From assembly GCA_038501625.1 (NCBI GenBank), contig JAZAYU010000011.1, positions 12,780,849 to 12,844,848 of the forward strand: 64,000 nucleotides of DNA, written 5' to 3'. The DNA is from Corbicula japonica (taxonomy: Eukaryota > Mollusca > Bivalvia > Venerida > Cyrenidae). The notes below the pieces were generated by a model. The model made no database searches. It saw only the letters and a program-made list of their open reading frames with translations, and was not told the DNA's origin. A program made the translations under genes and the position numbers. Positions 1-64,000 of this stretch are shown here, in pieces. Each line of letters starts with the position of its first letter. The first letter of the stretch is position 1.

Positions 1-99
1 TTTGATAATGTTTAAAACAATAATCTATTTACCGGTATGTAAACAGTTTTATAGTGTTTAAGTCATATATGCCTGATTGTTTCACTTTAATATAGAATA

Positions 100-311
100 A
101 TTGCTTTCCTCCATATATAGGCATTTTTAGACTGTGTGAATGTACAGGCTGATCAGGGTCTGCACTGGTCACATTTTGGTCAGAAATAACTGAACAAATA
201 AAAAAGCAAACTGCGTAGATCCTGTTCAGGTGGTAAGGATGTGTCGGCTGATCTGGATCTACACTGTTTGCCCACGCAATAAAGGTAATAATATATGGAA
301 GAAATGGTTAA
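100..311. repeat. TTAA-flanked foldback MITE, copy 1
   Basis: Copy of a roughly 240-bp interspersed repeat. It begins with a CTTTCCTCCATATATA-type end, carries two inverted halves rich in GATCTGGATC/GATCAGG motifs, and closes with a TATGGAAGAAATGGTTAA-type end. The left TTAA is degraded. Other copies lie at 1678, 6043 and 6564. No coding capacity; probably non-autonomous. Confidence 0.7.
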
Positions 312-1677
312 AATAATCCTAAATATCCCATCTGATTTCTTTCAATGATTTCTTTTATATAAATTCTCCAAACTGACTAAGTACACCTTACTTTGTAATT
401 TGATACAGGCCATTAAAGCATCACTGGGCAAATGAATGATTCCTGGGGTCAAGCATGATATTATAATTTCATGGATAAGAAATCCTGGAGATTTAGGGGA
501 AGTTTAGACTTGTTTCTTGTACTGTAAATAATCCCCCCCCTAAAAAAAAACAACAAAAAACAACAACAACAACAAAAATGGATTCTGAATGATATTGTCC
601 TTTCCTGGGAGCAAACCCGCACCCAGAGGATAATATGCTGTACCATGATTAATTAAATTTACCACAAGACTCAGAAGTTCATGTAGTGGTTTTCAATTTA
701 AAGCTGTGTTACACTTATTAGTTATTCAGATTTTCTTTTCAGCTTATTAATTTTAGTCATTAGGGTCTCATATTATTATTATTGGGGATTTAATGTGCTA
801 TTTAAATAAGTGTCCATGTGTTGTAAATAAAATTGGTCAGAATCTAAGACTTGGGTACTGAAAACAAAAATCAGTGTTGTAATTTAACTGAAAATTTAAG
901 TACAACAAATAGATTAAATCATGAAATAGTGTCTGATTTAAGTTCTTTAAGTGCAACTTTCATATTTTCATAACTAAACTATTTTTTTGAACTTTAATTA
1001 TTGTTTGGGATAATAATATACCTAGTTTAAACACTCCCATCCAATTATTTTTTACCAGTCACTGTTCTTTTTTCACATAGTGCTTATTACTTAAAGATAC
1101 TTGTGTTTTATGACCATGTTACATAATCTAATCAGCAAGACACTGATCTTATCAGTAGGTCAGCAGGGGGTGTCATAAATATCCTTTTGAAGATAAGTAG
1201 TTTACTTTGTGAGAGATTAAAGATGTGCTAATTTAGTGTTGTTTTAAGAAACTGACTTGGGATTAATTATACTATTTCATGCTATCAGTGTAGAAAGAGA
1301 CTATTAATTTATTTAATTTTCTGAACTGTAATAAGTGCAAGCTGTGTTTTTTTCAAGCCAGAGGAAAGTTGAAAACAAATTAAAAATTATATTATTTTCT
1401 AATGATTCAATTTAATTGTAAAAAAACTTCAAAAAGCAGATATCTAAAGATAAAACATTATTTCAATAGAACAATTGATTTTTTGTAACATCCTTGTGAA
1501 AAAAGCATCATTATGGCATTATTAAATGTTACTAAAAGAGTAAAAGTAATTGTTGTGACTACTGCATCATAGATAAATAAGTGCTTAAAACATAATAAAA
1601 TGCTTCACATTCATGACCTTATGCATAATTATTTAATTTTAAAAATAAACCGATAATAGGAAATAAATGTATATGAT
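312..1677. other. AT-rich DNA, no gene seen
   Basis: I see only short AT-rich open frames without splice context, one C/A-rich tract near 530-580, and no recognisable repeat. Possibly intron or intergenic DNA. Confidence 0.5.
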
Positions 1678-1918
1678 TTAACCCATTCCTCCATCTTTAC
1701 GCATTTTTACGCATGAACCACCTGTATAGATCTAGATCAGCCGGCACATCTATGCAGTCTGATCAGGATCTGCACTGGTCGCATTTTGGTCAGAAATAAC
1801 CTAACGTATCTTAAAGCCAACAGTGCAGATCCTGGTCAGATGGCATGGATGTGCCGGCTGATCCGGATCTGCATGTTCACCCACGCAATAAAGGTGTGTC
1901 TATGGAGGAAAGGGTTAA
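1678..1918. repeat. TTAA-flanked foldback MITE, copy 2
   Basis: Bounded by TTAA at both ends, with ends related to ACCCATTCCTCCATC and its inverted partner TATGGAGGAAAGGGT. The interior repeats the GATCAGGATCTGCACTGGTC motif in both orientations. 241 bp, non-coding. Confidence 0.75.
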
Positions 1919-3039
1919 ACAGAATGACAGAACAGTGAATGTAAAAAATCACATGCTTAAAGGCCTAAAATGTGAATTACTGGTACATGTTTAATTTTTA
2001 ATTAAATACTTATGTTCGCATGGCATTTTCATCCCCAAAAGCGGCATTTAGGTCTGCCACCGTTTAAGTGGACCCCGCTTATTATTACATAATAAAAGTT
2101 TCAAGAGTTAAGAAATTTTATAGATTTAGTCTTTATAATATTTTCTATATGTTATTGGTAAAAATTTAAGTTTATCATACTTCTTTGTTTGACAATATTA
2201 TTGTTCAGTGTATTTGGTTTATTTTTGTCAGACTATGTAAATTATCTGTGCAGCTTATTGCTATTAATATACAAAGAAATTTCCTTTTGTAACTTTTACG
2301 GTTTTATCAGCTTGGCTGCATAATGACAGGTATTTGATTAACTTAGTGTCAATCCACAGACTGATTAGGGTTTTGGGGGTTTTATATTTGCATATTTGTT
2401 ACTGTAACATAGAATTTTATTGGTTATTTAAGAAAACCTTTATTTTTATATCTATAGAATAATTTTGTCTTAATAGAACATAAGTAGGAAAAATAACTTG
2501 GAAATTTGTAACTTCATTTTAAGTCTTCAGAATAACTTTTGAAATATTACTTGGACAATTATATTGGGATATATGGATTTTTGGAATACTGGATACATAA
2601 AGAATAAGAACTATATGCTGTGTTGTATTATTTTGACATCATAAAGTAAATTAATGGAAAGTACTGCTGTTTCCCTCTGCTAAGTAACTGGCAGAGTGGA
2701 CCCCTGGACTGAGTGAATGTTATAGAGGTGTGTCTTTGCATGGGCATTGAGCTAATTAATTCCCCAAATCCCCGGTCAGCCTCTAATGCTGAAGTAGACC
2801 CAGTGTAGACCCCAAAGAAAAACAACAACAACAATCTATCTCACTTCATTCCGGTCGCAGGTCCATTATAGACTTTTGCATACATGCAGAGACAATGCAG
2901 AAGTTTTTTCTTGTATGTTTCTTATTTAATAAGTGAGCAGGTCCACGACTTCCCCTTAAACTAGAAACTTCTCTCTGTTCTCACAACCTAAGCTATTCCC
3001 AGCTAACCTACTCCATGGAATAAGGTTGTTATCCATATG
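1919..3039. other. AT-rich DNA, no gene seen
   Basis: No recognisable exon, repeat family or RNA gene. A short minus-strand open frame near 2628-2834 has no protein-family resemblance and poor start context. Confidence 0.45.
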
Positions 3040-3175
3040 TGAACAATGTAGATCCAGAACAACCAGCACAGCTGTGCCATCTTGTCGGGATCTACACTTC
3101 ACTCTTTGATTCAATAGATAATTTCTGACTAAGAAAAGTGTAGATCCAGATCAGATAGTGAGGATATGTTATATT
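3040..3175. repeat. Fragment of the GATC-rich foldback repeat
   Basis: Contains AATGTAGATCCAGAACA and GTGTAGATCCAGATCAG, the paired halves of the family seen at 1678 and 6043, but without clear TTAA ends. A degraded copy. Confidence 0.5.
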
Positions 3176-3184
3176 TATTCATAG

Positions 3185-5025
3185 TACACCGTCCGTCCGT
3201 CCGATATTCTCGTGAACGCAACTTCTCCTACACTACTGGTGGGAATTTAATGAAACTTGACCACAATGTTTGGCCTGATATGTTGTTGTGCATGAAGGTG
3301 GGGTTTCGCTCTTACATGTTCCGTTCAGAAGTTATGGCCCTTTGATACTTCCATTTACATTAGTTTTAATAGGAATATATCTTGTTTCCTTTATTTTGTG
3401 TTAAGCAAAATATGCATTTTGCCCATAACTTTAAAACTACTTGAGATACTGCCTTGAAACTTGAAATATAAGTTAACCATCAAAATCTACATCAAAACCA
3501 ACAAGACCCATAAGCCTGCTTCCAATATTTTTCAAATTATGCCCCTTTTTCACTTACATGTTCTGTTTTGTGTTAAGAAAAATATACACTTTGCCCTTAA
3601 CTTCGTTTGGAATGGAGGGATTTCAAAATAACTTGGCACAAATGTTCACCATAACAAGGCGGTGTGTCATGACAATACCCATGCCTGTAGGTCCAAGGTC
3701 AAGGTCACTGTAACTAAAAATAGAATTTTCTTGCAAAATCTTGTCCGCTCTGTAACTTTGTTATTTCTTATTGGATTTTTGAATAACTTGGTATAATTGT
3801 TCACCATATCAAGACGGTATGTCACATACATGCCCAAGCCTTTAGGTCGAAAGTCAAGGTCACTGTTACTAAAAATAGAATTTTCTTGTCCGGGCTGTTA
3901 CTTTGTTATGAATGGAGGGATTTCAAAATAACTTGGCACAAATGTTCACCATGACAGGGCGATGTGTCGCGTACCATGCCCATGCCTCTTGGTCAAAGGT
4001 CAAGGTCACCATTACTAAAAATAGAATTCTCTTGTCCGGGCTGTTACTTTGTTATGAATGGAGGGATTTCAAAATAACTTTGCACAAATGTTCACTATGA
4101 CAAGGCAGTGTGTCTGCACAATACCCAAGCCTGAAGGTCCAAGGTCCAAGAATTTTCTTGTCCGGGCTGTAACTTCATTATAAATGGAGGGACTTCAAAA
4201 TAACTTTACACAAATGTTCACCATGACAGGGCGGTGTATCCCGTACCATGCCCATGCCTGTAGGTCAAGGTCACTGTTACCAAAAAAATAGAATTCTCTT
4301 GTCCGGGCTGTAACTTTGTTAGGAATAGATTGATTTCAAAATAACTTGACACAAATGTTCACCATTACAAGATGGTGTGTCCCGTACCATGCCCATGCCT
4401 GTAGGTCCAAAGTCAAGGTCACTGTTACTAAAGTAGAATTTTCTTGTCAGGGTTGTAACTATGTTAGGAATAGAGTAATTTCAAAATAACATGGCAGAAA
4501 TGTTCACCATGACAAGGTGGTGAGTCGTGTACCATGTCCATGCCTGTAGGTCCAAGGTCAAGGTCACTGTTACTAAAAATAGAATTTCCTTGTCCGGGCT
4601 ATAACTGTTTTGAATGGAGGGTTTTCAAAATAACATGGCACAAATGTTCACCGTGACAAGGCGGTGTGTTGCGTACATTACCCATGCCTGTAAGTCCAAG
4701 GTCAAGGTCACAGTTACTAAAACTTGAATTTACTTGTTCGGGCTATAACTTCTTTATGAAGGAAGGGATTTCAAAATAACTTGGCACAAATGTTCACTAT
4801 GACATTGCATTGCATTACCACCAACTTCTTCACAGACTTTTCCGTAATGAGAAGACAACAGTGCCACAAATACAAATAATTTACTTGATCATCAAGTTTA
4901 TGCATATTCTTATAATTACTCGAACATCACTGTCTTTGAAATGCTATTATTCCCATCGTTGCACTTAAGTATCTGAAAACAATGCATAGCGGGGGCATCC
5001 GTGTCCTATGGACACATTTCTAGTT
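3185..5025 (+). mobile_element. Tandem-repeat-bearing non-autonomous element A
   Basis: Starts near a GTCCGTCCGTCCG run, continues with a left arm, then from about 3610 to 4800 holds roughly eight tandem units of about 125-150 bp. Units begin AATGGAGGGATTTCAAAATA and contain CCAAGGTCAAGGTCACTG. The right end resembles the GCGGGGGCATCCGTGTCC end common in bivalve repeats. No protein. The arm plus tandem core layout resembles the pearl/CvA-like, Helitron-related class described in oysters and mussels; that assignment is inference. Confidence 0.7.
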
Positions 5026-5153
5026 TTATCATACATTATAAAGCATAGGCAAAAATTTCAACTTTTGTTTCCAGCAGACAGCAAAATATAATTATATATT
5101 CATGCATCAACTTTGTCTTTTCACACTTTTTAAACACCTTACTTCTTTTTCAG

Positions 5154-5177
5154 GGCAACAAGAAAAAGAACTTGTAG
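5154..5177 (+). CDS. Possible terminal coding exon of an upstream gene
   Basis: A good splice acceptor (pyrimidine tract ending TTTTTCAG at 5153) is followed in one frame by GNKKKNL and a stop at 5175-5177. An AATAAA lies downstream at 5642. This could be the last few codons of a gene whose other exons are left of the window, but seven residues identify no family and the match may be chance. Confidence 0.2.
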   Translation, partial: GNKKKNL

Positions 5178-6042
5178 TGTTTTATGAATGGATGTGGAAA
5201 CTTCTATTTCGACACATCACTCAAAAAGAAATCCATTACGACTAAACATCTTGCAACTGTCTAGATGGACTGTGTTGTACAACAGATTTGATTATTATCA
5301 AAATATATAGTGAATGTCGCTATGCAGACTTATGATGTGGAAAGTATTTTGTTTGAATCTTGAGAAAGTGAAAGACATTGAAATTAACAATGCATTCTTG
5401 AAGATATTGGATAAAATATTAAAACTTTATGAAGTTGTCAAGAATATTTCCACAAGCCAGCAGCCAGTGGAGCCTTGTACGTCGAACAGTCTAAAGTGTT
5501 ATTATTATGCAAACATCAAGGCATATTCCAGCAAGAAACTACTTAATGTAAGCTACTGATTGAAGACTCCTCTGAAGAATACTACTTCCCAAGCAGGACA
5601 GAAACCTCACAGTCTTTCATTGATACCTAGTTGCCTGCAAAAATAAAGCAAGAATTCAGTCTCAAGCAAAATTTATGTGTTTCACATGTCAGTCAGCACT
5701 TTCCTGTAATGTCTCCTCGCCAAAGCATCCAGCAGCCACAGAACTAAATAATTCAACCGTTGAGCCGGCATCCAGAGATCCAGATTTGCGAGTGAAGCAG
5801 CAAACAGCAAGTCTGCATCCAATGGCAACCAGCAGCTAATGAATCATCTTTAAAACATTTTAAAGACACTAAACTACATAGCTGATACACATAATTAATT
5901 TAACTTGAATTTATCTAATTTAATCTCATAAAGAAAACGGGGCTGCTCTTTTGCTGTTTACCCGTGTATTACATAAATATTAACATCCATTATTTTGTCT
6001 CAAAATAGTTTGGGGGATCATCTAGTCATTGCCAAGAGTTGT
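5178..6042 (+). other. No gene seen; possible 3' untranslated region
   Basis: Holds only short open frames. If the exon ending at 5177 is real, part of this would be its 3' UTR, with AATAAA at 5642-5647. Otherwise I see nothing in it. Confidence 0.3.
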
Positions 6043-6281
6043 TTAACTCTTTCCTCCATATATACGCATTTTTACGCATGTGCGACCAGTGTAGATCCAG
6101 ATCGGCACATCTGTGTGCATCTTATCAGGATCTGCACTGGTCGCATTCTGATCAGAAATAACCTAATGAATCAAAAAGCGAACAGTTTAGATCCTGATCA
6201 GACAGTACGGATGTGCTGGCTGATCTGGATCTAAACTGTTCGCCCAAGCAATAAAGGTGTATCTATGGAGGAAAGGGTTAA
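6043..6281. repeat. TTAA-flanked foldback MITE, best copy
   Basis: The clearest copy: TTAA at 6043-6046 and 6278-6281, terminal inverted repeats of about 24 bp (CTCTTTCCTCCATATATACG against CTATGGAGGAAAGGG inverted), and internal inverted halves. TTAA flanks are typical of piggyBac-type target duplication, but no transposase links it to that group here. Confidence 0.8.
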
Positions 6282-6563
6282 CCCTGTGCATTTACTTCAT
6301 AGATACAACTTTGTACTATGTACTTTCAATGTTTTTTAGCTTGATTATTCAAAGAATAGGACTGTGACTCTCTAGGCAACCTGCAATGCTATAAGCAAGG
6401 TATTTCTGATATGATGACATGTACTTCTCTGTTGTTTTTGTGATATTAAAATATTTTTTTTCTAACTACTGTTCGTATTGTTATTTTCTATATCAAGATT
6501 GAATATGAAACAAATCTAAATCTTTATATATGTAATCCTGATGTTTTTACATAAAAATGGGAT

Positions 6564-6792
6564 TTAACATTTTACTCCATAGATACGCCTTTGTTGCATG
6601 AACCAACATAGTAGATCACTATCAGCGAGCACATTTGATTCGGATCAACACTGTTCGCATTTCTTAGTTTATTTCTAATCAAGATGTGACCAGTGCAGAT
6701 CCAGATCCGACCACATATATGTGCAGGCTGATCTAGATCAACACTGCAAACTCTTTTAAGCCTGTATACCAGTATGTGAAGTAAATGGTTAA
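6564..6792. repeat. TTAA-flanked foldback MITE, diverged copy
   Basis: TTAA at both ends (6564-6567 and 6789-6792), with ACTCCATAGATACGCC at the left end and internal GTGCAGATCCAGATC motifs. More diverged than the 6043 copy and apparently in reverse order. Confidence 0.65.
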
Positions 6793-7879
6793 ACATAGTT
6801 ATGTAATGTATAATTTACAGTAAGACTGCATGATCTGGTCTTATTTAAAAAGGTTCTTTTTTTCCTTTTGCCAAAGACAAATAATGATAATGGGGATACC
6901 ACGGTTAACATCATCTCACTTTGATCACTATTATTTGGTGCACCAGTGAATCTTTACAGCCTTAAAGCCAGAATATTTTTTAACTATTCCACTCACTTTG
7001 TCGTCTGCATTTTGCTCTAGTCAAAGACACAGATTCGCATCGCTCTTTAACTGATCTAGTAAATCTCATTTTGATATGTGGACTGGACGAGAATTACTTC
7101 ACGTAACAAATCGCTATTTTCACTTGATATAATCCACCGTATTGTAGCTGATAATTACGTGTTGACTGGATTTTAATCATGTTTACATCACTTTTAATCG
7201 ATCTTCATGTTATTATGTTATTTTGATATACTTCTTGAACACATTGACTAAATTATCACATCTTTTTAAGGCCCTTATGTGATCGGCATTTCAAATTTGT
7301 ATGTTTGCTTTCTGCAGGCTAAGGCACTTTGAACGGTTACATGGTGCAATTTTGGTGATTTTGATTGTTATATCAATAAGTAAATAGTGAACCTGAGTTT
7401 AATGATAAAGAATATGCATCTTTCTTTAAATTAATGCAAGTCAAATTTGTATTTAACATTCATTAAAAAAGCTTTAATGATAGACAAAATTGATGAAGGC
7501 TTTCGGTATCAAAAATGGCGATCTTGTGATTCAAGATAACGCAGGCCGCGTGCATAGGCGAGAAAATGCGATGATGCATATCTACTTACATATAATATAG
7601 GTCTTCGCTGTAGTAAGTGTACACTAGATTTTTAAAATGAGCACTCTAAATATAGTTATATAATAATAATAAACAGACGCCCATATGATCTGCTAAGGAC
7701 GTCTTTAAATAAACACAAAAACACATACACACACACACACACTAGTAAGTGTAAAAAAACAACCTTTCATTATTTATATTGAAAAGCCAATTCAGATGCA
7801 GCAAATTTGTGCCCATCTTACATAAACCTGAACATAATTCAGGAAAGAAATAAAAACAAGGAATTAACACATTATATCT
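6793..7879. other. No gene seen; short CA microsatellite
   Basis: AT-rich unique DNA without supported exons. A short CA run lies at about 7725-7742. Confidence 0.45.
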
Positions 7880-8850
7880 AGTGGCCATCAGTGCAGATCC
7901 ACATCAGCCTGCACATCTGTTAAGAATCCACACTGATTCATTCTTGGTCAGAAATAACCTTATGGGACGAGAAGCGACTAGTTTATATCCTAGCTGATAA
8001 ACCACAGCGATCTGCGCTCCACAGATCGAGATCTGCCTGTACATTCGTGAAGTCAGGAAGTCTTATTGGTCAGTTATAAACTTATGAATGTAGACATGGC
8101 CTTGTCAAGAATAATCTTATAAATCTAGAAGCATTGAATGAAACCCCAATCAGACTCAATGATGTGTCAGTGTAGATCTAGATTAGCATGCACATCCATG
8201 TCGACTGATAAGGATCCTCGTACTGTTCTATTTTTTGGTCAAAAATAACCTTTGTGACAAGAAAGCGACTAGTTTATTTCCTAGCTCATCAAGCAACACA
8301 GATGGGAGTCCACTGTAGATCCAGGTCTGCCTGTGCTTTGTGCAGTCTGATCAGGATTTACACCATCCATTTATTTATTGGTCAGGAATAAAACTTTATA
8401 AATCTAGACAAATCTTGGTCAAGAATAATCTTGTGAATTTTTAAAAGCATCTAAGAAAGCCCCGATCAATCTCATTGCAGCTAGTGTAGATCCAGATCAG
8501 CATGCACATACATGCTGTCTGATAAGGATCCACATACTGCTCCATTTTGTTGGCTAGAAAAAAACGCAATGAGATGAAATGCGACTATTGTGCATACCCT
8601 AGCTGACCAAGCTGCAAGGAAGTCAAAAACATGTCGTAGATCCAGATCATTCTGTACTTTAGTGCTGTCTGATCAGAATTTGCACCATCCACATTTAGTC
8701 AAGAATAACCTTATTAAACTAGAGAGGGCTTGCATAGATCCTGATAAGACCGATGTGTTTTGTTGTCTTGATCACTTTCAGGTCAAAATTAACCTTAATA
8801 TATTGAGCGAATGGTGCAGGATGTGTCGAATCTCCGCAAAATTCATCCGA
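7880..8850. repeat. Three diverged ~300-bp tandem units related to the GATC-rich repeat
   Basis: GTGCAGATCCACATCAGCC-type motifs, TTGGTCAGAAATAACC-type motifs and a GCGACTAGTTTAT-like motif recur at roughly 300-bp spacing (near 7970, 8265 and 8581). The array seems to derive from the same family as the TTAA-flanked foldback elements and is degenerate. Confidence 0.55.
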
Positions 8851-9157
8851 TTTAAAAATGTCGGGTACCAATTAAGTTCGGTAAATTAAATCTTAACCTT
8901 CTTCTCCAGTATTAACTGATTTTCGGGGAATAGACTAATAATTATCATAAGGGAGATCATCAACAAACTCATTTCAATCTTGAACTCTGTACGTTTCGGC
9001 CTACGACCTTTTCAAAACAAAATACAGATTGCCTTATATGCAAGTGTTATTTTCGTAGACTTGTTTCGGTTTTCATATTAGATATGACAAATAAACTGTA
9101 GACATTCATTGAGAAATAGCAATTGTTTGGATGTATTCGAGAAATGGCCATTATTAA

Positions 9158-11023
9158 GCTTTTGGCGGTGGTGTTTTAGCCTATGTGAGATCTGATCTTC
9201 CAGCTGACAGAAAGAAACAATTAGAATTCAAGATTATTGAATCGGTAGGCATAGAAATTATTTTAAACAACTCAAAATGGCTTATTACTGGAGTCTATAG
9301 ACCCCCTAGTGAAAGCAGCTTAACATGTTTTGATGACCTTTGCAACTCAATGGATAAGATTACATCTAAATATGATAATTTTGTATACATAGGGGATTTA
9401 AACTTTGATATGCTTCAATACGACAGAAGCAAGCACCTACAGGACATCTGTGATATTTTTAACTTGACAAATATGATCAATGAACCTACTTGTTTGAAAT
9501 CAGATCCAAGCCTTATTGATGTTATTTTAACTAACAAACCAGACAAATGTCTTAATGTTTTAAATTTTACCTGCGGTCTTAGTGATTTTCATAACATGGT
9601 ATGTTTTCAGCTTGATTTTAATGTTCCCCCAAGTAAAACTAAGTGGATTTCTTATAGAAGTTTTAAAAATTTTGACATTGATGCTTTTTATAAAGATCTC
9701 AGCCAAATAGATTTTAAAAAGATTACACAGGAACCTTCACTAGATGCGGCTACAGAGGCCTTAGGCTCTGCAATTAAAACTTGTTTTGATAAGCATGCCC
9801 CAGTCAAAACTAAAAAACAACCTAGATGCCCGGCACCTTTTATGAACTCTGTACTCCGGAAGTTAGTTTTTCAAAAACACATGCTTTTTAATAAATTTAA
9901 GAAACAAAAGACTGATAAAAACTGGCACAAGTACAGGCAAATGAGAAACCTAGTTACAAAAATTAAACGAAAGTCAATTGGCCAATATTTTATTGATAGA
10001 TGTTCTGGTGGTACAAAAAGTAAAGATTTTTGGGCAACAATAAAGCCTTTTCTAACAAACAAAGGTACAATCGTTAAGAAAAATACAGTTCTCCTTGAAA
10101 ATGATAATTTAGTCACTGACCAAGAACAAATTTGTAACATTTTTAATGATTTTTATGTCAATGTTGCAAAGGATATTGGGGATGAATCTATAAAATTTGA
10201 TAATAACCATGAAAGTATATGTAAAATCAAAGAGATTATGGAAGATAAAAATTGCAGAGAACTGTCTTTTACAAATATTGATGAGAATTTTGTTTCTAAA
10301 CAACTGAACCAAATGAATGTAAAAAAAGCTACTGGAATTGACAATATTTCTGTTAAAATGGTTAAATTAGCTAGTTTTGTTATTTCGGAACCTATCTCTA
10401 ACCTTGTTAATAGATCTTTCACTGAATGTAGTTTTCCTGATTCAATGAAAATAGCACAAGTAGTGCCTTTACACAAGAAAAACAGTACATTAGACAAAGG
10501 AAACTATAGACCAGTCAGCCTGCTGCCAGTTATATCAAAGGTATTTGAAAGGGCCATGTACACTCAACTTATTGAACATTTTAGTAATATTTTTAATCCA
10601 CTTCTTGGTGCCTTCAGACCAGGTTATGGCTGTAGCACTACCCTTCTGAAGGTGGCAGAGGACTGGAAACAAGCTCTAGACGATAATTTTTATTTGGCTG
10701 CTGTGCTCATGGACCTTTCAAAGGCCTTTGACTGCCTACCACACGATTTGCTTTTGCTGAAATGTAGGCACTATGGTCTTACCGAATCCTCTGTCACCTT
10801 AATCCAGAGTTACCTCTCCTGTAGAAAACAATGTGTAAAATTAGGGGATAAATATAGCACTTTTCAGCATATTGTAAAGGGTGTCCCGCAAGGTTCTATA
10901 CTAGGTCCTCTTCTCTTCAACATCTTCATAAATGATATTTTTCTTTTGTTCACAGAAGCTCTTTATATAATTATGCTGATGATAATACTCTTTCATACCA
11001 AAGCAAATGCCCAAAGGACCTAG
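9158..11023 (+). pseudogene. LINE endonuclease-reverse transcriptase, frame 1 part
   Basis: The frame is open from 9158 (GGGVLAYVRSDLP), although its first possible initiator is only a GTG at 9185. It carries endonuclease motifs ITGVYRPP, GDLNFD and SDFHNMV, then reverse transcriptase motifs: NYRPVSLLPVISKVFE, GAFRPGYGCSTTLL, the first catalytic aspartate in LMDLSKAFDCLPHDLL, and GVPQGSILGPLLFNIFINDI. Near 10958-10962 the frame slips by one base and the last residues before the stop at 11023 are out of register. In life it would nick DNA and copy LINE RNA into the genome; this copy lacks the N-terminus and is frameshifted, so it should be inactive. Confidence 0.85.
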
Positions 11024-11805
11024 TACATACCCTTGAACAGGACTCCCTATGTCTCATAAATTGGTTTAAACTTAATCATATGAAAGCTAATCCAGATAAG
11101 TTTCAAGCCATTGCTCTAGGTCGTAAAACTAAAGATCTTAATATTTCTTTTAATCTGGGTAGCTGCTCTATTCAATGTGAGCCTGAAGTTAAATTGTTAG
11201 GTGTAACTTTCGATTTTATGATGAATTTCAATACTCACATATCAAATATTTGTAAAAAAGCAGCATGTCAACTTAATGTTATGAAAAGGATAGGTAGAAA
11301 TATAAACAAGTTGGGTAGACTCACTATGTATTACTCCTTTGTAATGTCAAACTTAAATTATTGCCCTTTGACATGGCACTTTACAAGCGAGACAAATGTT
11401 AAAAAGATAGAGAAGATCCAGGAACGCGCATTAAGATTTATTTATGAGGATTATCAAAGCCCTTATGATATTTTATTGGAAAAGTCTGGACTACCATCTC
11501 TAAAAACCCGGAGGATGAGAACAGTTGCCCTGGAGGCTTTTAAACTTTTAAATAAAATGGGACCAACTTATCTCCATGATCTATTACAATACAAGAATTC
11601 TACTTACAATTTTAGGTACAGAAACTTAGTAGAACTACCTACACCTAGAACAGAACGGTACGGTAAGAGCTCGTTCAGGTATTCCGCGGCCAGACTATGG
11701 AACTCCTTGCCAGCTGAATTCAGGGAATGCACTTCCTATAGTCAATTTAGCTCCCTTATAAAAAGCTGGGATGGCCCTGAGTGCAAATGTTCAGCATGTG
11801 GTTGA
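10960..11805 (+). pseudogene. LINE reverse transcriptase C-terminal part, second frame
   Basis: Continuation of the LINE polyprotein in another frame. The YADD catalytic box lies at 10972-10983 (context SLYNYADDNTLS), followed by the thumb (NWFKLNHMKANPDKFQ) and a C-terminal domain with YSAARLWNSLPAEF and a cysteine-rich end (PECKCSACG) before the stop at 11803-11805. No other stop interrupts it. A single-base loss just before YADD explains the split from the upstream frame; a sequencing error is also possible. Confidence 0.82.
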
Positions 11806-12721
11806 CAGGGGGCACCATCAGTCTGGTTGCGGGGTACTCTGCTTGCTAGTTAGCTTATCCTGCTTTATGCCAGCTTATGCTTGTTCTGCTTAGCCTTAGA
11901 ATCTTAGTTGAGCTTTATTATTTTGTCTCCTATATGCTTGTTACATGTAGTTACTACCTATGTACATGTATGTCCATTGCTTTTAAATCTTGTTTTATGT
12001 GCTTATTTTAAATGTGTGCTTTACTTAAAAATATACGCTCTGACATTGATATTATTGTTTTGATGTGAAGTCTTATATTTAGGTAAGTTTTAAATCAACA
12101 TATTGAATCTTAGTTAATCGATTTTTAAAGAGGAAGTTATCTTACATTTTTGAGTGTAATTATATCGGTCAGTTCAGGCTGTGTCTTTAGCTGACTGTAA
12201 TTATATCATGTACTGATAGAAATCTACCTATCTATCTTAATTAATGATTAATCTTACATTTTTGTGTGTAATTATATCGGTCAGTTCAGGCTGTGTCTTT
12301 AGCTGACTGTAATTATATCATGTACTGATAGAAATCTATCTATCTATCTTAATTAATGTTTTGAATCTTAGCTAATATTAATTAAAGTTATGTAATAAAA
12401 CTTAATAACTTTTACCTTCTTACTACCTATATGCAATTTTAATCTAATGCTCATATCTATGTACTTTTTAGGATTTTATGTTTTAAGGCATTTAATTTGT
12501 ATTCAGTCTTATAACCCAATTTAATTGTTCATAAGTTGTTGTTTAAGTGTTGCACATGTTGTATGTATGTTATACTGTCTATGCTGTTATCTGTGCTTGT
12601 CTTATTTATTTATGTTAAGTCGGTTTTAAAAGCTCTACAGAGCTTGTGTTTTAATATGTGTATTTGTACATTTGTATGTTACACATATTTGTTATATGCA
12701 TCCGACTTTCAAAATAAATAT
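11806..12721 (+). other. LINE 3' untranslated region
   Basis: Non-coding DNA between the LINE stop codon and its TTAC tail. It includes a 112-bp direct duplication described separately. Confidence 0.6.
12141..12364 (+). repeat. 112-bp direct repeat inside the LINE 3' UTR
   Basis: CTTACATTTTTGAGTGTAAT at 12141 recurs as CTTACATTTTTGTGTGTAAT at 12253. The following about 90 bp, with TCAGTTCAGGCTGTGTC, are nearly identical in the two units. Confidence 0.85.
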
Positions 12722-12742
12722 TACTTACTTACTTACTTACTT
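12722..12742 (+). repeat. TTAC/ACTT microsatellite tail of the LINE
   Basis: About five tandem TTAC units directly after AAATAAATA. This is the LINE 3' end. A GTAA run at 48121-48140, the reverse complement, may mark another LINE 3' end on the minus strand. Confidence 0.8.
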
Positions 12743-12841
12743 AAAACAAATAGTTCTCCTAAATTGTTGCGTTTTATTTGAATTTTAAAGAATTATGTTC
12801 AAATTTTGTAATAGTAATTGAGAAAAATAATCAATCATTTA

Positions 12842-12969
12842 TATTCGGCGAAGATCACGGTATCCCAACCCTTGGGCAATGCTTTTGAGACGGAAACTCG
12901 GGACAGCCTCGTTTCCATCTGGAAAGCATCACCCTCGGGTTGAGATACCCTCATCTTCGCCGCCGAATA
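12842..12969. repeat. Foldback (inverted-repeat) element
   Basis: ATTCGGCGAAGATCACGGTA at the left pairs with GATACCCTCATCTTCGCCG at the right, giving arms of about 40 bp. The loop itself folds (GGAAACTCGGG and CTCGTTTCC). Confidence 0.7.
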
Positions 12970-13154
12970 CCAATGACAGATTCTCTTTATTCAGATTACT
13001 CTATTCCGTTTAGAAAAGTATTGAAAACAGCGTTATGTCGATACTCTTCGCCCTGGTTTTGTAAATAACAGTTCAGCTTATTGGATAATTTTCTGTGTAA
13101 CCGTTTACATGCGTTATCATAAAGTTTCATTAAATTTGGTACTATAATGTTTTC

Positions 13155-13290
13155 TTATTAATCAATTGAATTCACATGGCTTTGTTATTGGGCTGAGAGT
13201 TTTCACATTAGCCCAAGGCCGAAGGCTGAGGGATAATGTGACTGCCCGAGGCCGAATAACATAACCAATGTGAATTCACTTGATTAATGA
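13155..13290. repeat. Foldback (inverted-repeat) element
   Basis: TTAATCAATTGAATTCACAT is mirrored by ATGTGAATTCACTTGATTAA. An inner pair (CACATTAGCCC and GGATAATGTG) extends the hairpin. Non-coding MITE-like unit. Confidence 0.7.
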
Positions 13291-14215
13291 CAATTTTATT
13301 AATTAACTGACTGAAACCATCAAACTCATATGAAGACTAAACTTGGCCAATACGGGAATTGCTGGGCCATTATGTGAATTGCTGGGCCAATATGAGATAG
13401 TTAATTAATAATATAATATGCTATTGCTTTATAAACAAGCTATTGCATTGTTTCTCATTTGAAATGACGACTGATCCTTGAGCTCCCTTGAAGATTTCTG
13501 ATTCTACAATAGAATAACATCTGATGCGATATGGCGCAAAACGTTTTTAAGTTGGTGCGAAATCTGTACACATATAATCAAAAACAAAACCTGCATTCCC
13601 TATCTGATGACACATTTCTCGGCCGGAAGTACCGCAGTACGCCAAAAAAACAACATGATTTTTCAGACATATATATATACATCTCTCTTCTGCTATCTCA
13701 AAGAGTACAACTGAACATTATATATCTTTCTGAACAAATCATTACAAACAAATAGGAAAACTTGAAACTATTGATAACATTTATGTAATTACATTGTTTG
13801 GTATGCATAAACAGTGGGAAAAGACACGGGACTGTCATTCTTAACAAAGCGAGAACCTGAAAAAAAAACTTATGTCCGCTCTATCTCTCCCAACGGCAAA
13901 GTCCAGCAGGCTTTACGCCAATGGCCATATCTAATATTTTCCTTTTATTGTAAAGAAAACGAAACAATGACAAAGTTCAACTACTAGTTATTGCCATAAA
14001 ATCATTTCACAAACATTTGTATATTTTTTTCTGTTCCAAGCGCAATGTTTAGTTTATCTTAAGTTGCTAAAGTCGGTGGAAATGTGAGTGAAATGTCTAA
14101 AAAACGTTTTACACAATCCTTTAAAGCGTCAATTTTTAAAGCCGCGCACTTTTAACACAATCTGTTAAGCCTCAACATTTAAAGCAGCACAATAAAAATT
14201 ATACTATGCAATACA
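13291..14215. other. No gene seen
   Basis: Unique AT-rich DNA. A + frame at 13531-13755 has no recognisable family or splice context. Confidence 0.4.
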
Positions 14216-14446
14216 ATCCCAGCAAACATTTTATATCGGGCCGATGTTGGGCCGATATGGACATCTACATCGGGCCAACATCGGTTTTCACATCGGCACG
14301 ATATCGGATGTGCAACACGGCTCGATGTCGGCCCGACATTGGCTCAACAGCAAACATTTGCTATCGGCCCGACATCAAGCCGAGATAAATTTCTTTATCG
14401 GCCCGACATCAGGATTTCACATCGGCCAGATATCGGATGTTTGATT
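14216..14446. repeat. ATCGGCCCGATAT-rich element, left cluster
   Basis: Begins CCCAGCAAACATTTTATATC and ends with ATCGGATGTTTGATTGGG, an imperfect inverted pair. The interior is a set of short repeats around CATCGGCCCGACATCGG in both orientations. Related sequence lies at 30.9-31.6 kb. It may be a free-standing 231-bp MITE or the subterminal repeat zone of a larger element. Confidence 0.65.
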
Positions 14447-16686
14447 GGGAATTTTATGTCATATCGACACAGTATAGGTCATATCGTGGCGTTCCAGCAT
14501 TACTAGTGGATGAGGACCTCAGGTGAGCTAAAAAAAGGATTGAATAGAATAATAATATTTTATTACCAATCATGGGTCATTTACATGACATAATAATCAC
14601 AGTAAAAAAACTAACAAACAACGGTTTGAGTAAAATAGGATAATGTAAAATAGGATGATAATAAAATACAAGCTTAATTGGTATTAGTTTCAAACACCTA
14701 GACCTAGCTGCTATGTCTGCACTCTAGACTTTGTTATGAGTTAAGTGCAAGTGTAGAAATGCAGAAATATGCAGATAGGACCATAAACTAAGGGTAAGGA
14801 AAATAAGTAAATAAATAAATAAAGTGACAAATTAATACACTTAGGCTTTATAATTAACTTTTTACTGTATCAATAATAAACACTCATGTAATAGAGACAT
14901 TACAAAAAAGCCCACAGAAAAAATTCTTGCTATTGAAATAGAAATTTATATTTGTACACAGTAATTATGAACCTTTTAACAAACCTATAGACTTTTACTT
15001 TTACTTTTACCAGCATTATTCAACAATGCCCATCTTTCTGAGTAAATATAGTGCAAAAACCTAGCAAACAACAACACTATTTTTCAGGATCTTTAGAAGA
15101 CATTAGCCACACAAATTTGTAGTCATTAGACAAAAGTATTAAATTTGAATTAATGGTACTAGTTTTACTAAACAAAATATTTCTCTTTGAGTAGAAAAGA
15201 CATCACAGATCATTGAGAAATGTATCTCATCTTCAACACAAATATTCATACTTCAATATTTCACTAATGTGCCCTAATTGAAAATTCTAATCTTTGTTAA
15301 TAAGCTATGGACATCTCTATCTTTGACTACAGAAATTTTTTTTCTCTACAAAAAATATATTTAAATGAAGAATATGTTCGCAGTTTACCTGTTGTATTAT
15401 GAATATTAGAGTTCAAGTTAGCCTTAAACAATTCAATTAAATTTGTTATAACTAATACTGACAATTTTTTACTTGTGAAGTGCATTGGATAGTATTTAAA
15501 TGTTTAAAGACATGTTAGACACTAAAAACCCAAAAACAACTTTTACTAATACTAAATAAATAATTACTTTCTTGAAATGCTGCATATAACAAAGTACTAA
15601 CTTTTCCACTACGAAGTGGCCAATAGTATTTAACAGTATTACAAATGACATCGATGCAAAACGAATAGCAACCCATTTCTCCTATCATTGATTGATCTGT
15701 TCTTTAATAAGAGAGACAATTATAACATAAATTTACACTCTGTACACAACTTTATTTGCAGTTTTTATGTATGTTTGAAAAGATGTGCTCTAACTTTAAA
15801 ACAATTCAAACAAAATTCTTTAAATATATCAGTTGAGATTTTCAAAAACATCAATCCTAATTCAAATGTTTTGTGTGTTTGTATGCACTGATGCTCAACA
15901 TATTCAGTCTTAGGTAAAATATTTTTGCAAGCACTTAATATTTGGTATGGTAAAATTATTACCACAATAAATTAATGAAATTATGCACTTCTTTTAAGTA
16001 AAAATTATATTATTAAAGCATTATATGCATAATGTACAAAAGCTACCAACACGAAGACAGATAACAACTTGTCAAATAATAACAAGCTAGAGTATTTGTG
16101 ATAAGTGTCCAAGAAAAAACAAAATTCATATGTTTGGACACAACAGCTTGTACACAGTATTGATACATAGCATAGTAGTTCTTGCTTGCAAAAAAAAGGA
16201 TCCAGCTGCTAAAATGTCAATTCTAAGTCAAACAAGAACTTTAACATTCATAGTATTTAAGATTAAGTTATCAAACCAGTTTCTTATAGTAAGCAGACCA
16301 GACCATCTGAAAAAAATAATATTGTTGAAGCATGGAAGCAAAGCTGTAACCGACATGAGGTTATATGCACCCAACCCAAATATAATGGGATGCATAAAAA
16401 TGAGTTTTTTTAACTAAGACATGGACCATTCAGCAAGGACCCACCTATCAGAAAGCATCCAAATAATACAGGATCATATGATTAATGTGTCGACCTCAAA
16501 TAATCTACAGGGTGATGAATTCATGTTAGCAGATCATTCACCTTTTATTACCAACACTTTTATAAGTGAATTAATGAATTGTTGTTATTTAATGTTATGA
16601 AAAAGCAAAAGTTTCATGAGCCTTGCAATTTCAAATGAATTTTGTTCTGCCAGATGTTTTGTTTGCTTTGAAGAAATGTGTGAATG
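14447..16686. other. No gene seen; 3' flank of the DUF4806 gene
   Basis: AT-rich DNA lying downstream of the minus-strand gene that ends at 16687. Some of it is probably its 3' UTR. Short open frames at 15688 and 16130 show no family resemblance. Confidence 0.45.
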
Positions 16687-19600
16687 TTATTCTTCGGTTA
16701 GTTGAATCACTGGATTGTCTTGTGTCTTAGCAGCCCTCTTTTTTCGACCACCGTCACGATCCGAGGCTGTTCTAAACCACTCTCTGCAGTTTATCTCAAC
16801 TTCTGCTGATGTGCAACGTGCAGATCGCATAACTGCTTCTGAAATATTCAGAGTGGATACAAATTTTAGTTGTATTTTAAATATATAACACTTTCAGAAT
16901 GATTCAAACTCTACTGGGTTTGCCCACACTGGTGTTTGTACAGTGACCAAGTCGCATATGACACATAGCAGTGTTAATTTTTAGTGCAGGTCCGAGTCCT
17001 ATACTCATAAAATCTGGCTGGGACTCATAAAAAATTTAAATTTTTTGTCTCCAAATAAAGTATAAAGATAGGTTATGGGTAGTAGCTGAAAAATGATTAA
17101 AAATGTTAAAATATGCAATTAAGAATGTTTTAAATTTTGGTTGTGAATCTATTGCATTGCACCACTCCATTATGAGATATATACCCTGTCAATCTTTAAA
17201 TCAGCAGCTTTTATACTGTTGGAGTTCTGTACTGGACAAAATGCAATTCTGAAAAAACAACACAGAAGGGCAGTAATTCCAAATTTAGGCAATGGAGCGT
17301 TACCATTCTTGTGCATTGCACTTCTCCTCGATGAAATCTATCCACCTGAGAAGTTTCTTGTCGTGTCAATAGCTTGAATACTTTGAAGCTCTGCTTTGGA
17401 CAAAAATCAATTATGAAAAAGGGAAATAACTCCAAAATTTGGCAGTGGAAAGTTATGGTACTTGTGCACTGCACTTCTCTTCATTGAGATCTATCCACCT
17501 GTGGAGTTTCATGTCAATAGCTTGAATACCTTTGGGTTTTTGTTACGGACAAGAAAATACTGACGGACTGACAAAGCGGCAACTACATGCTCACCCATTG
17601 GGGAACATAAAAATTAAATATACATACTCTGCACAGCAGCTGCCAATCTGAGCGTCCCAAATGGGTGTTTCTGCTTTTTGCCATACCAATTGTACAATGT
17701 GGCAACAGCATTGGTCATACAATGCCGCAGAACCCGCCGACACATATCAGTTTTGTTTTGGCCACCCAATACAGACAGATGGTTTACCTAAACAGAAACA
17801 CATAGAGAAGATTATTAACACACTATATGCAAAGTTCATCTGTGGCTTGACCCTATAAACAATTATTGAAAAATTGGAAAAATTGTTCACTTACAGCAAG
17901 GATATTGTAAATTTTAAAGGGTTTTAAGCAATTGTCTAAGTTTCAAAGGTCAGTACTTATGAAAATAAATAAGAAAGAATTATGTAACTTGTCCTGAGTT
18001 TGACACTATACACAAAAAAGTTTGAAAAGCCTATGGTTAGAAAAGCAATATTACTGCAAATAATAATACATGTGTATACAATTGTAATGAATAAAGAAAA
18101 ACATGAAGCAAAAGCTGAGATTTTAAACAATGTCACGGACCTCGTTGACAGTAAAAGCTCTCATTTTCTTTGTAAAGTCCATCTTAAAATTAATTAAATA
18201 AAACAAACTGCATACCAAACCAGCAAATGTTGTCTCTTCAGACAGCTGTTCATTTAACACTATCATTTCTTCAACAGAGGTCACAGGAAGGTTGACCCCT
18301 TCTGGTAGTGTGGTCTGGTCTACAACAGACCCTGCAGCCAGAGTCCGTACAATACCCAGGACCTGACCAAGTGTGTCCTGCATGGTTGACTGTTGTTGAA
18401 GTATCTTCTCCATCATCGTGAATATCCTTATGTCTCTGGCTGGAAAAAAAAGTTGATGCAATTACTGTTCTTTGCAAAGCTGGCTGGGCTTTCAATTATT
18501 TTCTTTATTATAAGTTCTTTAAAGAAGGTGCATGCCTGCATAGTATTCAAAGTCCTCTATAAACAAGTCAATGGTGTTGATTTCAACACAGGAAATTCCT
18601 ACCCGTTCTGCAGTGATATTAGAATATTCAATAATTGGTTAGTCTGATTATGTGTTAGTTTACCATTTCAGAAAATCTAAGTTTTAATCATATGTTTTGA
18701 AATATTGTTACCTATCTTGTTACCATAGTACTTTCATGAAAACTAATTGATGTTCATATTTTACACATCGCCACTTATTTACTAGCATAAACATTTCAGA
18801 ATTCAGAATTTTTTTACATTTTTTCTTAGGTTTCTTTTCCCATATAAAAACATATATAATTTTGAGCCAAGGAAGAAAACAGACTGATGTGCCTCATCTT
18901 CACATTGCCATCTACTTACCAACTAACATTACCAATGCTCAAACAGATTAAAGATATTGAAGGATCAACATTTGTTGTTGTTTTTTTTATACAATTTCTG
19001 TTACCATAGTAACCACAATTTTGAATACAGTGGAAAAACAAAATGAAACAAGAGGTGTTTGTCAAACACAAATGCCCCCCCCCTGACGTGCAAGTGATAT
19101 CTATTAGCATTGAATTTAAATTTTTGGAAATTTAGAGACTTTTGTAAGCTTTAGCAATGAAGGGTACCAGTCATGAAAGCAATTTACAAGACGGTGGAAC
19201 TCCTATATATCAATAACCAGGTCATCCAATGAGAGGATTACATTTACCTCGACAAACATAAGCGCGTGTAGATTAACCTAGTCTAACACAAAGGATTTTA
19301 TTGTAATTTAAATCAAATATTCGCTATTGGCGGAGATATAGTAGCTCTAGTGTTATGTCAATTCCGGTAATGTGCAGGCTTTAGTGACCATCCATACGAA
19401 ACCAAAGCATTTAATAAACACAAGTGAGTGATAATCAGTGCCTATTTATGACACGGCATATATTGAAATAGTTTAAAATTAATGTTATGGATCATTAATA
19501 TATATCTTTACTTGAAATTGTCATGGGGAAAAATAATCACAACTTTACACTGAGAAGTATTTTATTTTATTATACAAATAAACATAAAAACGTTGTCTAG

Positions 19601-22600
19601 TTATTGATCGAACAAGGTTTTTTGTTGTCAAGGCCACCGTGACCTTGACCTTTGACCTACTGACCCCAAAACCAATAGGGGTCTTCTACTGGCCACGACC
19701 AACTTCCACACCAAATATGAGGTCTGTATCACAAAGCGTTGTCTAGTTATTGATCGGACAACGTTTTTGTATGCAAAGGCCACTGTGACCTTGACCTTTG
19801 ACCTACTGATTCTAAAATCAATAGGGTTCTTCTATTGGTCATGACCAACCTCCACACCAAATATGAGGACTGTATCACAAAGCGTTGTCTAGTTATTGAT
19901 CGGACAAGGTTTTTGTGGTCAAGGCCACTGTGACCTTGACCTTTGACCTACTGACCCCAAAATCAATAGGGGTCTTCTACTGGTCATGACCAACCTCCAC
20001 ACCAAATATGAGGACTGTATCACAAAGCGTTGTCTAGTTATTGATCGGACAAGGTTTTTGTGGTCAAGGCCACTGTGACCTTGACCTTTGACCTACTGAC
20101 CCCAAAATCAATAGGGGTCTTCTACTGGTCATGACCAACCTCCACACCAAATATGAGGACTGTATCACAAAGCGTTGTCTAGTTATTGATCGGACAAGGT
20201 TTTTGTGGTCAAGGCCACTGTGACCTTGACCTTTGACCTACTGACCCCAAAATCAATAGGGGTCTTCTACTGGTCATGACCAACCTCCACACCAAATATA
20301 AGGACTGTATCACAAAGCGTTGTCTAGTTATTGATCGGACAAGATGTGGTCTACGGACCGACATACCGACCGACATACCGACCGACCGACATACCGACCT
20401 ACCGACATGTGCAAAGCAATATACCCCCGCTTCTTCGAAGGGGGGCATAATTATTACCATCTGTACAATATAACCTATTAATATACAAACTTTCATTAAC
20501 CTAGCTTAAATAGTTTTCCAGTTACACTGGGATCCGGTAGGGAACTAATAACAAGAACAATCCATGAGTGTGATGCTCAGCTGCGGGAACCGTGCCTAGT
20601 TGGGGCTGCATTTTTCTACTCACATTTTAAGAATGATCCTGGCAATGGTATTTGAATAGTTGAAAAAAATTTGGCGGACTGCAGCGGACGAAGGGGCTAT
20701 GTTTCCCCCCAAAACAGCTTAGCTAAAAATTTTAGACTGAGATTATATTTACAAATAATTATAGGAGCTGGTATGATTCAGGCAAGTTTCAATTATATTT
20801 TTATGTCATAATTTGATTTTTTCAGATTATCTTAGAGATTTTCATGTTCGCAGTTCATAGGCAACATAAGATTGAGATAATATGACAAAATATATTTCCA
20901 AATTCCAATACAGAAGACGTTTCTATAAATAACATACCAATAGTGCTGGGAGCTGGTGCAGAAGAAGTCATTGAGGTAGATTCTGTAGAATTATGTATTC
21001 TGTCAGTGTGGGAATGGTCTGTATTGAATATAACAAGCAGTGGTTTAAATTAGCCCATAGAACATGAAATGATATAATTCAGTAATTGTGCAAGATAAAC
21101 TACTTGCACACATACACACTCATGATCTTAGGCCACAGCATTCTTATGTGATCATCTGGAAACTGATTTACTGATTCGGGTCACTGTGACCTTGACCTTT
21201 AACAGATTGACCTCAAAAATCAATAGAAATGTAATAAACAATTTACGTATTCAGCAACTATTTAGCCCCTTTTCCAACAATTAAAACTGTACTTTGAGAT
21301 AAACTGATTTTTTTGCAATGCCACTTGAAATTTTATTTTACTAGCAAATAGTTTTCACAGTTATCTGCCATGAAAATGGTCAGTTATCTACATTTATGAC
21401 CCCAAATATATGTGTCAAGTTTCGCCTGTAATTGTATTCAATTGATAAACATTAAGGGTCAAACGGACAATTTATAAGAAAGAGAAAAAATGTGAATTTC
21501 AAAAAGTCCTTTAATAATAAAATTGGCACACAATTTTTAATTTTTAAACAACGCTCACCTGAGACAAAAGGTGATGCCTGACATGTTTTTCTGGATATTT
21601 GGCCTAGTGACCTAGATTTTAACCCAACATGATCAATATTCGAAGTTGGCCTAAATATTGCCAAGACAATCATTCTTAAGTTTCATCAATATTGTGTCAC
21701 AAATGTGGCCTCTAGAGTGTAAACACGAATTTTCTCAGATTTGACCAGGTGACCTATTTAATGACCAGACATGACCCATATTCAAACTTGGTCTAGATAT
21801 TGTCAAGACAAACATTCTGACCAAGTATCATCTCATATCACTATTGTGGTTAGAGAGTAAACATCAAATGTTGACGCACGACGGATTATGACAGACAACC
21901 ACTGATCACAATAGCTCACTATGAGCACTATGTGCTCAGGTGGGCTAAAAATTCAACAGTCTGTGGAATAAGGATTCTGAATTGGTTGCTATAAAGTCAC
22001 AGTTTCATGAGGACCACTGTGTGTACATGCTAAATGTGGTTTCTTTGGCAGAAGAAGTGTTTGCTCACAAAAAATCTGATTAACCCACAACAACTGCTTA
22101 TATTGCAGAGTATTGCAGACTAATTCAAATTAATAAAACTTATTTATACCTGATGGTAACCTGACGGCAGTATGCCTTGGTGTATCGGGAGCAGATTTCT
22201 GACCAAAGGCTGCACCTGTCAATGAAGGAGTTTCTCTTGGAGGATTTGGCAGTGCACCTTTCTTATTAGACGGCTGTGACCGACTTGTTCCAGATTCTGT
22301 GTGTTGATTGTTGTAACACTGTTCATCTTCATCGGAAGAATACACTCTGGGCCTAGAAATGATTTGTCAGTACATTCTAAATTGGTAAAAAAAGGACATC
22401 CTGAGCTGATCAATTTGCAAGTCAATTATCAAATTACTGAACATTTAATGAGAATCAAGCAAAATTGAATTTATATTAAAATATACCTTAAAACATGTAA
22501 AAATATTTCTTTTAATATGTATACTATGTCCACTTAAGGTATATGGGAAGAATCAGATATCATAAAATAGGGGCAAATTAGTAATAACTTAATGAGAAAA

Positions 22601-25037
22601 CTAAACATTTTGGCCCAACTTTTAAATGTTGATACTTAAATATGTAGACACAATTACGTAAATATGTAGATTTTTAAAAAATACAGTTGATTCTCAGTAA
22701 CTCAAACTTGCTTATCTCAAAATTCTGCAGAAGTCGAAGAATGTTTATAGTCCTGTCAAAATTCCTTCTTTATCTATAAATTTTGACATACTGAGACTCT
22801 GGGTATGTCAAAAGGATTTGTTGTTCCCGACAATTGAATTCAAATGTTTTTTTCATCTCATTAAGTTGAAGTGTGAAAACACCCGACTGATCAAAGTCGG
22901 CAACATCAAGGTGGGATATTGTCAAACTGGTGTACACATGTCACATTGTTTGTTGTAACTGCAGGTCATCATGTGTAATTGACACGTTGTTAGAATTGCT
23001 ATAATTGATACTTAGATGACTGATTCTTAAACTAAGATTTAGTTGAGAATTTTGCGATAAAGCACTACAAAAGACTTAAGTAGCCCATTTTTAGTAACCT
23101 ATGAATACCATACATGTGATATCCCGCCGGGAAACTGAAAATTCCCGATTTTTGGGCCTTTATCCCGTTTCCCGCTTTCAAAGATCGAATTCCCGCTTTT
23201 TCGCCTTAAGTAAAAAAAGAAATAAAATGTCAACCATAAAAGTCCAAAATCGAGCCGATACACCGTCCTTATCTCGGACTTGACTACATAACGGCTTTAT
23301 CAAAATATGCCGAACATTTAATCATTGTCATTAAAAGGATTAACGCGATAATTAGGTGACACTTGACCGATGAAGTTGTTAATTGGATAATTGGTTGTTT
23401 GCACAGGCAATTCTTATCGAAATCACAAGTTTATGATGCGTTTAATTTGCCACCTGAATGCAATTAGCGGACTAGTTAAACAATAAGCGGTGTCTTGTGA
23501 AGTTCGTTTAAAAATAACAGATGTAAGTATCCGAATAAAGGGACAGTATCGGCGAAACATTTTATTAGTTTTTTGATCAACAAAAATTGTTTTAACACGT
23601 TTTGTAATTGAGTGAATATTATTTGTTACGATGGATGATAAAATGGACAGCCTTTCAATTTTAAACCTGACAGTTCTCTAATGAAGGATGCTCAAAATGC
23701 ATGTAAACTCTACAAAGAGAAAAATGGAGATGAGACTGGAAAAATATGACCTGTGACTGTGGAAAAACATGATCTGTAACTGTAACTGAGTTTAAAAGAT
23801 ACATTGTATATGATATTTATAATATTCTTGTGATGTGATGAGTAGTCATGAATAAAGTAATAGAAAACAATGTCATTGTAAAATGTTTTAAATGTAAAGG
23901 TTTTTCATCAAATTTTGCAGAACGCGCACTAAATATAAAGGTTTTTCATCAAATTTTGCCGAACGCGCGCTGAAATTGAAGTCGATAAAAAATTCCAGTT
24001 TTTGGACCCAAATTCCAGCTAAAATTCAATTAAATTCCAGTTTTGGCCCATTTCAGTTATCACATGTATGGAATACAGAAATGTGAATTTCCAGTTCATG
24101 AAAGATGCTACTTTTGGTTTCATCCGATACTTTCAGGTTTGTTGGATATTGTCTTCTTCACATTTTAGAGCTAATCAATTTCTGCTTATTTTCTATCCGA
24201 TTAGAGATCAGATTCAGTTTCAGATTAGCCTATTTAAGCTGTAAACCTTCTTCTAGAAGACTTAGTTTTTAATAATAATACATTTAAATCACATGTACCT
24301 TTTGTGGGCGCGCTTAGATTTTCTGTTGTGCTCTTCTTCCTCGTCATTGTCAGACAGGGCTGTAGTGCATAGATCTGACTCATTTTCCGCTTTTTTCAAT
24401 TTGCTCCTGACAGCATCATAGGAAGCTTAAAGCAGGAGAAAAAATTGAAACTTTGCTGCATATATGTAAAAGGAGAACAGCTAAAATGACTATAAATATT
24501 AAGAAAATCCAGTTATTCATGTAATTTTTTTCAGCAAATTTAATTAGGTAAATACCAAATTACATGTAATAGACTAATTAACCTACACTAATATTATACT
24601 AAATTTCAATCACCATGGGTATACTTTGGCATATTTAAGTGAAACAATGCTTAGGAGTTTCTGTTGCTGAAACAAGGTGCACAACACCTTTCATTAACAG
24701 AAACCAGTCAGACAATTTGCGTACTTCATTTTTTGTGGACTTTATTTTCAACTAGAAATGTGTCCTTCAGAATATGAATAGTAGGAGTTTTTGTTAAAAA
24801 AAGTAGGAAAAGTAGGAAAAAGAAGGAACACCTGAATATCTTACCATTTCGATACAATTCTCGTATGGGTAATGCAACCCATGTTTCCCCCGGCTCTGTT
24901 TTTTGCCGGACCATGTTGTTCAGTTTGGAGGTAATTCGTATATGTGACGGCCACACAGCACAACTATTGCCCTCCAACCAGTTATGTGGAATAACAGCAA
25001 TTTCATTATTGTCAGTAAATTCTACCAGTATGTACAT
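16687..25037 (-). CDS. DUF4806-domain protein, seven exons, complete
   Basis: I rebuilt this gene from splice sites and matching phases. Coding exons on the minus strand: 25037-24845, 24425-24299, 22352-22150, 21018-20938, 18439-18216, 17787-17628 and 16838-16687, total 1140 nt, 379 residues, with GT-AG introns throughout. Exon 1 starts MYILVEFTDNNEIAVIPHNW, the usual opening of this invertebrate family. Exons 2-4 encode an acidic-basic then Ser/Pro/Thr-rich linker (residues 65-201). Exon 5 (202-276) has a coiled-coil-like stretch and LPVTSVEEMIVLNEQL; exon 6 (277-329) has LSVLGG, RRVLRHCMTNAVATLYNWYG and KKQKHPFGTLRLAAAV, together the DUF4806 domain. The tail is basic (GGRKKRAAK). Function is unknown; related genes are often transposon-associated. 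It lies 3 kb downstream of the transposase gene on the same strand. Family call is from memory of the consensus. Confidence 0.82.
17210..17612. repeat. Fragment of a bivalve interspersed repeat in DUF4806 intron 6
   Basis: Two diverged units of about 180 bp, with GAGTTCTGTACTGGACAAAA and CTCTGCTTTGGACAAAAATC and a shared TCTATCCACCTG motif, finish in CATGCTCACCCATTGGGGAA, an end type shared with the tandem-repeat elements. Confidence 0.5.
19035..20455. mobile_element. Tandem-repeat-bearing non-autonomous element B
   Basis: Left end near AAGAGGTGTTTGTCAAACAC; a core of five units with starts at 19598, 19741, 19887, 20032, 20177 and 20322 (143, 146, 145, 145, 145 bp); then a CCGACATACCGACCGA microsatellite and a right-end palindrome CCCCCGCTTCTTCGAAGGGG. 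Units contain GTGACCTTGACCTTTGACCT. It sits in intron 4 of the DUF4806 gene. The last three units are nearly identical, so the array expanded recently. Class assignment (pearl/Helitron-like) is inference. Confidence 0.8.
21450..21955. repeat. Interspersed repeat fragment in DUF4806 intron 3
   Basis: Diverged units with GTGACCTAGATTTTAACCC and ACATGACCCATATTCAAAC, ending GTGCTCAGGTGGGCTAAAAA. A similar end (CTCAGGTGAGCTAAAAAAAG) is at 14519. Related to the element at 52 kb. Confidence 0.5.
23108..24071. mobile_element. 964-bp element with CCATACATGTGATA terminal inverted repeats
   Basis: CCATACATGTGATA at 23108-23121 is exactly mirrored by TATCACATGTATGG at 24058-24071. Just inside each end are related ATTCCCG/ATTCCAG-rich stretches. 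The interior has a roughly 50-bp direct repeat (GGTTTTTCATCAAATTTTGC twice, 23900-23960). No transposase. It lies in intron 2 of the DUF4806 gene. Confidence 0.65.
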
Positions 25038-25429
25038 TGCTAAAACTTAAACATCAAAACCTGTATTAGTGTATTTTCAGATGTATATAAAAATTTCTTT
25101 TTTGAGCAATATTTCAATGTGAGTGTTGTTTAATACTTACAGTAGTAGAGGTCCTTTTAGTTGAACTATCTATTTTAAGTCTTGATGACCTTGACCTATG
25201 AGCAAGTGACCCTAAAATTAAGTGTCTTGCTAACCATGTATAACTTTTCAAGTTATCGCATCACTGATAGGCAGACAGACAATATGATTACTATAGCAGT
25301 CATTTTAAATAAGCATGGGACTGCTGGACATGTCTGGTAAAAATTGGATTAATTCAGTTGCATACTATATTTGATTTGCTGAAAATGATTACAGACTTCA
25401 AAATACTGTAATATTGACTGGTCAGTTAG

Positions 25430-25860
25430 TTTAGTTTAAACATATTTTATTTCAATCAATATTCAAGATTTACAATTAAAACAAGTACATAGGAAATGAT
25501 GAAAAAGGATCAGAACCGAAAGCATACACGTTTTCTGCAGCCAGTGTAATAATACTTGGGACACTTGGTCACTTATCTAATCAGAGATTTGAAGGATGTA
25601 AGTGAAGGCACATTCTGTTGTTCGGGAGAAAGATTGTTCCAGTCTCTTAGCGTGGATGGTAAAAAGGAAATATAGTATAGAGTAGTGCGGGCATGAATGC
25701 CTTAAATATTAGAGGTGTTACGGAGGTTGTACCGAGAAGCTTCACCAACAGTTTGGGGAACTAGAGAAGACAGATAGGCCAATTTTCAATTTAAAGACTG
25801 GTCAGTTAAAGAAAGAAAGGACAGGAAAAATGCTTTTAATTTATATCTGTTTGGAAGCAA
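25430..25860 (-). pseudogene. Relic of a LINE C-terminal region
   Basis: Read on the minus strand, about 25700-25570 gives SFLPSTLRDWNNLSPEQQ and a following PSLTSFKSLIR then a stop, a conserved C-terminal signature of CR1-like LINEs. Upstream SRYNLRNTSNI is interrupted by a stop, so it is decayed. It lies just upstream of the DUF4806 gene. Confidence 0.6.
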
Positions 25861-25925
25861 GTTAGTTCCAAAGTAATCCTTAAACCTAGAAGACAGAAAT
25901 ATTAAAATTATTAATATGTTTTAAA

Positions 25926-26584
25926 TACCGTATAGCGGGTTATTTCTGCGGTCATAAATTTCTGCGTTTTGCCCTCAAAAATGGATGCAAAAGTTTCTGC
26001 GGTTTTTATTTCTGCGTTTTCGGTTCCCGTGAAGGATAAATTTCTGCGGTTCATAATAGGGTAAGGTGTCGTAAGAATAATATGATTGTGATATAAGCAT
26101 ACTTAGGGAGACAATCATCTGGGTGCGGTAATCAGATAACTTCTGTCTCTGTTACTGTTATTTGTGAAATAATATACAAACTGCATATAATTCAATATTT
26201 TTAATCATGGGTCAATTCCTGCTACTCAATTTATTTTATCAAAAAATTACAAAGATATTATTTACCGATGAAAACCAACTCTCAAACAACTATTCAATTA
26301 AATTGAATGTTTGAGCAATGTTTGAGCAAATGTCGCGTTTATACTTTGCCTATATGAAAACGATTTTCGGTAATTGATTGTAATTATTTTACAGTGTCTG
26401 TATTGTGAAACGGATTATCTCGAACATGGCGACTCCACTGCTTTTCGCTTGAAAATGAGATAATATTTTGCGATTTAAATTTCTGCTGGTGTCTTTTTTC
26501 TGCTGGATTTATTTCTGCGATTTCATCCAAAGACCGCAGAAACGCAGAAATTTGGCACCCGCAGAAATAACCCGCTATACGGTA
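25926..26584. mobile_element. 659-bp element with TACCGTATAGCGGGTTATTT inverted ends
   Basis: The first 25 or so bases (TACCGTATAGCGGGTTATTT) are mirrored by AAATAACCCGCTATACGGTA at the end. TTTCTGCG repeats crowd both subterminal regions (about five copies). The terminal nonamer TACCGTATA is shared with the smaller MITEs at 46527 and 56869. Non-coding. Confidence 0.8.
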
Positions 26585-26725
26585 ACAATATGCAAAGTGT
26601 AAAAATCACACATTTTTTCCAACAAAAAGCCTTCAGTGCTTTCCCAATACTAAAATGAAGGCCCTAAGAACAACGATAGATAATATTATTCCCATTTATC
26701 AGTGTTCCCACTTTTCTAAATATTT

Positions 26726-27691
26726 GGGGTCAATGTAGAGTCAAGTTACCTATGCTCGGCCAGTCCAATGCTCGGCCACTTTAGTTTACATCTGTTGTAT
26801 ATCAAATTCAAGTTTGAAATGGAAAGTAAATTGTTTGTTTTTTGTTGAACCCAACATGACATTGTAGAAAGAAAGCCAGGTCAGCATCATCAAAATGCGG
26901 ACAGCAGCCGATAGCTTGCAAGTAATAACAGATGCTGGTTTATCTTAAACTCTAAACCAAAACATATTTCTTAAAAAAACATAACATAATGTACATTTAA
27001 TCGGTTGGGAATTGTTGTGGAAAAATGTTACCTTAAATATCCATTTAAATAATTATGAAATGATAACACAGTTTTTTCTTAAAATGATGTCTAAATCAAC
27101 ACCCCACCCACCAAATAAACACTGGAGTAAAACAAGAACCGCACCACAAGAATAGTCGGTACTATGAAAAAATTGTTAAACTCAAAAATTTATTAAAGAT
27201 CATTTTTATGTTTCAATTCACTTGATTAATTGGTTATATGGATAATGTTTGCAACTTCTTTATAATTATTCATTCAGCAGTGCTGAAATTAGAAAACATC
27301 AGCATAAAGGAAGGTATGTATGAATCTATAGAACAAAATAAACACTTAGTGGATGTAAGTTCTCAATAACTCCCATTATTTAAGATATTTAATTATTATT
27401 CTAATATTTTATAACCTTAAATTTTAAAATTTACCGTTAATTGGCTTGTAAACTACCTGGCCGAGCATTGGACCAAATCTACTGAAATTTAGTTGTGTTG
27501 AACCTGTTAAAAACCGCACCGATATTACTCATTAAATGACGTCATCCAGGCGCTTGCATGTATGATGTAATTTTGTAAATACATGGTGACTTCATAACAA
27601 CATTAAACATTAAAGGTCGGTTGGTAAATCACATAGTAGTAGAAAATAAGTTATGAAACTGGCCGAGCATAGGTAACCTGACTCTACCCCC
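26726..27691. mobile_element. 966-bp element with GGGGT...CTCGGCCAGT inverted ends
   Basis: GTTACCTATGCTCGGCCAGT near the left end is mirrored by ACTGGCCGAGCATAGGTAAC at the right, with similarity extending to about 35 bp (GTAGAGTC against GACTCTAC). A second inner pair (CAATGCTCGGCCA; TGGCCGAGCATTGG) lies inside. Non-coding. It occupies most of the gap between the DUF4806 gene and the transposase. Confidence 0.75.
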
Positions 27692-28120
27692 AACCAAAAA
27701 CATTTGGGTGTACTGTACACAATGCATGGGGTAGAGCAGCTAGACAACTGTAGTAGCAAGCAAATTTAAGTCTATATATCAATTTTTACAACATCTTAGA
27801 ATAATCAATTATTCATCAGGCACCATTAATCTTCATATTAATACCATTTATAAACTGAATGCTGATTTGCTGCTATAATATTAAAAGGTATTTTAACCAA
27901 CTGAACATTTTTTTGTTTCTCTTTTATACCCTTTTGCAAACCTCGGAAGCTTATGTATACATACGCAGCCATTTCATCACACAATCTATAGACTGTTTCA
28001 GTATTATAGTAGTTTTCATTGTTTACTGTATGTGTAAGCACGTAAATGGCGGATTTTGTATGCAATTTCAACATTTTGTGTGAAAATTACGTACCTCTGT
28101 ACATGAATGGAAACACTGAT

Positions 28121-30175
28121 TTATAACGTATGAAGCAGTGGGATAGACACAAAAGAGTCTTGGAAAGGTAGCAGGACACATTTACATGTTATATCCATCA
28201 ATTTACAACACTTTAATTCCCTGGACATATCTGAAACCTTTAAAATCCTCAAATCTTTTGACTGCAGTGGATATTCAAAGAAACTTTCTGCATGTAAAAA
28301 CTCTTCATACACAACAAACTTGTCATTTTGAGCATCTTCACACAAAATGTTCCGTATCATTGCCATTTTGTTTCCAATCATGATACAATTGTCTCCTTGA
28401 AAAACAGATAAAAACACAATGGGTAGATGAATTTCCTTGAACTGTAAGAAGTTGTGTTTATCAGGAGGTAATGGACCATTCCTATGCTCTCTCTTAACTA
28501 GACCAGAAGATGGGATATTGGATTTTTCTGTAAAATCATAATTCTCTGAAAGCCGTCCAATTATCTGTTGCAATGGATAATTTGGTTTGCGCACAAGTCT
28601 CTTAAGTCTATGAAGGAAACTTTCGAATACAAAGGCTGAATAATTTTCAAGAGGGCCAAATGTTTCAACATCAGCAGCTAGATGCACAAGACCATGAACA
28701 TTATAGACTACCATATCCTGACCATATAGTCTAGCAAAGTCTGTAACAAATAGTCGTAGAATTTGATTTGCATATTCAGAATAATCTTTATAATACAATT
28801 TGCTTGACAGGCAGTAAATTCCCACATACAGCAGCATAAAATGCCTGTAGATCGCTGGGGCAAGAACACCCTGTAAGCACAGCGGGCCAGTATATAACAA
28901 AAATTGACGAAACTCGGTGGCTTTCCACCTGTCAATATCAAAAATTGATCTGCCTTTTCGAAGAAATTCTCTTGGAAGATGCTTTCGCAATCCAAGCAAG
29001 CTGTCAGATATGCGTCGAACTGCTGACGCAGATATTCTTTGTCCATCAAGTGGGCCTTTCATCCAAAGAGTAAGCAAACGCTTAACAACACCCAGGCACA
29101 CAAGGTGCATGAAATCAAGTGGGAACTGTGTTACCATTCCAATTTTGAGTTCACTGAAAGGAGAATGCCCTGTGTGATGTGCAGCATTGGTCATCTCATC
29201 AAATTGGACATCAGTTCTAAGGTCTGCATTTATTTCTGGAAATGTAAGCTTTCCATCCCATACACCTTTTGTCACACATTTATCACAACCATAATAACCA
29301 GTATGCCCTTTTACTTGTTTGACAAAAGCACGTGCTGGTGTGTCACAAATAACGCTTGAAATTGCAATTTGAAATTCAAAGTTTATATCACCTATTGTGG
29401 CAAAAATAGACCTTTGCTCAAGCATTTTCATTTCATTAACAAAATCTTGCAAGAAACTTTGAACATCACTTGGTTTATGATTCCCAACAAAAATACCTAT
29501 AATAAAAGGTTCTTGAGTAAAGGGGTGTACAATTCTACCAAGTATTGGCCAGAGCTGGGTGTTGGAGCTTTTAAACAAAGGGACTCCATCAATATTTACT
29601 TGCATTTCCAGTGTTTCATTCCTATTTGTGAACTGGTCAACAGAAATCTTTGCTAGCTGGTCTCTTATACCATGCTCTACTCCAAAATGGTAATAGTGAC
29701 CACCTTCAATCTCAGAAATTTCTATGTTTTTCTTTGTTTCCATAAGAGTTCTTGGGTCTTTTGGGAGGCATTCATGAAATGGATACAAAATCTTTAGTAA
29801 TTCCCTCAAAGCCGAATGAGTTATGTTATATTTTGCAGCCCATTTTGATAACAGATGCTTTAAATCAACATTTTCAACATCAGAGTCAGAGTAATCATCC
29901 CCTGACGAATCAGATTGACCTAAAACATCATATTCTGTATCACTATCTTGGAATGCCAGAGTTTCTTGTGAATCGAACAAACTGTTAGCTCTTTCACTCT
30001 GAGTACCACAATGAAAGCTCATGGGTTGGTGAAAAGTAGATAATGGGGCACTGGTGGAATGACTGGAACTGGATACAAATTCCTCTTCATTATAAACATG
30101 TTTTATGTGTCTGGAAACATTCGTTTTGACCTTACGGTATGATTTCCAGTATGTTTTATCTCTAGTTTTTGACAT
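28121..30175 (-). CDS. Tnp2/CACTA (Plavaka-like) transposase, intact
   Basis: A single uninterrupted 684-residue frame with ATG at 30175. The N-terminus (1-105) is basic then Ser/Asp-rich and probably disordered. The transposase core follows: residues 191-213 with MQVNIDGVPLFKSSNTQLWP (candidate catalytic D196), VICDTPARAFVK (D278), a CDKC knuckle (C297, C300), FPLDFMHLVCLGVVKRLL (D354, H357), VVYNVHGLVHLAADV (H494, H498) and a Glu-bearing SAFVFESF (E518). These match the order in Tnp2-type RNase H-like transposases of the CACTA/EnSpm superfamily; catalytic assignments are inferred. The enzyme would cut and join element ends. Absence of introns and lack of stops suggests recent activity or selection. 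Upstream of, and parallel to, the DUF4806 gene. Confidence 0.8.
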   Translation of the reverse strand: MSKTRDKTYWKSYRKVKTNVSRHIKHVYNEEEFVSSSSHSTSAPLSTFHQPMSFHCGTQSERANSLFDSQETLAFQDSDTEYDVLGQSDSSGDDYSDSDVENVDLKHLLSKWAAKYNITHSALRELLKILYPFHECLPKDPRTLMETKKNIEISEIEGGHYYHFGVEHGIRDQLAKISVDQFTNRNETLEMQVNIDGVPLFKSSNTQLWPILGRIVHPFTQEPFIIGIFVGNHKPSDVQSFLQDFVNEMKMLEQRSIFATIGDINFEFQIAISSVICDTPARAFVKQVKGHTGYYGCDKCVTKGVWDGKLTFPEINADLRTDVQFDEMTNAAHHTGHSPFSELKIGMVTQFPLDFMHLVCLGVVKRLLTLWMKGPLDGQRISASAVRRISDSLLGLRKHLPREFLRKGRSIFDIDRWKATEFRQFLLYTGPLCLQGVLAPAIYRHFMLLYVGIYCLSSKLYYKDYSEYANQILRLFVTDFARLYGQDMVVYNVHGLVHLAADVETFGPLENYSAFVFESFLHRLKRLVRKPNYPLQQIIGRLSENYDFTEKSNIPSSGLVKREHRNGPLPPDKHNFLQFKEIHLPIVFLSVFQGDNCIMIGNKMAMIRNILCEDAQNDKFVVYEEFLHAESFFEYPLQSKDLRILKVSDMSRELKCCKLMDITCKCVLLPFQDSFVSIPLLHTL

Positions 30176-30920
30176 CCTTGGTGAAATCTTGGCAAAATAC
30201 CGGTAGATGTAAACGATATGATGAAAATCGTGCTTCTTCAGAAGTACTAAGCCATAAACAATAGAATCAATTGGAGAAAAGCTGAAAATTACTGCCCAAA
30301 GGCTTCGTCTACATCTACAGGTATTATGCCGAAATGTTAACAGGACAATATCACCCCAATATCAACTCGCGAAATCCTATGACATTCATACAGTTAATCA
30401 TGATTGCGATTTATATTTGAAGCAAAACAACACTCACACTAAAAACTGGGAAAAGGGTTGGCAAAATATAATATCTTTCACCTTTTAAATACGTTTCCAC
30501 AAAAAATTTAGGCCTATACTGTGTTTTTTAATAATTTTGAACTAGTACAAATTCTGAAATTTCTGTCGTCTGCACAAGTCATGATCCCGCAGTTAATAAA
30601 AATAAAAAAAAATAAATTAAATATTTTCTACAGCGTTTCCCACAAAGTAAACGTAGTTAAATGTCAAATACAAAAATGAAAAACATTTAGAATTAATATG
30701 TGATAAGTTAGACATTTATTCCATTTTTCTCACTTGATCATTAGCTGCAAAGGGAAACAACCAATGTTGTACTAAGAGTAAGGCAGTCATCAGGATTACC
30801 CTTCCTGGGAAACAGAATGATTATATTCATTTGATTACCAAAATAACCCAATTAACTGCCCACAAAATTTTAATTTTGATTATTATAATAACTGTTTATT
30901 TTGAATTATGAATTCATTAC
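30176..30920. other. No gene seen; upstream of transposase
   Basis: AT-rich non-coding DNA that should contain the transposase promoter. No clear TATA box or terminal inverted repeat recognised. Confidence 0.4.
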
Positions 30921-30929
30921 TATAGGACT

Positions 30930-31621
30930 GGGTGTTTTGTACAAAATCGGCCCGCTATCGGACCGACATACTCGTAATTATTGTGTCAATTAAACTATAC
31001 AATACGTGGTTCATCTACTCATTCAGAAGTTAATAAAATATATATCATGGCTATTAGGAAACAGGATTTCTCCAACAGGTTTTCATTGGCCATACATCAT
31101 TACAGTGGCACTTAACCCACTGCCAATATGCCGTTGAAGTATAAATTGGGGAAGGAAAACTCTCGAGGACAGAAGCAGGAATCGAACCTGGGACACCTTG
31201 AACCCGAGTCAGGCACTCAACCATATCACCAAAGGGTTAACCCAACAGCGAGGCTGTTTATCAGTTTAAATTATTGACTACTAATGTTCATTGTCAAATA
31301 TGATATCGGACCAATGTCGGGCCGATATCCTAATTTCATTGCTATGGGGTTAGTGTTTTGTACAACATCGGGCCAATATCAGACCGATCTGTCAATGAAG
31401 GTTTTAAATAGGTTTATACAATTTTTTGAAACAAAATTAAATATATAGCAATTCTGAATCATAATTTTATGAACCTTTCTGAGATTTGTGTTGTATTAAG
31501 AGAAAAAACAAGTTATGTGCGTGACATGGATGTCGGGCCGATATCGGTCCTACATCGGCAAACCCTGCCGATATGCCATCATCCTGCAGATATCGGCCCG
31601 ATATGATCAAGTTTGTTGGGG
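30930..31621. repeat. ATCGGCCCGATAT-rich cluster, right
   Basis: Short repeats around ATCGGCCCG/CGGGCCGATAT recur at about 30948, 31305, 31365, 31530 and 31595. The right end, read inverted, is CCCCAACAAACTTGATCATA followed by TCGGGCCGAT, similar to the left cluster's CCCAGCAAACATTTTATATC followed by GGGCCGAT. A tRNA-type SINE sits inside. May be a MITE cluster or the subterminal zone of a larger transposon. Confidence 0.55.
31085..31255 (-). repeat. tRNA-derived SINE
   Basis: On the minus strand it shows a tRNA-like head with A-box-like GATATGGTTGAGTGCC and B-box-like AGGTTCGATTCCT at typical spacing. This is a Pol III internal promoter; no intact cloverleaf acceptor stem was found, so it is a SINE rather than a tRNA gene. 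Confidence 0.65.
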
Positions 31622-32795
31622 AACTTACTTTGATATATATTATATCCAAAAAGGGCAGTAACGAGAAAAAGAGGAACACTCCCAATTGCAAAGAAAGTGC
31701 CCACCATGGCCAGCCAGCCCTTGTGCGGCAATGGCTGGGAAAAGACCATAAACTCAGCATCTGTCTTTGCCGATAGATCTACAAAAAGAGCAAAGTGTTA
31801 ATGATGATACTTTACGAATGTTCAGTATTGCTATTTCTTTCATTTTTTGTTCCAAGGTATGTCAAGTTATAAAAGATGATTTCTGCTAAACAGTTGTCTG
31901 AAGTTATAAAGAATAATGTCAATTTAAGACATATTTTCACCACGTAAGTTGTATCTAAAATAGTAAGTCGTCAGCCTAATATCAAAACCTCGTGTCGACA
32001 AAATTTGTCTTTTGGCAACGCGGGCATACATACGTAGCGCGCAATCTGTCAAAATCTCGCACCTTTATTCCAGAGAGAAAGGTTCAAGATAATCATGCGT
32101 TGAAATAAAGAATTCTGATTGGTGGATATTTCATAATTTCAAAAACCTCGTACGAGGTTTTTATTATAAGGTCGACGATGAGCTGACTCTAGTATAAGTT
32201 TTTGAATTTTGACAAAACTATCGAAATTTACAGTGTTACCGCATTTAATGATTCAGTCAGAATTAGTTGTTAAATATTCAGTTTTAGCTTTTTCGTCTTT
32301 AGGCCAATATTTTTTATGTTCTGTTTTACGGGAGCGCCGACCCTTATTTCTGATGAAATGAAATAAAAATAAAAGACTGCTCTCCTGCTTTTATTTTCGT
32401 TCTTAGCGCCGATTGGAAAAATCTCTCTTGTCAAAAAATAAAAGTTTGACGACGACCGACATATCCGTCTGCGTATTATAATTCCATTTGCTTGCATCAG
32501 CAGCTTTTGTTGGATAATTACTAATAACCCATTCAACAACTCAGCTAATCTATGTCCTACGCAGTGACCTCCCCTTACAGATATTGGAGACGGTAGCGTC
32601 GTGTGACGTAGTAACCGGCGCGTGCAGTTTGAGCTATGTCGTCAAGAGATCCAAGATGGCCGAATCACATGTAAACGAAAAATCGGACGCAGTTTATTTT
32701 AAAATTAAAATAATTGAAAATAACCAAGAAAATTCGCCAATCAACAAAATATTACTAAAAAGTCGATAGCTGAAGTTGTTTGTGAAGTTAAAAAC
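31621..32795. repeat. Segmental duplication, copy 1 (of 50240-51665)
   Basis: Nearly collinear with 50240-51665: about 3% substitutions over the first 0.5 kb and about 6% near the far end. The main length difference is a SINE present only in copy 2. Copy 1 starts exactly where the ATCGGCCCGATAT cluster ends. It contains an extra copy of ZDHHC exon 5, an AAACCTCGT-type inverted repeat (about 31963-32185), and a small + frame near 32584-32769 starting after a CAAGATGGCCG motif; that frame differs at many residues from its partner, so it is probably not constrained. Confidence 0.85.
31629..31778 (-). pseudogene. Displaced duplicate of ZDHHC exon 5
   Basis: 150 bp identical base for base, as far as I can read, to 50248-50397, including acceptor (TTTTTGTAG) and donor (GTAAGTT). 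It encodes transmembrane segment 4 of the palmitoyltransferase ([19 protein letters not shown]). It lies 14.5 kb beyond the end of the parent gene with no neighbouring ZDHHC exons, so it is presumably an orphan. Confidence 0.8.
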
Positions 32796-34479
32796 ATTGA
32801 TGAAATAAAAATAATATTGAGACAGGCAACTTCATGACAATTTTTGAGTCTTTGTCTGGGCTTACTGTTCGTTTCTTCAGTTCGAGGTCAACAGGACGAA
32901 TGTAGAGGCCACGATGACCTTTAAACATTCAAAAACTATAAAATGCTAAGACTTGGGTCAGCAACTTGGTATGGCGGTAAGTTTTGACAAGCAGATAACA
33001 TCTATTGATTCTGAGGTCAACCGTTACATGTTACGCTGATATTTAATGTAAAACCATTGTCTGTTAAATAACTACAGAATGCTGGAACAATCTACAGCTA
33101 CAGTATTCTGTATAACATGAACATTCATTGGCTGTCGCCAGATGTTGTACATCTCTGTTTTGCAAACATCTTTTTTATTTTAGGCATCGATGCCTTACTA
33201 AAAACAAAATTCTTACCAACTGTCCGGCTTCCCTCATAAATTTCTTTGCCGAATCAGTCCAAATCGCTGGTACTGTCAAAACCCAATGGACATCATCTTC
33301 TTCAATACCACCTACAATCCGTTTACTGACAACTTCATGCATATCGTTAACCAAATACCGAATAACCATAGCAAACACATCTAGAGCTGGCAGTTTACGT
33401 CCCATTTCGTCTTCAAGTAGAATCGTTTTGTCTATTCTCTTCAAAGCAGAGGATAAAATTAACAAAAATGTTGGGGAAAAAATTACAAGAGAGTAATGAA
33501 GTAGCGAAATATGCGATAAATATTAAGTACTCTGATTGATAAAATAATGAACGGAATAGAATAGATAAACTGCGGGGTTACGGCCTAGGAACAGTGAGTG
33601 GCTCAAATTCCCATCACCGTCGTGCAATCAGAGTTAACAGCAAAGCACTCATATTGTTGAGGATTTAACCATCAAGAATGCAGAGCGCTAAAGAATAGGA
33701 GAGAAAGTCATATTTAAGTAAAGTTTTTTGTGTGCAAATTCAACCGTTTTAACAAGGCTCAGTGTACGTGTTTATTAATATCAGAACCTGAAGGGTAAAG
33801 TGTGAGATTGGTGTTTTTGAGAACCTGGTTTAAGTCCCAGATGTAGAAACGCGGCATTGCAGATTTGTTGATTGCTTGTGGTTTCTTAAAATTGATTATA
33901 TAAACGCATAATCTCTTTTCTTCACTAGGAAAAATGTAAAAATTAACAATTGCATCAATTATATTTATCAAAATATTGCCCAAGTGGAAGGAGATTGATT
34001 TAAAAATAAATTCTTCTTTTTAAATCAGGAAGTAATAATAGTAGGTATGTTCACTTGTCATTAAGATATATTAAAATTCTTACCTCGCCAAGCTTCTTGT
34101 TCAACATCATCTTAAACCGACGGAAATAGAAATAGTCCGCATGTTCTTCTGCCTCTATCAGTTCTTTATACTTGTCTTCCGCGTCATACCCAAAGGCCTC
34201 CAGTGTCTGCCCATCTGGTTTTACTAATACCACTGTTGGTGTTTTCTCAGTTGTTATAGTACCGGAATTCCACTGTCGGACATAACCCTTGGTTGGCTCT
34301 GACTGAAACTCATGTTTGAATAATATGGCCCAGCCGGAGTATGTCGTACCAAAATCGATTGCTCCAACGAGAACATCAGATGCCTTAAAGCAAAAATCTT
34401 CATTCCCGTCAGGTTTTCAAGAGAGGTAATATATGTAATGGTAAAATAATATTTCCACACCATTACATTTAAAATGTAA

Positions 34480-34987
34480 GTACTGCTTCTACCTGGGTGC
34501 GAACCCGCACCGTCACTGCGACAGCGCCTAGCCCTTATATTCTGACGACGCAACTTATTGAGCTAACCGGGACAACCCCCAAAAATGTTGATCGAATAGC
34601 CCTGATATACGTAACAATCACTGCACGACATCAGTAACGGATTATTTTACTGATAACAGTACTGACTATATGTACGGGGAGACTTTTTACAGCCGCCACA
34701 CTGCACAAACAGCGCTACTGTGAATTTCAAATGATAGTGCCTCTAGCTGGGAGCGAACCTGCACCGTCACGGCGACAGCGCCTAGCCCTGCAATTCCTGC
34801 GACGCAACCAAATGAGCTAACCGGGACAACCCCCAAAAAGGTTGATCGGATAACCCTGATATACGTAACAATCACGGCATGACATCGGTAACGGATTATT
34901 TTACTGATAACAGTACTGACTATATGCACGGGGAGACATTTACGGCCGCCACACTGCACAAATAGCGCTACTGTGAATTTCAAATGA
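34480..34987 (-). repeat. Tandem pair of tRNA-derived SINEs
   Basis: Two 254-bp units in tandem (34480-34733 and 34734-34987), in the first intron of the HSPA12-type gene. Minus-strand sense shows A-box-like TAGCTCATTTGG and B-box-like GGTTCGCTCCC, plus a body with CAGTGTGGCGGCCGT and CAGTACTGTTATCAGT. Same family at 40146, 50817 and 53598. Confidence 0.75.
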
Positions 34988-36560
34988 ACACAACATTTAA
35001 AGTTAACGTCATACTTTCAATGGCCTCACGGTCGCATGTTTAAGTGTGTCTTTTCCATTTGACTTTATTTTTATTTATTTAAAATGACCTAGAAGCATAT
35101 CCTCTGGTGCGTAGATTATTCACGCCGTCTTTATTTGGGAAACGCATTTGTCTGAATTAGATAGAACCTGTTTTAACCTGTTATCATATCTTGCCTTGTT
35201 TCTTACCAACATGTTTTAGTAACATATTTTGTTAAGTTTTCTTCATAATTATCTTGCTTTAAAAATTGTATCTGAGTGCAGCATTTTAACTTCCTATTTA
35301 GTAGTAAACCGCATATGCATTGAATTGAACTTTATGAATTTTTCGAAAAGCGATTGTTTGTATAGTAAGATTGTAATTTATTGATCACTGATCGATATAT
35401 TATCAAAAGACTATTGAGCATATACAAATAAAACATCGACTTCAACATTTCACGTTTAAAACAAAATAAAATTGCATGAACAGCAGTCAATAAGTAAAAA
35501 CGCAAGGTAACAGCAATACGGTTATTGTTCTATATAAAAATATGCCGATATATAAACTGAAGAGCGCACTTCAATAAAAGGAAAGGCCAGCAAACTGCAT
35601 TTAATTAAAACCGGGCTATGCCGCAGCATTGTGAGTACGCTATTATCAAGCCTGAAGAAATAGCTTTTTAAACAATAAACAAGCGCAACGGTTCAACAGA
35701 GCCTGTTAATATTGTTAAACATGTAGCAAGGAAAGTCTGAACAAATTTCTAAAATTATGCTGACATTTTTCAGTGATAAAGTTTCTAATTAATATCTTCA
35801 CAAAACGGACGATTCAGCTCTTAAAATTGAAAATGCCCGATGTTTATCCTAAGTATATATTTAATTCTTTTAACATTTAAAATACCTACAGTTACTAATA
35901 TATGAAAAAATGATGAAAATGATCTCCAATACATTAAATAAATGTCAAAACTTCAATATTTAATTTTATCGATGTTTCTGCCACATTGCTATATTGAATA
36001 CATATTGCATAATGAAATTGAAATAAACGTGATACTACTCAAAATTTGATAGGGATCGCGTTCCATTTTATCCAGAATTATTGCTCCTACCAAGATTCAA
36101 CCGATGTTCGGCTTCAACAGTTTATCGGCTAATTCTTTTTTTTTGCACAAAGCTGATGTCAAATGAACAAATTTTTAGAAACGCAGCAAATATTTTATCG
36201 TTTTAACCTTATGTAAGGAATAAACACAATCTTTTTTTTAAGTGATCCTTATCAAATTTTTAAGTAGTATATAATGGTTTTTATAAAATAAACAATTTTC
36301 GCCGGAATCAATTATACTGATGAAATTGTCGGTCAGAACATAAATTTTGACGGCAACCGGCCACACAAATAAGAAAAATAAAACTGCCCAGAAACTTTTT
36401 CAAAAATTCATTGACTAAAAATCATAATTATTTTAAGTTCCGTTTAAAACGAAAATGCAGCTGTATTTACACAAATTTCTTTATAACCCTTAAACAAAAA
36501 ATCTTTAAAGAGCTATATTTTATGCAAAACCATCTTTTAATTATATTGAACGGAAATGAA
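34988..36560 (-). other. Intron 1 of the HSPA12-type gene, no other feature seen
   Basis: AT-rich DNA between the putative ATG exon at 36579 and the phosphate-loop exon. No repeat or exon recognised. Confidence 0.4.
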
Positions 36561-36809
36561 TTTTAATAATTTACTTACCATTCTGAATTTCAAGTCAACA
36601 AGACACCGTTAAAGCTTTTGAAACCAGGATGATTAATCAAGTTTCGATTTCGTGGAAGGAGTGCCAAAAATGTTCTTTAAACAAATATTATTGATAAACC
36701 TCGATTCGATCCGAGGTAACTCGATAAGAATCTGTAAAAAGTCCAAGGTCTCGTATATGGGAAAACCACAAAGATTAAACACAGGCTTCTCAAACAGTTA
36801 TTCAAATGG

Positions 36810-36990
36810 AAAATAGATCATAAGAGAACGTTGAGAGCCAAAGTGCATGGAGTTGCATCAACTGAATAGTAAAAGACTTTTTTCTTTTTTCATGATTTCT
36901 TTAGTATGTTTATTGTTTAACAACACTTTGCTATTCAGCTGATGCAAATCCAGGTGCACTGGCCTACATAGTTCTCCTATGATCTATTTC
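36810..36990. repeat. Foldback MITE
   Basis: AAATAGATCATAAGAGAAC at the left is mirrored by GTTCTCCTATGATCTATTTC at the right; the pairing continues inward (GTTGCATCAACTGAATAG against CTATTCAGCTGATGCAAA), arms about 65 bp. Confidence 0.75.
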
Positions 36991-37183
36991 TATTGTCCCT
37001 TCATACACTGTTCAACTCTTACTCTTTAGGCCACCAAAGAGGTAGGCAAAGCAAAATGTTGGATAGGGATTTAATTATTTTTAATACACTGAAAATTTTA
37101 ACAGGAGTACGGACTGTTATTTTTAAGCTTTTAATATGCGACATTTTTATCTTACTTGTTGGTCTGCAAAGATACAGAAACTG

Positions 37184-38950
37184 TGTCAAACTATTGCATT
37201 AACCCTGCCATGGTGGCGATCATGGAATCTGTAAACTATTGCATTAACCCTGCCATGGTGGCGATCATGGAACCTGTAAACTATTGCATTAACCCTGCCA
37301 TGGTGGCGATCATGGAATCTGTAAACTATTGCATTAACCCTGCCATGGTGGCGATCATGGAATCTGTAAACTATTGCATTAACCCTGCCATGGTGGCGGT
37401 CATGGAACCTGTAAACTATTGCATTAACCCTGCCATGGTGGCGATCATGGAACCTGTAAACTATTGCATTAACCCTGCCATGGTGGCGGTCATGGAACCT
37501 GTAAACTATTGCATTAACCCTGCCATGGTGGCGGTCATGGAACCTGTAAACTATTGCATTAACCCTGCCATGGTGGCGGTCATGGAACCTGTAAACTATT
37601 GCATTAATCCTGCCATGGTGGCGGTCATGGAATCTGTAAACTATTGCATTAACCCTGCCATGGTGGCGATCATGGAATCTGTAAACTATTGCATTAACCC
37701 TGCCATGGTGGCGATCATGGAACCTGTAAACTATTGCATTAACCCTGCCATGGTGGCGATCATGGAACCTGTAAACTATTGCATTAACCCTGCCATGGTG
37801 GCGATCATGGAACCTGTAAACTATTGCATTAACCCTGCCATGGTGGCGATCATGGAATCTGTAAACTATTGCATTAACCCTGCCATGGTGGCGATCATGG
37901 AATCTGTAAACTATTGCATTAACCCTGCCATGGTGGCGATCATGGAATCTGTAAACTATTGCATTAACCCTGCCATGGTGGCGATCATGGAACCTGTAAA
38001 CTATTGCATTAACCCTGCCATGGTGGCGATCATGGAACCTGTAAACTATTGCATTAACCCTGCCATGGTGGCGATCATGGAATCTGTAAACTATTGCATT
38101 AACCCTGCCATGGTGGCGATCATGGAATCTGTAAACTATTGCATTAACCCTGCCATGGTGGCGATCATGGAATCTGTAAACTATTGCATTAACCCTGCCA
38201 TGGTGGCGATCATGGAATCTGTAAACTATTGCATTAACCCTGCCATGGTGGCGATCATGGAATCTGTAAACTATTGCATTAACCCTGCCATGGTGGCGAT
38301 CATGGAATCTGTAAACTATTGCATTAACCCTGCCATGGTGGCGATCATGGAACCTGTAAACTATTGCATTAACCCTGCCATGGTGGCGATCATGGAATCT
38401 GTAAACTATTGCATTAACCCTGCCATGGTGGCGATCATGGAACCTGTAAACTATTGCATTAACCCTGCCATGGTGGCGATCATGGAATCTGTAAACTATT
38501 GCATTAACCCTGCCATGGTGGCGATCATGGAACCTGTAAACTATTGCATTAACCCTGCCATGGTGGCGATCATGGAATCTGTAAACTATTGCATTAACCC
38601 TGCCATGGTGGCGATCATGGAACCTGTAAACTATTGCATTAACCCTGCCATGGTGGCGATCATGGAACCTGTAAACTATTGCATTAACCCTGCCATGGTG
38701 GCGATCATGGAACCTGTAAACTATTGCATTAACCCTGCCATGGTGGCGATCATGGAACCTGTAAACTATTGCATTAACCCTGCCATGGTGGCGATCATGG
38801 AACCTGTAAACTATTGCATTAACCCTGCCATGGTGGCGGTCATGGAACCTGTAAACTATTGCATTAACCCTGCCATGGTGGCGATCATGGAACCTGTAAA
38901 CTATTGCATTAACCCTGCCATGGTGGCGATCATGGAACCTGTAAACTATT
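37184..38950. repeat. 45-bp minisatellite, about 39 units
   Basis: An extremely uniform 45-bp tandem array. Only three positions vary: GCGATC or GCGGTC, GAATCT or GAACCT, and one AATCC for AACCC, all transitions. Variant units cluster (GGTC in units 5 and 7-10; alternating TCT/CCT units near the centre-right), as expected from local slippage or gene conversion. Because 45 is divisible by three, one frame stays open on each strand. Confidence 0.97.
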
Positions 38951-39015
38951 AAGTAAGAAAATTGAACTAAAAAGGATATGAATAACATACAAATACAAAT
39001 GGTTTCCAGAATCAA
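37186..39015 (-). CDS. Candidate repeat protein (His/Arg-rich 15-mers), uncertain
   Basis: A 609-codon minus-strand frame. It begins at 39015 with about 25 residues including a hydrophobic run (CMLFISFLVQFSYLIV) that could act as signal peptide or anchor, then about 39 copies of HDRHHGRVNAIVYRF. All array variants but one are silent in this frame, whereas they change I/V and S/P on the other strand. No known family; the HDRHH cluster could bind metal. The stop falls right at the array edge and no splice or promoter evidence was found, so a non-coding minisatellite is the simpler reading. Confidence 0.25.
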   Translation of the reverse strand: MILETICICMLFISFLVQFSYLIVYRFHDRHHGRVNAIVYRFHDRHHGRVNAIVYRFHDRHHGRVNAIVYRFHDRHHGRVNAIVYRFHDRHHGRVNAIVYRFHDRHHGRVNAIVYRFHDRHHGRVNAIVYRFHDRHHGRVNAIVYRFHDRHHGRVNAIVYRFHDRHHGRVNAIVYRFHDRHHGRVNAIVYRFHDRHHGRVNAIVYRFHDRHHGRVNAIVYRFHDRHHGRVNAIVYRFHDRHHGRVNAIVYRFHDRHHGRVNAIVYRFHDRHHGRVNAIVYRFHDRHHGRVNAIVYRFHDRHHGRVNAIVYRFHDRHHGRVNAIVYRFHDRHHGRVNAIVYRFHDRHHGRVNAIVYRFHDRHHGRVNAIVYRFHDRHHGRVNAIVYRFHDRHHGRVNAIVYRFHDRHHGRVNAIVYRFHDRHHGRVNAIVYRFHDRHHGRVNAIVYRFHDRHHGRVNAIVYRFHDRHHGRINAIVYRFHDRHHGRVNAIVYRFHDRHHGRVNAIVYRFHDRHHGRVNAIVYRFHDRHHGRVNAIVYRFHDRHHGRVNAIVYRFHDRHHGRVNAIVYRFHDRHHGRVNAIVYRFHDRHHGRVNAIVYRFHDRHHGRVNAIV

Positions 39016-40140
39016 TTCCTAAATATCATTGATAATTTTGAATGTAAAAAATCCTAAATACCAATGCTAATGTACTTTTAAAGACTTTTACAGTGTATTC
39101 AATGTCAGTTCTCCGTTATAAACACATGGTAGATTTATCAATGATGAAAATAATATTTGAAACTCCCCCAGCGGTACCCTTAAAATTAAAATTAACCAAT
39201 GCCTCTACAGACATCAGAAATTCATTATAACAAGGTCCTTAGTCGGAAAAAATAAGTTATTACTTGTGCAGGTAAATAAATATTGCTATGTTAAGCATTT
39301 ATGTATAATAGGCACTTATAAAAGCTGCGTTGCACTGAAACTTGGTAAGGACTGCTGGAGATGGATCCAGAGGGGATTTCAGCGGGTTGCTTGAACCTTC
39401 TTTTTGGGACAGCAATATTTAATTTTCGTGTAACTACCCTAATACTCCACAGACCTTCCCCACCAAAAAAAAACACTTCTGGAATTTTTCATCTGACTCT
39501 GAATGCTTTGTTTATAATACATATCATAGTTAGTGTAATGGAAAGTAACTGCTGCGATGTGTTGCAACAAACTCCGAAGCAGTTATCTCCCTTTGAAGCT
39601 CTGCTTTGAAGAAATCTCTTGTCGAACATCCGAACTATAGATGCGTATATGGCTACCATCAGTCGTATGCATTACAGAGTAATGTATTGTCTCAAAAGTT
39701 TTATGAGATCAAAACTCTTTTTTTGACGGTCAAATTAAGAAGTTCATGGCATGTACAGAAAAGAAACACAATCTTTTGAGCCCATTGACGCAAAGAAATA
39801 AGATCCAGTAACTCAAATATCAGTTTCTTGCAAATTACCTCCCTTTTAATTAAAACGAGAACAAAATCCAACGCTTTGTCTTTCTCTATTATTTTTGGCT
39901 GTGAAGTTACCTATAATTTTAGGCGCGGTGTTTCCTTGCCTGTTCATTCATGTATTTTAAATATAATTTTTGTCATTTGATGTTTGAAAGACTGGTAAAT
40001 TTCACTATGTCTTTTTTAGTCTTGGTGAAATTTATGGAAGTCAACTTTATAACCCTATATTTACACAACCACATCATCTTCTACGATGAAGTCTTATTAA
40101 TCTAACGAATCTTAATTACTGATGTGGCGTATTGCTTTCA
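39016..40140. other. No gene seen
   Basis: Unique AT-rich DNA; a short frame at 39361-39609 has no family resemblance. Confidence 0.4.
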
Positions 40141-40145
40141 GATGA

Positions 40146-40355
40146 TATTGTCTCTACTGGGGAGCGAACCCTAACCGTACGGCGACAGCGCCCGGGCATG
40201 CAATTCTGATCACGCTACCGAATGAGCTAGCCGGGACAACCACAAAAAAGGTTGACCGGATAACCCTGATTTTCGTAATCATCACTGCATGACTTCGGTT
40301 ATCGAGGGGAGACTTTAAAGGCCGCCACACTGCACAAAAAGTGAGAATTTCAAAA
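40146..40355 (-). repeat. tRNA-derived SINE copy
   Basis: Same family as 34480-34987: the minus strand reads GGTTGTCCCGGCTAGCTCAT then a B-box-like GGGTTCGCTCCCC. The distal part is shorter than in the other copies. Confidence 0.7.
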
Positions 40356-41103
40356 GTGAAATTTCTACACCAAAACGCCGTTCACACTTTATTCGACTAT
40401 TTACAATTTTTTTGACTTGTGAGTTGCTGCGAAATCGCCTGTCGTGATTCGCTTTGTCTTCACCGTGGCTGTTCAGAACCCATTGAAAAAGGTGTAATAT
40501 GACTTTTTCTTCACATAATTTTAGTGAAATGAAAGTATTAATGTGTGTAATTATAGAAGTCGAATCGATATTCAATTGTTATCATCTGGGTAAAAACAAA
40601 TTTGGAATCTTTAAAGTAAGCACAAAGCCTAGTTAAGCACAGTGATAGGGATTTATTGCGAATAAAAATATTATTAATTGTATTATTAGTACATCGATCT
40701 CTAGTAAAATAAATGCTTATAAAGTTACCGCCCAAGGAGAATTTGTACTTTTGTGTTTATATCTCGGCCAGTTTGTAGATGGATGGTTTCAGTTTCCCAG
40801 CCAATAAGGTTTTGGATATTGTCCAATCATCCCCAAGGTTATACTTCCTGCTTTTTGAATTTTGCCTTTGGCGTAGTCTGTGATACGCAGAATTTATATT
40901 CTAAGATCCCCTGTCAAAATTCTATTCTGTTTAGTTCCGCCCATTGTTTTCTAGTTTAGGACAAACCCATTCTTTTATCTGGGGACCATACGCCGCTGAA
41001 CATGGAATGGTATTAATCTGAAAATACCTCATTGAAGGTTCCATGTTCACCGCCATATGCATACCATCGTTTGGGATGGATCAAAATTGTACTGTTTATT
41101 GGT
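40356..41103. other. No gene seen; weak inverted repeat
   Basis: CCGCTGAACATGGAA near 40992 and TTCCATGTTCACCGCC near 41039 form a short imperfect hairpin. Nothing else supported. Confidence 0.35.
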
Positions 41104-41236
41104 GTAAATATTGAGTTGCGCTCAACCCGGGGCTAGGCGGCGTGGGCAGTTATATGCAATCCCATTTCTGCTCATGAACAGGCTTAATCAAACCGAGCCT
41201 GCAGTATTTTCATATTTGTCGTGTTCGGTGGCTTTC
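41104..41236 (+). repeat. Interspersed repeat, inverted relative to 53697-53835
   Basis: Contains GGGGCTAGGCGGCGTGGGCA and TTGTCGTGTTCGGTGG; the reverse complement of both recurs at 53.7-53.8 kb in matching order. Confidence 0.65.
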
Positions 41237-41906
41237 AAAGTTCCATTTTCATCTATTTACCCATCAACAGCATCAACAGATTACTGAAGAAGATTATGCT
41301 TATGAACGGAATCGTTTAAAAGTAATTTATAGTACGATCGTAAATCTACATGTGACTGAAACTTTCCAGTGGTTTCGCACCTCTCTTTAGCGGCTTTTTC
41401 GAATTTGTTTAGAGGTTTTGGCATTAGCAACTACGAAATATGCTTGAAAAGAGAATTGATTAGTACTTCTTCGATGAAGTACAGCAGCCACCACTAATCT
41501 AACACTGTATTTACATTGGACAAATAGCTTTGTTGCTGACCGTTCCAGCATCCAAGCTTGGATCTAGCAATCCAAGGCGATAACCTATCAGGGTCATATT
41601 TTCTTGAGTTGTATTTGGTGTCTCACGGTTGAAATCTGTCAAATTTCTTATAAGTTCATATGTTCTTTTCCTCTACTTATTGGCTGTGAATAGGCTGTGT
41701 TTTCTAAGATGTGACTATTCCTTATACGCATATTTCTCTTTTTATAGAATTTTATACCAATACAGTATTTGTTACACGTTTACACCAATAATCTTTATGT
41801 TGCATCGGAAATCGCGAGATCATTACCAACCAGACAGTTTAGATGGTAAATGCCATTAGAAGTCATTATATTTGACCTTAACACCCTGAATAATCACAAC
41901 TATATA

Positions 41907-42143
41907 TTAGGCCAGAGAAAAAATATTTTAGATTCTCATTCCCGCCCGTCCCTGTCCAAAACCACCCGCCACCCAAAAAATTATTGGTAAAAAAATCGAA
42001 ACATATTCTGTTCCTTACAGAACGGATTTTAGACCATCCCGAAATACCTTCTTCGTTAATAAAAAATAAAAATTAAAAAGTCCCCCCCCCCTTTTTTCCC
42101 AAAATCCGGATGAGAATCTAATAATTTATTTTCTCTGGCCTTA
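41907..42143. repeat. Foldback MITE (GGCCAGAGAAA ends)
   Basis: TTAGGCCAGAGAAAAAATAT and TAGATTCTCATTC at the left are mirrored by GATGAGAATCTA and TTTATTTTCTCTGGCCTTAA at the right, arms about 35 bp. The interior is C-rich. Confidence 0.75.
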
Positions 42144-42171
42144 ATGCTAGAAAATTATCCAAAATATCAAT

Positions 42172-42310
42172 TAGGGCTATTCCAGTTAAACATATACCCT
42201 ACCCCAGGACGGCAAAATAAAAAACTTCTATTGGGGGAGGGTCCTGAAAAAAATAATCTTCTAATGGGGGTGGGGAAAATAGGATTTTCACTTCTAAAGG
42301 GGGTTGCGTT
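42172..42310 (+). repeat. Interspersed repeat, inverted relative to 63430-63590
   Basis: GGGCTATTCCAGTTAAACAT with CTTCTAATGGGGG-type motifs; the mirror image (TATGTTTAAATGGAATAGCC) ends the copy at 63.59 kb. Confidence 0.65.
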
Positions 42311-43421
42311 TTTGCCGGAAAAGAAAAGGAAGACCGATAGTTTGGTGGCTAGGAAATCGTCGGCGTGCGGGCCGAACTTATATGAGGACGATATGAATTG
42401 CAACGAGTGACTTCCCAATCCCGTTACAAGAAAACGACGCGAATTCTGATGTCTGATCGGTTTTCTAAGGTAGACCTTCAAAATTGGATGCCAGCTTACA
42501 GCGTACATGTAGCGCGTCAACACGATTATCGATACCACGGCCAACATCATTTTGTTTGGGGGTGGGAGGGAAAGGGGGATCACAGTGAACAAGTACACTT
42601 TGTACGCTCATTCGAGCGGACACAGCTTTGAAGGTGTAATTAAAATTTAATATCGCGACATTGCAGTGATGTACCGCGTAGAAGCCTGGACGCTCATAAT
42701 TTGATTTGGAAAGGCAATCGAAGCTTTCAAATGTTTATTTACAATTCCGTGAATTTATTAATAACCATTTTCATACTCTCGGTAAATTGATGTTCTCTAT
42801 CAGTGTGGGGAATCACGTGACCAGAAATGGTACGAAACACGGAATCCAATATGGCCGCATTGTGATTTTTTCACCGGTTTTTAAAAGGTTAGTAAAAACT
42901 ACAGTAAATATTTCACTCGTATTATAGCGCAGTCTATGGGTATTTTAATGCTCTTTCCAGCGATGTATGTGCCTTGTCAACATTCCTTCTAGTCTTTGAG
43001 TTACCTTCGAGGTTTTGGCCGAACCGGAGACAATTTTCTGGAAAAACGCGATGGTACGATACACGTAATAACTCTTTGTGCCCAAAAATCTCTGTATATT
43101 GCAGGTTTTCATATTTGTTTTAATCTGCAACTGCTAGGTATGTATCATATAGTAACCATGCACAGTGGTTGCTTATGAATATTTAGCGAATTCCTACAAA
43201 AACTTGACAAAATATTGAAATGGTACGCAACTCGTACTAACTGTTGGTAGTCTCAATATGCAACACGTGCATATCCTATCGACGGCGATTAACTTCAAGT
43301 GTGGGTCGTGTTAAGTGTATTGAACTATTTCAAACGTGGTTTTCAGTTCTCAAGATTTTCCGGATGCGTTGCAATCATTAATTAAGATGGTAACACGCTA
43401 AAATTCTTTATATCATTTCAG
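42311..43421. other. No exon proven; probable 5' region of zinc-finger gene
   Basis: Includes a TCCAATATGGCCGCATTGTG motif (about 42844), a YY1-like ATGGCCGC of the sort found near promoters. The ATG of the downstream gene follows a splice acceptor, so an untranslated exon is expected here but was not located. Confidence 0.35.
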
Positions 43422-43422
43422 A

Positions 43423-44216
43423 ATGGCGCCCTTGTGTAAAGTTTGTGGGAAAAACTTCTCCAGTCGGTCGGGACTATCAGACCATGAGCGATGTCATAAG
43501 GGGAAGGCCCCGTACAAATGTTGTGGGCATAATTTTTACAGCAGAACTCATTTCGTCAGGCACAGGTATATATATTGACACCCTTTGTTTCCATTTTTAT
43601 CAATTTCTCGTGTATTTCAATCAGTTATTATATGTTATGTAAATTGCACAGGATGGTCTTAATTATGTTGTTTGCATCCCGTTTTTAATTCGTTTTGATT
43701 AAAGAATACACAAACGGCAACTGTGGAAACTGCCATGGCTATGTTGTATGATATCTATGAATATTTCTCTTAGTTTGATAGTAATATGCAACGAAACAAT
43801 TTAACATTCACTTTTTATTTAAAATGACATTTTGGCGCTTTCTATCGTTTAAAGATGAGTTGCATATGATTCAGAGATGCCAAAGCTGTGTATGTATACA
43901 TGTAGACCTTTATCTTACAGTTTAATAAAAAGTAAATAAATCTTATGAGTGTGATCCATTTTACAGATGCAGTTTACACAAACTAGTGAAGAAATACAAA
44001 TGTAAAACATGCCAGAAAGATTTCGCCATTGAGGGAGATCTCGATAGGCATGAAAGAAGGCAAGAATGCAATAACATTTATAAATGTGACGTGTGCGGTA
44101 GCTCCTTTCATCGCCGCGGGGATTTAAATGAACATTTAGATAATCATAATGGAGAAATGAACTTTCTTGATGTGCTTGTAAATGATCATAACGTTTTTTT
44201 ATTCTTCGTTGTTTGA
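43423..44216 (+). CDS. Small C2H2 zinc-finger protein, two exons
   Basis: Exon 1 43423-43565 and exon 2 43967-44216, joined in phase (AG|A), 130 residues. Finger 1 is canonical ([21 protein letters not shown]). The second position is defective: [17 protein letters not shown] lacks the normal Cys spacing. The third, [17 protein letters not shown], ends HERRQEC, giving a CCHC-type end. The fourth is canonical ([17 protein letters not shown] then LDNH). A hydrophobic tail (NVFLFFVV) precedes the stop. The start ATG lies two bases after an acceptor (TATCATTTCAG), so an upstream untranslated exon is likely. C2H2 fingers usually bind DNA in the nucleus; target unknown. Confidence 0.75.
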
Positions 44217-44731
44217 CTGAACTTACTTATTTATAAATTTGAAATGATTAATCAACATGTTCTTAATTTTATAATCACTTAGTCATATTAACAATAGTAA
44301 ACGATGCCCCCTCGCGTGCATTTATCGACTAAATATGCTCTTTAATTTTAGAGAGCGCTAAGGGGAGGTAACAATGTGAAAGAACTCTATTGCTAGCGCG
44401 TTCGCGCGACCAACCACGGCGGATCACGTGACAATACTAAAAATTAAAATATCATTTATATGCACTGTTTCACAAATATGATATTTCATGCTACTTTCAC
44501 GAAAATTACCCGATGAAAAAATATTCAGCTCCCCTATATGCATTAAAGCTCATAAATGTCTACTATAATAGCAATAATCAGTTATAGCTTGAAAGCTAAA
44601 GATACAATCTAAGGTGTTTATATTTTCTCCGGCCTTTGAAAACTATTGTGTTATCAATTCATCCTTATAGTCAAATAACTTGCTGACATGGCAATTCTTA
44701 TTACACAGATGACTGTGTCATGCATTATACA
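44217..44731. other. 3' flank of zinc-finger gene, no other feature
   Basis: AT-rich, with no exon or clear repeat recognised. Confidence 0.35.
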
Positions 44732-45086
44732 ATTATTTACTTATTAGCTGGGAAATATGCTGTGATATTGACCTAAAAAATCGTTATTGACCGAGGCGAT
44801 AGCCGAGGTCAATAACGATTTTTGCGGTCAATATCAACAGCATATTTCCCAGCTAATAAGTAAATAACTGTTTTATTACATGAACTATCAATAGTTATAT
44901 ATATAACTTATATATATGTATATATATAATAGTTTTTACATGAACTATAAATAATATAAAAGATGGAAACTTTCGCATTCTATTTATAGACAGGTCAATA
45001 TCAGCGAAAGCGGGTCAAGATTTATTGACTCGGTTATTTTGGGGTGTAACCAATCGCGTTGCGTCTATTTACAGTTCATGTAATAA
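44732..45086. repeat. Compound foldback element, copy 1
   Basis: Two adjoining hairpins. The first, 44732-44868, is an inverted repeat with arms of about 62 bp (ATTATTTACTTATTAGCTGG; its mirror ends AAGTAAATAAC) around GAGGCGATAGCCGA. The second runs from TTATTACATGAACTAT to CAGTTCATGTAATAA, about 45086, with a TA-rich inner part. The same compound recurs at 62984-63334. Confidence 0.85.
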
Positions 45087-46314
45087 TTATTGTTATCCTC
45101 AAAAATACACATCTTTGGTCAGAAAAGTACAGTTTGCTATAACCACATTTTGCACAAACAGACGTTAAGGCATCAACTACATATTCATCCAAAAGTGTTT
45201 ATGTTTACAAACACACATTTCAGGGAAACTGCATGACAGAAAATCAGGATATAGGTCTAGCATGAAGAAAGACTAATATTTTTGCTATCAACATGTATTT
45301 ATATAATTTGAAGAAAAAATACATCACACTGATTGTGATCTCTGGAAAACAATTGTTGTTTGAACAGAAAATACTTTTAACTTTCAGCACAAAAATGAAA
45401 AAAATGTCCAAAAAAAGTATCCGAGAATTACAGCACAATAAAAAATAAGAAATATTCTTCAGAAAAAAAAATAAAGGAAACAAGTCCAGGTTGTGATGTA
45501 AATGGCCCAGTGCAATCTGAAACAGAAAGGATGCTTATGCTAGTCGAACTACAGTAATGGGTTTGATGGTTTAAAATAGAGTTTTATATATATTTGCATC
45601 TGTAAGGAAAAACTGTTCAAATTTAGATACTTTACGGATTTCTTTCTGATGAATGCCCGGGAAATCACAATCACAATAAAACTAAATAGCCATAGCCTTA
45701 CTACCTGCCTATGAACTTTATGACATTGTTACTGTAATGAGCTAATCTCTGACGGCAAGTTTCTCTAAAATATTGCATCCAATATCCAGTCCACAATAAT
45801 GGTGCAGATTGACGGCGACTAATAAACTATGTATAGGTTAGACTACAGTAATTCATTTCCCATAGACTCCCAGTATAGCTTGATCTCCTATTCTGAATTA
45901 GCTATTGGGTCAAGGCCTTAAAATCTTACTTTTTCAAATAAAACTAAACTAGAGACATCATTAAAACACAACAAAAATATAGCGTAACCAGTAAACTTTT
46001 TCGCGGCATGCACTGGAATACCACCACCCTCAGATTTGCGCCACTTTCAGTTTCACTTTGTCCAAAATAATACCCATTTTTAAAGATGAAAATTTTCATA
46101 CACTCAAAATAAAAATGCAAATGTTTTGTTTCAACTTCTCCTATACACTCTGCATTTTCACATTGCTATTTAATATTTTTTATTCTGCTTTTGCATTTTC
46201 AACCAATCACAGATTTACGTTATCTAATGGTCCGCACGAACCCTAGCCAAAATTGACTGGTTCCCGAGCCACCTGAATTACTGTAGTGTAACCTATAGCT
46301 ACTTACATGTACTT
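45087..46314. other. No gene seen; ZDHHC 3' flank
   Basis: AT-rich DNA downstream of the ZDHHC stop codon; part should be 3' UTR. Minus-strand frames here are low-complexity Phe/Leu runs. Confidence 0.4.
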
Positions 46315-49300
46315 CTAGACCACTGTTGTCTGTTCCACGTTCAAACCACCAGTGGAACTCTGTAAAACAATCGAAACATAGGAATTTTGTAAATGATTAC
46401 AAAAATAGCAACAAATTGGGGTGAATGAACCATACAATTTATCTAAACTATAATTTCTTCACAGAGATAAATGAAAAATAAATTTTAATTAATCGACTGC
46501 GAAGAATAACAAATTACTAAGGAGAATACCGTATAATGTTTTTTTTTCGCGAGCATAATATTTTCGCTATTTTCGCGACCGACGTGAATTCGCTAAAATT
46601 AAAAACGCTAAATATTCCCAACAACGTAGGCGTCAATTTCTGTGAGCGCAAATTCGCTAAATTAAACCGCGAAAATAAAAATTACGACAAAATCGCGAAA
46701 TTTTTCGATCGCGAAAATAACCCATTATACGGTATAAACTTCTATGAGAATATCATTTGTCTGCACTTTACTCCATTTTAACAGACGTTGTAAGTATTAT
46801 ATTGATAGAAATAAATCATATAAAACATTTACTGGTGCTAACATCATGATAAATGAATATGAAGGAAGACAGGAGTCAAACTCACTGAGATTAACAATAC
46901 TGAAACACTAACATTCCTTTGACTGAATATTTTCCTGATTTACCTCGCCCGCATTACATTCCTATGACTGAATATTTCCCTGATTAACCTCGCCCGCATT
47001 TCATTCCTATTACTGAATATTTCTCTGATTTACCTCGCCCGCATTTCATTCCTATTACTGAATATTTCTCCGATTTACCCCGCCTGCATTACATTCCTAT
47101 GACTGAATATTTCCCTGATTAACCTCGCCCGCATTTCATTCCTATTACTGAACATTTATCTGATTTACCTCGCTCGCATTACATTCCTATGACTGAATTA
47201 TTCCCTGATTTACCCCGCCCGCATTACATTCCAATGACTGAATATTTCCTTGATTTACCCCGCCCGCATTACATTCCTATGACTGAATATTTCCCAGATT
47301 TACCTCGCCCGCATTACATTCCTATGACTGAATATTTCCCTGATTTACCTCGCCCGAAAATACATTCCTATGACTTAATATTTCCCTGATTTACCTCGCC
47401 CGCATTACATTCTTTTGATTGAATATTTCCATGATTTACCTCGCTCGCATTACATTCCTATGACTGAATATTTCCCTGATTTATCTCGTCCGCATTGTAC
47501 ATTCCTATGACTGAATATTTCCCTGATTTACCTCACCCGCATTTCATCCCTAAATACATTTCGCTGTTATTTTCAGGCACGTTAAACATGTTAAATATGT
47601 GAATATTCTTTAGAAATTAGCATAGGAACTGAGTTTCATTTTGAGCTTCTATGCAAACTTCAGATATCAGATGGCGATTGCATTCTGTTGTGAAGACAAA
47701 ACACACGGCAATTTACACCATTTCTAGGACCTATCAATGGTTAAAAGTATCAAAATAAATATCATTCAAGTGCTGTTGTTGTTTTACTACAAGAAATAAA
47801 AACAACATGTGATTAACTGATTCACCTACCGGCTCGTCCTGTTTGCATCCAATACTTTTTTCTTCATCTTCCTGTTTTTCCTCAACCTTTGGCTTAACAC
47901 ACTCATATGTGCTCATATCGAGGTACACTGAAAACGCATACAGTGTATTAGAAATGTGACAAAGAATTAAAAGTACACGAGTTTAACTAATACATACATG
48001 TACAAAGTAACAATTAACAAATAAATAAAGTAGTGTCATCACAAAAAGAAAACAGCCGTTTTATTTAGCAAAACAACGAAAAAGCAATAACAACAAAACA
48101 AAAATAACAACAGAAGTTAGTGTAAGTAAGTAAGTAAGTAAATTCTTTATTTATAGAGGGTGACATATTTAGCAATAAACTAATCTTCCATATGACACTC
48201 CTTACAAGTATTAACATAGCATATTAACTATAATATTAGTGATATTACTAGAGCAATGTTCCAGGTTGTTGTAAGAATACAGCAAACTTCTACAAAATAA
48301 TTTTACCAATTGCACAAGATTATCCCCGTTATCATATCTTTTACCAAAGTTTATAAATTTTTGCATGTTTGGAAACAGTACATTTTGATTTATAAATAAC
48401 ATTTTTATTTAAGTTACCTGCCTCGGGCAATCGTAACCATGACAACTATAAGGATATCTACATCTTATCAATAATAAAATTGTCAAACCGTTTACAAAGA
48501 ATTATAGATATCAATTATGCAACGGAGTATCAAACTGATTATGACAATAAACTTCAAAATTAAGTAACACAATAAATACTTGAATTTAAAAAGAAAGAAT
48601 TTTTACTTAAATAAAAGAACATCAACATTTGATATAGCTACCATATTTTAGCATGGTAGCACTAACACGTGGCTTGATTCTATAAACAAACTACATGACT
48701 CTTGATATCACTTGATTTTTACCGATATGTTTTTGAAATACATACAATTACATAATATGATATATTCCTTACCGATACTTACTGTGCAAATTATTTACTA
48801 AAGTTAAAACTTTAAAGGTATAGACTTATAAACATTGTAATGAAAATAATACTTGCTGAGCTTAAGACTTACATAAAGACTTAGGTTAATTATCTACGAG
48901 GTCAATACTAAGTGCAGAAAATACTTATCAAGGTATTAAAATATGTGCTGAAAAACTTACGGTCGGAAAAACTGAGGCAAATACTTACTGCGCTAAGTTC
49001 TTACAAACCTATATACTTAGGAAACTTATTAAGAGGTGACACTAAGTGTAGAAACTACTTACTGAGGTTAATACTTACAAAGTGAAATCCTTAACTAAGT
49101 AAAAACTTACTAAAATCAATACTGAGGTATTAACTAAGATAAGCACTTAGGATATTATTTACTAAGATAAATACTGCGGTAAATACTGAGGTAAATACTT
49201 AGATAAATACTAAGGTAAATACTGAGATAAATTCTGAGGTAAATATGAGATATAAACTGAGGTAAAAACTAAGATAAATACTGAGGTGAATACTTAGATA

Positions 49301-52300
49301 AATATTGAGATAAATACTGAGATAAATACTGAGGTAAATACTGAGGTAAAATCTAAGATTAATACTGAGGTAAATACTGAGATACATTCTGAGGAAAATA
49401 CTGAGGTAAAAACTAAAATAAATACTGATGTAAATATTAAGATAATTACTGAGGTAAAAACGAAGATACATACTAACAGATGTAAATAATGAGATAAATA
49501 CTGAGGTAAACACTTGGATAAATACTGAGGTATTGTCCAACAATATTGACCTGGCACTTCATTAATTTTCGTAAAGGTCATTGAATAAACACGGGTATTA
49601 GCGAAAACGCCGATATATTATTCAATTTACAAATCAGTGATGTGTGGAGAATTGGAATAGATGCCGGACTACCGATCGTAACATTTACGAAAATTAACGA
49701 ATATGGGGTCAAATGCAAGAGTGCCAGGTCAATATTGTTGGACTATAAAAACTAAGATAAATACTGAGGTAAATATTGAGATAAATACTGAGGTGGGATA
49801 ATACTAGGGTAAATACGGAGATAAAAACTGAGGTAAAAACTAAGATAAATACTGAGTTAAATACTGAGATAAAAAAACTGTGGTAAATACTTAGTTATGA
49901 TTTACTTATATGTAAAAAATACTCAGGTAAATACTGAGATAAATTCTGAAGTAAATACTGAGATATATACTGAGGTAAATACTGGGATATATACTGAGGT
50001 AAACACTTAGATATATACTTATTTAAAGGTAAATACTGTGATATATACTGAGGTAAATACTGGGATATATACTGAGGTAAACACTTAGATATATACTAAG
50101 GTAAATACTGAGATATATACTGAGGTAAATACTGCATGTATAATAAATACTAAGGTAAAAACTAAGATAAGTACTGAGGTAAATATTGAGATTTATATTG
50201 TTGTAAAAACTTAAATACATAGAATGTTTTATGAGTAAAGAACTTACTTTGATATATATTATATCCAAAAAGGGCAGTAACGAGAAAAAGAGGAACACTC
50301 CCAATTGCAAAGAAAGTGCCCACCATGGCCAGCCAGCCCTTGTGCGGCAATGGCTGGGAAAAGACCATAAACTCAGCATCTGTCTTTGCCGATAGATCTA
50401 CAAAAATGAGCAAAGTGTTAATGATGATACTTTACGAATGTTCAGTATTGCTATTTCTTTCATTTTTTGTTCCAAGGTATGTCAAGTTATAAGAGATGAT
50501 TTCTGCTAAACAGTTGTCTGAAGTTTCAAAGAATAATGTCAATTTAAGACATATTTTCACCAGGTAAGTTGTATCTCAAATAGTAAGTCGTCAGCCTAAT
50601 ATCAAAACCTCGTGTCGACAAAATTTGTCTTTTGGCAACGCGGGAATACAGACGTAGCGCGCAATCTGTCAAAATCTCGCACTTTTATTCCAGAGAGTAA
50701 GGTTCAAGATAATCATGCGTTGAAATAACGAATTCTGATTGGTGGATATTTCATAATTTCAAAACCTCATACGAGGTTTTTATTATAAGGTCGACGATGA
50801 GCTGACTCTAGTATAAAATGATAGTGCCTCTAGCTGAGAGCGAACCCGCACCGTCACGGCCTCAGCGCCTAGCCCTGCAATTCCTGCGACGCAACCGAGC
50901 TTACCGGGACAACCCCAAAAAAGGTTGATCGGATAGCCCTGATATACGTAACAATCACTGCATGACATCGGTAACGGGTTAATTTACTGATAACAGTACT
51001 GAATATATGTACGGGGAGACTTTTTACGGCCGCCACACTGAACCGCATAATAAGTTTTTGAATTATGACAAAACTATCGAAATTTACAGTGTTACCGCAT
51101 TAAATGATTCAGTCAGAATTAGTTGTTTTATATTCAGTTTTAGCTTTTTCTTCTTTAGGCCAATATTTTTTTATTTTCTGTTTTACGGGAGCGCCGACCC
51201 TTATTTCTGATGAAATGAAATAAAAATAAAAGACTGCTCTCCTGCTTTTATATTCGTTCTTAGCGCCGACTTGATAAAATCCCCCTTGTCAAAAATAAAA
51301 GTTTGACGAAGACCGACATATCCGTCTGCGTATTATAATTCCATTTGCTTGCATCAGCAGTTTTGATTGGATAATTACTAATAACCCATTCAACCACTCA
51401 GCTAATCGAATACATAGCTATGTCCTACGCAGTGACCTCCCCTCACAGATATTGGAGACTGTAGCGTCGTGTGACGTAGTAACCGGCGCGTGCAGTTTGA
51501 GTTATGTCATCAAGAGATCCAAGATGGCCGAATCACATGTAGACGACAAATCGGACGCAGATTATTTTAAAATTAAAATAATTGAAAATAGTAAAGAAAA
51601 TTCGTCAATCATCAAAATATTGCTAAAAAGTCTATAGCTGAAGTTGTTCGTGAAGTTAAAAATTGTGAAATTGTGAAAGCCGAACTGGAAGACAAAACTG
51701 CCAGTCTGCCGTTTGAAGTAGTCAAATCGTTCGGGTAAGTATACATGAAAAATTTAAAATATTTGGTGCCAGTCTTTATAATACGTTTTATGACGGTACG
51801 AGACGGGATTTATCAATAATCGCTTTTAGTTGCTTTCCGTTTCCGGTTTCGACATGTTGCATTATAGTCAATACTACGCGAAGAAAATCAGAAAAAAAGA
51901 CGCCAAAGGTTGAAATATGACCAGAAAGTGATTTGGAAAACCTTTGCGATTTGTTTAAAAATGCAAAACCCGCAAACGTGTCCTGTAAACTGTTTTCCTA
52001 AGCAGTAACATTGACCTTGACCTTAGACTAATTGGCAAGGGTATTGTACTCGACACACCGCCTTGTCATGTTGAAGATTTATTCCAAGTTATTTTGAAAT
52101 CCAATTAAAAATAACAAATTTACAGCCAAGACAAGATAATTCTATTTTTAGTAACAGTGACCTAGATTTTGGACCCAGATGACCCATATTCGAACTCGTC
52201 CGAGAAATTACTGGGAGAAACATCGTGACCAAATTTCATGACAATCGGAGCAGAAATGTGACCGCTAGAGTGTTAACAAGAAAATTCTATTTTTAGTAAC

Positions 52301-55300
52301 AGTGACCTTGACCGTGGACCAACCAACATGGGTATTATAATCGAGACACCGCCTAGTCATGGTGAAAATTTGTGCCAAGTTAATTTTGAAATCCAATGAG
52401 AAATCACAAATTGACAGCCAAGACAAGATAATTATATTTATAGTAACAGTGACCTAGTTTTTGGACCCAGATGACCCATATTCGAAATCATCCGAGAAAT
52501 TACTGGGTCAGACACCCTGACCAAGTTTGATGACAATAGGAGCAAAACTCCGACCACTAGAGTGTTAACCAGAAAATTCTGTTTTTAGTAATAGTGACCT
52601 AGTTTTTGGACCTAGATGACCCATATTCAACCCTGTCCAAGAAAACATTAGGACAAACATCCTGACCAAGTTTCATGACAATCGGAGCAAAAATGTGACA
52701 AAAATGCTAAAACAGTGTTAACAAGAAAATTCTTAGTAACAGTGACCTAGGTTTTGGACCCAGATGACCCATATTCGAACTCGTCCGAGAAATCATTTGG
52801 ACAAACATCCTGACCAAGTTTCAAAACATTCGAGGCAAAAATGTGACCGCTAGAGTGTTAACGAACTAATGCGGGACGTACTGACGGACGGATGGACAAC
52901 CCGGCGACTATATGCTCCCCCGAATTTCTTCGGGGAGCATAATAAAAGTGAAGAGGAGACACTCTGTAGGCCATTGTTTTGTATTGGACATGACTTCGTT
53001 ATTTTCACGCATTATATTTACACGAAAGCACGTTCGATTTAAAGATATTTTATTGCCATTTTATATGTATTATTTTGATATACATAATGCAATTGGTTTG
53101 GGCCACAAGTGAAGAGCTCACGTTAATAACATTTTGAAAAGCCATATAGTTAATTAATTTAAGCACGTCTGAAGCAAACATTTTAGTTTACCTCTATATA
53201 TACTTCTGTCTGTATAATAGCCGGTGAATAGCGTCAGTGCCACGGTCTCCAGCAACAAGAAGAAGATTATTGCACTCACCAATGTGGCAATAAACCACCT
53301 GAAGTTATTAAAGTTTGTAAGCAAAATAATTTGAAAATAAGATGCTTAAAACTAAAAACTTTCAAAGAAGTATCCGTCTTTTGGATCTAACAAAAATGTG
53401 TGTATAGAAATAATACAGAACGTAAAATTCCGGGTCGGTCAAAATTTAATTGTTTATCTAGTTTCAGATGCGTATATGGCACATTTAAAAACAGGCATTT
53501 CCTAGAAAACTAATTATCGAATAGAAAAAAAAACTTTTATAACTGTATTGCTTTACCTCAGGCGCACAACTGTGCCAACAAAAGCAGTTTGACGTTAACT
53601 GATAACAGTACTAACTGAATGTACGGGGCGAATTTTTACGGCCGCCACATGGCACAAAGTTTCTTTAATATTTAAGTAGATGTAAAAGAGCTTGGAAAAC
53701 CACCGAACACGACAAATGTAAAAATATTTTAACCTCAATCAAGGCTTGATTGAGCCTCTTTTTGGGCAGTAACGGAAATGCATATTTCTGACCACGCCGC
53801 CTATCCCCGGTTGAAGCGTTACTCGATATTTACAAATAAATTATATGCATCGTGCTCAAATGCTTTCAAAGATGGTGGCTGGAATGAGCAAAGAGTTTCC
53901 TTCTAGCAAAAAATATTCAAAACGGTTACGTCACCTATAATTTCTTCCACCAATACAATTGTTCACAAAGAAACAGTGATGATCGAAGCGTGTAATACAT
54001 TTCTTGCATTCCCTACAATGCTTTGTTGTGGGCTGACTGGAATAAATAAAATACATTAAAATATTTACAGCTTGAATTATCAACTTAAGGTAGTCTTACT
54101 GTAATGATTTCCCGCGCTTTTTTCTCGAATGTCGGGAATACTCGGTTAACTGTCACTTACAGTCGACAATAATCGATGTCGCTTCGGTTACTATTGGCTC
54201 TGACGAGTAGCGTCGGAAGTCACCGAAAGCGAGCAGATGTTTGACGACGTCGCAAATTTATGCGCGGGAAAGCATTACAGTTAGACTACCTTAAAATATT
54301 AGCCAACAACCGTTGTAATAATTGGGTTGATGTCTAGTAAGACCTATTATAGTAACATTATCCTAAAATTAGATTTATTGTATAGCGCTTAATATTGGCG
54401 TATTTTAAAGTGTTTTATATTGGCGGTGTCATAAATTGACGCTAACAAACCAGACCGCCAAAATAAAACCCTTGATGAACAATCGCAGGTCTATGATTGG
54501 CGTTAACAAAAATCTTCAAAACAAAACATTCACATTTAATATTCAACAACATATTATTTTAATACCAGTTGCCTACTAATAGATTGCTTTGTTTAATTCT
54601 ATTTTAAGAAACAGCACGGACCTGTGACATTACCGTATATTTTGAAAATCAAACTCTTTTGAGAAGGATATAAAGTATACTTTAAGAATAAACACGGTAT
54701 TTAGTACTTACACATCCTGTTGGCACACACGGCAGTAGCCATTTTCAATAACACGGTCAAAATCACACTTAACTTTGGGCTTTCCTGATGGCTCTGCCGC
54801 CGGATCTATGTATGACGTCATCGTCATACAAAACAGCAGAGCCATCAGGCTCACACCAGGAACCTTGTCACTGTCAAGGAAAATCCTTCAAAACTGTAGC
54901 AAATCATAATGATATGGGGTACGTCACGGGAAAGAGTACCTTCGGCCATTTTAGTTATATGACAGCGAAGTGCCATATAAGTAAAAACATAATATTGCTA
55001 TTCATATGTATATCTGACTTGAAGATGTTTCCAAATGAATCGAGAAATCCATTATTAAGATGTTCAACACAGGACACATGGACCTTACAGGCCTACAAAG
55101 TAACATCACTATAAATGCATGGTTAATATAATTACATATAAAGATCTGTTTATTTCCGAAAATCATTCGGTGATTATAATTCGTAAGCAGTTCAAGTAAC
55201 ATTGCTTCCTGTTTGTCAAACCAGTACTTTCACCATTTGGCAGGTTGTGAAAATCACAGTAGAATCATGCCCTTGGTTGGACTTGAACCTCGGCTTTATA

Positions 55301-55501
55301 TGTCTAATCACTTTATGTGTAACAATTTGATAAAAAGGATACAATATATGCCAGAATCTTCCAAGACTGGTTCAACATCGGTGCTAGACACCCAAAGTAA
55401 AAACACGCATACACCGCTATAAACAGCCATGCTGTTAATTGAAGTGGGTGTGATGGAGGGGTACACCCATTTACACGACTTTTCTCTTCGTTTACACCCA
55501 T
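46315..55501 (-). CDS. ZDHHC1/11-like protein S-acyltransferase, seven exons, complete
   Basis: Exons (minus): 55501-55343, 54863-54712, 54036-53935, 53298-53192, 50397-50248, 47927-47830, 46359-46315; 813 nt, 270 residues, all phases match. The product is a four-pass membrane enzyme that transfers palmitate to cysteines of cytosolic protein faces, usually at ER/Golgi/endosomal membranes. TM1 about 22-41 ([19 protein letters not shown]), TM2 54-71, TM3 141-163, TM4 195-215. The Cys-rich domain holds C86, C97, C100, C111, C114, C117 and the active DHHC at 122-125 ([18 protein letters not shown]). The TTxE-type motif is STYE at 229-232. The tail ends TTVV, a possible class I PDZ ligand. Much shorter than vertebrate ZDHHC1/11 (over 400). 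ATG directly follows an acceptor (TATTTCAG), so a 5' untranslated exon lies upstream. Confidence 0.85.
46527..46734. repeat. 208-bp MITE, TACCGTATAATG ends
   Basis: TACCGTATAATG is mirrored by CATTATACGGTA. The interior is full of TCGCG/CGCGA motifs. A close copy is at 56869-57069. In ZDHHC intron 6. Confidence 0.88.
46914..47560. repeat. 45-bp minisatellite, about 14 units, in ZDHHC intron 6
   Basis: Units of CCTATGACTGAATATTTCCC then TGATTTACCTCGCCCGCATT and ACATT, with period 45 (for example 46961 to 47006). More diverged than the 37-kb array and unrelated in sequence. One frame is open over four or so units ([15 protein letters not shown]) but breaks elsewhere, so I treat it as non-coding. 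Confidence 0.9.
48121..48165 (-). repeat. GTAA microsatellite, possible LINE 3' end
   Basis: A GTAAGTAAGTAAGTAAGTAA run followed by ATTCTTTATTTATAG. In reverse complement this is AATAAAGAAT then TTAC repeats, like the tail of the LINE at 12.7 kb. The adjoining minus-strand frame (48211-48402) may be decayed LINE sequence; not shown. Confidence 0.45.
48880..50225. repeat. Degenerate ~12-bp repeat block in ZDHHC intron 5
   Basis: Long run of alternating GGTAAATACTGA and GATAAATACTGA units, tidy from about 49130 and looser upstream. It yields spurious minus-strand frames rich in Ile/Tyr/Ser/Phe/Val. A MITE interrupts it at 49535-49743. The block stops just short of exon 5. Confidence 0.9.
49535..49743. 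repeat. 209-bp MITE inserted in the 12-bp array
   Basis: Perfect terminal inverted repeats of 23 bp: GTCCAACAATATTGACCTGG at the left, CCAGGTCAATATTGTTGGAC at the right. Inner TTAATTTTCGTAAA and TTTACGAAAATTAA extend the symmetry. The same 12-bp repeat flanks both sides, so the insertion is unambiguous. Confidence 0.93.
50240..51665. repeat. Segmental duplication, copy 2 (parent locus)
   Basis: Matches 31621-32795. Contains functional ZDHHC exon 5 and the start of intron 4. It differs mainly by the SINE at 50817-51050. Its far end carries a + frame (51452-51637) after CAAGATGGCCG; a downstream, frame-shifted extension reads [17 protein letters not shown] up to a GTAAGT donor at about 51735, so it may be a relic first exon of an unrelated + strand gene. 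Confidence 0.85.
50817..51050 (-). repeat. tRNA-derived SINE with an empty site in the paralogous copy
   Basis: Same family as 34480-34987. The paralogous segment at about 32197 lacks it and reads straight through. The element is flanked by ATAA on both sides here, consistent with a short target duplication. Confidence 0.82.
52010..52945. mobile_element. Tandem-repeat-bearing non-autonomous element C
   Basis: Five or so units of about 130-160 bp with TAACAGTGACCTTGACC or TAACAGTGACCTAG, CCAGATGACCCATATTCGAA and GCCAAGACAAGATAATT. The right end is the palindrome CCCCCGAATTTCTTCGGGGA then GCATAAT. It lies in ZDHHC intron 4 and is related to elements at 3.2 and 21.5 kb. Confidence 0.75.
53598..53657 (-). 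repeat. SINE fragment
   Basis: CTGATAACAGTACTAACTGA and ACGGCCGCCACATGGCACAA match the body of the tRNA-type SINEs; the tRNA-like head is missing. Confidence 0.6.
53697..53835 (-). repeat. Interspersed repeat, inverted copy of 41104-41236
   Basis: CCACCGAACACGACAAAT and GACCACGCCGCCTATCCCCG match the reverse complement of the 41-kb copy. Between ZDHHC exons 3 and 4. Confidence 0.65.
54085..54294. repeat. 210-bp MITE with TTAAGGTAGTC ends
   Basis: TTAAGGTAGTCTTACTGTAA and GATTTCCCGCGC are mirrored by GCGCGGGAAAGC and TTACAGTTAGACTACCTTAA, arms of about 33 bp. In ZDHHC intron 2, 50 bp from exon 3. Confidence 0.9.
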
Positions 55502-55984
55502 CTGAAATACAGTAATATAACATAGCTTTAAATTTCATTAAATCATGAAGGCCTTAAGGGCCTGCCACACACCTCCCAATTCTATTCATCGATCAAAAGA
55601 AAATTATCAAAATGTCAATAACGGCAAAATGCTGTTAAATGAAACTTTGCACAAGTGTATGTTATTAATGAATCTTTATTTTACAGATGGTAAAACATAT
55701 AAGAAAAGTAAAGAAAAATAGCGAGATCTAAAAATTCCCTATTAACATAAATTCACAAAAACTAAAGAACACAACACATCATTTTAAATGCCTACATGAG
55801 TAATATGATACTGACAACAATTTATTGTGTCCTCATGATTTACTTATGCAAACTTTACGAGAAATTAGTAAAAGTGTGTTTGACCTTCAATTTCCTGGTC
55901 GCGTAAACGGATGACAATCACTGATTTTTCTTTTAATAGTTGAACGTTTTTTTTTTACAAAGTACACAACATTTTCTTGTCTTG
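55502..55984 (-). other. Intron sequence upstream of the ZDHHC start codon
   Basis: Immediately 5' of the ATG is a normal acceptor (ATTACTGTATTTCAG). No donor or promoter recognised in this stretch. Confidence 0.45.
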
Positions 55985-56104
55985 TTTTCTTGTCTTGCCC
56001 TCACGAGGGTTTGAAATGTAGAGTTTAGTGACAAGTACACGTGTTGCATAGATCGATCTGTTTACGATTTTACCAAGTACACCTGCTCGACCCTGCACAT
56101 CTCC

Positions 56105-56670
56105 CTTTAACACACTTTGGCAAGTGAATACACGTCTAATTTAACACATTTTAGCTACTGTATACACGTCTTATTTAACACACGTTAGCTAGTCAATACA
56201 CGTCTAATTAAACACATATTGGCGATTGTATACACGTCTAATTAAACACATACTGGCTAGTGTATACACGTCTTATTTAATACACATGGGCTAGTGAATT
56301 CACTTCTAATTAAACACATACTGGCTAGTGTATACACGTCAAATTTAACACATATTGGCTAGTGAATTCACTTCTAATTAAACACATACTGGCTAGTGAA
56401 TACACGTCTTATTTAACACACATTGGCTAGTGAATTCACTTGTAATTAAACACATACTGGCTAGTGTATACACGTCAAATTTAACACACATTGGCTAGTG
56501 AATTCATTTCTAATTAAACACATGCTGGCTAGTGTATACACGTCAAATTTAACACATATTGGCTAGTGAATTCACTTCTAATTAAACACATACTGGCTAG
56601 TGTATACACGTCAAATTTAACCCATATTGGCTCGTGTATACACGTCAAATTTATCACATACTGGCTAATG
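56105..56670. repeat. 34-bp minisatellite, about 16 units
   Basis: Units of TACACGTCTAATTTAACACA then TATTGGCTAGTG, period 33-34 (56131, 56164, 56198, 56232). Two subtypes (GTATACACGTC and GAATTCACTTC) alternate, suggesting a 68-bp higher-order unit. Confidence 0.85.
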
Positions 56671-56868
56671 TAAGTTCTCTGCTCAACAGAATTCTTTCTC
56701 CTTCAAATTTTATAAGATAAAATTAATGTGAAGAGTCATTGATATTGTGTTTATACAAACACATTTGCGAGTCACTTCCTTTTTTTTTAACTAATACATT
56801 AGGTCAGCAAGCAGTTCTTTTTTCCAACATTTTGTAAAATATCAGCGTATGATCTAATAGAACTAAGA

Positions 56869-57069
56869 TACCGTATAATGGTTTTTTTCGCGAGCATAAT
56901 ATTTTTGCTATTTTCGCGACCGACATGAATTCGCTAAAATTAAAAACGCTAAAAATTCCCGACAACGTAGGCGTCAATTTCTGTGAGCGCAAATTCGCTA
57001 AAATAAAAACCGCGAAAATTAAAATTACGACAAAATTTTTCGATCGCGAAAATTATCCATTATACGGTA
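56869..57069. repeat. 201-bp MITE, TACCGTATAATG ends, second copy
   Basis: Same ends and interior as 46527-46734 (for example GACAACGTAGGCGTCAATTT), with a few indels. Confidence 0.88.
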
Positions 57070-58185
57070 TGTTTTGGATAAACCGGTTCTTTTGTAACCT
57101 GGATTATATTGATATTTTAAACTTCAGCGCTTAATTTCATGCTACCTGATACATTTAGTTTCCGGCATATAGTACAGTTCCACGTTCGGAACCGGTTTAT
57201 AGGGTTCCACGTTCGAAACATTGGATCTATTACGGCTTACAACGTTTTAGTGACATTTTGGCCTCTTAAGAAATCTAGAAACAATCTGAGCATTCTGCAT
57301 TGAGCAATACAAATAATATGCAAAATTCAAAATAAGTGTGAAATATAAGGTTTAAAATATAAGCAACTGAAGAAAATCAATTTCATTCTGAAAAATACTT
57401 CCAGATTGCCCTTATATTTTTCCCAATAACATGTTAATACCGGTTATTATATTCGTATCACGTTATTATATCTTTATACTTATACGTTGTTATTTCATTT
57501 TCCGTAGAGTGCCGCATTTTGCCGTTGATGTCTCCGATTAATTATCACACATTTTAACAGCACAGAAGAGAAATTCCCGGGTAAACAAGAACATCTTAAT
57601 CACAATCACTCATAATAAAATCCCGTATTTTATTCTAAATGTAAGTACATAAAATAGTTTTCGAGAATTAAAATCATATTACAAAATTTTATTCTAAGGT
57701 TGTTTTTCTCTCCAAAAAATATACACGTAAAATGAATGTTCACAAAAAGTAAAGTTTTTTTTCATTGAAATTTAAAACTGTTTTACTTCTGACCAATAGA
57801 TTTCGCTCAAAATTTGCAAGTATTATTCAAAGATCATTCTTTCAATAACTAAAGGAAAACATATGCCACCATGCTTGTTTTGGAACAAATAAAAATTTAT
57901 TAAAACATTAAAATAAGTAACAATTAAAGCTTAAACTCATTTTTTCCAGAAGAAACAAATATTCATATACAGGCAGATTGATTACATGTAAACGTACGCG
58001 ATATATGCTTTATTTATAAAGTGCAACACTGTTTTAATATACAATGGGATATTTAAATTATTTTTGCTTTTCATTTCAGTAAAAAGATATGCCCGAAAAA
58101 AGGCTCAATAATGCTTTAAAAAGTTAACATAATGTTTCGATTCAATGTTATCTTTTTATCTTTATAGACTATACACAGTTTATTT
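57070..58185. other. No gene seen
   Basis: AT-rich DNA; a short direct repeat TTCCACGTTCG(A/G)AAC occurs at about 57178 and 57205. Confidence 0.4.
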
Positions 58186-58189
58186 AAGG

Positions 58190-58338
58190 AATGATTCTTA
58201 TTTTGGTGCGGTTCATGCAGATTGGACGTGCACGCGAGAGCTGGCAAATCCATAAAGCGCGCTAGCGCTTTATGGTAAATTTGCCAGCTCTCGCGTGCAC
58301 GTCCAATCTGCATGAACCGCACCAAAATAAGAATCATT
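58190..58338. repeat. Near-perfect 149-bp palindrome
   Basis: Arms of about 74 bp (AATGATTCTTATTTTGGTGC, GGTTCATGCAGATTGGACGT, GCACGCGAGAGCTGGCAAAT) mirrored with only a 2-3 base asymmetry around CATAAAGCGCGCTAGCGC. GC-rich against its AT-rich setting. Probably a foldback MITE. Confidence 0.92.
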
Positions 58339-58667
58339 TCTTATATTTACATTTTATTCATTGTTTTCTTTAAATAAACTTAAGTCGAACGCTTTCAAAA
58401 ATTAGTATTAAGTGAAAAGGGGGAGTAATACGTGGGATTTTTTAATAGTAACAGCCATTACGTCATTACGACATTACGGGTAATGCGGTTCATGCAAAAT
58501 GAACCGAATTTTTTTAAACGAAAAAATAAATAGGAATGTAAATATAGACGAATAAAACTGCATGATGTTAAATACACAACCATGTTATACAAATATGATA
58601 TTGAATAGAAACACCATGATGCCTTGTGCATATTTAATTTGTAAAACTTACTGTATATAGTAATTTT

Positions 58668-59030
58668 ACTTGCCTTTCGCAGGGTTAGGGATTGTTTTCA
58701 AAACGGGTTTCTATATTAATTATAATCAGTTATCAATTATAAGCATGTTGCAGAGCGAAACAAATTCTTCCAGATTGGAAGATTTTTTTACCCGAAGTAT
58801 TTCTTTATTCACCCAACGCACGTGGATGATGTGAACCTCTTATTTAGTTGGCAGAAAATAAGCACATTCTATTAAGCAATTATAAATCGAACCACGGCAT
58901 ATTCGCGAAACATCACTCGCTTAAAACTTTTTCATACGCGAAACATTTTGAGTTAAATCGTCGTGCTTCAATACCTTCTGCCCACACTTAATGCAAATTA
59001 TTTTACTTGCCTTCTGTTGAAACAGATCGA
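58668..59030. repeat. Diverged duplicate block A1 (partner at 61119-61530)
   Basis: Shared landmarks in order: CTTCCAGATTGGAAGAT, TATTTCTTTATTC, GTTGGCAGAAAATAAGCACA, ACGCGAAACATTTTGAGTTA and TTACTTGCCTTC. About 70-75% similar by eye. The minus strand of each edge carries AAAG or GAAG followed by GCAAGT. Confidence 0.65.
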
Positions 59031-59559
59031 TCTATGTAACACTTACGTGTACTTTTCACTAAATTCTACATTTCAAACCCTCCAGGAGGAAGTTTTCGGT
59101 TAATTTTACTATTTTACCGGACCTGAAAACAATCCGCTGAAGAAATCCCTATAAAAATACATTCTATATTTAGCGATCAATCTACATTATATATTTAGCT
59201 CATCGCTGAGTTTTAACTATTCGTGGTGACCCAAGCATTGTGAAACAAATGGCGACGTCGATAGTCGGCAAGGTACACCGAATGTGTATTTTGGTTGAAG
59301 TGATCACGTGACAATCCCAAAAACCACCGTGGCTTTACGCGGGAAATACAAAAATAGCTAACCTATGCGCGTCGGATAGGATAGGAAACACCATTTATAT
59401 ATCCTTTTTTATATATAAAATATTGGTTTGAAATATTTCGGGTGTAAATCAATATTTGAGCTTCAAATAATGATATTCAACTGATTAATAACCCTTTTCG
59501 CAAATCTATTCCATTCATCAATCCTGCACATCTCCCTTTAATTCTGATGCATTTTTTTA

Positions 59560-59960
59560 ATATAAAAGGGGTGGGGCCTGCGCCGATCCCGCAGTTTAAC
59601 GCTATAACCTGAAGTGCCTGCTTGTCCTGCTTTCCTGTGTTAAAGTGCTAGATATTTTCCAATGCCGGGAGTTAAATTTACACCAGGTTAATGTAAATAC
59701 GCTCCTGCGTCGATCCTGCGGGCTGCTGTGCAAACTGCAATTATAACCGGTTTCGCGGTTCGAGACCCATTATACATGTCAGCACCTTTTTTGATCCCAA
59801 TGGCTCAGATTTAAAAAGACTAGATTATTCTTGAGACACCGCGGTATCTAATTAGCTCAAATCCTATGTAGGCGTTTTCCAAACGAAAGGCAAGCAAAAT
59901 CCAACTTTGCAGGTCGTCCTTTTACTGAGGGTAGAGGACATGCCCTGGCACGGATTCCGA
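59560..59960. repeat. Diverged duplicate block B1 (partner at 61683-61970)
   Basis: GGGGCCTGCGCCGAT, CACCTTTTTGATCCCAATGG, GACACCGCGGTATCTA, TAGAGGACATGCCCTGGCAC and GGATTCC recur in order in the partner. Block order with A1/A2 shows a roughly 2.2-2.5-kb tandem duplication of the whole region. Confidence 0.65.
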
Positions 59961-60245
59961 CTTGTTTTGCAACCCTGCGCGAACCAGAACCCAAGCGTGA
60001 CGCAATCTTTCACATATATCTTTTCAGCTTCATTCCTTTCAAATGGTCACAAGATAGTGTTGTCAGAATTATTATTCTCATGTAGGCATTTAAAATTATA
60101 TTTTGTGAAGTTTACATGAATCGATGTTAAAGGGAGATGTGCAGGGTCGAGCAGGTGTACTCGGTAAAATCGTAAACAGATCGATCTATGTAACACTTAC
60201 GTGTACTTTTCACTAAACTCTACATTTCAAACCCTCCAGGAGGAA

Positions 60246-61118
60246 TGATGAAGATGCATAAATAACGATTATTTGTGCAAAGTTTTATTGAACTACATTT
60301 TTGCCGTTACGGAGATTTCTTTATAATATTTTATATTTTTACCGATGACAGTGTAATGACGACTGAAAACGGCCCTTAAATCGGCTGTCGAGCAGTACAT
60401 AATTTTCCAGATGGAAATACTTTTTAACACCTAATAAACGTGTTATTTTTTAAATGAACGTAGAAGATGGTGTGAAATTTCCCGTATGCATAAAAAATAT
60501 AAAGGTATTTCTCATTTATATATTTATCATAACTCGAAAATATTTCCGACAATTTACTTGCTACCTTTAAAGCCCCAGCCCTAAACTTAAGTAAGAATAT
60601 ACTATTGAAAAATCATATTTGTCCATATAGACTCCAATATATAAACTCTCTAACAGAACACAAAAGGTCCGATCGAATTCTTTCTTATAGACGGAATTTT
60701 CAATGATTTAATAAATTATCGTTAACGATCTTTTAAGAAGCTTAATATAATGGAGCTATATTTAGCACCGACAAAGAGACCACTTCATGCGCGATCTCGA
60801 TTTCTGTGACGTTTCGGAAATCCTACTTTCGCTCTAAGTCGCGCGGACCAAATTTATTTTAGTAAATTAAAATTTTATTAGACCGAACTAATGCTGCAAA
60901 TGTGTGCCTATAGTTCAAAATACATGTAATATTTCATACAAGAGCGGCTTAAATTGAAGTAATGCCGCTTTAATGCTTTTTAAAAAAGATTTTTTAAGTA
61001 ATACTTTTTCTTGAAAAGTAGATTTCTAACTTGACAGAGACGTATACCTCTCATACCATGCCCTGGAATCTTGTTTAACCTCTTTTAAAATTAAATCGTA
61101 TAAAGTAGTAATTATTTA
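60246..61118. other. No gene seen
   Basis: AT-rich spacer in the duplicated zone; only short open frames. Confidence 0.35.
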
Positions 61119-61530
61119 ACTTGCCTTCCGTTTACATTTCCATTCGTGCCTTTAAGTAATTAACGCATTGACTATTTTCCTGAATGTGCAGGGATTGGGA
61201 AAGACATTTAATATGTGTTCTTTATTAATTTCATTCAGTCGCAACCAAGTTGCCGAGAAAAAATGATGTCTTCCAGACTGGAAGATCATTTTTAACCTGA
61301 ATTATTTCTTTATTCGTCCAAATAACGTGGATAATGTTAAACTCCTATGCCGTTGGCAGAAAATTAGCACAGTCGAGTAAAGAATTATTATTCAAAACTC
61401 GACATGTTCGCGAATTTTCATTCGCTAAAAACTTTTTCGTACGCAAAACATTTTGAGTTAAATGCCGTGCCTCCATACCATTCACCCACACCAAAAAACG
61501 ATTTACTTGCCTTCAGTTGAAACCGTCCAT
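61119..61530. repeat. Diverged duplicate block A2
   Basis: Partner of 58668-59030: TCTTCCAGACTGGAAGATCA, TTGGCAGAAAATTAGCACA, ACGCAAAACATTTTGAGTTA. Flanked by ACTTGCCTTC motifs at 61119 and 61505. Confidence 0.65.
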
Positions 61531-61539
61531 CATATGTCG

Positions 61540-61640
61540 TCTAAATCTGACGTTGTCTCTAAGACCTTATTATGACGTCGTTAGTTTACGTGCACAGACG
61601 TAGAGCGTGACGCAACAGATTTTTGCTTAGCAGCGTAACT
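61540..61640. repeat. Diverged direct repeat C1 (partner at 62544-62645)
   Basis: GTCTAAATCTGACGTTGTCT and TTATTATGACGTCGTTAG are matched at 62549 by GTCTAAATCTGACGTTGTCT and TTATTGTGACGTAGTCAG. The TGACGT cores resemble CRE/ATF sites; that reading is inference. Confidence 0.6.
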
Positions 61641-61682
61641 ACAATGGAATCTTATTTAAATCTGAGAAACATAATATTTGAA

Positions 61683-61970
61683 GGGGGTAGGGCCTGCGCC
61701 GATTCCGCCAAGGTTCGAAACCACAATAAGCACCTTTTTGATCCCAATGGCCTGGTTTTGAACTGACGTCGGATAATTTAGGGGACACCGCTGTATCTAT
61801 CCCTCCTTAATCCTATGTGAGCGATGACGGTCCGTGGTTCAAGCCCAGGGGATTTCCAAACGCGAGGCATGCAAAATCACACTCCCGCTGGTTGTTTTAA
61901 CGCTAAATTAGAGTAGAGGACATGCCCTGACACGGATTCCTACCTGTTTCGGAAGCCTGAGCAAGCAAAT
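61683..61970. repeat. Diverged duplicate block B2
   Basis: Partner of 59560-59960; shares GGGCCTGCGCCGATTCCGC, CACCTTTTTGATCCCAATGG and AGAGGACATGCCCTGACACG. Confidence 0.65.
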
Positions 61971-62334
61971 ATCCGAGCGGAATACAGGGTATCAACAACA
62001 ATTTGTTTGAATCGTATTTTCTTAAAAACAAAATAATTGTTCAGTTTAATACTTTTACCATAAGATAGGCAATTAGAGGCGCTTCAAATGGCTATCAGAT
62101 ATTACGAGAACAACAAAGCTGTCATAGAAGAAAAAGCCAAAATCAGTCGTCGCTCTCGTTTCAATTTTGAAATAGCCAATAAGATCAATTTTTATCAATT
62201 ACAGGGTCAAACGGACACACCGGCAATAAAGCAAGCAATCATTTAATCAATCAACAATCTTTTTCATTTTATGATTCAAGTATACAAGTCTATACCTTAC
62301 AATGTATACAAATTGGAAACAAAAAAGCACATAC

Positions 62335-62420
62335 CTTTTCGTTGCTTAACTGGTCGCCATCTTGCGGACTGCCACAGGGTATCCTCTATTGGGTACAGGG
62401 CAGCTGTTTAACGACAGTGC
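62335..62420 (-). promoter_or_regulatory. Candidate promoter-proximal first exon (non-coding)
   Basis: On the minus strand, GCAAGATGGCGACC (a YY1-type element common just downstream of start sites) is followed 20 bp later by a strong donor, GAAAAG then GTATGT at 62335-62329. The only ATG gives a five-codon-scale frame, so the exon would be untranslated. It points toward the ZDHHC gene 6.8 kb away, whose ATG exon needs an upstream donor. No transcript evidence. Confidence 0.35.
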
Positions 62421-62983
62421 AATTGCTTATTCTCTTGTACTAATTAGTCCTTAAAAATAAAAAAAAATTGTACTTGCCTTCCGTCGAGATTTTCCGTACA
62501 AAACATGGCTATCTGCAATCTTTGTTGTTTATTTAGTCTAGTGCCGTCTAAATCTGACGTTGTCTCCAAGACGTTATTGTGACGTAGTCAGATTGAGTGC
62601 CCAAACGTTTTGTGACGTAACAGTTTTTGCTGAAAAACGCTACTGCATGCCATTGTGTCCCAAATGTCAAAGCATGTGTCCCAAACTTCAAAGCACAATT
62701 TTCCTTTATATGGCACTTTGCTGCCATGAAGTCCCCTATGTTGAGATTTGAGACTTGTTTCCATGCTCAGTTTTATAGCCTTGGGCACATGATATCTTAT
62801 GTTGTAAACTGAAAGCAATGCGTGTTGAGTCGTTAGAGTGGTTTCGTTTTAACAGATATGGAGGCCAAACAGATGAAAACAGATGTTTACAAGTGAATTA
62901 ATTTTTATTTTTTAAATCAATCAGTGGGTCTTAATAAATATGGCATTTCTATAACTGAAATTATATGAAGAGAATATTATACA

Positions 62984-63334
62984 ATTATTTACTTATATAG
63001 CTGGGAAATATGCTGTGATATTGACCTAAAAAATCGTTATTGACTGAGGCGATAGCCGAGGTCAATAACGATTTTTGCGGTCAATATCAACAGCATATTT
63101 CCCAGCTAATAAGTAAATAACTGTTTTATTACATGAACTATAAATAGTTATATATATGTATATAATAGTTTATTACATGAACTATAAAAAATATTATGAA
63201 AGACGGAAACTTTCGCATTCTATTTATAGACAGGTCAATATCAGCGGAAGCGGGTCAATATCTAGATTTATTGACTCGGTAATTTTGGGGGTGTGACCAA
63301 TCGCGTTGCGTCTATTTATAGTTCATGTAATAAT
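62984..63334. repeat. Compound foldback element, copy 2
   Basis: Same two hairpins as 44732-45086: ATTATTTACTTATATAGCTG with mirror CCCAGCTAATAAGTAAATAA, then TTATTACATGAACTATAAAT to ATAGTTCATGTAATAA. Over 90% alike by eye. Confidence 0.85.
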
Positions 63335-63429
63335 GATTTATAAACACTTCTTGTTGACCAGTGAATATTTGCATATCATTTCAATAAAATGAAATCTCAG
63401 TTACTTGACACCATTTATATAAAAAAAAC

Positions 63430-63590
63430 TTCTAAGGGTTAAAAATATCTCTTCTAAAGGTGGACTAACATTGAAGAAAAAAAATTCTATAGAGGGGACT
63501 GTTTTCAATTTTTTCTGCTTCTAATGGGGGACGGTCTAAATTGAAAGTGCCTTCCTGGGGTGGGATATATGTTTAAATGGAATAGCCCTT
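63430..63590 (-). repeat. Interspersed repeat, inverted copy of 42172-42310
   Basis: CTTCTAATGGGGGACGG and CTTCCTGGGGTGGGATATAT, ending AAATGGAATAGCCC, mirror the 42-kb copy. Confidence 0.6.
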
Positions 63591-64000
63591 AGACGTTTCA
63601 CTAAAACCAAATAAACAATTTTTTACTTTCTCCGGAAGATATATTGCGGTTGTTTGCGTTCATAAAATAGTGCCAACACCTGACAAAGTAAAAAAAACAA
63701 ACAACATAAACATTTCATAATATAGTTTGACAAGCGCGCTTGATGCATGTATTCTTGCCCTGTCAAACATATTGATATTGCATAAAAACCTGTTGCTTGT
63801 AATGAATACGTGTTCCCTCGTTGAGGACCCAAAAGTCGAAAACAATAAATTTGTTATATGTACGATTTCTCACCTTTCATACCACACGGTATGTGGTTCT
63901 TGCATAATATGCAGGATGTATGTCATTTGAAACATTTTCAATCACTGATTCCAACTATGCTTGTTGACTTCCACCAAAACTCTGTTTTTCCGTTTTCGTT
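63591..64000. other. No gene seen at the window end
   Basis: AT-rich; short overlapping frames on both strands without family resemblance. Confidence 0.35.

Follow-up and report, generated by a model that had tools for sequence, protein, structure and literature searches.

Two genes between inverted repeat clusters

The window, by which we mean the whole stretch of 64,000 nucleotides analysed here (C11:12780849-12844848), contains two intact genes on the minus strand (Table 1). The upstream one is an uninterrupted open reading frame for a transposase of 684 residues. Downstream lies a gene of seven exons separated by GT-AG introns, running from 25037 to 16687, which encodes 379 amino acids and whose joined exons match Pfam PF16064 (DUF4806) with an E value of 4e-7. 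The preliminary description had reported both genes, their adjacency and their common orientation from the sequence, and all of this was confirmed. Along the reading direction the right end (31620) comes first, followed by the transposase, the DUF4806 gene and the left end (14218), for a total of 17,403 bp including three nested inserts; we call this element family A. In family A and in family B (see below), both start codons are preceded within a few bases by AG dinucleotides, which proves nothing about a shared transcript.

Elsewhere in the window, two overlapping open frames at 9158-11805 form a non-LTR-type retrotransposon, with an RVT_1 match (E 8e-21) in the first and no Pfam match in the second. 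Positions 37188-38950 hold 39 copies of a 45-bp tandem repeat (98% matches) with long open frames on both strands.

Table 1. Features of the family-A element in the window (window coordinates).
Feature	Position	Strand	Basis or remark
Whole element, family A	14218-31620	-	Boundaries common to 10 other copies, unrelated flanks
Left, 3'-side end: CCCAGCAAAC terminal repeat and subterminal ATCGGSCCGAT array	14218-14431	+	Sequence, palindromes, genome matches
DUF4806 exon 7, C-terminal part, stop	16687-16838	-
DUF4806 exon 6, core of DUF4806/BEN domain (predicted)	17628-17787	-
DUF4806 exon 5, long helix and start of DUF4806/BEN domain (predicted)	18216-18439	-	Helix from comparison with P0122 model
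Insert with 145-bp tandem array	19049-20448		Absent from C231, C488, C329, C273, C15, C59, C31
DUF4806 exon 4	20938-21018	-
DUF4806 exon 3	22150-22352	-
Insert of about 0.95 kb	23120-24070		Common to C1535 only, among 10 fetched copies
DUF4806 exon 2	24299-24425	-
DUF4806 exon 1, conserved N-terminal domain	24845-25037	-
Short element, CCGTATAGCGGG inverted ends, TA flanks	25928-26582		Absent from C273, C59, C15
Transposase, 684 aa	28121-30175	-	ORF, ATG 30175 to stop 28121, intact
Right, 5'-side end: CCCAACAAAC terminal repeat and dispersed subterminal palindromes	30946-31620	-	Sequence, palindromes, copy ends

The interval is a complete DNA transposon

A search of the whole genome (1.07 Gb in 1,630 contigs) with the transposase returned 65 matches. 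Ten of them, the window's own included, were complete and 98-100% identical, and those at C15, C30 and C16 were broken or split and 96-97% identical. We compared the window with 20 stretches surrounding 10 other copies (C137, C145, C31, C231, C488, C1535, C329, C273, C59 and C15). All 10 matched the window up to base 31620 at the right end, and base 14218 was the left end in each of the eight copies whose left side was covered, a count that omits C31 (stretch too short) and C1535 (contig stops). The flanking DNA differed between copies, and the aligned blocks were 96.5-99.97% identical to the window (BLAST), with C59, C15 and C273 the most diverged of the fetched copies and C137 differing at none of its 3,195 coding bases and at 9 of the 13,255 non-coding ones. 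Both genes were found inside every copy, C1535 carrying DUF4806 exons 1-4 before its contig ends, and none of the 10 ended within the interval without a DUF4806 gene. With its end bases shared, its flanks unrelated and both genes inside, 14218-31620 is a single mobile unit and a complete DNA transposon. This supports the two-gene transposon of about 17.4 kb that had been proposed from the sequence, although the exact ends lie 2 and 1 bp further inside than the 14216 and 31621 given at first. As the family-A copies are near-identical, they were probably active recently. The left 1,379 bp also occur at C269, in an additional copy that is 99.6% identical and runs into a stretch of N.

Target-site duplications were scored in the 12 elements for which both flanks were available; nine of these belong to family A and two to family B, and the twelfth is a short relative. 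Eight had a duplication, of 2 bp in six (TT, TA, GT, AG, GT and AA) and of 3 bp in two (TCT and TTA), and four, the window copy among them, had none. By chance 1.83 of 12 would be expected, and eight or more were reached in 16 of 200,000 flank permutations. Empty sites for all three nested inserts were seen in other copies. As one of the inserts is shared only with C1535, whose flank differs, the element probably moved after being hit.

Signature and predicted fold of the transposase

Residues D196, D278, C297, C300, H494, H498 and E518 were each conserved in 35 of the 35 sequences of alignment A1. They make up the DDE, C(2)C (C297/C300) and H(3)H (H494/H498) signature of the CACTA/CMC group, and motif order and fold point to D196, D278 and E518 as the candidate catalytic residues. 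The predicted structure (AlphaFold2, pLDDT 84.8), with matches to PDB structures, consists of a RAG1/Transib-like core and a C-terminal BAH-like domain, and thus has the RAG1/Transib-like catalytic fold that is the mark of the CMC/CMCT (CACTA-Mirage-Chapaev-Transib) group. A profile of the transposase found no match among PDB sequences.

In Pfam the window protein matched DUF4218 weakly (E 0.0076) and gave no match to Transposase_21 (Tnp2), which corrects the Tnp2-type label originally attached to it; 4 of the 35 aligned members do match Transposase_21 at E 0.1 or better (best E 0.0013). DUF4218 was matched in 24 of the 35. Searches with transposase patterns revealed no relative in the GTDB contigs (23 stretches) or IMG/VR contigs (3 stretches) concerned.

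A DUF4806 gene follows the transposase in four families

The DUF4806 gene lay on the same side of the transposase not only in all 10 copies but also in three diverged families (C24/C23, C235 and C167), again downstream and on the same strand, with transposases about 45-55% identical to that of the window. The family-B element at C24 is 10,474 bp long; its ends read CCCAACAAAC and GTTTGCTGGG, and it is flanked by a TTA duplication. A deletion and a change of frame disrupt its transposase, whose identity to that of the window is 49-55% according to the program used. DUF4806 exons 1, 2, 5, 6 and 7 are about 38-60% identical, in the same order and on the same strand as in the window; for exon 3 only a short motif could be matched, and exon 4 was not recognised. 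In families C (C235, transposase 45%) and D (C167, transposase 46-47%), the DUF4806 gene starts about 504 bp and about 839 bp, respectively, past the transposase on the same strand; genome-wide searches matched additional exons there.

A second family-B element, at C23, appeared as a counter-example because of the 34-kb gap between its two halves, but was rejected as such: the halves, 98.6% and 98.5% identical to C24, are those of a family-B element split by an insertion. They overlap by 7 bp at the junction. The insertion is 34.25 kb long, with inverted repeats of roughly 1 kb at its ends that are about 80-88% alike, and our guess is that it is a large Polinton-like element. Of the loci whose transposase match includes a piece of 470 or more residues with an identity of at least 45%, 17 of 17 had a DUF4806 gene downstream on the same strand (13 of family A, 2 of B, 1 of C and 1 of D), that of C23 being located beyond the insertion. 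At C324, a rearranged family-B derivative carries DUF4806 exons 5-7 and the terminal 0.8 kb in opposite orientation relative to the usual layout.

Judged from these comparisons, the pairing of transposase and DUF4806 is old. Between family A (window) and family B (C23), dN was 0.42 for DUF4806, taken over exons 1, 5, 6 and 7 only, and 0.41 for the transposase, with synonymous sites saturated (pS 0.88 and 0.76, respectively). Both genes have diverged together under similar constraint, with purifying selection between A and B. The young family-A copies had few coding changes and no synonymous bias (in C273, 7 nonsynonymous and 3 synonymous in the transposase, 4 and 0 in DUF4806). The DUF4806 frame and splice sites were uninterrupted in 8 of 11 copies (window, C137, C145, C31, C231, C488, C329 and C273). 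Of the other three, C59 and C15 have a broken gene and C1535 a gene truncated where its contig ends.

The family-A DUF4806 protein gave 103 matches in the genome, situated in family-A copies, C24, C23 and C324, with one weak piece at C901; at C8, the contig of a family-A match starts before a transposase could appear. Among these 103 matches there was no sign of a fixed host locus with a DUF4806 gene of family-A type. Several transposase pieces that are broken or partial (C88, C312 with two, C1502, C726, C646, C215, C139, C49, C17 and C77) had no DUF4806 match in their vicinity, nor was an adjoining one seen for more distant transposases (36% identity or less, e.g. C12, C278, C13 and C85). The nearest to a distant transposase was at C24:2957541 (+), 20 kb from C24:2937443 and on the opposite strand.

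DUF4806 exon pieces are also numerous and dispersed in the genome (113 matches), and for many of them exon 1 was not matched. Among the best-scoring candidates, dozens of such pieces had no detected transposase (C860, C113 with two, C336 with two, C323, C105 and more), and C901 and C2 are likewise among these loci. They may be derivatives, parts of other elements or domesticated genes. As exon 1 of the type found in P0122, a homologue from Mya, was matched only at C235 and in the family-A copies, the other DUF4806 loci may be deletion derivatives. Pfam PF16064 itself gave 2 matches in the genome, both under cut-off, because the domain is split over exons.

Palindromes at both ends of the elements

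The palindrome ATCGGSCCGAT, with up to 1 mismatch, occurred 11 times in the window against 0.25 expected, a number reached in none of 100 shuffles. Ten of the 11 lay within the terminal 300 bp (left) or 720 bp (right) of the element, and the repeat clusters are indeed outside both genes, as first described. The similarity of the outer ends, one of them inverted, was likewise borne out by a local alignment score of 58 against a maximum of 35 over 200 shuffles. Counted for the 5' end, 3' end and interior, palindromes numbered 5, 5 and 1 in the window element (ends of 750 bp), 3, 4 and 0 in the family-B element at C24 (ends of 250 bp), and 5, 3 and 1 in a relative of 1,004 bp at C1445 (ends of 300 bp).

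CACTA termini are absent and the ends start with CCC instead, as CCCAGCAAAC and CCCAACAAAC in family A and CCCAACAAAC and CCCAGCAAAC in family B. Over their terminal 91 and 127 bp these two families are 76-77% identical, and outside the two genes and the termini little can be aligned between them. For families C and D, ends were not found within the fetched stretches, and the putative link between palindromes and the gene pair draws on families A and B and the short relatives.

The left end matched 27 places in the genome, 15 at 98-100% and 12 at 71-77% identity. Short non-autonomous elements at C1445 and C27, 91% alike, have kept the palindromes. The first of them, complete with both ends and an AA duplication, is too short for either gene, and since palindromes are kept at both ends of these relatives, the relatives are probably moved in trans. 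They have only the first 269 bp in common with the large element. To this extent short relatives of the left cluster exist, as its earlier reading as a free MITE implied, but the cluster itself was rejected as a separate MITE, being continuous with the element in all eight copies with that side.

A predicted BEN fold in the DUF4806 protein

The DUF4806 domain is predicted to adopt a BEN fold, from a model of P0122 rather than of the window's own protein. With this model, Foldseek alone gave no BEN match better than E 1.2. The window protein had no BEN match in Pfam, and comparison of DUF4806 with PDB sequences produced a single match, at E 1.1. The N-terminal domain encoded by exon 1 (MYxxVEF...VPxNW...WPP) is conserved from bivalves to fish, and none of the structural matches listed extends over it.

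Proteins of Dreissena polymorpha and Mya arenaria are two of the best named relatives, which suggests that the genome is probably that of a bivalve. With a profile and a looser limit, homologues were detected in bivalves, fish and a tick (17 among 7,993 scored candidates); in a search with a single protein, none of 3,499 candidates passed a limit of E 1e-3.

Relation to known transposons

Transib, ProtoRAG and RAG1 share about 10% sequence identity with the window transposase. Transib-type duplications are 5 bp long, compared with 2-3 bp here, and the second protein of ProtoRAG is RAG2-like whereas here it has a predicted BEN fold. Plant En/Spm has its transposase ORF upstream of the second gene, as here, but CACTA ends in place of CCC; its two proteins derive from a single, alternatively spliced transcript, and TnpA is not known as a BEN protein. 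In maize, two element-encoded proteins are both required for transposition (PMC1636069), and CACTA elements are described as having arrays of short repeats inside both ends (PMC8978399). The present element likewise has palindrome arrays at both ends and a gene for a second protein inside. The duplication is given as 3 bp for plant CACTA (PMC8978399) and 2 bp for TRC (PMC1636069) elements.

SmTRC1, an animal TRC element, resembles the elements found here in its CCC ends and in having 2-bp duplications in 7 of 14 copies (PMC1636069), against 2 bp in 6 of 12 and 3 bp in 2 of 12 here. Its transposase is related to Transposase_21, which here is matched in 4 of 35 members and not by the window protein. 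It is 4.5 kb long, compared with 10-17 kb and palindromic arrays here. Its short proteins come from alternative transcripts, and no similarity to them was found elsewhere (PMC1636069), in contrast to the separate seven-exon DUF4806/BEN gene downstream here. A short SmTRC1 protein was argued there to play a TnpA-like DNA-binding part, the candidates having no similarity to TnpA or to other animal TRC sequences (PMC1636069). By motif, fold, CCC ends and duplication length, our element belongs with the animal TRC branch of CACTA/EnSpm, and what is new is the identity of the second gene. Among the matches listed in a search of open-access literature (titles and abstract openings, Repbase reports being outside its scope), we found no report of DUF4806/BEN genes inside CACTA/EnSpm elements, and prior notice is possible.

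A model for the second protein and its alternatives

We consider it probable that the element is an animal CACTA-type transposon of the TRC lineage, and that its second protein, with a BEN fold, is the analogue of TnpA in plants. The interval would be an autonomous cut-and-paste transposon, in which the transposase, a DDE enzyme of CMC/RAG1-like fold, would make its cuts at CCC...GGG and integrate the element with a stagger, and hence a duplication, of 2-3 bp. The DUF4806 protein, as a BEN-fold oligomer, would bind the ATCGGSCCGAT arrays just inside both ends; by filling the palindromes, such proteins could pair the ends, guide the transposase to them, or both. It might also control the element's own promoter, as TnpA does in plant En/Spm. 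The predicted BEN fold adds support to DUF4806 as the subterminal-binding factor. Crystal structures show the BEN domains of BANP and NACC1 on palindromic DNA, and BANP at full length forms oligomers and selects CpG sites that are unmethylated (PMC11472053), which makes the CpG-bearing palindrome array a plausible BEN target; isolated BEN domains are reported to bind irrespective of methylation (PMC10206803). On the modelled fold, the DUF4806 protein probably recognises the end palindromes, and we infer that it is required for transposition. BEND6, Insensitive, Bsg25A, BANP and NACC1 are host transcription or boundary factors, whereas the DUF4806 protein is transposon-encoded here and has an N-terminal domain with no match among the structures listed.

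The main rival casts the DUF4806 protein as a regulator or anti-silencing factor encoded by the element, which would act on promoter, chromatin or host silencing outside the end-pairing machinery. BEN proteins are described as recruiting chromatin-modifying factors (PMC10206803; PMC11075544), the 5'-side palindromes span about 0.7 kb where the promoter is expected, and plant TnpA switches a methylated promoter back on and represses one that is active (PMC1636069). Yet the 3' end, at which one would not expect these genes to have a promoter, carries palindromes at equal density, and they are kept in the 1,004-bp derivative, which has no room for either gene. We hold a role confined to regulation to be unlikely, while a regulatory role as such is compatible with end binding, because plant TnpA likewise acts on its own promoter (PMC1636069). 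The occurrence of DUF4806 proteins in bivalves, fish and a tick, together with the many genomic pieces away from detected transposases, would suit a captured host gene carried as a passenger. Its equal place and strand in four families with transposases only about 45-55% identical, an A-B divergence equal to that of the transposase, and a frame kept in 8 of 11 copies (2 broken, 1 contig-cut) make this very improbable. As to segmental duplication or assembly artefacts in place of transposition, the assembly does comprise 1,630 contigs, and C31, C231, C488 and C329 have similar difference counts relative to the window; but the copies share both end bases and 2-3 bp are duplicated in 8 of 12 elements. 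We give this explanation almost no weight, and segmental duplication was rejected since the flanks of the copies differ.

The BEN-fold analogue of TnpA would be a concrete candidate family for the TnpA-like second protein of animal TRC elements, combining a predicted DNA-binding fold with a matching palindrome array. If this is true, Pfam DUF4806 gains a function and BEN domains become linked to transposition, in an animal CACTA system that is testable in cells. A speculative extension, which we think rather doubtful, is that animal DUF4806/BEN proteins arose and spread as subterminal-binding partners of CACTA-type transposons, that at least part of the BEN-like repertoire of hosts (the DUF4806 genes of fish, Hydra and arthropods) is domesticated or remnant transposon equipment, and that selection first favoured palindrome recognition by BEN domains at the ends of transposons. 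As a loose parallel, DUF4218 and DUF4806 both appear in the enriched-domain tables cited for Hydra (PMC7642931).
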